From: Isoetes taiwanensis
Taxonomy: Eukaryota > Streptophyta > Lycopodiopsida > Isoetales > Isoetaceae
NCBI GenBank assembly: GCA_021234155.1
Contig: JAJEKV010000019.1
Span: 19,281,359-19,345,358, forward strand
Direction of reading: 5' to 3'
Length of the DNA stretch: 64,000 nt
Shown: piece after piece, positions 1 to 64,000 of the stretch
How the letters are laid out: every line of letters begins with the position of its first letter
How positions within the stretch are numbered: the first letter of the stretch is position 1
Notes under the pieces: generated by a model
What the model was told of the DNA's origin: nothing
The model's input: the letters and a program-made list of their open reading frames with translations, nothing else
The model's database searches: none
Made by a program: the position numbers and the translations under genes

Positions 1-45
1 CTGAAATATATACATACAGTTTTATCAATCAAAAAATGAAGTTGC

Positions 46-240
46 TTACTCTTTAGCAGATAAATAGAATAGAATAGAATAGAATAGTTTTTTTAACGTC
101 CACGAAGACCAATAGGTCATGGGACCCATACAATGGGCTAGTACAATCATTACTACTAGGATTAAAAAACCCCTGCCTCGAAAGGTTTTCAAGGGAAAAA
201 CCTTTGCAGTAATGATGATACTAGACAAGCTTAGATAAAA
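46..240 (-). repeat. LINE 3'-end-like repeat with pentanucleotide tail
   Basis: Read on the minus strand, this segment ends in a short GC-rich stem-like motif (CCTATTGGTCTTCGTGGACG) followed by T/A-rich sequence and a (TATTC)n tail at 61-86. Bases 88-230 align by eye with 41505-41640, including the CACGAAGACCAATAGG block and the later GGGAAAAACCTT block, so this is a dispersed repeat. A GC motif followed by a simple-repeat tail also occurs at 53391-53480 and 57430-57615, where a LINE RT lies upstream in the last case. I therefore infer the 3' end of a LINE family; no RT is visible here. Confidence 0.5.
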
Positions 241-2883
241 AACCTCTGTTGCTGCGTCCGAAAGTTCCTCATGGATAGTAATATAATCCCCCAGCAATGT
301 TGACGTCACAAAAATGTTGTCTTCTCCTGCAAATTGCAATAGATGAAATGATGGTGCTTCTCACGGTGCAAAACACCGGTGATCAACATTCCCTTGCGCA
401 TTAGGCATCCCATTAAGATCTCCAAAGTCTCATCCGGCAGCCTCTGCCCTGCTCTTGCATGATTTTCCCTCAAGACGTAAAACTGTGAAGGCCCCATTTG
501 CAAAAACAACGCGCATACCCTTTTCACAGATGCTTCCAGCTCCCAGATGGCATGGCAGAATCAGACATCTATGTTTTTTTTCCTTGTTACCGTAGTTCAG
601 CCAAGCGCCATACCTGGATGCAAAAATATGGATTAAGCAAGGGGTTAAGCAAAGGGAAAAAAAACTGGATATAGCAAATACAGATATGAAGGCCCGAGCT
701 CCCTCAGTGCTCCGGATCCATCATCACCATGGAGCTCCGCCATCGCCATAGCTGGAAAGGGAAAGCAGGCGAAAAAATGCCCTCGAGCTCCGCCATCGCC
801 ATACCTGGAAAAGGAAAGCGGGCAAAAAAAAAAGGGTTTGAAAAGAAATGAGCTGGCAAAATTTAAAATTCCCCCCTTTGAAAGGAGCAAATTTTTTTTG
901 GAGTGTATAATCTCACATTTTTTGAGGCAAAATGTTAGACTTTTATTTTGACTATCCCTAACGTATCCCTAATTGTAATTTGTGAGACAATAAATAACAA
1001 GTCTAGCATAGATGTGGAGTTCAAGGTGCCACAATAACAAGTCTAGCATGAAAATTCAATCAAGCTATTAACTGTTAATCTTATTGCTTCATTTAATGCT
1101 AGAAAAGCACATGAATTTACCTGGATGCTATGCCAGTATTTTCTATAGCAGATTGAGCTGCACCAGGCTAGCCGACCATCAATTTCTTGGAATCAAAATT
1201 GCCCCAATTTCTTGGAATTACAATTGCCCTGTTTCTATTACACCAGGCCTGTCACCAACAACCGGAATGTATTTTGATTGCTCTGAAAACTCTTACATCT
1301 ATCTTGTATCAGAAAAATGATGTATCAATCTTTCACAGCTAGTTATGGCCTTAGAAAAATCCGCAGTTAGACTCCATCTCAGCAATCTGACCATATGCAT
1401 ATGTGGCTACTTGTTGTAGCCGACCAGAAGCCCTAACGTGCTTTAGGCCCTAATTTTTTATGCCATTTTTTGTGCCATTTTTTAAATGGCTTGGCCTTTA
1501 GAAATATAAAAATACAAAAATACTTTACTTTTAAGACATACCTTGCCATGGTATAGTAATGCTCAATGGCCCTTTTGATGCTCAATGCCCCTTTTGAAAC
1601 ATGTTAGGAGAAACGTAGCCTAATAAGAAAGCATTTTTCTCTCTCTTTTTACAAAAGCATTGCATGCATGTTGCATGCATGCCAAGAAACTCAAGTGGTT
1701 TATTTTTAAAGAATATTATTTGACTACTATGCCAACTCTTGCCCATAAACCAAATTATGTGCTATTGCAAAGGCTTGCACAGACTTTTACATGTAAAGTT
1801 CAACAATGTTTTTTCGCCATAGTGTGAAGTACAACAATATCTTTTCGACCATGAAGAAACCTTACCCAAGGTAGAATGTTATTGAGGTGTTTTCCATATA
1901 TGGTATCACCCATAGTGCCACAACACCATATTTTTTATGCCTTCATAGAGGCCTTAGGGAGATTTTTGCATTTTGAATTTAGTAGCCATTGCTTTTTTCA
2001 AGGGCTTGTAGCCAAGGCCATGTGGCCAAAATACAAGGCAAAATTTGCCCCAACTTATCTTTTACATAACATAGGGCATGTCTTACCCATATTCTTAACA
2101 CATGCTCTCGTAGAGTTGTAGGCTAAATGGTTATTTACACCATCAAACATTCAAGAATAAGCCAAACATTATGGCCATTTGCACATTTAGGCAAAGTGAC
2201 AAGTGGAATAAGGCAAGTGGCAACTTCGCTAGCCAATTTTTTCAAATGGCAAAATTCCACACCATTTTTATTCCATAAGACCGATGATCCCATTACTATT
2301 GGGTTCTACAACCTTAAGTGAGAATTATTTCCCCCATTGAATCGGCCTGAGCTCCACATGTGCCAGATCTAGCTCAATATGTAAAGCCAGGGAGCTTCCC
2401 ACCCATTACAAGTTTCGCTGGGAAACTTCCCACCATTCTAAGCCATGAATCCTCAGGCAGGGATGCTCGAAGCAGGGTCATGGAACAGAGGATTCAATGG
2501 TTGGATAGGGAAACCGAGCTTTGCAAGGGGGGGCATTAGCATACGGCCTTCGGGAGGAACGCTGCCAGGAAAGGCTGCCTCGGGAATGTTTTTGGGGTCC
2601 ATCTCCAAACATGTCCTTCAATTTTAATTGAATAAATTTTAGGAAACTATATTATTGGTTTGCATGCTTATGATTGTCCTTGTATGAAGCCTCATAGATA
2701 ATTTGGATACTATAGATGATAGAAATCAATTTAATTAATGAGTAAGTCATCTCAAGAATAATTCCCATCTTTCGAAGATCGTTATAGCATGATATTTTAT
2801 TTCTCATTACATGCTTGGCCATGGGATACTAAATTGGTATCGAAAAATGGAAACCATGATATAAACCTTAGTTAATATAAGAT
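241..2883. other. non-coding stretch, no gene recognised
   Basis: Only short open frames without recognisable motifs occur. A tandem duplication of about 53 bp lies at 732-784 and 785-837 (units start GAGCTCCGCCATCGCCAT). A duplicated TTGCATGCATG motif lies near 1660-1680. I see no RNA gene or complete transposon. Confidence 0.6.
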
Positions 2884-2891
2884 AAGATAAA

Positions 2892-2939
2892 TTTTTACGT
2901 CCACACCACTATCCGATTGGACTCCATGGACGATAAAAA
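2892..2939. repeat. small inverted repeat with LINE-tail-like sequence
   Basis: Arms TTTTTACGTCCA (2892-2903) and TGGACGATAAAAA (2927-2939) are near-complementary around a 23-bp loop. The right arm is followed by ATTCAATTCAATTC, the same kind of tail seen on LINE-like 3' ends in this window, so two tails in opposite orientation is one explanation. Confidence 0.4.
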
Positions 2940-2962
2940 ACATTCAATTCAATTCTATGCTG

Positions 2963-4325
2963 GTTTTGCACTACGGAGAGCCATATTTGTGAACGATCAC
3001 CATGATTGAAACTACGCTATAAACTACAACCATTTTATAATACAAGAAATTTATCGCGGCGGCCTTGGCTGCCGCGAACATTTCTCTTTCCTCACTCCTA
3101 TGTGTGGAATGGTCTAGTTCATTAGTTGCAATATAACAATAAAGAATTAGAGACAAAGACACTTTTAATGACGGAATCAAAAGTAAGGTTATTGGGGCAT
3201 GGTTAGGTTACTGAATATTATGTTAAAGGGTCCATAAAAAGATGCATCTATCCAAATATAAAAACGAACACTTCACAAACTAGAAATTCACCAGATTAAA
3301 AGAAGAAATGCAGTTGCATATTACGCTACACAAACTTTTGATGGTCGCTAATGTCGACAAACAATCAAGACTAAAGAAGGCTTTTATCAAGGGCAAATCA
3401 ACTTATAAACACAAGTCAAACTTGATTTTTTTTCTTTCTTTAGGTAATGCAAGGCCTATTCATGCTAAGCATAATATGCGTCCCTTCCTTATTGCCACCC
3501 TTATGCATCTTGTTAAGGAAAACAAACATGTTGTAAACGCCCATCATGTTAAGGTAACAATAAAGGACAATAATAGACCATGTTCAACTCGTTCAACAAC
3601 CAACTATTGCAAAAAAGCTGAAAATTCAGCAATAAACTAACTTGGAAAACATATCTAGATTTAACATTTGATGCTAATTATGGATAGCCTTGCAAGATCG
3701 CACGATGCTATGTCCAAGTAGACAAAATTCATTCAAATTCTTAAGCAAGAACATAATTTATATGAAACGGCTCTAGGTTAGAATTATCAAGGCTTCAAGT
3801 GTCACATGTTCCTTCACTATTTCAGTCTCCATTTCTATAATGTATTGGTGAGAAAATTTGACATCCACACATCATTTGTTTTAGGATTTAGCCATCTTAC
3901 CACATTTTCAACTAGATTTCTGAGAGCATTTGTAAACCCTTGGTACGCTGCATTACTAATTAAGCTGTCATTTATATCCACCTCCATCTGTATTAATTTT
4001 TACTTGTTCCAAACGATGGACTGTGTTAAAGCATCAAACTTGTTTACACGTTTGCAGCAACGCTGGCTTGTCAGATGACATGTGTTAAAGCATTGAACTG
4101 TATAGGAGGACGGAGGACGGAATCAAATAACTGTTTAAGTTGGTCATAGAGCACCGTCAACTGCTTTGTGAGGACTAGATGGGTAACTTTTTTATTGACC
4201 TACCCAGTTTTTTGACCATCACAGCACATATAAGCACCTTCACCAAATAATTTATGTCATCATCATTTGCACCACTAATATGCTCATTATATCCTTTATA
4301 TAATAGAAAATACTCATGATTTTTT
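2963..4325. other. non-coding stretch, no gene recognised
   Basis: A 110-codon frame at 3308-3640 (+) has no motif I recognise and a composition like its surroundings, so I do not call it a gene. No RNA gene or transposon end is seen. Confidence 0.55.
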
Positions 4326-4387
4326 GAAGGGCAATGAAGGGCTATGGAAGGGCAATGAAGGGCAGTTTGAAGGGCAATGAAGGGCAG
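4326..4387. repeat. minisatellite, GAAGGGCAAT-type unit
   Basis: Several imperfect copies of a 10-17 bp unit containing GAAGGGCAATGAAGGGC follow one another. Confidence 0.8.
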
Positions 4388-4633
4388 TCAGCACCTGTGC
4401 AGCACATGTGTCGCCCACATGCTTTTTTGAGTATGTGAATTAAAAAACCACCCAGATGCGCTTTATTAACATTATTTAACAAAACAACAAGGATAGAAAG
4501 CCAATATGTTCGGGTTTTATAATAGAGGAAGAATGCACCAATAACTTCTGCTCAAGCAATCAATCCAATGCCCTTTTTTTATCGTGTACCAGCTTCTTGT
4601 AAGGCTTTTTGGATGCTGTTGTGCTGGAGCCTC

Positions 4634-4770
4634 GATCTCTTCTTTGATCTCTTCTTTGATCTCTTCTTTGAACCTCATGTGAGAAGCTTTTCAATCAATA
4701 TGTATCAGACATTTGCGGAGGCATTTGTGCTCAATCAATATGTATCAGATATTTGGGAAGGCATTTGTGC
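4634..4770. repeat. two adjacent tandem repeats (12 bp x3; 40 bp x2)
   Basis: GATCTCTTCTTT is repeated three times at 4634-4669. A 40-bp unit beginning TCAATCAATATGTATCAGA is duplicated at 4691-4730 and 4731-4770 with a few mismatches. No gene is recognised in the flanking 4771-5260. Confidence 0.85.
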
Positions 4771-5260
4771 ATGGCATTCTCTTCAGGGGAGCAAAGTGCA
4801 TGCCGAAGGATGATTTTCAGTATCTTGATCCCCCTGTTCTATTGTAGAGATGCCATAGGGGTTACATGGGGTTGCTAGCTTAAACTTATTCTTTACCTCA
4901 TTTTTCTTTGCACATGAAACCCAGAAAACCTTTCTCTATCATCTCCATATATTCAACGAGGTCAGGCCTCCTAATCCAAAAAGATGGGACAAAATAATAT
5001 AAAGACCTGACTGAACAGTATAAAGATGCTATAGTCCATAATTTGCTGTCATTTTTATCAAGCCAAAATTTTAATATGAAATACTGTATGAAGCTGCATT
5101 TGCCCATTTTCTGGTCCCAAAATTAAGACCAATTTCGGGTGCAGTCTTTGACTAAAATTATTTCCAGAGGAACAAATGTCAACCATCTCCATGTTCTAAA
5201 ACAATTCATAATTTAGAATCTCAACGAAGGCCGTATCTTTTAAGCGACATTTACATGTTT

Positions 5261-5430
5261 GATCCCATGTCTAGGAAATAAAAGATAGACTGAAACATTT
5301 TTATGCACGTTGATAGACTGATCCATGGTTAGGAAATAAAAGATAGACTCAAATCTTTTGTATACATTAATAGGCTGATCAATGGATAGGAAATAAAGAT
5401 AGATTCAGCTATTTTTATACACATCGATCT
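5261..5430. repeat. about 58-bp tandem repeat, three units
   Basis: Units start at about 5261, 5320 and 5377, each with GATC(C)CATG, then TAGGAAATAAA(A)GATAGA and an A/T-rich end. They differ at many positions, so the array is old. Confidence 0.75.
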
Positions 5431-5710
5431 GATGACTCTATAGACTCATCCTGTCAATAATAATTGCCTACAAACTTTACGGTGCAAAAGGACCTGTAAA
5501 AGGACCTGTATTCAGGCTTTAACCAGCGCTCCCCCTCATCCAAGAGCCAACTAATCTTTTCGCACGTAGTAAGTATCTCTCCTAATGCTGCATTTGTCAT
5601 TGTCTTTCACGAATCTCTTTTTGAGACTGCATGCAGATATAATCTTGTCGAGAATATCACCACTGAATAATACAATCAAGTAATTCATGTTTCGATTGAG
5701 ACTTACTCAC

Positions 5711-5830
5711 GAGATAAGCTCCTCGATGATCAAGGATGTATTTTAACATTATTCTAAGCAAATGGCTCCTTGAATGTACTTTTGCCCATTCCTTTTGAGC
5801 TTGTCTAGCCTGGTTCACATGGTCTCTAAC
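5711..5830 (-). pseudogene. isolated ALDH-superfamily exon, ALDH22A1-like
   Basis: A 40-codon exon with consensus borders: acceptor GCAG before 5830 and donor GTGAGTAAG after 5711. The peptide has the aldehyde dehydrogenase N-terminal helix pattern (V..HV.QARQAQKEWAKV, then LLRIMLKYILDHR), where family members carry ARKAQ-x-W followed by R-x-x-LR-x-L-x-x-x-(I)L. From memory the spacing fits the plant ALDH22A1 group best. ALDHs oxidise aldehydes with NAD(P)+, but the catalytic Cys/Glu and cofactor regions would lie in later exons, and none is visible downstream on the minus strand to about 4800. I read it as a leftover or transposon-carried exon. A different ALDH subfamily is possible. Confidence 0.5.
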
Positions 5831-6989
5831 CTGCTTAAAGCAAAAAAAGTGAATAAGTTGAAGACGATGCATAATGCCTTCATGCTTTAAACTATATGAT
5901 CAAGCCATGTATATAAAATAATGTACACAAGGCAAAATCCACAAGGTCAGTGCAACATGGGATCAAAGTGATATAACAGGAATGATCTTAACACGGGAGA
6001 AAAGCGATGGCATCTCGGGTTGTGGCCGCCCTGGACAAATTGTAGTTGGGGCCTTCGGTGGAGATCCACTGCTGTAAACATGGCAAGAAGAAGACTTGAG
6101 ATCATGAGAAACATAGAGGGATTTATCGGGGGCTCTGTGGCCATCAAGAACGGCGAGCAAGAATGCACATTGTGGCGTTTCTCTTCAGTTCGGATAGTTT
6201 TATCGGTGAATACAATTTGCAAAGGATATGAGGCGGAAGCCAAGCACAAAAAGCATGACATGCGGGGCCTCGAGAGGTCCGGGGAGGCTCATATGCCCGG
6301 CCAGACTCCTCCCTCTCCCGGACTAAAAATATGTCTATCTCTAGAAGCGAGTAGAGAATGCTTCCATCCCGGCCGAGCTCGAGCATTAGCAGCCGAGACT
6401 TATGCCCTTCGGCGTGGCGAGGAAGAGAGTGTTTTTTCGGCGGATCTCTCCCGGACCTTGATTTTCGAGTCTGCACAAGCCGTGTACACATAACCTTGTT
6501 TTGAAACTATCAAGGAATTTATGGCGTCGTCATGCGCTTGGACGGATTCTACACACTGGAGGTCGGAAACGCGCCAGAGTTTGAAGGATTTCTTTGGGCT
6601 TTTTCACTGCAACAGTTCTGCAAATCAATTTCCAACAACTAAGCCCATTTTCTCACAGTGGCAGTGAAAGAAGGAACAACAGTTCTGCTTGTAGCAATAT
6701 GCTGCGCGAATGCAGAGCAAGAAGCAAATGAATGGATGCACAGCTATGGCGAGATTTGGCTATGGCGGACAGAGCTAATCTACCGCCGATCTGCAAGAGA
6801 AAATGCCGCCAATCTGCAAGAGAAAGGTCGGATTGCATGGAGGGCGTTGGCGCTGGAATTAGATCTCGCTGAGGCAGGCGGGCGATTCTAGCAAAGAAAG
6901 CCCTGTAGATTTTTCTAGAACACATGGCCGTGGATGTGAAAAAAACATTAAACACAGTTTATTGACGACGGGGAGAAAATAATTTTTTT
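5831..6989. other. GC-richer stretch, no gene recognised
   Basis: Bases 6020-6900 are more GC-rich than their surroundings and hold a 157-codon open frame (+, 6020-6493) with overlapping minus-strand frames. No motif is recognisable. If the ALDH exon belonged to a gene, upstream minus-strand exons could lie here, but I cannot identify one. Confidence 0.45.
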
Positions 6990-7430
6990 TTTGAGGCGGA
7001 CGGAAAAAATGAGAATGCTTTATATATGTTTAGATAGATAAACTATGATAATAGAAAACTAGCATGAGCAACCACCATGGCATTTAAATTGGTTAAAAAA
7101 CCACACCATAAAGTACTTTAGCTTTGTGTCAATAGAAAACCAACATAAACAACCATTACCATATTTAAAATGGTGTTGAAAAACCATGCTACAAACCAAT
7201 ATCGAATTAATAATCATGTAACATTAGAAAACCAACATGAATGACCACCGTTGATGTTAGAAACCATAAAATAAACTAGGTTTGGTTTTGAAAAGCCACG
7301 CTATAACAAAAAATCAACATGAATAACCATGTACTAGTTATAAAAACCACTATGTTATGTGGTTTTTATTAAGAATGAAATTTTTATTATAAAAAATCAC
7401 ATCTATAGTGGTTTGTCAGTGGTTTATTTT
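6990..7430. repeat. degenerate repeat array rich in AAACCAACATGAA-type units
   Basis: The phrases TAGAAAACCAACATGAA, AACCACCATGG and AAAAACCA(C/T)GCTA recur at irregular spacing, with an inverted version (GTGGTTTTTAT) near 7360. A related phrase recurs at 53200-53260. This resembles an old diverged satellite or MITE cluster. Confidence 0.5.
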
Positions 7431-7872
7431 AGTGGTTAAACTTTTGGGTGCCTTGTGGAGCAGGTGGAGCCGGATAGGGCTCCTGATAGTGATGAGGAGA
7501 CTGAGGCTGTGAGCAATGTTTGCACGCCTGAGGTGGAGAATTTGGACGAGACATGACACGAGGGGTGGGTGGCGCCGACTGAGACCTAGACCGAATGTGG
7601 CCTCCCTCAATGTCATAAGCAGATCCATACATGTCACGAACAGCTTCCCGTCGATGATGGCGCTCCAATCGAGACGCCGTCTGGGAAAGAAGTTCTTCTG
7701 GCGTGAAGTTTCGGACAGACATGGCGACAGAAGAAGGGAAAAACGAATCAGACCCGGCAGCGGCGACAGTGTTTGGGGTCTGGGTTCGGGAACTCCTGCA
7801 AGACAGCCCTCTGTGAGGACCCTTGGATCTAACAGGAGAATCCGGGGGGACTATGTCACGCGGGATTTGCAA
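7429..7872 (-). CDS. unrecognised Ser/Pro/Gln-rich ORF
   Basis: A 147-codon open frame directly downstream, on the minus strand, of a likely LTR (7924-8369). The protein is low-complexity: basic near the start, a charged stretch with RLERHHRREAVRDMYG in the middle, and a Pro/Ser/Gln/His-rich tail. It has no zinc knuckle or protease motif. Its composition resembles the first part of the ORF at 8388-10826. It could be the start of a gag-like protein behind a 5' LTR or a chance frame in a decayed element. I assign no function. Confidence 0.3.
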   Translation of the reverse strand: MQIPRDIVPPDSPVRSKGPHRGLSCRSSRTQTPNTVAAAGSDSFFPSSVAMSVRNFTPEELLSQTASRLERHHRREAVRDMYGSAYDIEGGHIRSRSQSAPPTPRVMSRPNSPPQACKHCSQPQSPHHYQEPYPAPPAPQGTQKFNH

Positions 7873-7923
7873 GAAAAGAACAAGAAGAAGAAAACGGAAC
7901 AGAAAAGAACAATGAGAGGAAAA

Positions 7924-8369
7924 TGATATGCTTCCTTGATATCACTGATGAACATACATGAGCTCTCGCAATTGAGAGAAGACTGAAAAGAGACAAGACT
8001 CAAAACTCATCTAGCCCTCATATGCTAGTTCTACTCATATATATAGTACAATGCCCTCTGGCCCAATATAGACACTCGGACTGATCTCGGTGCCGACTCC
8101 TGGAAGGAGGCCTGATTTGCAGTAATGTTGGCGGTGCCTCTTGAAATGCCTAGAATCACGCTGACGCTGACACGGGCGGTGACGGGTCATCACTTGTCTG
8201 AGCGGCGCCTCTTGTTGACTCCGGGACGCAGCTTTGATCTGCGTGGTCCGGCCGCTTTGGTCTTCATCGAGCCTTTGATGGCTAACCCATGCCTGCCGTG
8301 GATCCTTGAGCTTGACCTCGCCCGTCAGATGCATGAATAGTCCCGAACCAAGAGGCACGGGGACTAACA
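7924..8369 (-). repeat. probable LTR (minus strand)
   Basis: On the minus strand a purine tract TTTGGTGGGGAG (8381-8370) is followed at once by TGTTAGTCCCC, the usual arrangement of a polypurine tract and a 3' LTR beginning with TG. A TATA-like stretch TACTATATATATGAG lies at about 8035-8049. The right boundary at 7924 (ending ATATCA) is a guess from the TG...CA rule; no second LTR is seen. Confidence 0.45.
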
Positions 8370-8381
8370 CTCCCCACCAAA
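8370..8381 (-). other. polypurine tract
   Basis: TTTGGTGGGGAG lies directly before a TGTTAG LTR start on the minus strand, as expected for the plus-strand primer of reverse transcription. Confidence 0.45.
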
Positions 8382-8387
8382 TGACAC

Positions 8388-10826
8388 TCACCAAGAAAAG
8401 GTGGAAGTGCTTCCGGCGGGGGAAACCAGCAATCGGAAAGTGATCCTCACGGAATGAGGTCGGGCGCCATTATGATAATGAGCAATGAGGTCCCGGGCGT
8501 GTTTGAAGAGCGTCGGGGTGTTGAGCCCTAGGGCGGGATGGGCCTCAATGAGGAAGTGAGAGCGCATCATGTCTTCCGTGGCAGCATGGGCAAATAAGGA
8601 ACAAACCGGCACTCCATGAGAAGGCAAGTTTGAAGACCGAAGGCACTGACGCTGGCATTTGGATTGCAGTGAAAGATTGGACGCTGCCTATTTAAAGAGC
8701 TGACCAGGATGCATTTGAGAGCAAGCACGTAAAACCCGCTTGACGGCAGAATCAAGGATCCGTGAGGTGGCGGATTCTCGCAAGAAGGTGTCAAGACCAT
8801 TAAGAGCATCAGCAGGGCTTTTGCCGCCCACGCCATTACCGATGTAAATCCAATTTTCAGTAGTGTCCAAAGTGGCATTATCCTCCCAATTGAGCTGCCG
8901 TCGACAAATCGGGATCCCACCGGAGATCCGTGGAGATCTGAGGCGGAGTCGACCCAGCGTGGCCATCCATGACCTGCGTCCAAAAGGGAAGACGCCAATC
9001 AGAAGAAAGGAACCGTGGGCGGGGAGGGGCTCCTAAGGAAGCATATGGAGAGGGAATCATGCCCGTGTGCGTGGGTTGCAGAGCCATGTCCCTGAATGCT
9101 TGAACAAGATTTTGATCAAGAGCGTACACCAATGGTCCCATTCTCAAGTAGAGAGTAATTGATAGGCAGGGAGGATTGACCCAACCCGTGGGAATGGTCT
9201 TGCTTTCCAGAAGGCCACGGAGTTGATTGTAGCCTCCCAAGTGCTGCATATATATCTGAGCAAACTCAAGATCATCAGGGTGCTTCAGATTTTTGTTTAC
9301 CTGTTCCAACGTTTCAACCTGCCACAGAGGTAAGTGCTGAGCCAATTCAGGCATGTACTCTTGTTCAAAAGTCTGAGACTGAGCAGGATCCTGGAAATAT
9401 TTGTTGGTTGGTGATAATAACCAAGCAGCATTTGAGTTGCCTTGAAAAACACGATGGGCCTCATCCCGGAATTTATCCTGGAGATCCGCCAGGTAGAAGT
9501 CATGAAAACATAAGCCATAAATTTTGAACAACTCGGAAGATGACTAATTCAGGATCTTCAACCGTGAGCTGATCAAAGACTAAGAGTGCACAAAATAAAC
9601 CCTTGTCTTCTATAGAAAGATCCGGCCAGATTCGAAGGAAGTCCATACTTTTGAGTGGCTGTTGATGAACATTGCCATTGGCCGCGTACCATTTCAAAAG
9701 AAAGAGGTGCCGTCGGGCCACCACATAGTCAAGATAGCTGGAAGGAGTAGAGAAGTCCACCGGGATGTTGGTGGCAATGTCAAGATATCCCTCCTGTTTG
9801 GTTTGGGCCTCCTCGCCAGATTGAACCGCTGGTCGGAGCCGATGTTCAAGGTCACGGATCCGATGCTCTTTTTCTAACAAAAGACGGGACTGATCACGGA
9901 CCCGTTTTCCAGGAAGCGTGGCATGTGAAGAGGATTGCCCCGGGGTATGGAGGCGAAGCGTGGCAATCTCCGCGTCATCGATGACCTTTTGTTTCTGAGC
10001 CTCCAAAAGCTGAGTCTGGAGGGACGTTAACTGATTGGTGAGCGTGGAAAGCTGAGCTTCAAGGGAGGTGAGTCGAGCTTCACGCTCAGTGAGATTTTGA
10101 ACTTGAGGTCAGAATTGTCACAAAGCTTCTGAGTACAAGGTGTCTAGCTTAGCAATGTGTTTTTCCTTGTCACTCGAAGGGTATCTTTGGACTTGTTCTC
10201 TGTTCCAATAAGTCCTGAATTTCAGTTTGGAGCTGCTTCTGCCGACACGTGAAGTAGGCGGGTCCGATCCCCGTTAATCGGTGAGATCTATACGGGCCTG
10301 TAATAGAGCCCGCGTGCTTTTCTTGAAGTTGGGCTTCCGTGGTTTGAACATGGGCAAGGCAGCTTGAAGGTCTCTTTGAACAAAGATCGGAAGCCTCGAG
10401 GGACGCCTGAACACCGATCATGAGAGCCTCCCAGGGACGCATGGAGGCCGCAAGGCGCCGCTTGAACATCTTGCCGGAATTTGTACAGAGCCGCCGAGGA
10501 TGGGGAGGCGCAGGCCCCGTTGCTGCCTTGTCTCGAGATTGTTGAGAGGCATGACGGGAATTGGAAGGCGTGGCCTCAGAGGAAGAAGAGGAGACAGTGA
10601 CATGCGTGGTCTGATGTTGAACAGGACGAGGGGAGGTGTGGCGTGAAGGTACAGCTTGTTGAGTTGGACGCTGGGAATGCAGAGAGCGCTGAGTGGAGGT
10701 ATGGGAAGTGGAAGGGCTCTCAAGAACTGGAAGATAATGACGAATGAGGGCCTGAAGATGGCCACCCACGGAAATTTCAGAGACAGAGGAGGGGGTAGCC
10801 CGAATGCGGTCTACTTCTTGAACCCT
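8388..10826 (-). pseudogene. large unrecognised retroelement-like ORF, frame-broken
   Basis: A long minus-strand coding stretch of roughly 800 codons split over at least three frames (10826-10170, about 10090-9500, 9531-8878, about 8940-8690 and 8627-8388). In order it has a Ser/Thr/Gln/Pro-rich N-terminus; a heptad-rich coiled coil near 10100-9950 (pattern LTSLEAQLSTLTNQLTSLQ); and a mixed alpha-type domain containing LPLWQVETLEQVNKNLKHP, LGGYNQLRGLL and YALDQNLVQAFRDMAL. The last stop lies 7 bp before a polypurine tract and LTR start, so it is probably the terminal ORF of an LTR element. I recognise no gag zinc knuckle, protease, RT or integrase. On its 5' side it fuses abruptly to Copia RT at about 10826. 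A lineage-specific gag-like or envelope-position ORF is possible; function unknown. Confidence 0.4.
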
Positions 10827-11212
10827 GAGGTTGCTTCATATATATTTCTTCATCAAGTTTGCCATTAAGAAATGCTGTCTTGACATCTGTTTGATGAACC
10901 TCAAGATTATAATGAGCAGCAAATGCAAGAAGAATGCGAATGCTCATCATTTTGACTACTGGAGAAAATGTTTCCAAGTAATCAATGCCATATTGCTGGT
11001 TGAAACCCCTCGCGGCAACCAAAGCGTGCTTTGTAGCTGCTGATGGTGCCATCAGGATGGAGCTTGCATTTGTAGACCCATTTGTTACCAACGACCTTCC
11101 GATCATGAGGAAGAGGAACCAAATCCCAAGTGCCATTTTGAACAATAGAATCCATTTCGTGGTCTATTGCCCGCTTTGCCAATGAGGTGCAAAGCACATG
11201 AAATAGCTTCAC
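10826..11212 (-). pseudogene. Copia reverse transcriptase, N-terminal part
   Basis: Two overlapping frames give the RT start. The first (11212-11030) contains the MDSIVQNGTWDLVPLP and NKWVYKCKLHPDGTI block. The second (about 11060-10826) contains ALVAARGFNQQYGIDYLETF, SPVVK and the catalytic block VHQTDVKTAFLNGKLDEEIY, whose first Asp binds metal. The frame shift is near the join of these blocks. The fingers and first palm segment are therefore present, but the element is cut before the YVDD motif, so no active RT can be made. Confidence 0.9.
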
Positions 11213-11436
11213 GATAGGCTGGTGGGTTCACCGATAATAGCAAACACCACAAAACTCCATAATCTTTGGGCATAATTTCGGCATAGAAAGCAAACCTTTG
11301 AGGAGGAAAACGCTTCCTTTTACCTCGACCAAGTTCTTCTTCAACTCCTCCTTGATCAAGATGATCAAAATCACCTCCTGGATCAGATGGATCAAGATCT
11401 CCTCCTTGATTGGATGTGTCAAGATCTGCGTCGTGA

Positions 11437-11998
11437 TCAGGAAACAGGGTCTTTGTAAAGCACTGCAGTCCGAACCGCCGCTGCAGATGCTAGAACCGCC
11501 GCAGTCTTTGGAATATCAGAAACTGAGTCCGATGGATTGGAAGCTATGGCGTCATCTGTTATCCATGCAGAGATATCAAGAAATTCCATATTAGGAGTTT
11601 TTGAACCTTGCTGAAATGTCGAAACATCTTCATGAAAAATAACATCGCGACTAACACAAAGCTTCTTGGTATCCAGATCAATCAGCCTATAACCATGCTT
11701 GCACTGGTCAGAGAAACCCACAAAGATCATTTTCTTGCTGGTATGCTCAAGTTTCTTGCGATTTGCTTTGGGAATAAGCATAAAGGCAGCACATCCAAAG
11801 ACACGCAAGCGAGACAAATTTGGCTTTATGCCAGTGAAGGCTTCTTTCAGAGTCTGATTTTTTCAAAGAACGAATGGGCAATCTATTGAGTAGGTAAACC
11901 GAGTACCTTACCGCTTCAGCCCAAAATTGAATGGGTGCCGAGGATTGAGCGAGCAAGCAACGTGCCATGTCAACAATCTTTGCGATTCTTCCGTTCAA
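11437..11998 (-). pseudogene. Copia integrase C-terminal region
   Basis: The first frame (11998-11830) has FWAEAVRYSVYLLNRLP, the conserved block after the integrase catalytic Glu. The second frame (11817-11437) has SRLRVFGCAAFMLIPK, KKMIFVGFSDQCKHGYRL and VSRDVIFHED, the standard linker between Copia integrase and RT. A frameshift separates the two near 11830. An acidic Ser-rich spacer follows before RT. Confidence 0.9.
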
Positions 11999-12178
11999 AG
12001 AACGCCATTATGTTGTGGAGTATGAGGCTCGGTAAGTTGGCGCTCAATACCATGATCGACAAAAATGATTGAATGCTTGACTGGTAAACTCTCCACCATT
12101 ATCGATCTCGAGCTTCTTAATCCGATGGGCTACTTGGTTCTCAACAAGCGCTTTCCATTCTTGAAATGGGCAAATGCA

Positions 12179-12922
12179 TCATTTACGCTTCAAGAAATAG
12201 ACCCATGTTTTCCTGCTCAAATCATCAATGAATGTCAGAAAATAATAAGCACCCGAGAGAGAAGGAACATGAGTTGGACCACAAAGATCCGTGTGTACTA
12301 GTTCAAGAAGAGCAGTAGCACGAGAGCCAATGAGAGTAAAGGATCTGCGTTGCTGTTTGCCCAATGCACAAGCCTCACAACTTGCAAGAGTAGGGTGCTG
12401 ATGAAGATCAAAACCGTCTACAAGTTGAGGCAGCTGATTGAGTGCTTTAAGACTGATGTGTCCAAGCCTTTTATGCCACAAATCACAGGTACCATTACCA
12501 GCAGCTACAAGAACAACTTGGTCAGCATATTCTTGGCCCAAATGGTAGAGATTACCCGTACGAATAGCACGAGCAAGGCTTTTTCCTGTAACTTTGCTGC
12601 GAACAATGCGGTCATCACTATCAAAGGAAACTATTGTGCCCATATCAGTAAGACGTGCAACAGAAATCAGATCTTTACGCAAAGTAGGAGCATACATTAC
12701 CCCTTTTAGAGTGAAATTACCAAGACTTGTGGGTACTTGAATGTCACCCATTCCGCAGATTTGATGCTCACTATTGTCGCCAATTTGAACAATGTGATTG
12801 GAAGAGGTAGGTCTAAAATTTTCAAACCAATCTTTGTGCCAACTAATATGAGCTGTAGCACCAGAATCCATGATGAATTTGATAGAGCGAGGTCTGCTGC
12901 GGTATGATTGCCTTTCTTGCAA
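12179..12922 (-). CDS. Copia protease and integrase core
   Basis: A 247-codon open segment of the Copia polyprotein. Near its start is the aspartic protease site MDSGATAHIS (DSGA), then a GAG-pre-integrase zinc-binding region (DLWHKRLGHIS, then CEACALGKQ, giving an H-H-C-C pattern), then the start of the integrase core with the first catalytic Asp in LVHTDLCGP and the second in FIDDLSRKTWVYFL. The catalytic Glu falls after this frame ends. It is the longest undamaged stretch of the element. The ATG at 12922 is only the first Met of the frame; the natural protein is a gag-pol polyprotein. Confidence 0.9.
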   Translation of the reverse strand: MQERQSYRSRPRSIKFIMDSGATAHISWHKDWFENFRPTSSNHIVQIGDNSEHQICGMGDIQVPTSLGNFTLKGVMYAPTLRKDLISVARLTDMGTIVSFDSDDRIVRSKVTGKSLARAIRTGNLYHLGQEYADQVVLVAAGNGTCDLWHKRLGHISLKALNQLPQLVDGFDLHQHPTLASCEACALGKQQRRSFTLIGSRATALLELVHTDLCGPTHVPSLSGAYYFLTFIDDLSRKTWVYFLKRK

Positions 12923-13708
12923 TAGTCACAAACCTGCTGCTTGGATGCTGTGCCTTTGCTGTCAGCACCCTTGAAGCCGCTGCTGTTACTGTTATTCTTC
13001 TTTTTCTTAGCCTTTTCATTCCCTTTTGCATAGGATTTAGGCTCAGAATGACCTGCAAAGAAAGCATTGTGCTCGTCTTTGATAATCCCAGCATCCTTCC
13101 TCATCATGATCTCCTCCTTGACGGAAGTGATTGCACGATTGAGATCCATGTCGGCAATTTGCATGAGATTGCTGCGCAAGGCATGGAAAGAATTGGGTAA
13201 GGATCTAAGAAAGAAAAATAATTGCAATGAAGGAGAGATCTTATTCTCTTCTCCAGAGGCTTCAATCTGCCGAAAGATGTTCTTCATGCAGTCTGCGAAT
13301 TTATCAAGACTCTCGGTCTCTTCCCAGCGCATATTCACCACTTCAGCATACATACAAATGCCCAATTTGTGTATGGGTCTTCTTTTCATGCTCTTGGATG
13401 AGAGCATTCCATAAATCATGGCTGTTCTCCTTCTGAACCTCATCAAGAAGAGATTCAGCAACAGAAAGCCCAATCGTAGCCATAGCCTTATCATCCCGGC
13501 GCTGCCAAGCATCAAGAACAGATTTATTCTTGCCATCTGCTGCAAGCTCGGGTGCTAGTTCTTGGCCACTAACAATTCCCCAAACTCCTTCAGCCTTAAG
13601 AATGAGAGTCATTCTTCTCTTCCATTGCTGGAAACCTGTGCCATCGAAGATTTGAATCACACGACCGCCAGGGAAGGTAATCTGGTTGTAGCTTGCATCC
13701 TTCTCCAT
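12880..13708 (-). pseudogene. Copia gag
   Basis: The first frame (13708-13343) begins 39 bases after the primer site and has the gag N-terminal pattern (FDGTGFQQWKRRMTLILK, then DAWQRRDDKAMATIGLSV, then ALIQEHEKK), the UBN2/gag-polypeptide type. It shifts frame near 13350 to ESLDKFADCMKNIFRQ, LRSLPNSFHALRSNLM and a Lys/Asn-rich linker. A zinc knuckle follows, CDYCKKGNHTAADL, in which the fourth metal ligand (Cys) is missing. Gag would package the element RNA; this copy is broken by the frameshift. Confidence 0.85.
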
Positions 13709-13746
13709 TGCTGTGTTGATCTTGAATCAATCTCAGCACACCTAGT

Positions 13747-13758
13747 GCTCTGATACCA
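13747..13758 (-). other. primer binding site (initiator Met tRNA type)
   Basis: Minus strand reads TGGTATCAGAGC, the common Copia primer site complementary to the 3' end of initiator Met tRNA, placed between LTR and gag. Confidence 0.9.
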
Positions 13759-13767
13759 TATCAAGGT

Positions 13768-14103
13768 TGCACCAAGAAAGGGAGAGAAGGGGATGCACAC
13801 CAATATCCGAGAGCGCAAGCTCCCAAAACAAAGGCAAAATGGAATTGTATTAAACGTAAGTATGAATACAAGATATAAAAAAGGGCAGTAAATAATAACT
13901 GCTCCCGTTACCAACCACACATAATTATGCCGTAACTAATTAAGGCAAGTCGGTGCCGTAGCTAATTAAGGCAAGTGGGTGGGCTGGTGTAGGTGCTGAT
14001 GAAGTCTTTGATTCAAAGACATAGTCGCGACCTCCTCGCGGCCGAAGTGCTATCAGTGTCTTTCATCGACAAGATGGTGATCTCGATATCATATATCTCG
14101 ACA
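13768..14103 (-). repeat. Copia 5' LTR
   Basis: About 336 bp. Minus strand starts TGTCGAGATATATG exactly where homology to a PIF/Harbinger transposase stops (14104) and ends ...CTTGGTGCA about 9 bp before the primer site. A duplicated 26-bp motif (CCTTAATTAG[C/T]TACGGCA) lies at about 13924-13976 and a TATA-like TTTTTTATATC near 13875. The 3' boundary is approximate. Confidence 0.6.
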
Positions 14104-14148
14104 CCTTCTTCAATTTCTTGTTCATGTCTTGTTATATCTGGCAATTCT
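14104..14148 (-). mobile_element. PIF/Harbinger transposase fragment
   Basis: CTTCTTCAATTTCTTGTTCATGTCT followed, after a short deletion, by ATATCTGGCAATTCT matches the transposase 3' coding end at 31620-31677 in the same orientation. It is a remnant of a third Harbinger copy or a rearranged piece, wedged between the Copia LTR and the left end of Harbinger copy 1. Confidence 0.6.
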
Positions 14149-14327
14149 AGAGAGAGGTAAAGAGAGAGAGAGAGGCCTCGAACACAGTGAGCTGAGAGAT
14201 CATGAGAGATGATTTGAGAGACAAAATGGAAGGAAAGATTATGAGAGAGATGCGAGAGTCCACTTAGTGGACTCTCGCATTTAGAGATAATTCGCCCCTA
14301 ACTGCTGTTAGGGGCATTTCCATTAAT

Positions 14328-14456
14328 CGCATCGATCCGAGCCATCGGATCGCCATTCTGGGGAGGGATGAGCCACTATATAAGGCTCTTTCCCCTTCAG
14401 CAGCGGTTATCGGCGTCTTCTCACAGCAGCTTCCTTCCTTCTCCGAGCTTCCCTCC
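14328..14456 (+). repeat. split direct repeat A1 (left end)
   Basis: Starts CGCATCGATCCGAGCC immediately after the shared AAT (14325-14327). It contains a perfect 8-bp inverted repeat CGATCCGA/TCGGATCG at 14332-14351, a TATA box and a C/T-rich downstream segment. It matches 18930-19058 with about three mismatches and then diverges abruptly. Confidence 0.88.
14377..14384 (+). promoter_or_regulatory. TATA box in repeat A1
   Basis: CACTATATAAGGCTC is a strong plant-type TATA context about 50 bp inside the element's left end. The copy at 18979-18986 in A2 is identical. A promoter that starts element RNA here is an inference. Confidence 0.55.
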
Positions 14457-17400
14457 CTTTCCAATCCTTTCTTGCCCTTTTGCTGATCTGATCCCTTTCC
14501 TGTGACTAACGATAATTTCTTACTAAACTTTTCCATACGTTTGTAGCAAACATCTGCTCAATTCCTCTTCTTCTTTTGTGATTTCCATTGCTGTCTTCTA
14601 GGAGCTCATGCTCATCTACATCGGATTGCGCAAACTACAGGAGCATCGAGTACCTCTGTTGTTGGATTTAGATTCATACATTATTTGATGGGGTAATGCT
14701 ATTGTTGGATTCGTGCATGCTTTCCGCATGTTTTTCTGTTCTAACTTCTTATTACATGGTAATTTGCGGAAGCATCCGATAACTTGTTGTGAGATTTCGT
14801 TTCCCTCGATGATACGTTATTGGATTTGTGTTACACATTGTCATCGGCCAGGTTCATCATTGCATCATGGTTTCATCATTGCGGCAGTTCAATGCTCTCG
14901 GTGTCACAAAAGTTTTCCTTCACCCAATTCTTTTGTCTTGTGCGATCGCGATAACCCCATCTTGCGGTGAGTATTTTTGTTTGTTTCATTCGCTTGATCT
15001 GCAGCCCACAATCACCAGTTTTCTTCATATTCGCCATCGAATCAGATGAATCGAGCCAGATCTGGCTCTGTATTCCTGAGGTAGGCCGTTGCCCATCGCT
15101 TATCTTCCTCTAATCTCTGATCTGCTTTGCTTTTTCGATGGGCTCCAAATTTGCACAATTCTGCTCTTGTCATTTTACTCAGTCGCCTCCTGCTTGGATC
15201 TCCTTCCATGGCGTTCCAACGGTTTTTATTTTTGCGGATCTCGTGGTACCCGGGTTCGTTTTACGCTATTCCTTGTCTCTTATTCACACCAGACTAATCT
15301 TCTACTCTCCCCCTTGGGCTCCAGACCTTGCATGCATTCTCATCCCCTACCCTGGAATCAGAGCAGCAGATCCGCCAATCTTTTTCTATGCTTCTGTTCG
15401 CTGGGCTTCTCCGATTTTTGTTTTTTTTTTTTAGGGGCGAGCGACGGAAGGAGCGGTCGGATTCTGGGTTCGGCATGCAGCTTCTGCTGCCGGCAGGGAG
15501 CTCCCTGGGCTGCGCAAATCCGCCATGCAACATTCGGTTGGTTTTTGCTCTCCTCTCTTTCTGCACCTGCCTCATCAGAGCTGCTTTCGGTGAAAGAAAA
15601 CCTCTTCTAATAGTTCTCCATGCCCTGTTTTGCTTATAACATAACCCTGTCTGCTTCTGACGTAAAGGCTTTTCCTTTTTTGTGAGCTCCAAACCTTTAC
15701 ACTGGTATAGGCACATTTTCCTTAGGTTCCTATTTATCTTATGCCCTTGTATTCATTATCATGGCTTTTTAATAGCCTTTGATATTTCTAATGGTTATAT
15801 AGGTTATCCTATGCCCCTTTACATATACACTTGGAACAGCATTAAGAGTAACATTTACATTATATTTTCCATCATTTAGGTGGACCCTCCCCATGCTTGC
15901 TCCATATCGGTATGTCATCTCCGTTGTTTACGATATTGTTACCTGACTTGTGTATGCCATCTTAGTTATTTTGGATATTGCTGCATGGCTTGTGTTCCAC
16001 GTATTCTATATGTTGGGGGTTTTTGCTTGGGGTCATGTCGATGATTGTTGTTCACATATTTACTATGGTAAGTCCCTTTGTAGCATTCTTTTACGATTAT
16101 TGAGAGCTGACGATTTTCTTGTCTTCGAATGGGATCAATGGAAACATTTTTTGCATCGTATGGTGCCTACTCCATTTTGTCTTGATACATGCATCTTTTC
16201 TATTTGTTAAATGATTTTTATTCTCTTCGAATTGGTTCTTTATTGGCTATCCTAGGAATATGCTATATCCTATATGTTTGGTGTTTTTTCTAACTTTCTG
16301 CTAGTTGACACATTCAATTGACGAACTTGCCTCATGGCTCTACGTTGATGGACCGATATCTCTGCCGCCATTTCATCATGTGGTGGCCCACTCAATTTTA
16401 TCTAGATACATGAATGTGGGTATTTCTCATTTTCTATAGAGGGATTGGTTAGTTGTCATGAATTGCCGCTTCTAGACTGTGTCGAGATATGTCCCCAATA
16501 GAAACAATGTAGAGACAATGTAGCGACCATGTCTCAGTCATTATTTTTTGTAGGAGTCTCTTGTTTTCCTCCCTTTCTCATTGACTTCGGGTATTTCTAA
16601 CCTACCCACCACCATAACTTTGGTTAACATTGCATTTGCTTACCCCTTCATTTTTGTTAAGCCTAAGGCTATTGTCATGGCTTCCCATCTTGTTTTGGTT
16701 CAGGGATCCTTTTTCAATCCATTATTTATATTTGCATTTAATTTTGTGTTTGGTATATCCTCATTCACATTTTTGCTTATTGTACCCCTTCTATTCTATT
16801 AGCTGTTTATCATTTACACATATTCATTTGACCCAAGATATTTAGGGTTTGCAATTGGGACTTGATTTTCTGCTTAGTCTGCTTGCTACGTTATCCGACT
16901 CATTTGTTCCTACTCAATGGAATTTGTTCCTGCTGATAATTTTTTGGGATTTTGCGGCCTCATTTATTGTCGGACATTCATCTGTTCTAACCCGTAGTTT
17001 GCCTACAATTGTTATTTAAATTTATCATGCCAGGACATTTTTTAGCACATCATTTTCGCGATTTTGGTAACAGAGATTTTGTTGGGATGGGTGTTTCAAT
17101 TTCCAGGGTTTGTATCTGTATTGGATTCTGTCAGCACACATCTTTAATTTGAGGCTCGTCTTGTTAATGATTGCAAAATCTTGTTCTAAGCTTGTTTGAG
17201 TATCTTCGACGGAAGGCTATGCTCTTTGGGCTTGGGCACTATTTTCGTTGTTTCTGCTAAGTCCCATGTTACCTATGCAATTATATACCATTTCCTTAGC
17301 TAACAATTTATTCTAGACCATTGTTTAAGGGGATTTGTCATGCAATTGGATTAGGTGCCAATTTTTCCTTATTCCATTTGTCTCCAGAACACTTTATATG

Positions 17401-18558
17401 CGGGGATTTTTACGTTCTTAGGGAACCTTGGAGCTGCGCATGAGGTAATTTATTGTTTGTTAATTTCATTTGGGACAGGGACTTTTTTGCGCTCCTTTTT
17501 GCTAAAGTTGTTTGGGATATGTTTAGTAGCCATTACAATACGTTGTAGGTTCATTATGTCATTTGAGTGATTTCTTCGTATTGTTCTTCCGTCGTTTCGA
17601 GTTTTTGATGCTATTGACATGGGTTGTATGTGGCAACTTTGAGCTGTATCTTTGTGGACATGTATGGTGGACCTTATGGACATTGAGCTTTGAGTATCAG
17701 GGGGGAGCGTGTCTTCTTTTCTTTTGATTAGAATCTATTCTATTCTATTCTATTGGGCTTTCTCACATGTTGTATTGCATACTTCTTTTGCATATTTTCT
17801 ATTGGTTTACGATCATTGGCTCTATCTCAAATTTGTTTCTAACTTTTCCATGTATGCATGTATTGGGTTGTCATTTTTTGTGTTGAGATTTGCAAGTGGA
17901 TTTGTCTAGTATCCGTTTACATTTGGTGCGAGTTCTTATTCTGTTTTGCTACCCTTTGGTTGGACATTTTGCTTCATACTTGGTTTTCATGCATTTCCTT
18001 TGTTGTCCTGGTACTCTTGACCTCTTGATATGTTATGTTATGGATTTGTCATCTCTCGATATGCCCATTTATTTGTCCAGAGTAAGTCTTTGTTAATGTT
18101 TATCATGCGTTGCCTTATTTGTACCTACATATGGCATGCTATCATTTTCCACATGACAAGATGTAGTTGTTGTGTTCCCATTACCCATTTCATCACTTGG
18201 TTATTGGTCTCACCTCGTTATTCCTCCCCGACCCTTGGCCCTCTCAACCTCCATCTCCTCGATATCCTTGGCCGTAACTTTTACCTTTGACTTGGTTTTC
18301 ATACTTGACCTCCTCCCTTCAAGCTTCACCATCTTACCATTCTATCGACTTAGGTCTCTTTTCCCTATATCTGCGATGTCTTTTGGCTAGGAGCAGCTCA
18401 CGCGATCTTGCATGATGTGCTCGTTCTCCGTAGTTGCTTGATTTCCTTTCTGCCCTCTTGTCTAGCGCTTGCCTCTTACCATTTCACTGCTGGACTTCGG
18501 ACATTGGTATACTTTGTTTTATTCTCTGGCCTAGGGCACGTTTTTTAGTCGGTATCTC
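14457..18558 (+). other. T-rich non-coding body of the tyrosine-recombinase element
   Basis: The strand is strongly T-rich and reads like plant intron or UTR sequence. All open frames are short and hydrophobic by composition (Phe, Leu, Cys, Tyr). I looked for an RT palm motif, RNase H, a methyltransferase and a gag zinc knuckle in the plus frames and saw none. A (CTATT)n run lies at 17735-17752. Confidence 0.6.
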
Positions 18559-18870
18559 TTGCAAATGGAATTAAAGGTGACATTGGCATTGTTTTTCCTG
18601 GTGAGAATTGCATTTAGGATATTGTTGGTCTCTTATCTATGCACTTATTCACACCTAGTACATAGTTATCCTACGGCTATAGGCTTGGACCCATCTCTTT
18701 ATGGTACGCATTCTGCTCGTCGCGGCGGGGTTTTGGCAGCTGCGGCTCGCGGGGTTCCACATGATGCAGCTCGTGCTCACGGTCGCTGGCGTTCCTCTTC
18801 TTCTCACTCTCGCTACGTGCTTCGTGACCCGTCTCAACATTTGGAGGTTTCGCGGCGGTTGGGCTTATAG
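18559..18870 (+). CDS. tyrosine recombinase, C-terminal catalytic part only
   Basis: The last 65 or so residues (18670-18870) are a clear DIRS/Crypton-type tyrosine recombinase end: YGTHSARRGG supplies the H-x-x-R pair, ARAHGRWRS the next catalytic His/Trp position, and SRYVLRDP the Tyr nucleophile. Such enzymes cut and rejoin DNA through a 3'-phosphotyrosine and insert circular intermediates. The first catalytic Arg and N-terminal core-binding domain are absent. The first 37 or so residues of the frame are hydrophobic and unlike the family, so the true start is probably elsewhere or lost, or upstream exons exist. The catalytic part is much richer in CpG than the T-rich body. It ends 20 bp before repeat B1, the usual place for this gene. 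Confidence 0.75.
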   Translation: MQMELKVTLALFFLVRIAFRILLVSYLCTYSHLVHSYPTAIGLDPSLYGTHSARRGGVLAAAARGVPHDAARAHGRWRSSSSHSRYVLRDPSQHLEVSRRLGL

Positions 18871-18890
18871 TTAGGAAGTTCTCTGGTAGT

Positions 18891-18929
18891 CGGCCGGTTT
18901 TGTGTCTAGTGCCAGTCCCTTCCCAGAAT
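18891..18929 (+). repeat. split direct repeat B1 (internal)
   Basis: Starts CGGCCGGTTTTGTGTC and ends CCTTCCCAGAAT, abutting A2 with no spacer. It matches 19893-19931 at 37 of 39 bases. The B1-A2 join is what a circularised element would have at its junction. Confidence 0.88.
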
Positions 18930-19058
18930 CGCATCGATCCGAGCCATCGGATCGCCATTCTGGGGAGGGACGAGCCACTATATAAGGCTCTTTCCCCTTC
19001 AGCACCGGTTATCGGCGTCTTCTCACAGCAGCTTCCTTCCTTCTCCGAGCTTCCCCCC
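18930..19058 (+). repeat. split direct repeat A2 (internal), with TATA box
   Basis: Copy of A1, including the CGATCCGA/TCGGATCG palindrome and the TATA box (18979-18986). Across the B1-A2 join, TCCCTTCCCAGAAT (18916-18929) and ATTCTGGGGAGGGA (18957-18970) form a larger imperfect inverted repeat around that palindrome. Confidence 0.88.
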
Positions 19059-19144
19059 CTTCCCGCCCTGCTCAGGGGGACACGTCTGTTTCATGTTGTT
19101 CACTTTGCATTTACTATAATTCATTTTTCATATGTTGTTTTTAT

Positions 19145-19323
19145 TTCCACCTTGAGGGTGATGCTATTTATTTCCACCTTGAGGGTGATGCTTTTTTTTT
19201 TTTCACCTTGAGGGTGATGCTATTTTTTCCACCTTGAGGGTGATGCTATTTATTTCCACCTTGAGGGTGACGCATACTTAATTGCCACCCGCTGGGTGAT
19301 GCTTTTCCACCTTCTGGGTGCTG
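19145..19323 (+). repeat. about 26-bp tandem repeat between A2 and B2
   Basis: Seven units of the type TTTCCACCTTGAGGGTGATGC, each holding a small inverted repeat CACC-TTGA-GGGTG. The last two units are more diverged (CACCCGCTGGGTG and CACCTTCTGGGTG). The array lies only in the short A2-B2 arm. Confidence 0.85.
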
Positions 19324-19892
19324 ATTTTTATGTTCTAATTTGCTCTTCTTTGCAGGGGTTGATTGTGCGGCTTGCCTTGTCCATGCCATGCATGTTAGTT
19401 CTTTCTAACCATTTACGGGTATTTTTAGGGTTCTTTTGAGTTGCTGCAGGTTTTTTGCGGTCGTTTGGGGGTCCTGCTTTTCGACGACCGCCATCGACCA
19501 CGTCTCCGCCGTCTCTCGGCTTCCGCCATCTTACGGGGTCTTGCTAGATTTGTGTTATGACACATCATCTTTTCGGTTCTCCGGGCAACACATTCGGGGC
19601 TTACGCCCGTCCTCACGGGATCCTGCTATATTTGGGTTCGCCGTCCCTCCATCTTCTTCGGTTTTCCAGGCATCACATTCAAGGTTGTTGGCGACCATTT
19701 CTCATTAGGGTTTTCCTCGAAAACCCGAAAGGGTGGGGTTTTTTATCCCGGTGAGAAGTTGTCGCCATTGCCCTTCTATGTTGCCTGTGCACATTTCTTT
19801 TTATGGGGTAGTCCGATATTGTTCCTATGGTCGGCTACCCCTCTCTATTCTTCAAACCATTGTATACTGCTGCTGTGATGAATGACAAGCCT

Positions 19893-19931
19893 CGGCCGGT
19901 TTTGTTTCTAGTGCAAGTCCCTTCCCAGAAT
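19893..19931 (+). repeat. split direct repeat B2 (right end)
   Basis: Ends CCTTCCCAGAAT. The next base starts Harbinger sequence (AAAATATTCGTTAAGG) that in copy 2 follows the sequence ending ATTAAT. The trinucleotide AAT is therefore common to both junctions. Confidence 0.88.
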
Positions 19932-20274
19932 AAAATATTCGTTAAGGATAACGTCCCGAAAAATTTATGGAGCCAATTTTTGGAGGCCGGAATTTTTGAC
20001 CTTAATTTCGGCCTTTGTTCAAGGTGGGCGGGCTCCAAGAATCGAAACTCCAAAATTGTTCCCTCTTAGCATCGCATTCAGCACCAATTGTGAATCCGGT
20101 AAGCATTTCTTGCATTTCTTTAGATCAATTTGTGAAATGCTTTGTTAATAGCTACATTCTTAGCAACTGCCTACTTGATAAATCAGGCACAAATTGTCTC
20201 AAGAACATGACGAAGGCAACCAGATCGTCTTTGCCGAATGCTAAGAAGCCTTTTGTTCCCCTAGGACCGAGAAA

Positions 20275-21381
20275 TTGGCTCCAAGAAGAACTAAGAGGAT
20301 GATTGGATCAGTTTCCCAATCTGTGGCCATTGAGATAAATTCCGAGCCTGCAAGGGCTTCCAATTGCAATCTAAGGGGAAGGAAGAGGGATCAGCCAGAA
20401 GATGGATTACCTAAGGTTCAATCTGAACCCCTCCCCAATGATTTAGCCTTGGTTGTGCACGAAAGCAATTCTGTTGCTCTTAACCGGGCCAAGAAAAGGA
20501 AAACTCCTGTAGATTGGTCGGACAATGCAATCTCCACCATGCTTGCTTTGATGAAGGAGTACAAGGTGCATAATAATGGAAGTATCAATCTTTCTTCAAG
20601 CCAATGGAGAGAGATTATGGTGAAATTGCAACCCACAGTTCATGGCCTTGAAGACTTGAGACAGTTAAGAAACAAGTGGGATAAATTGCAAATAGAATTC
20701 AGGGATGAGAAAAAAGCATCCGAAAGAACAGACTCTGAGCCATCTAGTTGGCCATGGTTTGTAGCTATAGAAGATCTAAAACAAATGAAAGGGACATTCC
20801 AGGTGCAGGGGATGATGGGGAATTTGGGGCCGAGGCATTTGAGAATGCTGGTATGTTCCCAAACACATTGATGCCTTCTATGAGACAATTGGAACAAATG
20901 CATCTTTTGTGGAACAAGAATTCATAAGCATTGCAGATGATAACCCTGTCAGCCCTGTTGCAAATGAAGGAAATGGTAACAAAGATAATTCAAGTGCTCA
21001 GGAGAAAATTCCAGCAAAGATACTCCAAGTACTTTCAATCCTTCTAACACCAGTCCTCGGTCTGCTGCATGCAATCAGCCTGGGGTTAGCGGTAAGCCAA
21101 CAACAAAAAAGAGATCTCTGGTTCACATTGATGAAAAAGTTGCAGCTGGGATATCGAACATGGCAAATAGCTTTGGAGAGAATGAAAAAAGGAAGCTTGA
21201 TTTCATAAAAGAAGAATCTGTTAAAAAACATGAATTGATCAGGGTGTCGGTGTCCATGAGATCAGCTAATACTTTGAAGATTGCTCAATCAATGGCTACA
21301 ATGACAGAAAACATATGCGAAATGACAAAGGATACTCTACTGGAGATTGCTAAACTTGCTACATCGAAGCAAACAAATTAA
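20275..21381 (+). pseudogene. Harbinger copy 1 ORF1, Myb/SANT-like protein
   Basis: Collinear with copy 2 ORF1. The N-terminal basic region (MAPRRTKRMIG) and the Myb/SANT-like domain (VDWSDNAISTMLALMKEYKV, then SSSQWREIMVKLQPT and RQLRNKWDKLQIEF) are intact, with the Trp that is a stop in copy 2. Relative to copy 2 it has deletions of about 10, 7 and 1 bp near 20787, 20865 and 21005; together they break the frame between 20787 and 21005 and then restore it. The last part (MANSFGENEKRKLDF...) is again in frame. In this superfamily ORF1 binds DNA and helps bring the transposase to the element ends. Confidence 0.8.
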
Positions 21382-21706
21382 TATCAATTTCAGAGGTATT
21401 CTTCTTACTTTTGTCCTGTACTGTCGTTTTCAATTTTTTTGTCTTTCTGTTATTTTTTTGAGCTTCTGCAAGATAGTTAGAACAGTATGTTCTGTTTAAG
21501 TTCAGCTTCAAGTTTGTAAATGATTAGAACAACTTTCATGTGCTATGGGGATCTAATATCGATTTTAAATCTAGTATGATATAATATTCGTGATCCTGAC
21601 TACATAAATAGTATAATTTCATAAAGGTTTCATACGACGTCCCTTAAAATTCCATAATGCATGTCTCTATTCCTGCGCACTCCAATTTATTGTAAGCTGC
21701 TCGAAG

Positions 21707-21907
21707 GTGGCAAGGCGCAAGGTTCTGGTCTGGCACCATTTCCCTGTTTACTCTTCTTCTAGTGAGGATTCTGCTATGGCCGTGGCAGCTAGTTCGACTT
21801 CAAGCAGCCTGACAGTCGAATCGGCCGAGATTGTGGAGCTCCAGCACAGGAGCTTCCATGCTAGTGTGAGCCAAAAATGTCAACAAATGGAACAACATTT
21901 ACATTGA
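21707..21907 (+). pseudogene. Harbinger-internal small ORF, copy 1 (truncated)
   Basis: Same frame and start as 30254-30562 in copy 2 for about 56 residues (HFPVYSSSSEDSAMAVAASS and VELQHRSFHASVSQ), then cut by the deletion of about 1.07 kb. Ser/Ala-rich; I do not recognise the family. Most differences between the copies keep the frame, but that alone does not prove it is coding. Confidence 0.35.
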
Positions 21908-21945
21908 GTACAGATGTAAGTAATTTCCTGAAATGAATGAAAGAA

Positions 21946-22681
21946 TCAAACTAAGTTTTTTCCATCTCTTTTTTGGAAGATGACATGTCTTATCAAGTCT
22001 CCTTCCTTCTTCAATTTCTCGTTCATGTCATCAGTTTCATAATAGTTTTTATCTAGCAATTCTACTTCTAAGGGCAACATTTCCAATTCTAAGTCCTCCA
22101 TAATGCAGAAATTCCACAAAACACATGCTGCATGAATTATCTTGGCTGCCCTGCCTACATGAATAGGCAAAGCCTTGAGGATCCTGAACTTCTCTTTTAC
22201 TATGCCAAATCCATTTTCTACACAAACTCTGCCCTTGCAAATCCTCTTGTTGAACCTGCCAGAAGCCCCTGTGCCATCTGGAAATACCTTCATCAAAAAC
22301 CTTCTGCTTGGATATGCTGAATCCCCTAAAAGCATTGGTGGAATAGTAACTGTCACATATGCATCCAGTATTTCACCTCCTGTTAATCTTTTTTCCAGTC
22401 ATTTGGACAGTAGATTCCCGCAAAATCTGCTTTGATGCTAGCCTATTATATAATAGACTCTTCTTGAACTAATTGGAATCATGCACAGATCCTGTTCTAC
22501 CAACACACACATTGATAAAAATTCTAGAGTGTGTTACTACACCTTGCATGAGGCAGGACTGCCTCTTGTGTCTGCTATAATAATCATCCCCTTTGTCTTT
22601 CCTCCAAGGCTTCCTGTATAAGGAAATGTGAGAACCATCAACAACACCAAAAATACTAAGTAAACCTGTGGCATCTTCAAA
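21946..22681 (-). pseudogene. Harbinger copy 1 transposase, C-terminal part
   Basis: A DDE_Tnp_4-type transposase segment separated from its N-terminus (27327-28061) by the Helitron. The first catalytic Asp is present (VVDGSH, codon 22639-22637), as is the third acidic residue (CVENGFGIVKEKFRIL). Frame damage lies between 22356 and 22450. A transposase of this kind cuts at the element ends with two metal ions. The gene cannot make a full protein because of the insertion. Confidence 0.85.
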
Positions 22682-23448
22682 TCTTTATACTACTATATTA
22701 TAAAATTATCTTGTAAGTATGTATGTCATGTATCAAACATGGACGGCTCAGATTGTGCCAAGTGGCATGCCAAGTGCTTGTTTTAATGCGAAAAGGTGCC
22801 ATAATCACTCTTGAAAAGGTGTGTCGACCACATGGAGAAATTTTTGAAAGACAACAATTTTTTGTTTGGTTTTTTTCCATTCTAGCTATGCCCCCTCTGA
22901 AGCCTTCGTTCTTTCTATTCCGGCGTCCTGCCCTGTCCAATAATAGGAATTTCCAGAAATTCATCATAAAATTTACATATAGACGAGTATGTTTTCATTC
23001 AAGTCTTTCTGGAGTATGGAGCCATGGGAGTAAACCCATTTCAGCATACTTTATATACAGTAATTGTGCATTGTTCCGGCGATGGAGAATTAAGCAGCCG
23101 AAATAAGGAAGCCCAAATGGGCTCTATGAGGAATTCCCTGTGGCGGTTGGAAGGTCACCAAGACGATGCCATTGTGCAATTCGCGGCTCCGCTGTTTTTG
23201 GTTTTTTGGAATATGCCTGAAGATATCCTGGTTCTTTCACTCAAAAGGAAATTGCTTAGTTAGCGTTCTGCTCGAAGGTGGGTGGGCAAAGGAACTGTCT
23301 GCGATTTCTTTATATAGGCACTTTTTGAATAGAAAAATGGTCGTGCATTCTTGTGGATTTCTCTGTACTTGGGATATTGAGGTTAGCCAATTTTTTAGTC
23401 ATACAGAGAGTGGGTCAGAGCACAAGATCATTGTAGAGGAACAAACAA

Positions 23449-24800
23449 ATGAAAAGCTTGGCATCAGCACGGCAAGCTCATGCTAAGCTTCTTAAGGCCC
23501 ACGTTAAGCCCAACATCATTTCATGGAACAATCTTATGAACATGTATGCCAAGTATGGTTACTTAAAGGCTGCATGTGAAATATTTGATAGGATGTTGGC
23601 ACATAACGTGTTTAGTTGGACTATACTAATTACAGGATATGTACAAGATGGAGGAGATACTGAGGCACTTCAATGTTTTTTGCAAATGCAACAGGAAGAT
23701 GTTCAGCCAGACAAGGTAACCTTTGTTAGCTGTGTAAGTGCATGTGTTATGCTTCAAGATTTAGCAAATGAAAAGCTGGTGCATTCCAACATCCTGAAGT
23801 GCCAATGTGGTTCATATATTCCTTTGGTGAATAATTTAATTAACATGTATTTTAGATGTGGAAACATACAAGATGCTTGCCATATATTCGACGTGATACA
23901 TGTGCGTGACGTTGTGGCTTGGAGCGCCATGATTGCAGGATATACCCATCATGGACAAGGTAGAGAAGCACTCAAACTTCCAGAACATATACAACTTGAA
24001 AACATTAAGATGAACAACTTTGTATTATCTGGGCTTCTGATTGCATGTTGTGCCGTTGCATCTCTTTCATATGGTAAATGGTTACATTGTCACGTTTTAC
24101 AAAGTGGCTCTGAAGCTGATTTTATTTTGTCAAATGGTCTGGTTGACATGTATACAAAATGTGGAAGCATCTATTATTCTTGCATTGTCTTTGACAAGTT
24201 GTCTATACAAGATGTTGTATCATGGACTGCAATAATTACTGGATTTGATTATTCTTTGGATGACAAAGAGGGATTTAAACTTTTTCAACAAATGCAACAT
24301 GTTGGCGTGGAACCAAATGAAATAACATTTTAAGGCATCATGTGTGCATGTGCCAATGAGGCCGCTCTAGGACAAGGTAAATTTGTTCATACCATGACCT
24401 TAAAGCCAAAATAGTTTTGGACCATTATGTAGGTAATGCTCTCATCGATATGTATGTAGAGTGTCAAAGCATGCGTGACGCCTGCAAAATCTTTGACCGA
24501 TTGTCTGGGCGTGATGTTGTGTCATGGAGTGCAATGATCGCAGGGTCTATACAGTTTGGTCAGAAGAAAGATGTGCTTAAGATATTTAAACACATGGATC
24601 CGGAGAATGTGGAGCCAAGTATAGTAACTTACATAATTGCAATGAATGTATGTGCAGTTTTAGGAGACTTTGAAATGGGAAAAAACCTTCATGCTAAATT
24701 TATTGAAAGTGGTCAAGAATTGGATCTGTTCCTTGGAAATAGCCTTATTGATATGTATGCTAAGTGTGGGAGCCTGGAGAGTGCCCTCCAAGAAAGCTGA
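23449..24800 (+). pseudogene. pentatricopeptide repeat (PLS-type) gene fragment in Helitron
   Basis: About 430 codons of PPR motifs of the plant PLS type, with recurrent NNLINMY..CG....A..IFD, DVVAWSAMIAGYTHHGQG and signature MYAKCGSLESA strings. PPR proteins bind organellar RNA base-specifically, with each motif reading one base. The frame has a stop at 24331 (after EPNEITF) and a frameshift near 24400-24415, then continues (DHYVGNALIDMYVECQSM...) to 24800. No targeting peptide or C-terminal E/DYW domain is seen, so both gene ends are missing. It lies between the Helitron termini and is best explained as a captured fragment. Confidence 0.9.
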
Positions 24801-24877
24801 AAAAATATTGGGTAGCTAAAAAAAATATTGAAAAAATTGGGTTTTGATCATTTCGATAACTTGAGCAGACGAATTAC

Positions 24878-25374
24878 CTTGCATCCCAGAGAACAGAAGC
24901 TAAATCTATCAAGCAGGCTCTTGGAACACATCTCGCAGGTGTTTGTAACTCATTTTGCGAACCGAAATTGAGGCCTTTCGTTAAGAAAAACGACCTTGGC
25001 GCTGTTGATTATGTATGTTTGAACTCCGATAAGGTCCAAATACTTGTGAATTTCTGAAACTCTGATAACATCATGGTAAGAAGACCACCTAGTCTGTACA
25101 AAACCAAGCAAGAGGATCAGACTTGAGCTTTGAAAGCTTGAAAGGCAAGAATTGATCGAATTGGGTTTTAATTTACCTGCACAATGCGATGGTTTCTGTG
25201 ATCATAAGTGCAGGAAGAACAGAGCACTCCAGAGGTACAATCTAAGCAAAACATGTTGCATTCGCTTTTTTGGAGGTCGTTATGAAGTGGGCAAGGCCCA
25301 AAAAAGCCTGTTAATAACAGCAGCACAAGCCATGGCAGCCCTAGCTGTGATTCTTCTCCAAGCGTAGTAATCAT
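24878..25374 (-). pseudogene. PLATZ transcription factor, first exons captured by Helitron
   Basis: Exon 1 (25374-25177) encodes LGLPWLVLLL...FFGPCPLH and the zinc-binding core SECNMFCLDC...[14 protein letters not shown], ending at a GT donor. Exon 2 (25093-24878) follows an AG acceptor and encodes [35 protein letters not shown] and, after an in-frame TGA, VTNTCEMCSKSLLDRFSFC, ending at AAG/GT. Exon order, splice sites and the C/H pattern match the plant-specific PLATZ family, which binds A/T-rich DNA. The TGA replaces the usual Gly before VTNTC. The C-terminal exon is absent because PPR sequence begins at about 24800. Unspliced introns show DNA-level capture, not retrocopying. Confidence 0.9.
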
Positions 25375-27299
25375 AGTCGCAACCTGAAATTTGAAATGTG
25401 CATTTGAATCAGAACCAGAAACCCAAAGACTTTCCATGACTTTCAAGCAAAATCTCCTGTCCAATTCAAGCACCAAATTGCCAAACCAACACAAATTCTT
25501 CAAAAAATGCAAAATTCCGCCAATCAGATGCAAAATTCCGCGTACCCAATGGGTAGGAAGTTTCAGGCTTTCAAATTCCATGCAAATTGGTGCAATGAGG
25601 GAAGAGCTGGGTGCAAATTGAGGCATAAATATGGAATTAAGGCAAGGAGCCAAATGTTGGTTGAAGAATTAGGCTGCTATTCTAGCAGAAGTAGTAACTT
25701 CGACGCCGTCAGTTCTTCGAGCATGTTAAGCTGGCTCTGTCTCTGTACTTTGGCGGCCCTTTTTTCCTTTTCAAAGCCGCATTTCCGACAGGCCAAGTAG
25801 TGGGTTGAATTGGTTCTCTTACTTCCACCTGCTTGTAGAATGCATCTGTCTTTCTCTGTGTTAATTACATGCCTGAGCCAGTCTGAAAAAAGTCCGAATG
25901 TGAAAAAAGAAAAGGGGAGCTCTGTTTGCTGATGGAATATTGGATTGCTACAATTTGCTTATAGATCTATTTCATAGAGCATCTTGCCCATTTGCAAATT
26001 TGTTTCAAAGCAGATGCCTGCACATGCTATTTCAAGTTGCAATTAAAATAGTTTAGACAGTGGGAAAGCACCATGCCAGGACATCTTGAAAATTTTGAGA
26101 CACTTGGTATTCCTTTTTGGTTTTCAAATGTGCAATGTCTCATGTTCTCTCTTTGATTTTATTGTAGGTCCTCTTGGCCAAGAATGCGCAAATGTTGTTG
26201 GAGGAGCGTCTTGCGGCCGCGAAATAACAAACCTAATCGACCATGGTTGATCATTACACGTAAACACCTAGCTATATGCACTAATGATATTGGTTGATAT
26301 TCTCATTTTTCTTGAATAACAGCACTTAGTTGGTGTTGATTTTGGAAACATCACCAGTATTTCTTAGTCGTGTGTTTCAAATGTGAGTAGATGTTAATTG
26401 CTATGTTGTGTATCCTTTCTCTATATCTACAATTGCCTTTTTTGCAGCTATTGCACTCTTCATGACGTAACATAGAAGGAATTTGAAACGAAGCTGAATC
26501 ACTTGCTGGGCATTAAGGCCTACGAAAGCCCATTGCACTATACGCATTCCACATGCTTTGTAAAAATACTATCTATCTATCTAATGTTCGCATGCCTTCA
26601 TTGGTTAAAGTCTGCCATCAGAGGTTCTTCTGTTGATGAAATCGTTTCAGAAAATTGGCATGTCACAAATTCTTTTACTTTTCTACATATAAATGCAGCA
26701 CTGGTCATGCCTTCATTATCTTGCTTTTAATTTTTTCTCTTCTACTTCAGTATTGTGGAGGTTGTTCCTTTAAAAGAAAAGCAAGCCTTTTTTTAAGGTG
26801 CATGCTAAGTTAGATGAGTTTTGTCTTCTATAAAAGACAAAGGATGCAAGAAATAGCTACCAATCGCTTCTACTATTCAAACATGTTTCCAGTTATTGAT
26901 TGTCGATTACATTATTGATTGTCCATTACAGGTTCCCATGCCCTACTTGATTTGCGATCATTTTGCAAGTAAAACCAGTAAGTACCTACATATTTGTCTT
27001 CTACACATTTGTCTTCCTAATGCTTGCACCCCCTAAGTCTATGTTGATTTGATAAGATTGAATCAATGGAACTAGATAGATGCTATTTTCTATTTGTATC
27101 TAATCATTGTGTTGTATGGAATGTTTTGGATTATGAGTTCCAATGTTTAAGCAATGCATTACAACCTAATAGTTCCATGTTTAAAGAAATTTAACGTAAA
27201 CCAACCTTTAAACCTAAAAATCTAAATAACTCATTCCGAGTATTGTTCAAGTAAACAATCACATGGAATAATCATAAAAGATGAACAATCACATGTAAA
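25375..27299. other. Helitron interior right of the PLATZ fragment
   Basis: No motif is recognised; only short frames occur. The first few hundred bases may be PLATZ upstream sequence carried along with the capture. A/T-rich with no Rep/helicase motif. Confidence 0.5.
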
Positions 27300-27326
27300 G
27301 CTCACCAACGGTGGGCAATTTACTAG
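27300..27326 (+). other. Helitron 3' terminal hairpin and CTAG end
   Basis: GCTCACC and GGTGGGC pair around an AAC loop, followed by AATTTACTAG. The hairpin is the replication stop signal in the rolling-circle model for Helitrons. Confidence 0.8.
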
Positions 27327-28061
27327 TTCCTTCATGATATCAAGGAGTCTCTGACCCGAGGGTAAGACATTGAATTTTTTGTATAGCATGGTCTTGGATG
27401 CTAAAATTAAAGTCACTTTCTTGGTGTATTTTTTGACTGTGGCTTTTCCAACATAAAACCTTTGACCAACATGCAATGGCATCTCACCATGAGCAAGAAA
27501 ATAGAGTACCATAGCTACTGCTTTCCTAGGATCTACAGGGGGCCTGACCTTCTGGCCTGGTCTGATCAGGTATGGCACAATAAGGCCAACCAGTTTTTCA
27601 AATGACCTTCTCTTCATTTTGTAAGACTGATGCCACACATATCATCTTCGAATGAGGGAAGACAATTCCAAGCATGATTGTCAATGTTATCCCATTGAGT
27701 GATCTGTCTGGGACAAACCCAGAATCTTCTCGGCGGTCTTCTTAATCGAGATGTTGTAGAGCCAAGAGTAAGATGGAAGATGCACATGGAAAACTAATGT
27801 TGTCTTCTTGAAAATCGCCATAGGATCCTCGAGCTCGTTTTCTTGGATGAGATCCAAGTAAAATTCCTGCATTGCTAAACCTAGCACAATAGCCCTACGA
27901 AGCATTGCAATCATACCTAAAATGACCGGATCCATGCTTGAATGACGCTGTCGGTGATTATTTTCTGCCTCAATGGTGTAGGGAATGGATTTTTTACAGA
28001 AATCAGCTTGAAATGGGACGCAGGAAGTCTCTATGGGCAAACTCGCAATATCCCATATCAT
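27327..28061 (-). pseudogene. Harbinger copy 1 transposase, N-terminal part
   Basis: The first frame (28061-27687) starts near MDPVILGMIAMLRRAIVLGL. After a shift the second frame (27638-27327) has MKRRSFEKLVGLIVPYLIRP and EMPLHVGQRFYVGKATVKKY, the helix-turn-helix region before the DDE core. The Helitron cuts the gene after LLDIMKEL; codons beyond that on this side are Helitron sequence. Confidence 0.85.
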
Positions 28062-28797
28062 TCATTTTGAAGATTGAATGAAGAAAGAATTATCCCATAT
28101 GGGATGGCCAGCCGGAATCAAATTGGAGGGAAAAAATCCGGCGGGGAGGAAGAAAACTACCCGAAACGGCCGCTGTTAAGGCTCGAGAGAAGGTCATCTC
28201 TGATCTTCTCTTGAGCTATACTGTATATTTTTTGTCTCTCGCCGTATACGACGAGAGACAAAAAAATTTCAAGCATGTGGCCGACCTAAGTGAGACAGAG
28301 AGGGAAGGAGGGAGAGAGCGAGAGAGAAGCCTCGGCCACATGTGAGCCGAGAGATCATGAGAGATGATTTGAGAGACAAAATGGGAGGAGAGATTATGAG
28401 AGGTGAACTCTCGCATTTAGAGATAATTCGCCCCTAACTGCTGTTAGGGGCGTTTCCATTAATAAAATGTCCGTTAAGGATAACATCCCAAAAAATTTAT
28501 GGAGTCAATTTTTGGAGGCCAGAATTTTCGACTGGCCTCTGTTCAAGGTGGGCGGCCTCCAAGAATCGAAGCTCCAATATTCTTCCCTCCTAGCATCGCA
28601 CTCAGTGCCAATTGTGAATCCGGTAAGCATTTCTTGCATTTCTTTAGATCCATTTGTGAAATGCTTTGTTAATAGCTACATTCTTGGCAACTGCCTGCTT
28701 GATAAATCAGGCACAAATTGTCTCAAGAACATGACGAAGACAATCAAATCGTCTTTGCGAATTCTAAGAAGCCGTTTGTTCCCCTAGGACCGCGAAA

Positions 28798-29922
28798 TTG
28801 GCTCCAAGAAGAACTAAGAGGATGATTGGATCAATTTCCCAATCTGTGGCCATTGAGATAAATTCCGAGCTTGCAAGGGCTTCCAATTGCAATCTAAGGG
28901 GAAGGAAGAGGGATCAGCCAGAAGATGGATTACCTGAGGTTGAATCTGAACCCCTCCCCAATGATTTAGCCTTGGTTGTGCACGAAAGCAATTCTGTTGC
29001 TCTTAACTGGGCCAAGAAAAGGAAAACTCCTGTAGATTGGTCGGACAATGCAATCTCCACCATGCTTGCTTTGATGAAGGAGTACAAGGTGCATAATAAT
29101 GGAAGTATCAATCTTTCTTCAAGCCAATAGAAAGAGATTATGGTGAAATTGCAACCCACAGTTCATGGCCTTGAAGACTTGAGACAGTTAAGAAACAAGT
29201 GGGATAAATTACAAATAGAATTCAGGGATGAGAAAGAAGCATCCGAAAGAATAGGCTTTGAGACATCTAGTTGGCCATGGTTTGAAGCTATGGAAGATCT
29301 AAAACATGGTGTGACAAATGAAAGGGACATTCCAGGTGCAGGGGATGATGGGGAATTTGGGGCCGAGGCATTTGAGGATGCTGGTATGTTCCCAAACATA
29401 TTCATATCTGATGCCTTCTATGAGAGAATTGGAACAAATGCATCTTTTGTGGAAGAAGAATTCATAAACATTGCAGATGATAACCCTGTCAGCCCTGTTG
29501 CAAATGAAGGAAATGATAGCAAAGATAATTCAAGTGCTCAGGAGAAAAATTCCAGCAAAGATACTCCAAGTACTTTCAATCCTTCTGATACCAGTCCTCG
29601 GTCTGCTGCATGCAATCAGCCTGGGGTTAGTGGTAAGCCAACAACAAAAAAGAGATCTCAGGTTCACATTGATGAAGAAATTGCAGCTGGGATATCGAAC
29701 ATGGCAAATAGCTTTGGAGAGAATGAAAAAAGGAAGCTTGATTTCATTAAGAAAGAATCTGTTAAAAAACATGAATTGATCAGGGAGTTGGAGTCCATGA
29801 GATCAGCTAATACTTTGAAGATCGCTCAATCAATGGCTACAATGACAGAAAGCATATGCCAAATGACAAAGGATACTCTACTGGGGTTTGCTAAACTTGC
29901 TGCATCGAAGCAGACAAATTAA
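28798..29922 (+). pseudogene. Harbinger copy 2 ORF1, Myb/SANT-like, one stop
   Basis: 375 codons in one frame with a single internal stop: TAG at 29128-29130 where copy 1 has TGG (Trp of the SSSQW motif). Domains: a basic N-terminus, the Myb/SANT-like DNA-binding fold (about residues 75-155, with VDWSDNAISTMLALMKEY and QLRNKWDKLQIEF), an acidic Ser/Asn-rich middle and a Lys/Glu-rich helical C-terminus (ENEKRKLDFIKKESVKKHEL). In Harbingers ORF1 cooperates with the transposase in DNA binding and nuclear import. The nonsense codon lies inside the DNA-binding fold, so this copy is probably inactive unless read through. An alternative start at 29140 would lose the domain. Confidence 0.85.
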
Positions 29923-30253
29923 TATCAATTTCACAGGTATTCTTCTTACTTTTGTCCCCTGTACTGTCGCTTTCAATTTTTTTTTTTCTTTCTGTTATTT
30001 TTTTGAGCTTCTGCAAAGTAGTTAGAACAGTATGTTCTAATTAAGTTCAGTTTCAAGTTTGTAAATGATTGGAACTTAACTTTCATGTGCTATGGGGATC
30101 TAATATTGAATTTAAATCTAGAATGATATAACATTCCTGATCCTGACTACATAAATTGTATAATTTCATAAAGGTTTTGTACGACGTCGCTTAAAATTCC
30201 ATAATGCATGTCTCGATTCCTGCGCACTCCAATTTATTGTAAGCTGCTCGAAG

Positions 30254-30562
30254 ATGGCAAGGCACACAGTTCTGGTCCGGCGCCATTTTCCTGTTTACTC
30301 TTCTTCTAGTGAGGATTCTGCTATGGCCGTGGCAGCTAGTTCGGCTTCAACCAGCCTGACCATCGAATCGGTCGAGATTGTGGAGCTCCAGCACAGGAGC
30401 TTCCATGCTAGTGTGAGCCAAAGAGTTATTCTTGGCTACATGTCCATGGAAGAAGTTTTTGTGGAGGCTGAATTGCTTGCATGGACTGAGCAAGCTCCTT
30501 TCCGGCAGAGAGCACATGTAGAGCTCATCAATATCAAACATCATGGAAGGTGGTGTCTTTGA
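30254..30562 (+). CDS. Harbinger copy 2 small ORF of unknown function
   Basis: 102 codons between ORF1 and the transposase 3' end. The first 56 residues are shared with copy 1. Ser/Ala-rich at the start (HFPVYSSSSEDSAM), then VELQHRSFHASVSQ and a mixed C-terminus ending HHGRWCL. No family is recognised. It may be a third element gene, UTR sequence or a captured host piece. Confidence 0.35.
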   Translation: MARHTVLVRRHFPVYSSSSEDSAMAVAASSASTSLTIESVEIVELQHRSFHASVSQRVILGYMSMEEVFVEAELLAWTEQAPFRQRAHVELINIKHHGRWCL

Positions 30563-31560
30563 GAGGTCCAAATCCCATCTGTAGCTTGTGAAAACTGCCC
30601 TGAATAGCCTTTTCATGTGAAGAAACCTTTTCCTTGTGCCTACTCTGAAACTCAAACGTTTTTTTTTTTTTTTTGTTTGTTAAAACTTTTTGTAGCAATG
30701 TATGATATGGAACCCGCCACAGGCCTTTTGTGTACTCAGACCTTTTTGTGTACTCAGACCATGAAGAAATGGTATTTTTGTAAACCTTGACATATGAATA
30801 CATTTTATTTTATCTGAAATGGATAATCCTGACTTGAGTTGTCTTTCATTTTAACTAAAACGTAGTTTAGGTTCTTATAGTTTTCTGAATACTATTCTTA
30901 CAGATTAAGAAGACGAGAAAGATGAAGGTTATGATGACATGTATTGTTTAGATCTTAATTTTTAGCATTTCAGGGACCACAGGCATATCTGTGTGATTCT
31001 AGTCAACAAGTTTGTACTCTTCTATTGGAAATGAGTTCATGTAACACATTTGATATTAATAAAGAATAATCTGTTTATTATCTTCTGCACTTCTCTACCC
31101 TGTAATGCTAATAATCTGTGATGTCACTGTAATGTTATTACTGTGAGAGAAAAAAATGTGAACTTTTGTAGTTTTTCATTGACATAATTAACACTTTCAT
31201 TGTTTAGTTATTCATTCATGGTTTAGTTCATATGACCTCAAAACCTTGGTACTTTAAACTTTTGGTATGTTCTGCAATCTTAAATCTAAACTGATGTAGT
31301 TGTTCATTGACAGAATTAACATATTCATTGTTTAGTTATTCATTCATGGTTCAGTTCATGTAACTTCAATAAATTGGTACTTAAAACTTCTGCTCTGTTT
31401 TGCAATCTTAAATTTGAACTGCATTACGTAAAATACATCACTGAACTGAACATAAAGCTGGACCAGAAATTGGGATCTCGAAAATCTATTAATGTCAACA
31501 AATGGAATAACATTTACATTGAGTACAGATCTAAGTAATTCCCTAAAATGAATGAAAGAA
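30563..31560. other. Harbinger copy 2 internal non-coding region
   Basis: A/T-rich, no motif. Most of it (to about 31492) is the part deleted in copy 1. It contains a near-duplicate of about 130 bp: ATTCATTGTTTAGTTATTCATTCATGG occurs near 31197 and again near 31322. Confidence 0.5.
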
Positions 31561-32734
31561 TCAAACTAAGTTTTTTTCATCTCTATTTTGGAAGATGACA
31601 TGTCTTATCAAGTCTCCTTCCTTCTTCAATTTCTTGTTCATGTCTTCAGTTTCATAATAGTTTATATCTGGTAATTCTGCTTCTAAGGGCAACATTTCCA
31701 ATTCTAAGTCCTCCATAATGCAGAAATTCCAGAAAACACATGCTGCATGAATTATCTTGGTTGCCTTGCTAACATGAATAGGCAAAGCCTTGAGGATCCT
31801 GAACTTCTCTTTTACTATGCCAAATCCATTCTCTATACAAATTCTGCCCTTGCAAATCCTCTTGTTGAACCTGCCAGAAGCCCCTGTGCCATTTGGAAAT
31901 ACCTTCAACAAAAACCTTCTGCTTGGACATGCTGAATCCCCTAAAAGCATTGGTGAAATAGTAACTGTCACATCTGCATCCAGTATTTCACCTCTTCTAT
32001 TAATCTTTTTTTCCAGTCATTTGGACAGTAGGTTCCTGCAAAATCTGCTTTGATGCTAGCCTCTTGTACAATAGACTCTTCTTGAACTGATTGGAATCAT
32101 GCACAGATCCTGTTCTACTAACACACACATTGATAAAAATTCTAGAGTGTGTTACTACACCTTGCATGAGGCAGGAATGCCTCTTGTGTCTGCTGTAGTA
32201 ATCATCTCCTTTGTCTTTCCTCCAAGGCTTCCTGTACAAGAAAATGTGAGAACCATTAACAGCACCAAAAATACTAGGCAAACCTGTGGCATCTTCAAAT
32301 TCCTTCATGATATCAAGGAGTCTCTGACCCGAGGGTAAGGCAATGAATTTTTTGTATAGCATGGTCTTGGATGCTAAAACTAAAGTTACTTTCTTGGTGT
32401 ATTTTTGGACTGTGGCTTTTCCAACATAAAACCTTTGACCAACATGCAATGGCATCTCACCATGAGCAAGAAAATAGAGTACCATAGCTACTTCTTTCCT
32501 AGGATCTACAGGGGGCTTGACCTTCTGGCCTGGTCTGATCAGGTATGACACAATAAGGCCAACCAGTTTTTCAAATGACATTCTCTTCATTCTGTAAAAC
32601 TGATGCCACATATCATCTTCGAATGAGGGAAGGCAATTCCAAGCATGATTGTCAATGTTATCCCATTGAGTGGTCTGTCTGGGACAAACCCAGAATCTTC
32701 TCGGCGGTCTTCTTAATCGAGATGCTGCAGCCAA
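31561..32734 (-). pseudogene. Harbinger copy 2 transposase (DDE_Tnp_4)
   Basis: The first frame (32734-32000) carries the N-terminal HTH region (FEKLVGLIVSYLIRP, LHVGQRFYVGKATVQKY) and the DDE core: the first catalytic position reads GAVNGSH, with Asn (codon 32257-32255) where copy 1 has Asp, and the second Asp is in TGSVHDSNQF. The second frame (31971-31561) has the third acidic residue in CIENGFGIVKEKFRIL. The frame shift lies near a T-run at 32003-32011. Loss of the first metal-binding Asp and the frameshift each predict no activity. It reads towards ORF1. Confidence 0.9.
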
Positions 32735-33273
32735 GAGTAAGATGGAAGATGCACATGGAAAACTAGTGTTGTCTTCTTGAAAATCGTCTTCCTCACTATT
32801 GCCATAGGATCCTCGAGCTCGTTTTCTTGGATGAGATCCAAGCGAAATTTCTGCATTGCTAAAACTAGCACAATAGCCAAAGAAGCATTGGAATCATACC
32901 TAAAATGACCGGATCCATGCTTGAATGACGCTGTCGGCGATGATTTTCTGCCTCAATAGTGTAGGGAATGGATTTTTACAGAAATCAGCTTGAAATGGGA
33001 CGCGGGAAGTCTGTGTGGGCGAACTTGAAATATCCCATATCATTCATTTTGAAGATTGAATGAAGAAAGAATTATCCCATATGGGATGGCCAGCCGGAAT
33101 CAAATTGGAGGGAAAAAATCCGGTAGGAAGGAAGAAAACTGCCCGAAACAGCCGCTGTTAAGGCTCGAGAGAAGCTCACCTCTGATCTTCTCTCGAGCTA
33201 TACTGTATAATTTTTGTCTCTTGCCGTATACAACGAGAGACAAAGACATTTCAAGCATGTGGCCGACCTAAGA

Positions 33274-33902
33274 AGTGAAGTGAATTGTATTAATTCATCT
33301 TGTCAGACCATCAGGTCTATAAGACCAATTACAGAAATATGTACATCAAGAAACAAATATCATGTCATCCGGCAAGAACTCATCATCGAGTAACTCGCCA
33401 TCGCTCTCTGCCATCTCATCTCCACTAGATTCAATAATCTGTTTGATTGCCACCTCTCTCAAATTCAGCAACTCCAACAAAAAGCTTCCAACTATAGTGG
33501 CAGGCATATCAAAAAACTGCAGTAAGCTAGATGCCTCAATGTTGAATCGGGCTCTCAAAGACTGGTATGCTGGGCAGACTATTATTGCATGTTCTTCATC
33601 CTCTACATCATCCGAACCGCATGCCCTGCAGGTCCGGTATTCACGTTGTATGTTGTACCATCTGTCGACTTCTATACTCAAGTGGTGGGCGCTAAGGCGC
33701 ATCCTACAGATGGCATGCCTCTTAGCCAAGGAGATATTCTCATGCAGATATCCCATTTCTCGCAGCATAGGGTTCATTTTCTCCCGGTAGTGTGACATTT
33801 TGATTCCAGGTGCATGCCAAATTCTCTCTCGCACTTTTTCTTGCACCCAATCCCTAATCCTGTCCCTGTTGCTTAAGCTCCCTAACCTGCTTAGATATGT
33901 TA
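33274..33902 (-). mobile_element. 5'-truncated LINE copy (3' end only)
   Basis: The minus strand matches 63436-63997 closely, but here the frame is intact (33846-33346, 166 codons). It contains the LINE ORF2 C-terminal region with a zinc-binding CRACG...DEEHAIIVC motif and an acidic tail. The 3' UTR has GTAATTGGTCTTATAGACC and ends with an ACTTC-rich tail directly against the right end of Harbinger copy 2. The 5' truncation at about 33902 is typical of target-primed reverse transcription. Confidence 0.88.
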
Positions 33903-34069
33903 ATAGGGTTTGCTACTAGATGTTAAACAATCTTTCTTTCATTGCAGATCAAGAACAAACTTACACCTACATTCTCAATTGTATATTATTATTAAATAGC
34001 AGATTAAAATTAGTCAAGTGATTAACATAATTATCTGTTTAGTCGAAGATTTTTGAACTTCTGAAACTT

Positions 34070-37000
34070 TGCATTTGCATGAGGACAATGTCAACTCAGA
34101 TTTGGATGAAGCAGAGATTGAATGGATGGAATCTGAAGAGAGCTTGTTTATGTTTATACAAGTGGACGCACTGAAAGCCAAAGGTCTCTATGCATAAAAT
34201 GATACTTAAGTCATGGTTTTCTTTATCGCCTTATTATATTGTGATTAGTGTCCATTAGTTTGTTGTAGAATATCACTGACTTAGGCTTCAGCTGAGGATT
34301 TAATGGTTAGAAGTATTCAAATGTGGGTTTGTAATGTTGCAATAATAGTGGATAATTTTGAAATATGTTTATATATCTACATTATTAGTGTAATTAGAAA
34401 ATTAGACATATACCATGTCAATGCTTATTATAGATCTTATATACCTCTGCTTCCTAATGTACAAGCAACCCGAATGAGAGAATAATATTGCAAATAAAAC
34501 ACTGACGCTGGGATGGGAGTCTGCCTAACAAGCTGAACTGCTGGTTCAGAAGAAGTCTGGAGGAATAGTTCAATAAATTATATACCTAAATTTCCATCTA
34601 AACTCTTCACGCTTTCGACCAGATTATGAGGGTACTTAACAGCCTACATGAATACTTCAAGGACATCGCAAAGATTAGTTTTAAAAATATCCCATTTGAA
34701 TTAGATAGAGATTATTCTTCAACTTCAAAGGACTAGTGGAGTTGGTATTCATCCGCTTGCTCTATGAGTTACATTCCTTGTTCGTTTTCTAGAGACCTGT
34801 TGATAGTAAATAACTACTGTGGCCATCGATAGCAGAAAATGTAGAAGGGCTTCATCTGCACCAGACCTCTATGCTACATTTGATCGCTCATGAGTGTTTG
34901 AATTTTATTGTTCAAATCTCGACAACATTCTTTTAGCATCTGCTTATGCAGAGATGGATGTTTCCATCTCGCAAAAGTGGTTAGATTGGTGGAAGTTCTA
35001 TGCCTGTTGCATTGATATTTCTCCTTGGTACTGTAGGGTCTTGTACATACAGTTGGGGTTACATGGTGTATGCTGTCTCTAAGACCAAAATACTGTTTAG
35101 TCCTCGTTCACAGGATATTTTCTGGTTAGGCTCTTAGATATTCACGCTTATTAGAAATTCCTCACTTGTTGGGAGAATTCATCATACCTAAGTGGTATGC
35201 AATTTTAACAAGGTGCAACTGCTGATTATTGGATGGATAACAGGGCAACACATATGTGGTATAAGGGACCATTTCTTAACAATGCAACCACGGCTATCTT
35301 TTGAAGGGGTAAGTAATGAGGTTTTATCTTTGTAAATGTTTCAATCTGATATTTTAGCTTTTTCTTTTCTTTTTTAATAACTTTAATATCATATGTAATA
35401 GATTCCAACATGGCCTAATGCTGGAAGATGTTGGGGATGTTGACAAACTTAAGGTGACGGTGTTCTACAGCACTGCCGACTTTTAATAGGTCACTTGAAT
35501 CACATGGGAATGAGGTATAAATATTACTGGAAATGCATGCAAAATATTTATCTTCCCGCCATAGTTTGTGTATGAACACCCCCATGCAACTGACTACTCA
35601 GAAACTGATTGTGATGACATGGAACTTAGGCAATATAGATAATTTTTTTTTATGTATGTTAAAGATCATATCCTGACTCATGGATACAGATTGGATTTTT
35701 AGTGAGACTGCAATTGATTTTTTCTTATCTTCCCCTCATGGCATTCATGTAAGGAGACTGAATTGATGGGGATTTTGCCTGTCATTTCAGGCTTTTATCA
35801 TGGTATCAGGTGTTGAACTCATAGAAAGTAATAGAACTTATGACAACAGGCATAAAATCTTAACAACATATTCCAACACTCCCGTTAATTGGCATGGCCA
35901 GTCTGCTTTTCCATTCTCATTTGTCCCGATGGACTTGCCCTTCAATTGGGACATAGACAAATCAATCTTGGCTCTGATATGAGAAACTGAGATGGATGGG
36001 TATCGAACCCAGGCGTGCTTGTATACAAACAAAACGCCCTACCCTGGTCCCAACAGGATCATGCTGTGCCTCATGATACATGGAAACATGGATTTTCTAA
36101 TGCCTCCTAGCAGAAAGGGTTTGATAATAACCAGCTGGGTGTAACCTTTGTTCTTAACAATCTCTAAAATATATAACTAGGACCCTGAGGTTCTTTTGGC
36201 CCCATCTTCAAAAAGAGATACAAGCTATGCCCCATTGTTCCCATCCTAGTGCTTAGGTGTGTTCCATAGCCTGTTGATGTAAAAACTACTCTGATATGAT
36301 CAGGTTTGAAGAATAAAAATGCGCTATGTTGCATATATTATGCTAAACTTTAATGAAGAAAATGGCTGAGATTTGTGATTTTTACGTTTAATAGCGATGG
36401 GAATAAGGATTTGATGAATAAGAATTTAATCTTTTTTTATTATTTTAGGTTATGAGTATGTTGTCACTCGGTTGTATAAGAAATTGACTGACAAAGATAG
36501 ACTATAAAACCTTCATTTATATGGAAGATGTTGTGATTTCATGGAGACGGAGAGTTTGTATGGGTTCTTTCTTTCTGCCTTTTCTTCCTTTTAGTCCTTT
36601 GAAGGACAGAAAGATTGTAACATATTGGAAGTTCTTTTGAAACTCCCTTTTAAATAAGATGAAATTCTTAATGGGGCACTCCCACGGTCTTCTCATCATC
36701 AGCTGGAAAGTGGGCTGGGACGTGCTAATAATCTTAGCTGAGAGGATGTGGAAATGTAAATTTTTTATGCAATTTGGACATGGTGGAGATGGAAGAGCAT
36801 TTCATTCTTTAGCTGCCTGCCTATTACATCATAAAGAGCAGATATCACTGTCTTTCTAAGAAAAGTAGCATCCCCAAGAGTAGATACAAAAGCCCAGTGT
36901 CTCAAAAGTAAACAGAAATTTTCTTCATTACTTCTTATTGATGAAGAGGCACAAGGTTGGAATGATTGGCGGCTCCCAAAAGAAAAAGGAAACTTCATGA

Positions 37001-39440
37001 TATTAATGGGTGACCTGCAAGCAAAACAGAACATAAGATTCCTTTCAGGAGAGAAGACAAGATAGAGTTAGAAAAGCCAAATGCTGATAGCAGAAAATTT
37101 CTTGAGCTAGAATGGCGGTTGTATCTTCTTCTAGGAATCTTCACATTTATAATGGTTCTTTTAGTATGACTTTTTAAATATCTTGAGTATGTTCAATTCA
37201 TATTTCATGTGCAGCTTTTGGCCATAACCTACGTCATCATGTGACATGTGTTGCTTTTGGCAGCATGTGGAGAAGTTCTCAAGATCCAGTCACGGTTACT
37301 AGCTACAGCTGGCGAACCAATAGAGCCAGGCTTGGAACTGGTACTTCTCTGTTGTTGGAGTGAAAGAGATATTGCCATTCTTGGATACATGGTGGCAGAC
37401 AGAGACTGGTGGTGTAATGATCACACCTCACCAGGACTTGGCCATTCTGACCTGGTTCTGCAACTTTACCCTTCTTTGCGTGGAGGTACCTTTTTTAGTC
37501 AGGCTGGTGTTCTTAGCATGTCTTTTTTTTAGTTGATATTTCTGGGGAATAAAATTGATCCAGGCGGTGGTGTTGGACCAACAAGGAAAGTTGATGGAAG
37601 GCCCTTGTGAAGGATATCTATGCATCAGGAGACCATGGCCAGGAATTGCAAGCACAATATATCAAGATCATGAGCGTTATGAGAGTACTTATTTTGGGAC
37701 ATGGCTAGGATACTACCAATACTGGCGATGGCTGTCATGAGATTCACAAAACTATATATATTACACCACCGGGGTCGTGTGGATGATGTGATGAATGTCA
37801 GGTATAAAATTGTGGAAATGAATAATGATTTATTTATGGTTATGACTATGAATCTTGTCTTTTCTGTTTGAATGGTATCTAGTGCAAATTAGTCCCTTGC
37901 ATAACCCTAACCTGATGTGGAAATGTATTACCTTCAATCTGTCTCAAAGGGAAGAATCTTCATGGATTGGGCACAAGTTCTTCAGTTCCTTGGGCAACAA
38001 CTTCATAGATGATTTTGTAATGGTTTCGAATCAGATCCCAGTGTATATAAATCCACAGGGTATTTGAATGAATGCGTGGAGGAAGAAAGGTCAGAAACTT
38101 GTATTGCTATGGAGATTGCACTAGAATCTTTTATGAAACTAAGTCAGCGCCCATCTCTATTAAGTATAGAAATTCATATTGAATCCTGGCTTTAAAACGA
38201 ACTTCAGTGTGTTCTACTCAATATATTTGGTCAAAACCATATTGTTGCAATTTTGTTCTGTGCTCCTTACAATTTGATAACCAGTTTGTCTTATTTAGGT
38301 CTCAGTGGACATAGAATACCGTACTGGTGAAATTGAGTCTGCTTTTGGCAACACATGCTGCATGCGCTGAAGCAGCAGTGGTCGGATATGAACACCATGT
38401 AAGTAATTATCTTGCAGGCCTTATTTAGTCGTGAGTTGGCACAATGCTGATGTGGAGTTTTGGTTCTGCGAAGTAGTTAGGGACCATAGACTATTTTTCA
38501 AGTTATTTTAAGTAGTAATGTCAGTTTATAGCCATAGTTAGCTATCATATGGATTGGATCTTATCGCTCATAGCTTATTTTTCAGGTGAAAGGCCAAGGA
38601 ATATATATACCTTTGTTACACTCATAGATGAATATCAACCCTCTCAAGATTTAAAGAAAGCTCTTCAGGATTCCGTAAAGAAAGAGGTTCTATTCATCTT
38701 GGCCTTGTTTTGATGCATGTACTGCTTGTGAGGATGTCTATGGCACCTTTGGAATCTTATTAAAATGAAAGAAGGGGAAAAATTTGTGTGTTGGTACCAC
38801 CATTTTAATTTACTTATTTCGAAGACTTCATTTTATGACCTTAAATGCTAATGATTTTTTTAACATTATACACTGAAGCTTTTCTTAATCGCTTTCAGAA
38901 TGGAAAGCTATTTCCTGATGTTACTTCTCAAGCACACACAGTTAATTGGAATGCTGAAACATTGATGAGGAGGATAACTGGACTTTCTGAGCCAGTTTGC
39001 CAGATTAACTGCTGAGGCCTTGAACAAGTGATAATCCATCCGATGATTATTCAGGTTAGCTGTGTGATGATCGCTGTAACTGCCTTGGCTGCACTGGCAT
39101 ACAATGGTTAAGTAGCTGTTGTAAATGGATCTAATGGAATTAGGTTATGCCACTTCTATGCTTTACATGAGCACATTATATGATTGTTCTATTAGTTATG
39201 GTGGCTCAGAAAGTTCATAAATGCCTCCTCATTCTTGACTTTGTGTTCTTGTCTGAATTATTACTATTGTCAAGGACTTTGCTTATACTGCAAATTTCAT
39301 GTATCTTATTTCCAGATTGGAGCCTTTGCAAGTCCAGATTATGTACAATGGTTTGTTCCAGGGTTGCCTAAGACACGAAGGAAAGGTTATGAGGCATATT
39401 TTACGTAAAATAGCCTCCAACAAATTGGACGCCCTGGTAG
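34070..39440 (+). pseudogene. acetyl-CoA synthetase, unprocessed pseudogene
   Basis: Exon-like blocks occur in the right order with introns between. 34080-34185: E-x-EWMESEE, then YTSG in a shifted frame. 35055-35160: GYMVYAVS. 35228-35315: WITG, GPFLNNATT. 35403-35515. 37258-37490: the adenylate-forming motif [10 protein letters not shown]. 37558-37796: EGPCEGYLCI, WPGIASTIYQDHERYESTYF, then GRVDDVMNV before AG/GT. 38303-38399: TGEIESA, EAAVVGYEHH before GTAAGT. 38586-38691: VKGQGIY, FVTLID. 39317-39440: IGAFASPDYVQW, VPGLPKTR, then GKVMRHILRKIASNKLDAL. Acetyl-CoA synthetase makes acetyl-CoA from acetate, CoA and ATP. Frameshifts and stops are present in most blocks, including loss of two bases inside the RSGK motif that holds the acetylated Lys. 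The N-terminal third is absent. Retained introns rule out a processed copy. Confidence 0.9.
35800..36065 (-). mobile_element. possible tRNA-derived SINE in ACS intron
   Basis: On the minus strand near 36060 TGGGACCAGGGTAGGGCG could be a pol III A box and GGGTTCGATACCC (36009-35997) a B box, about 40 bp apart, followed by unrelated sequence. Neither the 3' tail nor a target duplication could be fixed. Confidence 0.35.
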
Positions 39441-41480
39441 GTTATCTGTGTTTTACTCATGGTAGGAACATTTGCACATGAAATTTATATTGAAATAAAG
39501 GGATGCATCATCTGAATTGCTTGTTGTATGGGTGGCCTCATACCTAGGCTCTCAAGTCTAGTATTAATTTTGTCTGGTATCGTGTTAATAATTGTCCATG
39601 TAGCTTTGCAATTCTGAATTTTTGTCAAATTATGCTGTTGTAGGGTGATCTAAGTACACTTATGATCCTTCAATCATATCACAAATTGTAAATACAAGGG
39701 CAATCTAGCCCTACTCAAAGGTAATTCCTACCTTGTGATGCAATATAAGTATTCCCCAATGTAAGGGGTTCAACATGTATTATATATTCTTTATTTTGAA
39801 CATAATCTTTAGTATATTCTTTGAGATACATTTGCATGTGTACATAGCTACATACAAGTCCCTTGTTGTTTGTTAGAGTCCGTGTGAAGTGTTATGGTGT
39901 GCAAAAGTGTCCTTAAATATCACATTTTACCTTCGAGAACTGTGCAGAATTTGGTGTGTAGAGCTTATGAAGTTGCATCTTTGTCTTGAAAGAGCCATGC
40001 ACATTGTACAGCACAACACATATAAGCTATATAACACTTCAATTATGTGTATGATACTTAGGTGCAGCCTCTTCTACGTTGATGTATTGATTTAAAATCC
40101 TTGTGTAGGGAGTTAGAGTGTTGTGAGTTTACAAAATATAAATATCATAAATCGTTGTTGGAGTATGTGAAGGAACTTTTCTTAAGTAGGCTATTCTAAA
40201 GCGTAACTTTTAGACTGAATCTCAATATTCAGTATCTTGTTGTACTTTGTTTTAAAGATGAAGTAATATTTGAGGTAACGTGGTAGCATGGTTAGGTCAA
40301 AGCATGTCTATACTAGTTTCTATCTACATAGCCAGCATGGGATTCTAAAACTGAGGCTGAAATACTGAAAAGTAAATATCCCCCATCTAAATGGAAAGAT
40401 TTTGAGGGAATTCCATGCTAAATTTATAGAAAAACGTACTGAATGTAAGACATAAGAAACATCACGACTTGGCTCTAGGTTGTGTAGTCTTTAACCATGT
40501 AGTTGAACTTAAAACACAACAAAAATATAAGAAATATTACATGTGCTATATCTTCTAATCGTTGAGTTTGCAAGTAATGCATTGAAACTAAACGTTAGAG
40601 CACGCATAAGACTAAAAAGTTTGATGAGGTGTCACGCTGATGTACTTTGCATATATTTTTATGAGTTTGATGTAGACTCTTTTTCGTGTTCCTTTGAACA
40701 GCTAAGGCATAATTTTTCCCTTTCATTTCTAGAAATCATCTTCATCGTATCTTGAGTGGGATGGACCTTCATTCAAAGCTCATGCTCACAGCCCTGCCCT
40801 TGTAAGGAGAATATACAATGTGATCATTACGTGATGTAACTAAGGAGGTGGACCTTCATTCAAAGCTCCCGTTCACAGATCTAACCTAATAACTGTCTTC
40901 AAGTCATCCCTTTCAAGTCATCCCTTGCAAGGAATCATTCTCCCTAAATAAAACTTTAGTCGATGTCATAGTCCGCCCTGTTTATCTTTGTTTTGTCACA
41001 AAGATTCCACAACTCGATTTATGTATGTTTTGTCACAAAATGACAATGTGAATAACATGAAATCTATATATGCATAATTGTAAGACATGCTTGAAGAGTG
41101 GCCATACTATCTCCTCTCAAGCACAAAATGCACATACAATATTCTAGTATCTCTGGCTGTTCAACTTCTAGATTATTATTTAACAACATGTGGAATATGT
41201 CAAACAACTAGAAAAACATGATCTTGTTACGCGGAAGTGTATGTTTCAATGCAAAGATTCAATCTTATTAACATCATAATTGAAGGGTCATTTATCAAAG
41301 AGGCATTCTAGAAATAGTGAGATGAAACTCGATAAATCATTATTTGTTCTAATCTATTTAAGCTTACGCTCGCTAAAACAAAGGGTAGTTCATTTGTTCA
41401 ATTTGCTCACAGCATCATACCAGTTTTTATGATGCATGGATTTCTATATTAGAAGAAATATAATAAATTAGATTCAAATG
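39441..41480. other. non-coding stretch after the ACS pseudogene
   Basis: A/T-rich with no motif in any frame that I recognise. A GTGGACCTTCATTCAAAGCTC-type phrase is present twice, near 40763 and 40850. Confidence 0.55.
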
Positions 41481-43290
41481 AATTGAATTGTATGGATTTT
41501 TATTATTGTTCACGAAGACCAATAGGCTTATGGACCTAATCAAAGAGCATAGCAAGCGATTATTTGTCCTAATTGAACCTCCTCCCTCAAGGGCTTTTGA
41601 GGGGAAAAACCTTGGCGTTAATACCGCATAAACGATATATTATAGTACATTTTAATACGTTGTCTTAGAACATAGTCGAGCATGACCTCTAGAGATAGGA
41701 TCCCAAACGATCAAGACATGGAGCGCACCGGTTAAGCGGTGACCAACCTACCATAGGAGGGCCTGGATGTGGGCTTAATGTCTAGGGTTCTCAAGAGTGT
41801 CCTCAATGAAACGCCACGCTGGCAACACTAACAAAGCCGGGTCCTCATGCTCTTTGAGCCCATCCGCCTGCCTCACACCGGAGGCGATGTGCACTTCGGG
41901 AATTGAAGCTATAAACATGCGCTTCTTCATGGGAACATGCGTATGCGTAACTTTTATGGACCCTCTCGTAGCATGGGATTGATCCGCATTGGTAGTATAA
42001 TGTGTTGGCTTGTTTTAGGGCACCAAGATCCCGCTTGCCGAGAGCAAGCCGCTAAGGTACCGCCGTGATGATGGTGGTCTTCTCGCTTGTACCCAGATAC
42101 ACCGCTGCTCCCGCGACATTCCATTGAGAGAACCGTTGAGCTCGCTCTTCCTTCCAAATTCGCCTTGAGGCACTACATAGCCATGGCCATGGTATAAACA
42201 AGGTTGGGGAAAAGACCATTGCCCATACTAACTACCTTTTTGAAAGTAGATAATGTGGCTTATCGAGTATGGCTCTCAGAGGGGTAAGAAACCGTACCTC
42301 GCAGTAAGAATCGATAAGGGAGAGTGTCTATCTATGGTGATATGTCCTCCATGGAATGGCCCCTTATGGTGCAATCCAACTACGGATTAAATATTTAAAA
42401 TTTTCTTCCTTTTTCAAGATTTTCTTTAAGTCTAAATAAGTTTTTCTTTTTGTGGTAGGCGTAAATCCAATGGACATGTGGTAACACAAAGAGCTTCTAA
42501 TAAGCTTTTTAATTTGAATGTTCATGTGCCTCATTTTCGGGGGAATCGGGAGTGGACCATAGAAGGGCATGTTGGTGCACCATCAAAAGCAAAAAGGAGT
42601 CTAGGGTCTAATTATCTCCCATCTCGTGGTCGTTGGTAGAACAGCCCATTTCAAGGCATCCAATGAACCATACTTGGTCCAATTCTTATATGTGAAAACC
42701 TCCAATGATCCATTTTGGCCGAACCGATAAATGGTTCAGGAGCAACGCCCCTTATAGGATCAGTAGATTTTACCCCAAGTGCTCAAGCTAAGAAGGCTTC
42801 TCGCGACCTGGCCCCCCATATAGAAGAATGGACACCATCAAAACCCCTCAACAAGTGTGAGTGATGGGTCCAATCATACATACCGCCTTGTGATTATTAT
42901 TCTCATTGCATACAATGCCTTCCAACTCTCATTGCCACCTATAATCGGATAGAAGTGTCTCCATATGTGATAGAAAGAAATTCTATACTCAAATACTTGT
43001 AGGTGGTGCTACCTCTATATTTTGCCCCGCTAAATGAAGGAGGGGAGCCCCTATCGGCACAAAGATGAGATGAAACTTGCATTCTAGTAGCCCGCGAAAG
43101 TATCCAGTGGCATCTAAATGGCAATCGCATGTCATCCGATTTTAGGCTAAGATGTCCACATCATCGATGTATATGAAGTGTCTAATAATTTGGTGCACAA
43201 GCCGAAATCCGCCACCTCCGCTCAACAAGCCACTCTTCCAATTGATCAATATAGAGACCAAACAACGTTGGAGAGAGTGGGTATCCTTAG
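41480..43290 (-). mobile_element. decayed LINE, RT palm recognisable
   Basis: On the minus strand 43290-43150 reads GYPLSPTLFGLYIDQLEEWL followed after about 20 residues by IYIDDVDILA, the LINE RT motifs around the catalytic (Y/I)xDD, with a stop and frame slips between. The rest down to 41650 is too decayed to assign. The 3' end at 41480-41560 has CCTATTGGTCTTCGTGAACAA and an AATTC-like tail, similar to 46-240. RT upstream of this 3' end links the dispersed 3'-end repeat with a LINE. Confidence 0.6.
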
Positions 43291-44188
43291 CAAACCCCAA
43301 TACGACTTTTGACAAGTTGTCCTGCTACTCTGCCACAAATCAAGAAGTAAATCTATCAACCACAAATTAGCACCAGTCGACAAATGCACTATAAATCAAT
43401 AACTAAATCTATCTCGCCACAAATAGTCGAGTCTTGCTACCTCATGAGGGGGGAGATTCTTTTATGGGTAGCCTACTTAAATAAATCGATAAATCATCCA
43501 ATGTCTGCACAAATGCATAACATGCATAAATCATTTAGAAAGTGTACCTCTACATTGCTTGTACCCTTCATTCTTAGAGATAGTTTGGATCTAGCCAAAC
43601 AGATCTCCTTAATTCAAGAGGCGAGCATGATACTATGTTAAAGGTGCAAATGAAATTTGGCATTAGGATCCTTTGCTAAGTGCTTCCATGACGAATTCTT
43701 GAGATCCTAAAGTTTGGACAAACTATAGGATGAACATGCAAACCCCAATACGACTTTCGACAAGTTGTCCTGCTGGTCTGCCACAAATCAAGAAGTAAAT
43801 CTATCAACCACAAATTAGCACCAGTCGACAAATGCACTATAAATCAATAACTAAATCTATCTGCCACAAATAGCTGAGTCTTACTACCTCATGAGGAGGG
43901 GAGATTCTTTTTATGGGGTAGCCTACTTAAATAAATCGATAAATCGTCCAATGTCTGCACAAATGCATAACATGCATAAATCATTTAGAAAGTGTACCTC
44001 TACATTGCTTGTACCCTTCATTCTTAGAGATAGTTTGGATCTAGCCAAACAGATCTCCTTAATTCAAGAGGCGAGCAGGATACTATGTTAAAGATGCAAA
44101 TGAAATTTGGCATTAGGATCCTTTGCTAAGTGCATCCATGACAAATTCTTGAGATCCTAAAGTTTGGACAAACTATAGGATGAACATG
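43291..44188. repeat. 448-bp tandem duplication
   Basis: Copies start CAAACCCCAATACGACTTT at 43291 and 43739 and both end GGATGAACATG. They differ at few sites, so the duplication is recent compared with the surrounding decay. The unit begins inside the decayed LINE RT (at FAK/GYPLSP) and extends into unknown sequence. Confidence 0.9.
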
Positions 44189-44826
44189 GCTAAAATAAAT
44201 GCTAGATATAGATTGAGACAAAATCAATGACAACTAGCTCAAATCACTTACCTTTTCCTGCAACAGTCTTAACTTAAAGATTATGCAATGATCTCAGCTT
44301 AATGATTATTTTCTCGATGCATCCTTGTTCTGAGTAGAAAAAGCACAAGACTACCAAGCCTTATCTTTAACCACATCTCCGGCAAAACAAATAAGTCATA
44401 CAAGAAATTTATCAGCGACGACCTTGTTTTCTTTAGTGACCTATGCTTGCATTTGCAAATATTTGGCTTTGGCCACTGCTAACATTTCTTTTTCCTCGAC
44501 TTGCTTGGTCAGCTGCAAATATTTCTCTAAAAATAAGTTCCAATATATGTTCTTGATAGCGGGGCGATTATTTTAGGCAACGGCCTTACCTAGAAAGAGA
44601 CCACTACTAAGGGATTTAAACATTATTATTGCTTTATTAATTATTTCCGCTTTTTAGGTATGAAAATGGTAAGTTACAAATAGCCCCCTCTTAGACCAGC
44701 CTTGAAGGGCGTCTGGTTGCTCTTTCTTCTCTGGTGAGTCCAAGATGGTTCTTGCCATATCTGCAGACGACCCACCAGGTATTATCGGATCTCCAGTAAC
44801 CCATAGCAACAAAGCAACCGGTTTAA
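44189..44826. other. non-coding stretch, nothing recognised
   Basis: No motif in six frames and no clear repeat structure. Confidence 0.5.
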
Positions 44827-44943
44827 GAGGCAGTAGATAGCAAGGCAGGGTTTATTTTGAGCAAGGCAGGGTCGACTTTGATTTTCAGAGGCAGTAGATA
44901 GTAAGGCAGGGTTTCAGAGGCAGTACATAGCAAGGCAGGGTAG
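44827..44943. repeat. irregular tandem repeat, AGAGGCAGTAGATAGCAAGG
   Basis: Three copies of a 28-bp unit (AGAGGCAGTA[G/C]ATAG[C/T]AAGG followed by CAGGGT), with an extra AGCAAGGCAGGGT between the first two. Confidence 0.8.
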
Positions 44944-46713
44944 ATGGCTTCCAGATATTACAAAGCTCTCATATCTTTGAAATACAGCTTGCCGAATTTC
45001 CTGAGAAAGAATAGGAACTACTCTGGTTTTCAGATATACCCAGGCATAAATAATATTTCGGACTTGAAGGAGGAGCATGAGCAAGCATTTACTATTTTTG
45101 AAAATGAAAATACACAGAGAGTTTTTGTTGATATTTAAAATAAGCTAATAGAAACCTTGTATAGTCTATGCAAGCAGACATGTGCCATGCTGCAAGCTTG
45201 AATTGATCTGGCAAATGAAGAAATGATGGCAGCAGTAACAGAAACAATGTTGTTGATTCAAAACTCGGCCCAAGGATTTGTCCCTTGCATGATTATTGTC
45301 GGAATAGCCATTCCGACGAGATAGCGATGGCTTCAAGCTTGATCAGGGCCAGAGCAGAGTACTTGCAATTTGTCTCAAGGCCAGAATAAGACGTGAGATT
45401 TGGCTATAGGGCAAGAACAAATGCATGTGATTTGGCTAGGCTAGAACAGTGCATGTTAGATACAACAAATTGGGGTTTGTATTATGCCACCATGTTCCCC
45501 TTATGTGAGGCACCACTTCCAAGGGTTAAAGCAAGAATCAATATCTGCGAATGCATATATTAGATAAATCGATATTGTGGTGTATGGCTATGGTGGTGCT
45601 CTCAAATTTGCATCCATCTCATGGAAGGCTTTGTTTATCGACCTTGAAGGTGTTAGTCCCGGTGCCACTCAGGCATCGGACTATTTTCGAAAACACAATA
45701 CATGCCAAAGGCAATGGTCAAGGTCAAGCGCCAGAAGCGCACCCACGGCTCAAGAGAAACCCACGCCCATCAAAAGAAGAGGACCAGCAGACAAATGACC
45801 ACCTCGGGAATATGGGCCTTACATTAGGGGGATTTGGGGTCTCAAAATGGCCCATATCTTGGATGCCGTAATTCCACGCCATGTTTCTCGCGACCAATGA
45901 TGTTTTATGCATTTTTTTCCAAAGTCAGATAGTTGGCAAGTAGAAAGAGGAGCAGGCTTACTTGGCATCCACATGGTGAAATTTCATAGGACATGTTTGT
46001 GCATTCATTGCAACCACATTAATGGCCCGCATTTTTTCAAAAATCGTATCGCGGACCAAAATAATGGCTACTTTTCCGCCTCATCGTGCACATGCCCACA
46101 TGCACCAACCACCTTATCAAATTTTGGCACCAAGATTTCCATTGTTCACATTAGCCGCCGTGCATCCTCTCCGCTTCTTCCGCTCTTCATTTGGAATCCA
46201 AGTCTCTAATAGCGCCTCGTTTTTTTTAAGGGCGAAAGCATAGAGTTAGCAACAACGGGCAGGCGATGTGACAAGCAAATGTCGCTATATGCCATGTTTT
46301 TACTACCCAAATTTTCATTCTGAAGTTTTCCTACTTTTCAGCTCTTCCCATTCATCGTATTGCTCCCTCGCCATTCATTCTACAATTCAACGACCGTCAG
46401 TATCTCTAATTGCATCCATCATTGCTCCTAGTACTCCTACATTGCTTTCAAGTAGTTCATCACTTACAAAACAATAAAGGCATGACGGTGGAAGGATATC
46501 TATCCATAGGCTCGTGGGTGAGAATGCTATCCTTAATCTAAGGGTGACTATGGAGTTACCGCCCGAGCGACATTCATACGCAATGAATAGGTAGAACTAT
46601 AGGAGGGTTCAAAATAAATGCTATGGATAGTATATTGCAAAAAAAAGGGAAGGGGGGGGGAAGGGATTTGAAGAGGAGGATATTTGCAAAATTTGCACCC
46701 CTCAATAATACAT
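44944..46713. other. non-coding stretch with a dispersed-repeat relative
   Basis: No gene recognised. A perfect 8-bp inverted repeat GTCGGAAT/ATTCCGAC lies at 45299-45318. Bases 45805-45890 resemble the reverse complement of 49840-49925 (CATTAGG...GGATTTGGGGTCT, then AAAATGGCC, then ATTCCACG). Confidence 0.5.
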
Positions 46714-46782
46714 GGATCACACCATGCGAAAATGCATATGCACTTTGTAAATGTGTAGTGAGATTTCGCGGCCATGTGATCC
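46714..46782. repeat. inverted-repeat unit, first member of GGATCACACCATGCG family
   Basis: Left arm GGATCACACCATGCG (46714-46728); the right arm CGCGGCCATGTGATCC (46767-46782) is imperfect. Confidence 0.55.
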
Positions 46783-47478
46783 TTGCTTCTTTTTTTCTTC
46801 CCTCTTCTTGATTTATATTCACTCATTGAATCAAATATTTTCTTTGGGCTATATTTATCGGATGTCTGGGATTTGAGACTAGGGAAAAGCATTACTAGCA
46901 TCGTTATTGTCCAACATATGGACATAAGAGACATGCTTTTCCAAGATATACATTCAGGGCAATGGGCATCTAGTTTTACGTTGTAAAGTTGTGGGAGCCG
47001 GAGCTTGAAAGTCGTCCCATGACCTCTTTTGTTTAATTGTGCAAGCCTTATGAGAATGGTGTCCTTGCAATGAAGAAATGTTTGATAAGGCGGCATCCGT
47101 GGTTGTTGAAAAAATGAGTTACAAAATATTTGCTCCATTAGAGGTGTTTACTAATGCCACCCGACACAAAAGCTCCAAAGATATATTGTATAAAATGTCG
47201 CTTTCATGAGCCTTTGGATCAGTTAACTCAAAGTGTCACATATGGAAACATTGTTAGGTTTGATAAAATAACATAAAAATCTTATTTAATAAAGCTTTGG
47301 TTGTTGGTAAAGTGTTGGCTTATTGATTAAGTGTTTGTACTTTGCTTTGGGACCCTCTTTGAAAAAGTTTAGTTCATAAAACATAATATAACTTGGAATG
47401 ATACATATTTTATATGCAAATGGGAGACTATTGATGAGGGACTTGGTGTTATTATCTATTGACAACAAACAAGAAAAT
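46783..47478. other. non-coding stretch, nothing recognised
   Basis: A 196-codon minus-strand frame (47138-46548) overlaps the inverted-repeat unit and has no recognisable motif. I treat it as a chance frame. Confidence 0.45.
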
Positions 47479-48143
47479 GGATCACACCATGCGAGTTTAG
47501 TATATTCCAACCTTTTAGCTTAAACAAAATTCGCTTGGTGTGATCTTTTTGGAAAAAGATGACTTCCTATAGTAAAATTACTTTGATTATCTTTTAATAA
47601 AAGAAATATATATGTGTCTTATTTGAAGTTAAGTGTGGATATGTGACGTGCTCATTTATTGATAAAGTGTTTGCTTTTTGAAAAAGGCTAATAACTTTAT
47701 GTAAAACTAGAGTTGGTAAAGTATTTTAGATGCAAATAGGATGCTTGATGTGATCCTTCTTAAAAAAAGATATGCTCTTTGAAAAGGACTAATAACTTTA
47801 TGCACTTGGGGTGGTAAAGCATTAAATGAGAAGGGGTACTTGTGTTTAATTTTAATTTGACAACAAATAAGAAAGTGGATCACACGATGCTTAATTTAGT
47901 GTGTTCCATTTTTTTTTGCATATGTACTATTCGCTTGGTGTGATCCTTCTTGAAAATAATATGCTCTTTGAAAAAGGGATAATGACTTATGTACTTAAGA
48001 GTGGTAAAGCATTTTAGGTACAAATAGGAATGAGTACTTGTGTTTAATTTTAATTTGACAACAAAATAAGAAAGTGGATCACACCATGCGTAATTTAGTG
48101 TGCTCCTTTTTTTTGCATATGTATTATTCGCTTGGTGTGATCC
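47479..48143. repeat. array of hairpin units with GGATCACACCATGCG arms
   Basis: Three units with arms at 47479-47493/47532-47545, 47877-47890/47932-47946 and 48076-48090/48129-48143. Left arms read GGATCACAC[C/G]ATGC and right arms CGCTTGGTGTGATC(C), complementary except one or two bases, with loops of about 38-41 bp. The last two units sit in a roughly 200-bp direct repeat that also includes TGCTCTTTGAAAA and GGTAAAGCATT. This could be a MITE multiplied by tandem duplication. Confidence 0.75.
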
Positions 48144-50110
48144 ATCTTGAAAAAAAAAAAAGCTTTCAAGTAAAAGGAAAGAAAGAAATATCTTATTTAA
48201 AGTATAAAGTGTTAGTATGTAAAGTGTTGGTTTATTAAAATACTATTTGTTTACGCTAAGTTGTAAGTTCAATATTTGTGTTTCTATTTACTTTTTTACG
48301 CAAGGATCACAACGGTTAATTTCTTATATGCAATTATACAAGCGGAAGATTTCGTGATCATATGATCCTCTTTAAACAAGGATGGCTTTGACCTTCAATG
48401 TTCATAAATTTTATGAATGTTTGCATATAAGAATGTGACATATCATATTTTCTTAAAAATGGTCATCAAATGGATAACTAGTCAAAGAGTTCTCTACTAC
48501 TTAAAGAGTTTCAAGACTCATTTTTGCTATAATTTAAATAGCAATAGATTTTTAAAGGAATCTATTGTGAAAAGTAGTCAAAGACTTCTTGTATTAGAGG
48601 TATCTAAACACAAACACCATAACCTTTGTACTTCAAGAATGTATAAACCCTTCGCATTGCAAAGTATAATGTCATTTATTAGCATCTTCACGGACATTTC
48701 CCCTTCCTTATCGGAAGCAGCTCATCTCAAGGAACTGTATTCGATTCAATGCCTTCATCCTCTCCCAATCTCACAATATCCTGTAGAGGCCGAGTTACCG
48801 ATCACCACAAAATTGGACTAAACTTGAAACGCCCCGAAATGACGGTTTCTTGCCACCAACGGATCCAATGGATATAAACCGCCATCCGCCGGAGATGTCG
48901 ACACTTTTGAGCCCGCAAGGCCTTAAACACGCCGAGGTCTAAGTTCTTATTTTTAGACCTCCTTTTTTTTGCGCATTGAAGACTGGAGCATATTCGCGGA
49001 GTCAGTTGGATCCTTATCTACACATCATTTGGACCTTCCATATTGCGTGGATCGCCGCGGTGCGAAATGAAGGTGTACAATTTGTATGCCCCAAAGACAA
49101 CCCGTGTCGGTAGAGCGTAACGTCCGCATTTTAACCTCGCTTTTTGAAATTTGCAACGTGCATATGGAAATCGAAAAGTCCATTCTCATACAATCCATGC
49201 TTTTATACATTAAGCAAATTCAAATTTCGAATTGTAGGGCGGAAGTATTGGGATGAAGTAAAGATCCCGGTTAATGCCGGGTTCACATGGACGAACGCGG
49301 TAACCGACTTAAACCCCCGGAACTTAACTGAGGCAAAAAAATTCAGCCCCGTTTTGGAAAATCAGCCCTCTTAAGATCCAACTTGCGCGATGATGGCAGC
49401 AGCTGAATTTTTAATCGAAGGCCGACGACTTTAACTCGGCCGGAGGGCCTAAACTTCTCCATGTGAACCACCCATAAGGAAAGGCCGCGACAGCGGCCTC
49501 GAAATGAAAGTTCGATACAAAGCTTCAACCTACACATTCAAAATTTTGAAATGTGGAAGGCGGGAAGTTTGTATGGCCATGGCCTCTAAATGAAAATAGC
49601 TTAAGAATCGGGTGGACGCGACGCTTTGGTATCTGACAAACCAAGAGACACCGTCATAAGTTGCCGGTATGCTATAATGCAAGTGGCTTTTTAGAAGCGC
49701 CACGTGTTGCATCAGTCTGTCTGACAACCAACAGAATTAAATACATATGGCACCATGAATGCGCGATCCCCCTTATTCTGGGAGAATATTCCAAGTAAAT
49801 CTGTAATGATGAGATTTTGGTATCCTAGGTGGCATGGGAAAAAAGGAGCGGAAATATGACGTGGAATGGCTGATAGGAGGCCATTTTCAGACCCCAAATC
49901 CGCCCTAATGACATAGCGGGATTCCAGGCACTAATGGCAGCACTGCAAAGATTCCCTCAAATCAAGCATATGATCCAGGAGTTGGTAACCGAGATCACAA
50001 TGGCTCTGCCATATGTCTATTTTGGGCCCAAGGCCATTATATTATATATATCAGTAGAGTTAGATCTCAAGTTTTTAGGTGAGACTTAGTATTGTCTTGT
50101 TTCAAGTTTT
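48144..50110. other. non-coding stretch; GC-rich part 48830-49930
   Basis: 48144-48830 is A/T-rich with no motif. 48830-49930 is clearly more GC/CpG-rich with many short frames and nothing I recognise. Its end (49840-49925) is an inverted relative of 45805-45890, suggesting transposon sequence. Confidence 0.5.
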
Positions 50111-51240
50111 GTGTCGAAGCACCTCGTGAGACCTGATTCCCAATTGCAAACATTGTTCTCAACTGCAATCACGGCATCATCACACTCCTGTGCATCACAC
50201 TCCTCATTACTTCCAAATGCCAGAGAGTACTTATATTTATATTCCCTCAGGCGAGACACCCTTTGCCTTCGACCATCTTCCCCACAACACAGTATGGGCT
50301 ACACTCAGGTTTCTTTTGAACCCAACCATGTCCAAGAATTTCGGTCTTCACCCTCTTTTCAACCTCCTGTCAATGTATACAATATTGATGATCTCAAATT
50401 GAACGAGGATGGCACACAAGGGATACTGCCTAATGACCCACTATTTCTGGACCTCCTGGGTTTACTGTACCTCCGCCATTGCATTGCTCACAGCCCTCAG
50501 ATGTGCCTCACGGGCCTGCTTATTCTCATGTCCCTCCGCTTTCTACCCAGGTTTCCCTGATTCCTTCCGTCCACTGCTCACAATCTCAAACTCAGATATC
50601 CCATTTATGGGAATGCGAAAGGGAAACCTATCCTCAATCAGAGTGCTCATGTGCATATGGAAGAATTTGAAGCCCTTGCTATTTTAAATGGACAGTCTCA
50701 GCCCCAAATCAAGTTCCACATTTTCTCCACGCTCTATGAGGAGCACCATATCAGTGGCTCATGGCCAATAAAAGTCATTGGAAACAAAACTGGCAAGAAA
50801 TGAAGACGGCCTTTTTGTCACATTATGGTACCAGATGATGATCAATAACTTCTCAAGCAACTCAATGATCTTCAACAACAACCACCTGAATCGCTTTGTG
50901 ATTTTTCTTTGATCGATGCGCATATCTTGATTAGCAAGCTCAAAGAGTATCCCACGCAGAGTCAGATCTTGGTCTGGTTTCTGCAAGGACTACCTCCTGC
51001 TATTCATCTTATGACTGAATACTTGCAACCCAAGGCGCTGGACCACGCTATTGAACTGGTCAATCATTCTGTCAATGTGTTCTCCCATTGGTGTTCCCCT
51101 CACAGATCTCCCTTTAATTCCTCATGTCATGGTTCCACAAAACATGGTCCAATCTCATCATTATGTTCCACAACAAATGACGTCAAACCGGGTGTCACAT
51201 TTGTAAGTATCAAGGCCATCGGTCCAATGTTGTTAAAAAC
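50111..51240 (+). pseudogene. Ty3/Gypsy-like gag remnant
   Basis: Spread over frames: HMEEFEALAILNGQSQPQ, then NWQEMKTAFLSHYGT and QLLKQLNDLQQQPPESLCDF, the retrotransposon gag capsid pattern of a W-x(4-6)-F...Y block followed by L-x(5-6)-Q..ESL..F. The last part has LQPKALDHAIELVN and a CCHC-like knuckle CHICKYQGHRSN with the fourth ligand changed to Val. The upstream 149-codon frame (50111-50560) is Ser/Pro-rich and may be the gag N-terminus. Gag would form the capsid. No protease or RT follows, so the element is truncated. Confidence 0.55.
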
Positions 51241-51511
51241 TCGTTTTTATTTTTAAAGTACCTCTTTAAAAATCCTCCCATTTTTCAAAGGATTTTTTTA
51301 TGATTTGGTATGGTAAAAAAAAAAAAAATTGCACATTTTTGTAATCGCTTTATTGGATATATTTGCTCTTGTTAAAATACACATTTTTGCTACAAGTTAC
51401 AAGACGTAGCATGCGAACAAGTAAATCGAAGTTTATGCTTGCTATTGGAAACTATTAAATTCAAGTACAAAGGTATCATTACGAAAGTTCAGAAACACGT
51501 TATTATAGAGG
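51241..51511. other. A/T-rich spacer, nothing recognised
   Basis: No motif or repeat besides an A-run near 51318-51327. Confidence 0.5.
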
Positions 51512-51620
51512 TTAAGAGGAGGGTTAACCCTCCCTCCAGATGATTATGCAAAATAACCCTCGAGGCCGAGAGGGTTATTATTTGCATAATCATCGAGAGG
51601 GAGGGTTGACCTCCTTAATT
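51512..51620. repeat. long fold-back hairpin
   Basis: Arms of about 50 bp: left 51512-51562, right 51565-51620, almost without a loop. The core AACCCTCCCTC...GATGATTATGCAAA and its complement TTTGCATAATCATC...GAGGGAGGGTT pair well, with a few mismatches and a small indel. The strand could fold as one long stem. A fold-back MITE or a small-RNA precursor are both possible. Confidence 0.8.
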
Positions 51621-51773
51621 CCGTGTCCCGATTAACGGAACAAGAAGAAGTAATGCAAAAAAGAAAACATGAAGCTCGGAAGACTTTGTTATTTGTCTTG
51701 CTTACCGACCGCTTTTGCTCGTAACCATATCATCTAAGAGCCCAAAAGTGAAGAAGTGAAGACATGCAAGTTA

Positions 51774-51845
51774 ACCATCAAATCTGCACAAATCCGGTAG
51801 CTATGGAACCATCAAATCTGCACAAATCCGGTAGCTGTGGAGTCT
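51774..51845. repeat. 36-bp tandem duplication
   Basis: AACCATCAAATCTGCACAAA begins each of two copies, which differ at one or two bases. The flanks 51621-52252 contain no recognised gene. Confidence 0.8.
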
Positions 51846-52252
51846 TTTTCCACATTTGCATCTGTCATTCATGTACCTGCTCAGAAAATCCTTCAAGCAA
51901 GTCGAATATATCTCAATTCTAAACATCCTTGAGATGCGACTATAGAGATGTATATTGATTGCAGTTCACATACTGTGAGGCAAGTCAAGACATGCTTGTT
52001 CGATCCCATATTCTTTGCAGGAATGGTCTAGAGTGCCCAACATAGAATATTCCCCATAAACTACTGCAATCTAATGGCCTCGAAAAAAATTAGAACATGC
52101 GAAATAATAATACACCCTACAAATAATGGAATATGACAAACTGCCTATATGTAGAGACGAGACAAATAGTAAGTAGATTTCAAAGTTAGTTACAGTTTGT
52201 GTACATTCTCATATACAGCTATAGTCCCGAGATTTTGTTTGTACATGACCAC

Positions 52253-52792
52253 TTATACCGACAAATTAAGATCATGGTACTCAATGAGATTCAACATTTG
52301 CGCGATACTGTTTATACGATAATGATACTGGAGCTGGGTACCTCTGAGAGCATTGGTAAGAGGGAGGTGACCTTCTGGCGTAGAATCCGAAGCATCCCAG
52401 TAAAATTCCGTGGGGAATTTCTTGTAGGCGTCATTACGCTCATCAAGGGCTCGCGTCCACCCGACTTTTCTGAAGAAAAGGTCCCAATCTCTGTTACAGC
52501 TCTTCCAAATCCGTCTCTAGATACTACCAAATTTATCACCGCTGCAGGAACGCCAAAGAGCATCGATGGCTTTGAGATCAGATTCGGGGATGAACTGGAC
52601 CTCGAAAAAGTAGACCCATTTGCACTTGGTCACAAGGGGTCGGGCCAATGTGAGTAGTTGGCGGGTAAGGGCATCGGCAGCTTCCCATTCGCCGGATTCG
52701 AGCTTCTGGCGGAGGGCTTGGAAGCTAAGATCTGGGTCGGAATTATCGATGAGAATGCCCTCTGTGCTGCTGATGGTTGCCCCTGTTTCCAT
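52253..52792 (-). pseudogene. GUN4: GUN4-domain protein with one in-frame stop
   Basis: 180 codons in a single frame with a TAG at 52519-52517. Before it: FQALRQKLESGEWEAADALT, KWVYFFEVQFIPESDL and IDALWRSCSGDKFG. After it: RRIWKSCNRDWDLFFRKVGW, FPTEFYWDASDSTPEGHLPL and TNALRGTQL. These blocks match the porphyrin-binding GUN4 fold in order. GUN4 stimulates Mg-chelatase in chlorophyll synthesis and affects plastid-to-nucleus signalling. The TAG sits where relatives have Gln, consistent with a CAG-to-TAG change. There is no visible chloroplast transit peptide before the Met at 52792, and a few residues are missing near LTLARPLV. It is intronless here, so a retrocopy or a recently dead gene are both possible. 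Confidence 0.88.
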
Positions 52793-53390
52793 ATGCCCTC
52801 TTTGCGCTCAATCCTGCTGCCGGAGGCTTATGCTCCGCATTTGCATTGGCATTGGCATTGGCAATTTCTGGTACGCATTGCCAATTAGATGCTAGAATCA
52901 TGGTACTACAGGTTTCAGATAGAAGAAAAAGGATGCAAGAATCAACAAAATCATGCAGAAAAATGCAAAAATCGATTTGATACAGGTTGCAGAGGAAGAA
53001 ACAAAGGTAAAAATGCTAGAAATCATTACCAGAAGTGGAAAGAGAGAATAGAATATACCATGATTTTTCTTCGGATGGGAAGATCTTTTTTTCTTAAAGC
53101 CCCTATTTTTCCCCCCCGGAAATACGTGGCAAGCATCAACCCGAGTATGCTCACGGCATCTTGCCCATGAGAGTTATATATGTTAAGATACAAAGATAGC
53201 ATTGATAACCATGATACAAACCATTATCAGTTTTGAGAACCCACTATAGCATGTGGTTTTCTTCTGTCAAATAAAATCCTAACTAAATAACCACATATAC
53301 TATGTTTTTTAGATGATATGATACACTATTGAAATACTGTTTCATTTTTTGGGGGCTTTGTGTTAGAATTAAATTGATTTGTATTTGAAT

Positions 53391-53480
53391 TGAATTGAAT
53401 TGAATTGAATTGAATTGAATTGAATTGAATTGAATTGAATTGATTTGATTTTTATCGTCCGCGGAGACCAATTGGCCTAT
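53391..53480 (-). repeat. LINE 3' end with (AATTC)n tail
   Basis: On the minus strand CTATAGGCCAATTGGTCTCC is followed by GCGGACGATAAAAAT and about ten AATTC units (53440-53391). The same arrangement occurs at 46-240 and 41480-41560. No coding part is attached. The rest of 52793-53809 shows no gene; 53200-53260 recalls the 6990-7430 repeat. Confidence 0.6.
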
Positions 53481-53809
53481 AGAGAAGAAGTATAAATATT
53501 AAAAAGGCAACAAAAAACTCCAAAGAGATAAGTTGTGAAGTAAGGCAAAAGAAAGGGAAGATTTTGTCCAAAATGTAGAGGATTAAAATCTATTGTTCTA
53601 TTACTATCACTCAGAACAAAGTTGACAAGGAGAGGGATGATTTAGTTTGGTGTGTGTTAAATATAAACTTAGAAAACTTAGGAAGGACATAATATCAAAG
53701 CACAACAAAATCCACCAAGTTAAGCGAGAAAAGATTCAGTATCGAGCACTAAAAACAAAATTTAAAGTAATAACAAAGATGCATATATTGACAAAGGAAT
53801 GGTTTTATG

Positions 53810-55080
53810 TCACATGCTAACACAATTTGCAGGTGCAAAAGAGACAAGAGAGTTTCCACGATCATATAAGAACTGGTAATTTTGTTGCATGAGATTGCCA
53901 ATGATACTAACAGGCAGTCCATTAGTGGAAGCCATGGCAAGGCAAACTATGTTAGTATCTTCATCAAAAGAAGCAAAGTAATTAGATGAGGGCGGATTAA
54001 AAGTAGCTCCATTGAATTTTATGGTTAGAGATGGGAACTTATAATTCCTCTTTGAAGCCTTATTATAACAAAGGTCGAGACCAGACTCACTATTGAAGGC
54101 AAGGGGGAGGTCAATAGAAAGCCGCAAGGCAATAACCATTGAGATATACATAGAAGTTGGTAGGTAAGTAAGTGTGGTACCAGAGTCCAAAACAGTAATG
54201 CCAGGGGAACCAAAGGGGTTCCCATTGAGGAGCATGTTCTGGACATCAACAATGTAATAAGAAGGGTAGGTAGAGCTGTGGACAATAGGTGTGGATTGGA
54301 CATCAGAGCTAGTAATCACAGCGGATGCGCCGAAGAAGAGGGGGCTAGAGAAGGAAGAGTTTGTGATATCAACAAGGCAGTAAGAGAACTTGCTAGATAT
54401 GTTAGGACTAAGTTGTGAAGTGAGAGAAAGGGCGCCTTGACCGAGACCGACAATACCTTGAAAAGAATGAAGGCCATAATTTGAGTTACCATTACCAATA
54501 GCAAAGTTATAGAAACGTTGGGCAGATCCAGATGTGGTGGGCAGGGAGAGAGACTCGGTAACCAACTGCCCGGACGTCTGCCCGCTACCATAGGAATACG
54601 TATATCTACAACTAGACTGAGACCCACAAGACGATTTTTTTGAGTTTGCTACAGAGTGAAGAGTTACAAGGTACTGACTTGTATGTAGAAGATTTAGAAG
54701 GGTAGAAAAATGATGGTACCACATAAAGAACAGGGGTCAGCCTGAAACCATACAAGGTCGCTGCCCGTATCTGCAACTGCCCGGAAGGACTGCCCGGGAT
54801 TGCCCACTGTGATATCCATTGTATATCCGCCCCCAAAGGGGGAGAGGTGCGACTGGTAACTGCCCGTTGATGCCGCTGCGGCAAAAGCTTGGGCTCTGGA
54901 ACGGCTCTGATTCACTACGTACTGCACCCTGTGGTGCAGAGATGGATAGAATGCTGCCAGCGGCGAATCTGGGGCAGCCCAATGCTTGAGCTTCATTCTC
55001 AGACCGGCATCTGCCCGTATTGGTGCTGCCCATAACACCGTAGTTAAGATGCCTACCATTACCATCCGCCATAGCTCCAT
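53810..55080 (-). pseudogene. nepenthesin/CND41-like aspartyl protease, frames disrupted
   Basis: An intronless A1-family protease of about 420 codons read in three frames. Frame 1 (55080 to about 54728): signal peptide (MELWRMVMVGILTTVLWAAP), propeptide, YTMDITVGNPGQSF and the first active site ADTGSDLVWFQADPCSLC. A second frame covers YPSKSSTYKSVPCNSSLCSK. Frame 3 (about 54640-53810) covers SSCRYTYSYGSGQTSGQLV with the flap Tyr region, FQGIVGLGQGALSLTSQL, the second active site VLDSGTTLTYLP and the C-terminal IIGNLMQQNYQFLYDRGN. Both catalytic Asp residues and the Cys pattern are kept. All frame changes lie within about 110 bp, one in a 7-base A/T homopolymer at 54636-54642. It may be a recent pseudogene or contain sequence errors. 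Confidence 0.85.
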
Positions 55081-56250
55081 TCTCCTCCCCCTTATAGCCT
55101 TTCTTCCCGACCAATTTCTTAAAAGGATTCCACAGCCTTTTCAGCGGCTTGGATCTTACCACGTGTCCCCATCTCGCCCACGAACCCTGCAGTTTTTACA
55201 ACACAATGGTTTCAAATGCTTTTGTTTTTCTCTGCATGCACATGGTCCACAGACACCGAATATTAAATTTTTCCTCTTTATGCTTGTACTCTTGTATTAT
55301 TGATTCCGGATCTTTGGATCCAAGGCATGAAATATCCAAAGATCTACAATCTTGGGCCTCTAACCTAACATTTGATGGGGTCAAACGATGATGTGGCTCT
55401 ATTTTTTAGGGGCCCCTTAATCATGGAAATTGCATTAGACCTGGTCTTTTGTACAGGGATACAAGTACAAATATCCTCACTAGATTTAGAAACCATTATG
55501 GCACCTGCACAGAATCGCAAAGGAGATGCATCCTGGGGATTTGAACCTCTCAAAATCCAGAAAACACCATTCCGGATAAGATTCATGACAAATTTATAAG
55601 GGGATTCGAACCTCCTGCAAAAATAGGCAGCATCGGGCTTACAACATCAAAGTCCTGTGATTGATCAACCGTCTAGTAACACAAAAACCAAAACCTAGCT
55701 ATGACAGCAGAAACACCTTTGTATGCAGTGTAAGTTGTGCCATGTAAAACTAAATCACAGATTCACGCAATAGAAAGCAAAATAGGGCATCTGTCTTTCC
55801 ATTATTGAACTCGGAAGTTTTGTTCAAGATGTTAGAGCGACAAGGATTGTAAAGCTGGCCTTCTTCATCAAAAACATGCATCTTCTAAAACCGGCCTTCT
55901 GGACCTCGATAACAACATCCTAGCTTTCAAAAACCTGGCCAAAGCTAGTTGCTTCAAAGACTGTAAGAAAGCTCAGCTGCGAATCCACGCAAATTGGCCC
56001 ACGCCTCTCAGATCACCACCACCAAGTAGATCAATCCCTCTATACACCAAATTATCCACTACATCACTGCTCTCAAACACAATCACAACCATGTTTTTTG
56101 TCAATAACTTGATAGATTGAAAAGGATAGAGCTAAAGAAACCATAATAAACGAGCCAAACAAATATGAAATTGCAAAAATTCTAGATTATCACCAATAAA
56201 GTATCCAATCATTATACATGAAGATAAATCCTCAGCACATCTGATGGTCC
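55081..56250. other. non-coding stretch upstream of the protease
   Basis: Possible promoter side of the protease gene but no convincing TATA or motif. A minus-strand GGTTCGAATCC (55612-55602) resembles a tRNA T-arm/B box, but no cloverleaf could be built around it. Confidence 0.45.
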
Positions 56251-57617
<1,367 letters not shown>

Positions 57618-58171
57618 CTCATGGAAAAACCTAGAAAGAAATCGAGAGAATTTGGGTCTTCAAAGGAGGATCCGTCGTATAAGTAGTCCCAAGAGTTACA
57701 CTACTTGTGATAAGTTCCAAGAAAGGTAAAACGAAGGTAAGAATATGGGCGGAAGGTAAAATGGAGGGCAAGGTATCGGTGTGACCGGATCTCGCTAGTT
57801 CAAATGATGGTGACTTGATGCGAGAGAACCAGAGCAGGAATCGCCAGAAAAAGATTAAAGAAACACTTGTGCAGGAGGATGTCAGCAGCGATGATTTCGA
57901 TAGCTCCTCCTCAGCCACTGACTTAAACAGGGGAGCTCCAGTCATGGCCGATTTTGCAACAGGCTGAGGGCAGCCAGGCCGCTTCCCTGTGAATGGCGGT
58001 TTTCTTTGAACAGTACGGAGGACCCCACAATAGTTATGAATCGTGGAATTTGTTTGGGGAGCTCCAAATTCGTTTGGAAACATCCGTGCCGGAACGCATG
58101 GTAGCAAATCCAGTTAGAATTTGACTGCACACTTAGGGCAGAGTTTCGGATTTGGGGATGCATAAAACACC

Positions 58172-58903
58172 ATGATACAAGGGCAAGAAACCGGGTTGCA
58201 GTTTATGATATGCCAAATGCTAAACGAACTGGCTGCATCAAGAACCATGATGATGAAATTATTCGAAATGATGGAGCAGTCCAGACAAGAAGCAGCGGCA
58301 AGAGAAACGGAGATGCTCAGGCTTTTACAAGGTATGACTGAAGCTTTTTCTACAATTAAATCTGAAAATGCCAGCATTAATAGCCAGCTAACAAATTTAA
58401 AAGACATTGGAATGCCACAGCAGCAGTATTATGAAGGTATGGATGAACCGGGAAAAGAAACCTTTGTACAGGTTGTAACAAAGCTCCATGACCGAGTTAA
58501 TGATTTAGTCGAGAAGCAAGAGAGACAGAAAAAAGCTTTGAATGTTCGCATTGCAGGATTACCTGAAAGTGATAATGAAAATACTAGAGATCTTGTAGAG
58601 GACCTCTTCACTCAGAAGATAAAAGTGCCATCTGTAGGTATTCTAGAGGCCTACCGGGTAGGAAAGAAGAATGGATATAATAGGAATGTGTTGGTGAGGT
58701 TTGTAAGTGAAGGAGATAAGATGAATGTCCTGAGACAATGCAAATCACCAAGCGGGGAGAAGATTTGGATAAATGAAGACCTGACACAAATGCAATATGA
58801 GCAAAAGAAGGGAGAAATACAGAAAATGAAGGAAGCAAGAAAAGAGGGAAAAAAGGTTTCTTGGAGAGGGGACAAGGTGGTTATCGAAACTACATCTGAA
58901 TAG
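58172..58903 (+). CDS. LINE ORF1 protein, coiled coil plus L1-ORF1-like domain
   Basis: 243 codons, uninterrupted. Residues about 10-95 are a heptad-rich coiled coil (MLNELAASRTMMMKLFEMME, then ETEMLRLLQGMTEAFSTIK). Residues about 125-185 look like an RRM-type fold (LNVRIAGLPES, DLFTQKIKVP, NVLVRFVSEGDKMNVLRQ). The end is a small basic C-terminal domain (IWINEDLTQMQYEQKKG, KKVSWRGDKVVI). This order is that of vertebrate L1 ORF1p, an RNA-binding trimeric chaperone. Most plant L1-clade ORF1 proteins instead carry a zinc knuckle, which is absent here. The downstream ORF2 starts 22 bp later in the same transcript orientation. Confidence 0.8.
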   Translation: MIQGQETGLQFMICQMLNELAASRTMMMKLFEMMEQSRQEAAARETEMLRLLQGMTEAFSTIKSENASINSQLTNLKDIGMPQQQYYEGMDEPGKETFVQVVTKLHDRVNDLVEKQERQKKALNVRIAGLPESDNENTRDLVEDLFTQKIKVPSVGILEAYRVGKKNGYNRNVLVRFVSEGDKMNVLRQCKSPSGEKIWINEDLTQMQYEQKKGEIQKMKEARKEGKKVSWRGDKVVIETTSE

Positions 58904-58924
58904 GAACTAGAGACCATCAGAGTC

Positions 58925-59848
58925 ATGGCATGGAACATTAACCATTTGACCAGCAAAAAAGTTGAGACTATGGCAGATGTTCTAGCATCAATCGACATGG
59001 TATTTTTCTCGGAAACTTGGGAGCATGAAGAGAGTGGTTTGCCGGAGATTCAAGGTTTTAGTGTTGTACACTCAGTATGGAACAAAAAAGGATGGCGTAG
59101 AAGAGGATACGGTGGGATTGCTTGTTACGTTAGGAAAGAAATGGCACACTTGGCTAAGGTGGTAAAAAAAGGGGAATCTAAACAATATATTTGGGTGGAG
59201 TTGCCTGGGAAGCACCGAAAAATCTTCTTTGCCGGATGCTATTTTCCACCATTAAAAAGAAGCACATACCAAAAGTACAATTTGGATGCAGACGATCCGT
59301 TCCAGCAACTAGGGCAGGACAGTTTGGGTCTTATGAGTTTAGGGGATATTGTTTTGATCGGGGATTTCAATGGTAGAACGGCAGGGAAGCAAGCATCAAT
59401 GGTTAGCAACGTTGGGGACCCCATCTGGATGGATCAACTTGAGGCTCATGAGCTGGAGGCTGCTGGGTGGAAGCGAGCTTCCATGGATGAAGACAGGTGG
59501 CCTACTCCCATGGGAACACATGTCTTGAATATGTGTTGTAGTTTAGATCTGCTTATTTATAATGGCATCAAAAGTTTTTCTAGCACAGACCGATGTACAT
59601 GCAGGGGGAAAAGTATTGTAGATTACTTTATTGCATCAGAGCAGTTTATAGAACAGGTTCAGGGTTTGTGCATCCCAGAAGCGAGAAGTGAATCAGATCA
59701 TGTACCCATAATAGCACATGTGAGGATTACAGGATCCGCAGGGGCATCAGAACAACAAAGAGAATATGGCATACATGTTAACAAATGGAAGGCAGAGAAA
59801 TATCAGGCATACTGTGAAGCAAAAGTGGCAAATGCAGCTTGGCCATAA
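58925..59848 (+). CDS. LINE ORF2, apurinic-type endonuclease domain
   Basis: 307 codons of an exonuclease/endonuclease/phosphatase domain: MAWNINHL at the start, catalytic Glu30 in FFSETWE, GGIACYVRKE, GDFNGR at about residues 145-150, SIVDYFI and SESDHVPI near 257 with the Asp-His pair. This enzyme nicks target DNA and primes reverse transcription. The frame stops at 59848 (KVANAAWP then TAA), before the RT, and the continuation is in other frames, so ORF2 is truncated here. The start Met follows ORF1 closely. Confidence 0.9.
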   Translation: MAWNINHLTSKKVETMADVLASIDMVFFSETWEHEESGLPEIQGFSVVHSVWNKKGWRRRGYGGIACYVRKEMAHLAKVVKKGESKQYIWVELPGKHRKIFFAGCYFPPLKRSTYQKYNLDADDPFQQLGQDSLGLMSLGDIVLIGDFNGRTAGKQASMVSNVGDPIWMDQLEAHELEAAGWKRASMDEDRWPTPMGTHVLNMCCSLDLLIYNGIKSFSSTDRCTCRGKSIVDYFIASEQFIEQVQGLCIPEARSESDHVPIIAHVRITGSAGASEQQREYGIHVNKWKAEKYQAYCEAKVANAAWP

Positions 59849-62180
59849 AGTGCCGCTGGGAAAAGTGAGGTTTTGACCTCGCTGATACTAGAAGCAGCAA
59901 GCACATGTTTTAACTCAGGGCACAAGAAAAAAGGATTACCTTGCAAAGGGTGGTTTGATGAGGAATGCCAACACAAAAGAAAGAGTAGAGTATAAAAGTG
60001 CCCATGGCCTGGAGAGAGCACGGCTAATCAAAGAGTTTAAAACTCTCACCAAATGCAAAAAAAGGGAATTCTTACGTCACAAACAGCATGAGCTGGTTGT
60101 AGATCTAATGAGAGATCCGCAAAAATTCTGGAAATGCATGAAACAAGGCAAGTAAACCCAGCAGCACTTAAAGGTGGAAGATCTCATTGCACAGGTGAAG
60201 AAGCTTTATCACGTGAATGACATCAAACAAGAACTGAATGGTATTACAACAGATCTTGTATTCACATCTGAGGATGTGCAGCAAGGGCTAGAAAAGCTAG
60301 CAAATGGAAAAGCGGCGAGATACCATGGGGACTGGTGGCGAAATGCTCAAATGGGCGAGGAGAGGGGTCAAGGAAAAATAACTGAAATGTTTAATGTGGC
60401 GGCGCAAGAAGGGTTCCCAAAAACATGGCGGATCAATAGGGTGGTTCCCATACATAAGTCGGAAGTGAAAAGCGGGGATAAGTAACTATCGCATGATTAT
60501 GGTGAGCAATCTCGCCATAAAACTTTTTTGCAACTATTGTAGAGCATAAGATAAGTGTTTGGGCGAGGCGCATGATGTGCGATGCTAAAGGGCGAGGCGG
60601 GCTTTAGGCGAAAAAATCCACAATAGTCCATTTGGTAGCGTTCGGGGCTATGATGGACTCGATGAAAGGAACTTCGAAAACGCTATTTGCAGGCTTTGTT
60701 GACTTTACTAAAGCATTTGATCTAGTGAGTAGGGATAAAAGGCGTGGGAAAGTATGGGCCGAATTGATGTGCCTAGTCACCTAAGGGCTTGGTGAAACTA
60801 TTATCACGAGAAGGTGTTGGTACAGCTCTCCCTCCCATACATTGAAGAGTGTGATGAGCGGTGGAGAGTAATATAGGAGTGAAACGGGGCTGCCCCTATC
60901 CCCTACTATGTTTGGCATTTTTATTGATGGCGTAGAAAGATGGATAACCACTCTTGGAGGGTTGGCACCCAAATCATGAGGGTATGCTATACGTGATACG
61001 CTATATACCCGATGATATAGTTACGCTACTTGCTTGATAGAGGGGATGCAAAAACATTTAGATGTTCTAGCATCTTTTTGGGAGACAACGGGGATCTGAG
61101 ATAAACTTGATGAAGACTAAGATTGTCTTTGTTTGGAACCCTGCTTGGATCAGAATTTTGCATTCACATACAAGGGAGACAAAGGTGAAATAACCACGAC
61201 ATATAAGTACTTGGGGCTGATTGTAGATAAACACTTGGATGAAATCAAGCGGTGGAACAACGGGTAAATGGGGGTAAAAGCTCTATTTGCTATGCGAGAA
61301 AAAGTGCTTGAAAGCGAAATTTGGAGATTTGAATTAAAAAGATGCTCTCTAAAACCCTTATGCAGTTTGTAGTGTTATATGGATGTGAGGTGTGGGGGGC
61401 CGGGGACTATCTCTAGAACTATGGCAAAAGATTGAGAAGATACAAAAGAAATTTCTACGACCGAGCTTGGAGTCAAAGTACAAACACCATATGAGATGAT
61501 CTTTGGTGAGAATGTGGCATGATGCCCTTAGAATGTGAGGCCACTGTGCGATATTTGAGTGTATTTAAGTAAGCTTCGGAGGGCTAGAAAAGAAAATAGT
61601 TATCCAAGGTTAGCATTGAGGGAGACGTTCGAGAAAGGGTGGTATGCGGAGGGTTTGATCTGGATGCACAAATGGGGGCTTAAGATAGAAGACCTCGGTG
61701 TTAACAAAAACAGAATTTATGAATGGGTTAAGGAGACAGCACTGGCAAGGATCTGGCATAGTCCTGGAGTGAAAATGTCTCATAAGAAATGAGCTACCTC
61801 AATGAGAGCATGTCCATGAGCAAAAGACATGCAATATGTCGAATGCGGTTAAGTGCACATCACCTGGGGGTAGAAGTAGGACGATGGTACAATATACCAC
61901 GGGAATACCGAACATGTCGGATGTGTGGAAGCGGTCGGTAGAAGATGAAGAACATGCAATCATTCATTGCCCGGCATACCAAACTCGAGGGGATGCCCTT
62001 GGCATACATAAGCGACATCTGCGATTTTTTGATTTGCCAGCTACAATAGCGGGTAGCTTCCTGATTGATATGATGCAGATGAGAGAGGCAGGAATTAAGG
62101 CTATAGAAATGTACTTGACAGACGAGGAAAGAGAGGAAAGTGATGACGATCCCCATGAGGGGTTGTCAGATGATAACTAG
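59849..62180 (+). pseudogene. LINE B reverse transcriptase and C-terminal region, decayed
   Basis: Traces in several frames: INRVVPIHKS (60430-60460), an NYRMIMVSN-like block at 60487, a GFVDFTKAFD-like block near 60695, CPYPLLCLAFLLMA (the GCPLSPTLF region) near 60890, YKYLGLIVDKHLD at 61200, a VLYGCEVWG block at 61375, then 61559-61792 and 61836-62180 with the zinc-binding EDEEHAIIHCPAY. Many indels. It was the polymerase and RNA-binding part of ORF2. Confidence 0.8.
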
Positions 62181-62274
62181 GAATCTATATTATGTAATTG
62201 GTCTTATAGACCTGATGGTCTCAAAAAGACGCAATAAAACACGTCACTTCACTTCACTTCACTTCTCTCTCTCT

Positions 62275-64000
62275 GGCTGAAAAAATACAGGAGATGTTAA
62301 ATACGGTAATGCGAGAGGGGTTTCCATCATCTTGGCAAATTAATAGAGTTGTCCCAATTTACAAGGCAGGGGATGTTCGGGATCAAAATAACTATCGCAT
62401 GATTATGGTAAGTAATATATTTGCTAAACTTTTTGCTACTATTCTTGAGCAGAAGATAAGCACATGGGCTGAGCTGCATGAAGTGCGAGCTAAGGGCCAA
62501 GCAGGTTTTAGACCCAAAAAGTGCACCATAGACCATTTGGTCACATTCAGATCAATGATGGATACAGTTAAGGGGACCCGAAAACCACTTTTCGCGGGCT
62601 TTGTAGATTTCTCTAAGGCATTTGATATGGTGCCTAGGGGTAATCTATGGGAGAGTTTGGAACGAATAAATGTGCCTTTGCAGCTGAGAGATGCAGTGAG
62701 GGTATTGTATGATAAGGTGATGGTGAAGCTATCTTTCCCGTTTGATTGTGTAGAACAAGTAGAAAGCGCCCTCTTTCACCCACGCTCTTTGGCATTTTCA
62801 TTGATGACCTAGAGAGGTGGATCTCTATGCAGGGTGGGGGAGGCATTCAACTCGCGGGCTATGTCATTCTCATCTTACTATATGCGGATGATATTGTCCT
62901 CTTATCCAGGAGCAAAGAAGATATGCAACAACATTTGGACATACTAGGGAGATTCTGTGATGAAACAGGTATGAAAGTAAATCTTGAGAAGAGTAAGATT
63001 ATGCTATTTGGGACAAACCTAGATAAAAACTATGAGTTCACCTATAAAGAGGAGCCGGTAGAGATCACGGATTCCTACAAGTACTTGGGGCTCATGGTAG
63101 ACAAGCATTTTCGCTGGAATCGCACAGTAGAGCAAGCAAAGGGTGAATGGGGGGGATTAAAGCATTATTTGCCTTGCAAAAGCAGTACCTAAAAGCTGAC
63201 ATCTGGAACTTTGGACTCAAGAGAACACTTTTCAAATCACGCAGTCGGTGGTTCTGTATGGTTGTGAAGTTTGGGGGCCGGGACTCTCGCTAGAGTTATG
63301 GCAAAAAATTGAAAAAGTACAGAAAAAGTTTCTACATAATGAGCTTGGGGTCAAAATGCAAACACCATATGAGATGATCTTGGTAGAGTGTGGGCTGATG
63401 CAATTAGAATGTGAGGCTATATGCCATTACTTAACATATCTAAGCAGGTTAGGGAGCTTAAGCAACAGGGACAGGATTAGGGATTGGGTGCAAGAAAAAG
63501 TGCGAGAGAGAATTTGGCATGCACCTGGAATCAAAATGTCACACTACCGGGAGAAAATGAACCCTATGCTGCGAGAAATGGGATATCTGCATGAGAATAT
63601 CTCCTTGGCTAAGAGGCATGCCATCTGTAGGATGCGCCTTAGCGCCCACCACTTGAGTATAGAAGTCGGACGGATGGTACAACATACAAGCGTGAATCTG
63701 GGACCTGCGGGGCATGCGGTTAGGATGATGTAAAGGATGAAGAACATGCAATAATATGCGCCTTGACATACCGGTCTTTGAGAGCCCGATTCAACATTGA
63801 GGCATCTAGCTACTTGCAGGTTTTTTTGATATGCACGCCACTATAGTTGGAAGCTTTTTTTGTTGGAGTTGCTGAATTTGAGAGGTGGCAATCAAAGCGA
63901 TTATTGAATCTAGTGGAGATGAGATGGCGGAGAGCGATGGCGAGTTTTCGATGATGAGTTCTTGCGGATGACATGATATTTGTTTCTTGATGTACATATT
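62275..64000 (+). mobile_element. LINE C: 5'-truncated RT, runs off the window
   Basis: 62294-62812: NRVVPIYKAGDVRDQNNYRM, AGFRPKKCTIDHLV and the RT motif FVDFSKAFDMVPRGNL. After a frameshift near 62757 the next frame (to 63192) holds CPLSPTLFGIFIDDLERW in broken overlap, LLYADDIVLLSRSKED and YKYLGLMVDKHFRWN. Another shift precedes 63248-63733 (VVLYGCEVWG, ERIWHAPGIKMS). The end (63436-64000) matches 33902-33346 reversed, but with indels that the other copy lacks. It begins directly after the tail of LINE B, so B and C are head to tail. Confidence 0.88.

What the first reader, a model, noticed from the sequence alone, without database searches (positions are those of the whole stretch)
14328..19931. 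Tyrosine-recombinase element with complete split direct repeats in a land-plant-like genome
Seen: A1 ... recombinase end, B1A2 joined, B2, with A copies of about 129 bp and B copies of 39 bp. Known: this arrangement is specific to PAT/Ngaro-type members of the DIRS order, whose recombinase inserts a circular DNA. DIRS-order elements are, to my knowledge, rarely reported from vascular plants. The body has no visible gag or RT and is T-rich, so this may be an undescribed non-autonomous family mobilised by a partner elsewhere.
Basis: partly seen in the sequence, partly recalled or inferred. Interest (0 to 1): 0.9.

Follow-up and report, generated by a model that had tools for sequence, protein, structure and literature searches.

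The report
Split-repeat retrotransposon family in a lycophyte
This stretch is a non-coding hitch-hiker of a type of jumping gene that copies itself through RNA and pastes itself in with a recombinase; coding relatives sit in the same plant genome, although a 2022 review left this type out of land plants.

Summary
The element (14328-19931) reads A1-body-B1A2-tail-B2; A1/A2 match at 131 of 135 bases and B1/B2 at 37 of 39. An empty copy of its target lies in the same window (28461-28463): one AAT there, an AAT at each end of the element, no longer duplication.

The 40 scored copies of A (of 1449 first-look candidates) match at 95-100%. Of 18 loci fetched at about 10 kb, 12 are complete A1...YR-B1A2-tail-B2 elements with differing bodies; one of these is a duplicate of the window's own insertion.

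Relative L043 has a 665-aa reverse transcriptase-RNase H frame (RVT_1 E 4e-14). L053 has an open 331-aa tyrosine recombinase frame (PF00589 E 4e-8); the window copy keeps its last 64 residues at 95% identity. So this is a non-autonomous member of a DIRS-order family.

The host looks like a lycophyte; the species is unproven. PAT versus Ngaro is open: the only methyltransferase sign is weak (Dam, E 0.13).

The parts
14328..14462 (+). Repeat A1, left end; preceded by target AAT (14325-14327); TATATAA at 14377
   Evidence: 131 of 135 identical to A2; TATA box position
14463..18674 (+). Body: T-rich, no domain found, shared with only some relatives
18675..18870 (+). 3' end of the tyrosine recombinase gene (H-x-x-R, W, Y) with stop
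   Evidence: residues of 18676-18867 95% identical to L053 recombinase 268-331
18890..18929 (+). Repeat B1, ending in AAT
   Evidence: 38 of 40 identical to B2
18915..18971 (.). Inverted repeat across the B|A joint (18915-18932 and 18954-18971), proposed recombinase site
   Evidence: 16 of 18 complementary, 0 of 200 shuffles reach 16
18930..19064 (+). Repeat A2; TATATAA at 18979
19065..19891 (+). Tail between A2 and B2, with an array of seven CACC...GGGTG hairpin units (19148-19320)
   Evidence: tail shared by relatives
19892..19931 (+). Repeat B2, right end, ending in AAT (19929-19931)
28461..28463 (.). Single AAT of the empty target copy in the tandem Harbinger-like repeat
   Evidence: 14154-14327 matches 28308-28463 and 19929-21875 matches 28461-30422

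Best explanation
A non-autonomous member of a family of DIRS-order (tyrosine-recombinase) retrotransposons with split direct repeats. SHOWN: the A1-body-B1A2-tail-B2 anatomy; an AAT at both ends against a single AAT in the empty site; many copies in the genome; relatives that carry RT-RNase H and recombinase frames between the same A, recombinase end, B, A, tail and B. INFERRED: RNA starts downstream of the TATA box in A1 and runs to the right end; a partner's RT copies it; the internal B1A2 supplies the end pieces missing from the RNA, so the DNA closes into a circle with a B|A joint; the partner's recombinase binds the inverted repeat at that joint and exchanges strands within AAT at a chromosomal AAT, so that no longer target duplication arises.
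For: Repeat order and identity; empty site; insertion younger than the target's duplication, 3.5% against 7.0% corrected divergence; inverted repeat at B|A, 0 of 200 shuffles; 12 of 18 fetched loci complete; left flank AAT in 11 of 15 A copies without B upstream and right end AAT in 10 of 12 complete elements; RT-RNase H frame in L043; recombinase frame in L053 above Pfam's cut-off; window recombinase end 95% identical to it over 64 residues.
Against: No circle, transcript or movement was observed. No single copy examined has both an unbroken RT-RNase H frame and an unbroken recombinase frame. RT remains were found in only 3 of 18 fetched loci. Eight of 30 A copies are A-tail without body. The left triplet is not AAT in 4 of 15. 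Two loci have a B or a short A-B piece left of A1. An empty site was shown for one insertion only; the queries for others did not complete.
Confidence: 0.93

Rival explanations
1. Two recombinase-borne DNA units (Crypton-like circles) in tandem, A1-body-B1 and A2-tail-B2, each inserted on its own without an RNA step.
For: The B|A joint would also arise from a tandem insertion at AAT. A-tail copies without body exist, 8 of 30, three of them with a B at the far end (L022, L033, L034). Some A1 copies have a B directly upstream (L023/L042, L055).
Against: Relatives carry RT-RNase H inside the same bounds, which Cryptons lack by definition (recalled). The full order recurs in 12 of 18 fetched loci. 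The two units share no sequence beyond A and B at E below 0.1. The strong T excess runs through both.
Confidence: 0.04
2. LTR retrotransposon or other element with ordinary ends (A as a short LTR, or a Harbinger insertion with a 3-bp duplication AAT).
For: A copies are direct repeats and AAT occurs on both sides.
Against: The element ends in B2, not in A2, at the empty-site border. The plant copia primer-site word TGGTATCAGA is absent on the + strand of the window (the word is recalled). The two ends form no terminal inverted repeat; the only match starts 27 bases inside A1. The recombinase end rules out a DDE element as the simplest reading.
Confidence: 0.02
3. Assembly artefact or independent duplications.
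For: The region is repeat-rich and the locus is itself duplicated.
Against: The same order stands on many other contigs with other bodies and flanks; the repeat pairs differ at six separate sites.
Confidence: 0.01

Closest known systems
PAT group of DIRS elements, above all the echinoderm form of Pat1 (PMC4157794, passages)
   Same: Split direct repeats A1-B1A2-B2, RT and recombinase on one strand, internal BA joint downstream of the recombinase
   Different: The methyltransferase-like domain is only hinted at here (Dam E 0.13); zinc finger in Gag not tested; no tree placed the family
Ngaro (PMC4157794 and PMC3783388, passages)
   Same: A-pol-B-A-B order with recombinase before the internal repeats
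   Different: Ngaro lacks the methyltransferase-like domain; whether this family has it is undecided
TOC and Kangaroo, PAT-group elements of green algae (passages)
   Same: Split direct repeats, green lineage; TOC1 is non-autonomous by recall
   Different: Kangaroo has an inverted recombinase, here it runs forward; host is a vascular plant; sequences were not compared
ALOG-bearing DIRS1-type elements (PMC3537659, passages)
   Same: DIRS-order elements; the proposed source of the plant ALOG DNA-binding domain
   Different: Pfam listed no ALOG family for the L053 recombinase at E up to 10, only Phage_integrase and two weak SAM-like matches

Membership tests
DIRS order (tyrosine-recombinase retrotransposons) | Tyrosine recombinase | tested here: met
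   L053 331-aa frame, PF00589 3.8e-8, above cut-off; window keeps the last 64 residues
DIRS order (tyrosine-recombinase retrotransposons) | Reverse transcriptase with RNase H in autonomous members | tested here: met
   RVT_1 4.1e-14 above cut-off in L043; RNase H matches only weak in Pfam (0.023) but PDB match to Ty3-type RT/RNase H 2.6e-18 over residues 101-470. Not met by the window copy itself
DIRS order (tyrosine-recombinase retrotransposons) | No target-site duplication beyond the crossover bases | tested here: met
   One empty site; other insertions not tested
PAT or Ngaro form | Split direct repeats A1...B1A2...B2 | tested here: met
   Window and 12 of 18 fetched loci
PAT group | Dam-like methyltransferase domain after RNase H | tested here: inconclusive
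   Only family listed for L043:3016-3462 is Dam, E 0.13, 12.4 bits against a cut-off of 28.1
Ngaro | No methyltransferase domain | tested here: inconclusive
   Same result
PAT or Ngaro | Position in RT and recombinase trees | not tested
Dirs1-like | Inverted terminal repeats | tested here: not met
   Direct split repeats; no terminal inverted repeat
Kangaroo | Recombinase on the opposite strand | tested here: not met
   Recombinase and RT on the same strand in L043 and L053
Crypton | Recombinase without reverse transcriptase | tested here: not met
   RT in L043, L053 and in part in L052

The most novel reading that the evidence does not exclude
A resident, recently active PAT-like lineage of vascular plants, descended from the DIRS-order invasion thought to have given streptophytes the ALOG transcription factors, and carrying swarms of non-autonomous forms that keep the ends, the tail and the last 215 bp of the recombinase gene as cis-acting signals.
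Probability: 0.15. Interest if true: 0.9.

Novelty: new member of a known kind. Interest (0 to 1): 0.78.

Why it matters
A 2022 review leaves the DIRS order out of land plants because it had been found only in green algae (PMC9033089, passage). A 2012 paper that derives the plant ALOG regulators from such elements knew no complete ones of that sort in streptophytes (PMC3537659, passage). A family with reverse transcriptase and recombinase frames in a vascular plant fills part of that gap and gives the ALOG idea something to be compared with. A1 and A2 agree at all 120 bases compared in 4 of 13 complete elements, so the family moved recently, and the many different bodies on one set of ends would let the cis signals of split direct repeats be mapped by comparison alone.

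Tried and rejected
Searches that gave nothing useful: Pfam, PDB, PHROGs and NCBIfam with the 61- or 111-residue recombinase end; the protein database with that end (the database is so large that a 64-residue piece has little chance); viral and bacterial contigs with that end; viral contigs with the L043 RT; phage records (one poor match); a degenerate DNA pattern, two matches that are chance; Rfam. The single-sequence fold of the end was poor (pLDDT 65) and was not used. Pfam found nothing in the three forward frames of L045 and L052, although tblastn finds RT-RNase H and recombinase remains in L052.

Rejected: LTR retrotransposon, Harbinger element, assembly error, pair of Cryptons (see rivals). 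The plasmid recombinases also match the window's frame upstream of 18675, but the shared block of the family starts at about 18675 and the L053 protein reads otherwise before it, so that upstream match is discounted as probably chance. The five-protein profile (E 7.5e-8) is optimistic, because four of the five were picked for matching this very frame.

Results against a tidy story: 8 of 30 A copies lack the body; L023/L042 and L055 have a B, or a short A-B piece, left of A1; 6 of 18 fetched stretches are not complete (L039, L042, L044, L046, L048, L049); L038 is a second copy of the window's own insertion, and L046 and L047 share their left flank too, so not every complete element is an independent insertion. 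The 18 fetched loci were chosen from the 30 as the A1-type and A2-type ones; the 8 A-tail loci, L035 and the window's own two were not extended.
Full report
What is there. Window 14328-19931 is bounded on the left by repeat A1 and on the right by repeat B2, with B1 and A2 joined at 18929/18930. A1 and A2 agree at 131 of 135 bases and B1 and B2 at 37 of 39 (38 of 40 with the last base of AAT). A search of the window with the element found no further copy of A or B at E 1e-3.

Empty site. The window holds two neighbouring copies of a Harbinger-like region. Copy 1 (14154-28290) contains the element; copy 2 (28308-33272) does not. 14154-14327 matches 28308-28463 and 19929-21875 matches 28461-30422 at 93%. 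So the element is an insertion: CCATTAAT|element|AAAAT against CCATTAATAAAAT, with one AAT in the empty site and an AAT at both ends of the filled one. The internal B1A2 joint carries the same AAT, as expected of a crossover triplet. The A and B pairs differ at 6 of 174 bases (3.5% corrected), the two target copies by 7.0%, which makes the insertion the younger event. A second copy of the same locus, element included, lies nearby on the same contig (L038).

Recombinase. The frame before B1 ends in H-x2-R-x22-W-x8-Y, collinear without gaps with E. coli XerD and with four plasmid integrases. Of the 60 records listed (108 matched, E 0.04 to 10) in a tblastn against plasmids, 46 are annotated as recombinase or integrase, 14 have no annotation there, and none has another annotation. 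A profile of XerD and four of those proteins finds this frame at E 7.5e-8, the next of 1235 frames at 4.4; the four were picked for matching, so that value is optimistic. The better proof is in the genome: residues coded by 18676-18867 are 95% identical to the end of a 331-aa open frame in L053 that passes Pfam's cut-off for PF00589. In the alignment the box-I arginine, the H-x-x-R and the tyrosine of that frame line up with XerD. Against the PDB the frame matches Cre and a Cre derivative weakly (E 0.01 to 0.07).

Family. The own genome (1,658,258,908 bases, 1110 contigs) was searched with A: 1449 candidates at the first look, 40 scored, all 40 at 95-100% identity, the window's own two included. 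Of the 30 loci returned, 14 are B-A-tail, 1 is B-A-body, 7 have no B upstream and no tail behind A (6 with a body match, and L027, the A1 of L051), and 8 have no B upstream and the tail directly behind A. Eighteen stretches of about 10 kb around A1-type and A2-type copies were taken out. Twelve hold complete A1...YR-B1A2-tail-B2 elements: L038, L040, L041, L043, L045, L047, L050, L051, L052, L053, L054, L055. They measure 3.7 to 7.6 kb. Bodies differ; the recombinase end block (window 18675-18889) is matched in 17 of 18 stretches, in 15 of them nearly whole, with B and A2 behind it.

Coding relatives. L043 has a 665-aa frame with RT (RVT_1 4.1e-14, above cut-off) and weak RNase H matches; in the PDB it matches Ty3-type RT/RNase H at 2.6e-18 over residues 101-470. 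Its recombinase is in two pieces. L053 has the open recombinase frame, while its RT is in four pieces. Of 18 stretches, 3 hold RT matches (L043, L053, and 185 of 665 residues in L052), and 4 cover over 300 of the 331 recombinase residues (L043, L052, L053, L055), only L053 in one piece. The window copy has no RT match.

How it works. The B|A joint carries an inverted repeat with 18-nt arms (16 of 18), reached by 0 of 200 shuffles. It is whole only where B meets A, as in a circle or at the internal joint. Left flanks end in AAT in 11 of 15 A copies without B upstream, the others in TAT, GAT, GAT and ATT (L008 and L009 among them are the duplicated insertion). Ten of 12 complete elements end in AAT on the right. 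A TATATAA lies in A1 at 14377 and in A2 at 18979. The inferred cycle is RNA from A1, copying by a partner's RT, completion of the ends from B1A2, a circle, and exchange at AAT by the partner's recombinase. Only the products are seen here. The completion step follows the published model for split direct repeats, which I recall and did not read here. The only AATAAA in 14001-20500 straddles the right joint, AAT from B2 and AAA from the target; it is one case and proves nothing.

Solo forms. Eight of 30 A copies are A-tail, in three of them (L022, L033, L034) with a B2 found within the stretch. They look like products of recombination between A1 and A2, as solo LTRs are of LTR elements, but separate movement of an A-tail-B unit is not excluded.

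Host and novelty. Contamination is unlikely: copies lie on many multi-megabase contigs. The main texts of two Isoetes genome papers do not hold the word DIRS (PMC8566536, PMC10541799; term look-ups). A land-plant review leaves DIRS out, as found only in green algae (PMC9033089, passage). PMC3537659 says that complete ALOG-bearing elements were not known in streptophytes (passage). A nematode study found no recombinase matches in two Arabidopsis species and 182 in Volvox (PMC4157794, table passage). Automatic repeat tables do list a few DIRS entries in plants: Ceratopteris 361 pieces, 45 kb (PMC6890710), a few in a plant TE atlas (PMC8729191), Fragaria 3 (PMC10706760), Barthea 1 (PMC11939994); the passages seen describe no structure. 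Ten paper searches listed no paper that I recognised as describing a DIRS-order element of a vascular plant; their listings were capped, and subscription journals and Repbase were not searched. Which branch it is stays open: repeat order and forward recombinase fit echinoderm-form Pat1 and Ngaro alike, and the Dam match after RNase H is weak though it is the only family listed (E 0.13). I therefore file it as a new member of a known kind in an unexpected host.

Noticed in passing
window 22682-27326: Helitron-like insertion (starts TC, ends with a CACC-AAC-GGTG hairpin and CTAG) between A and T of Harbinger copy 1, with the empty site near 32300 in copy 2; a PPR frame (23437-24333) lies inside it.
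   Followed up: partly
window 19148-19320: Seven CACC...GGGTG units between A2 and B2, one with U-G turned to C-G in the stem; RNA fold z-score -5.0, 0 of 200 shuffles as stable. Possibly a cis signal.
   Followed up: partly
window 14328-19931 and relatives: Strong T excess over A on the forward strand, stopping at the element's ends, also in coding relatives such as L043 (A 14%, T 38%), whose proteins are rich in F, L, S and P. Cause unknown.
   Followed up: partly
L055, bases 2575-2667 of the stretch: A short piece of A (to its TATA box) fused directly to B, left of a complete element: a possible miniature A-B unit or deleted tandem copy. L042 has a B alone left of A1.
   Followed up: no
window 19929-19934: The only AATAAA of 14001-20500 is formed at the right joint by B2's AAT and the target's AAA.
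   Followed up: no
G000 C1007:19354800-19364700 (L038) against window 13629-19931: The locus with the element is duplicated on the same contig; the second element is more decayed (A1-A2 101 of 120 identical against 118 of 120).
   Followed up: partly
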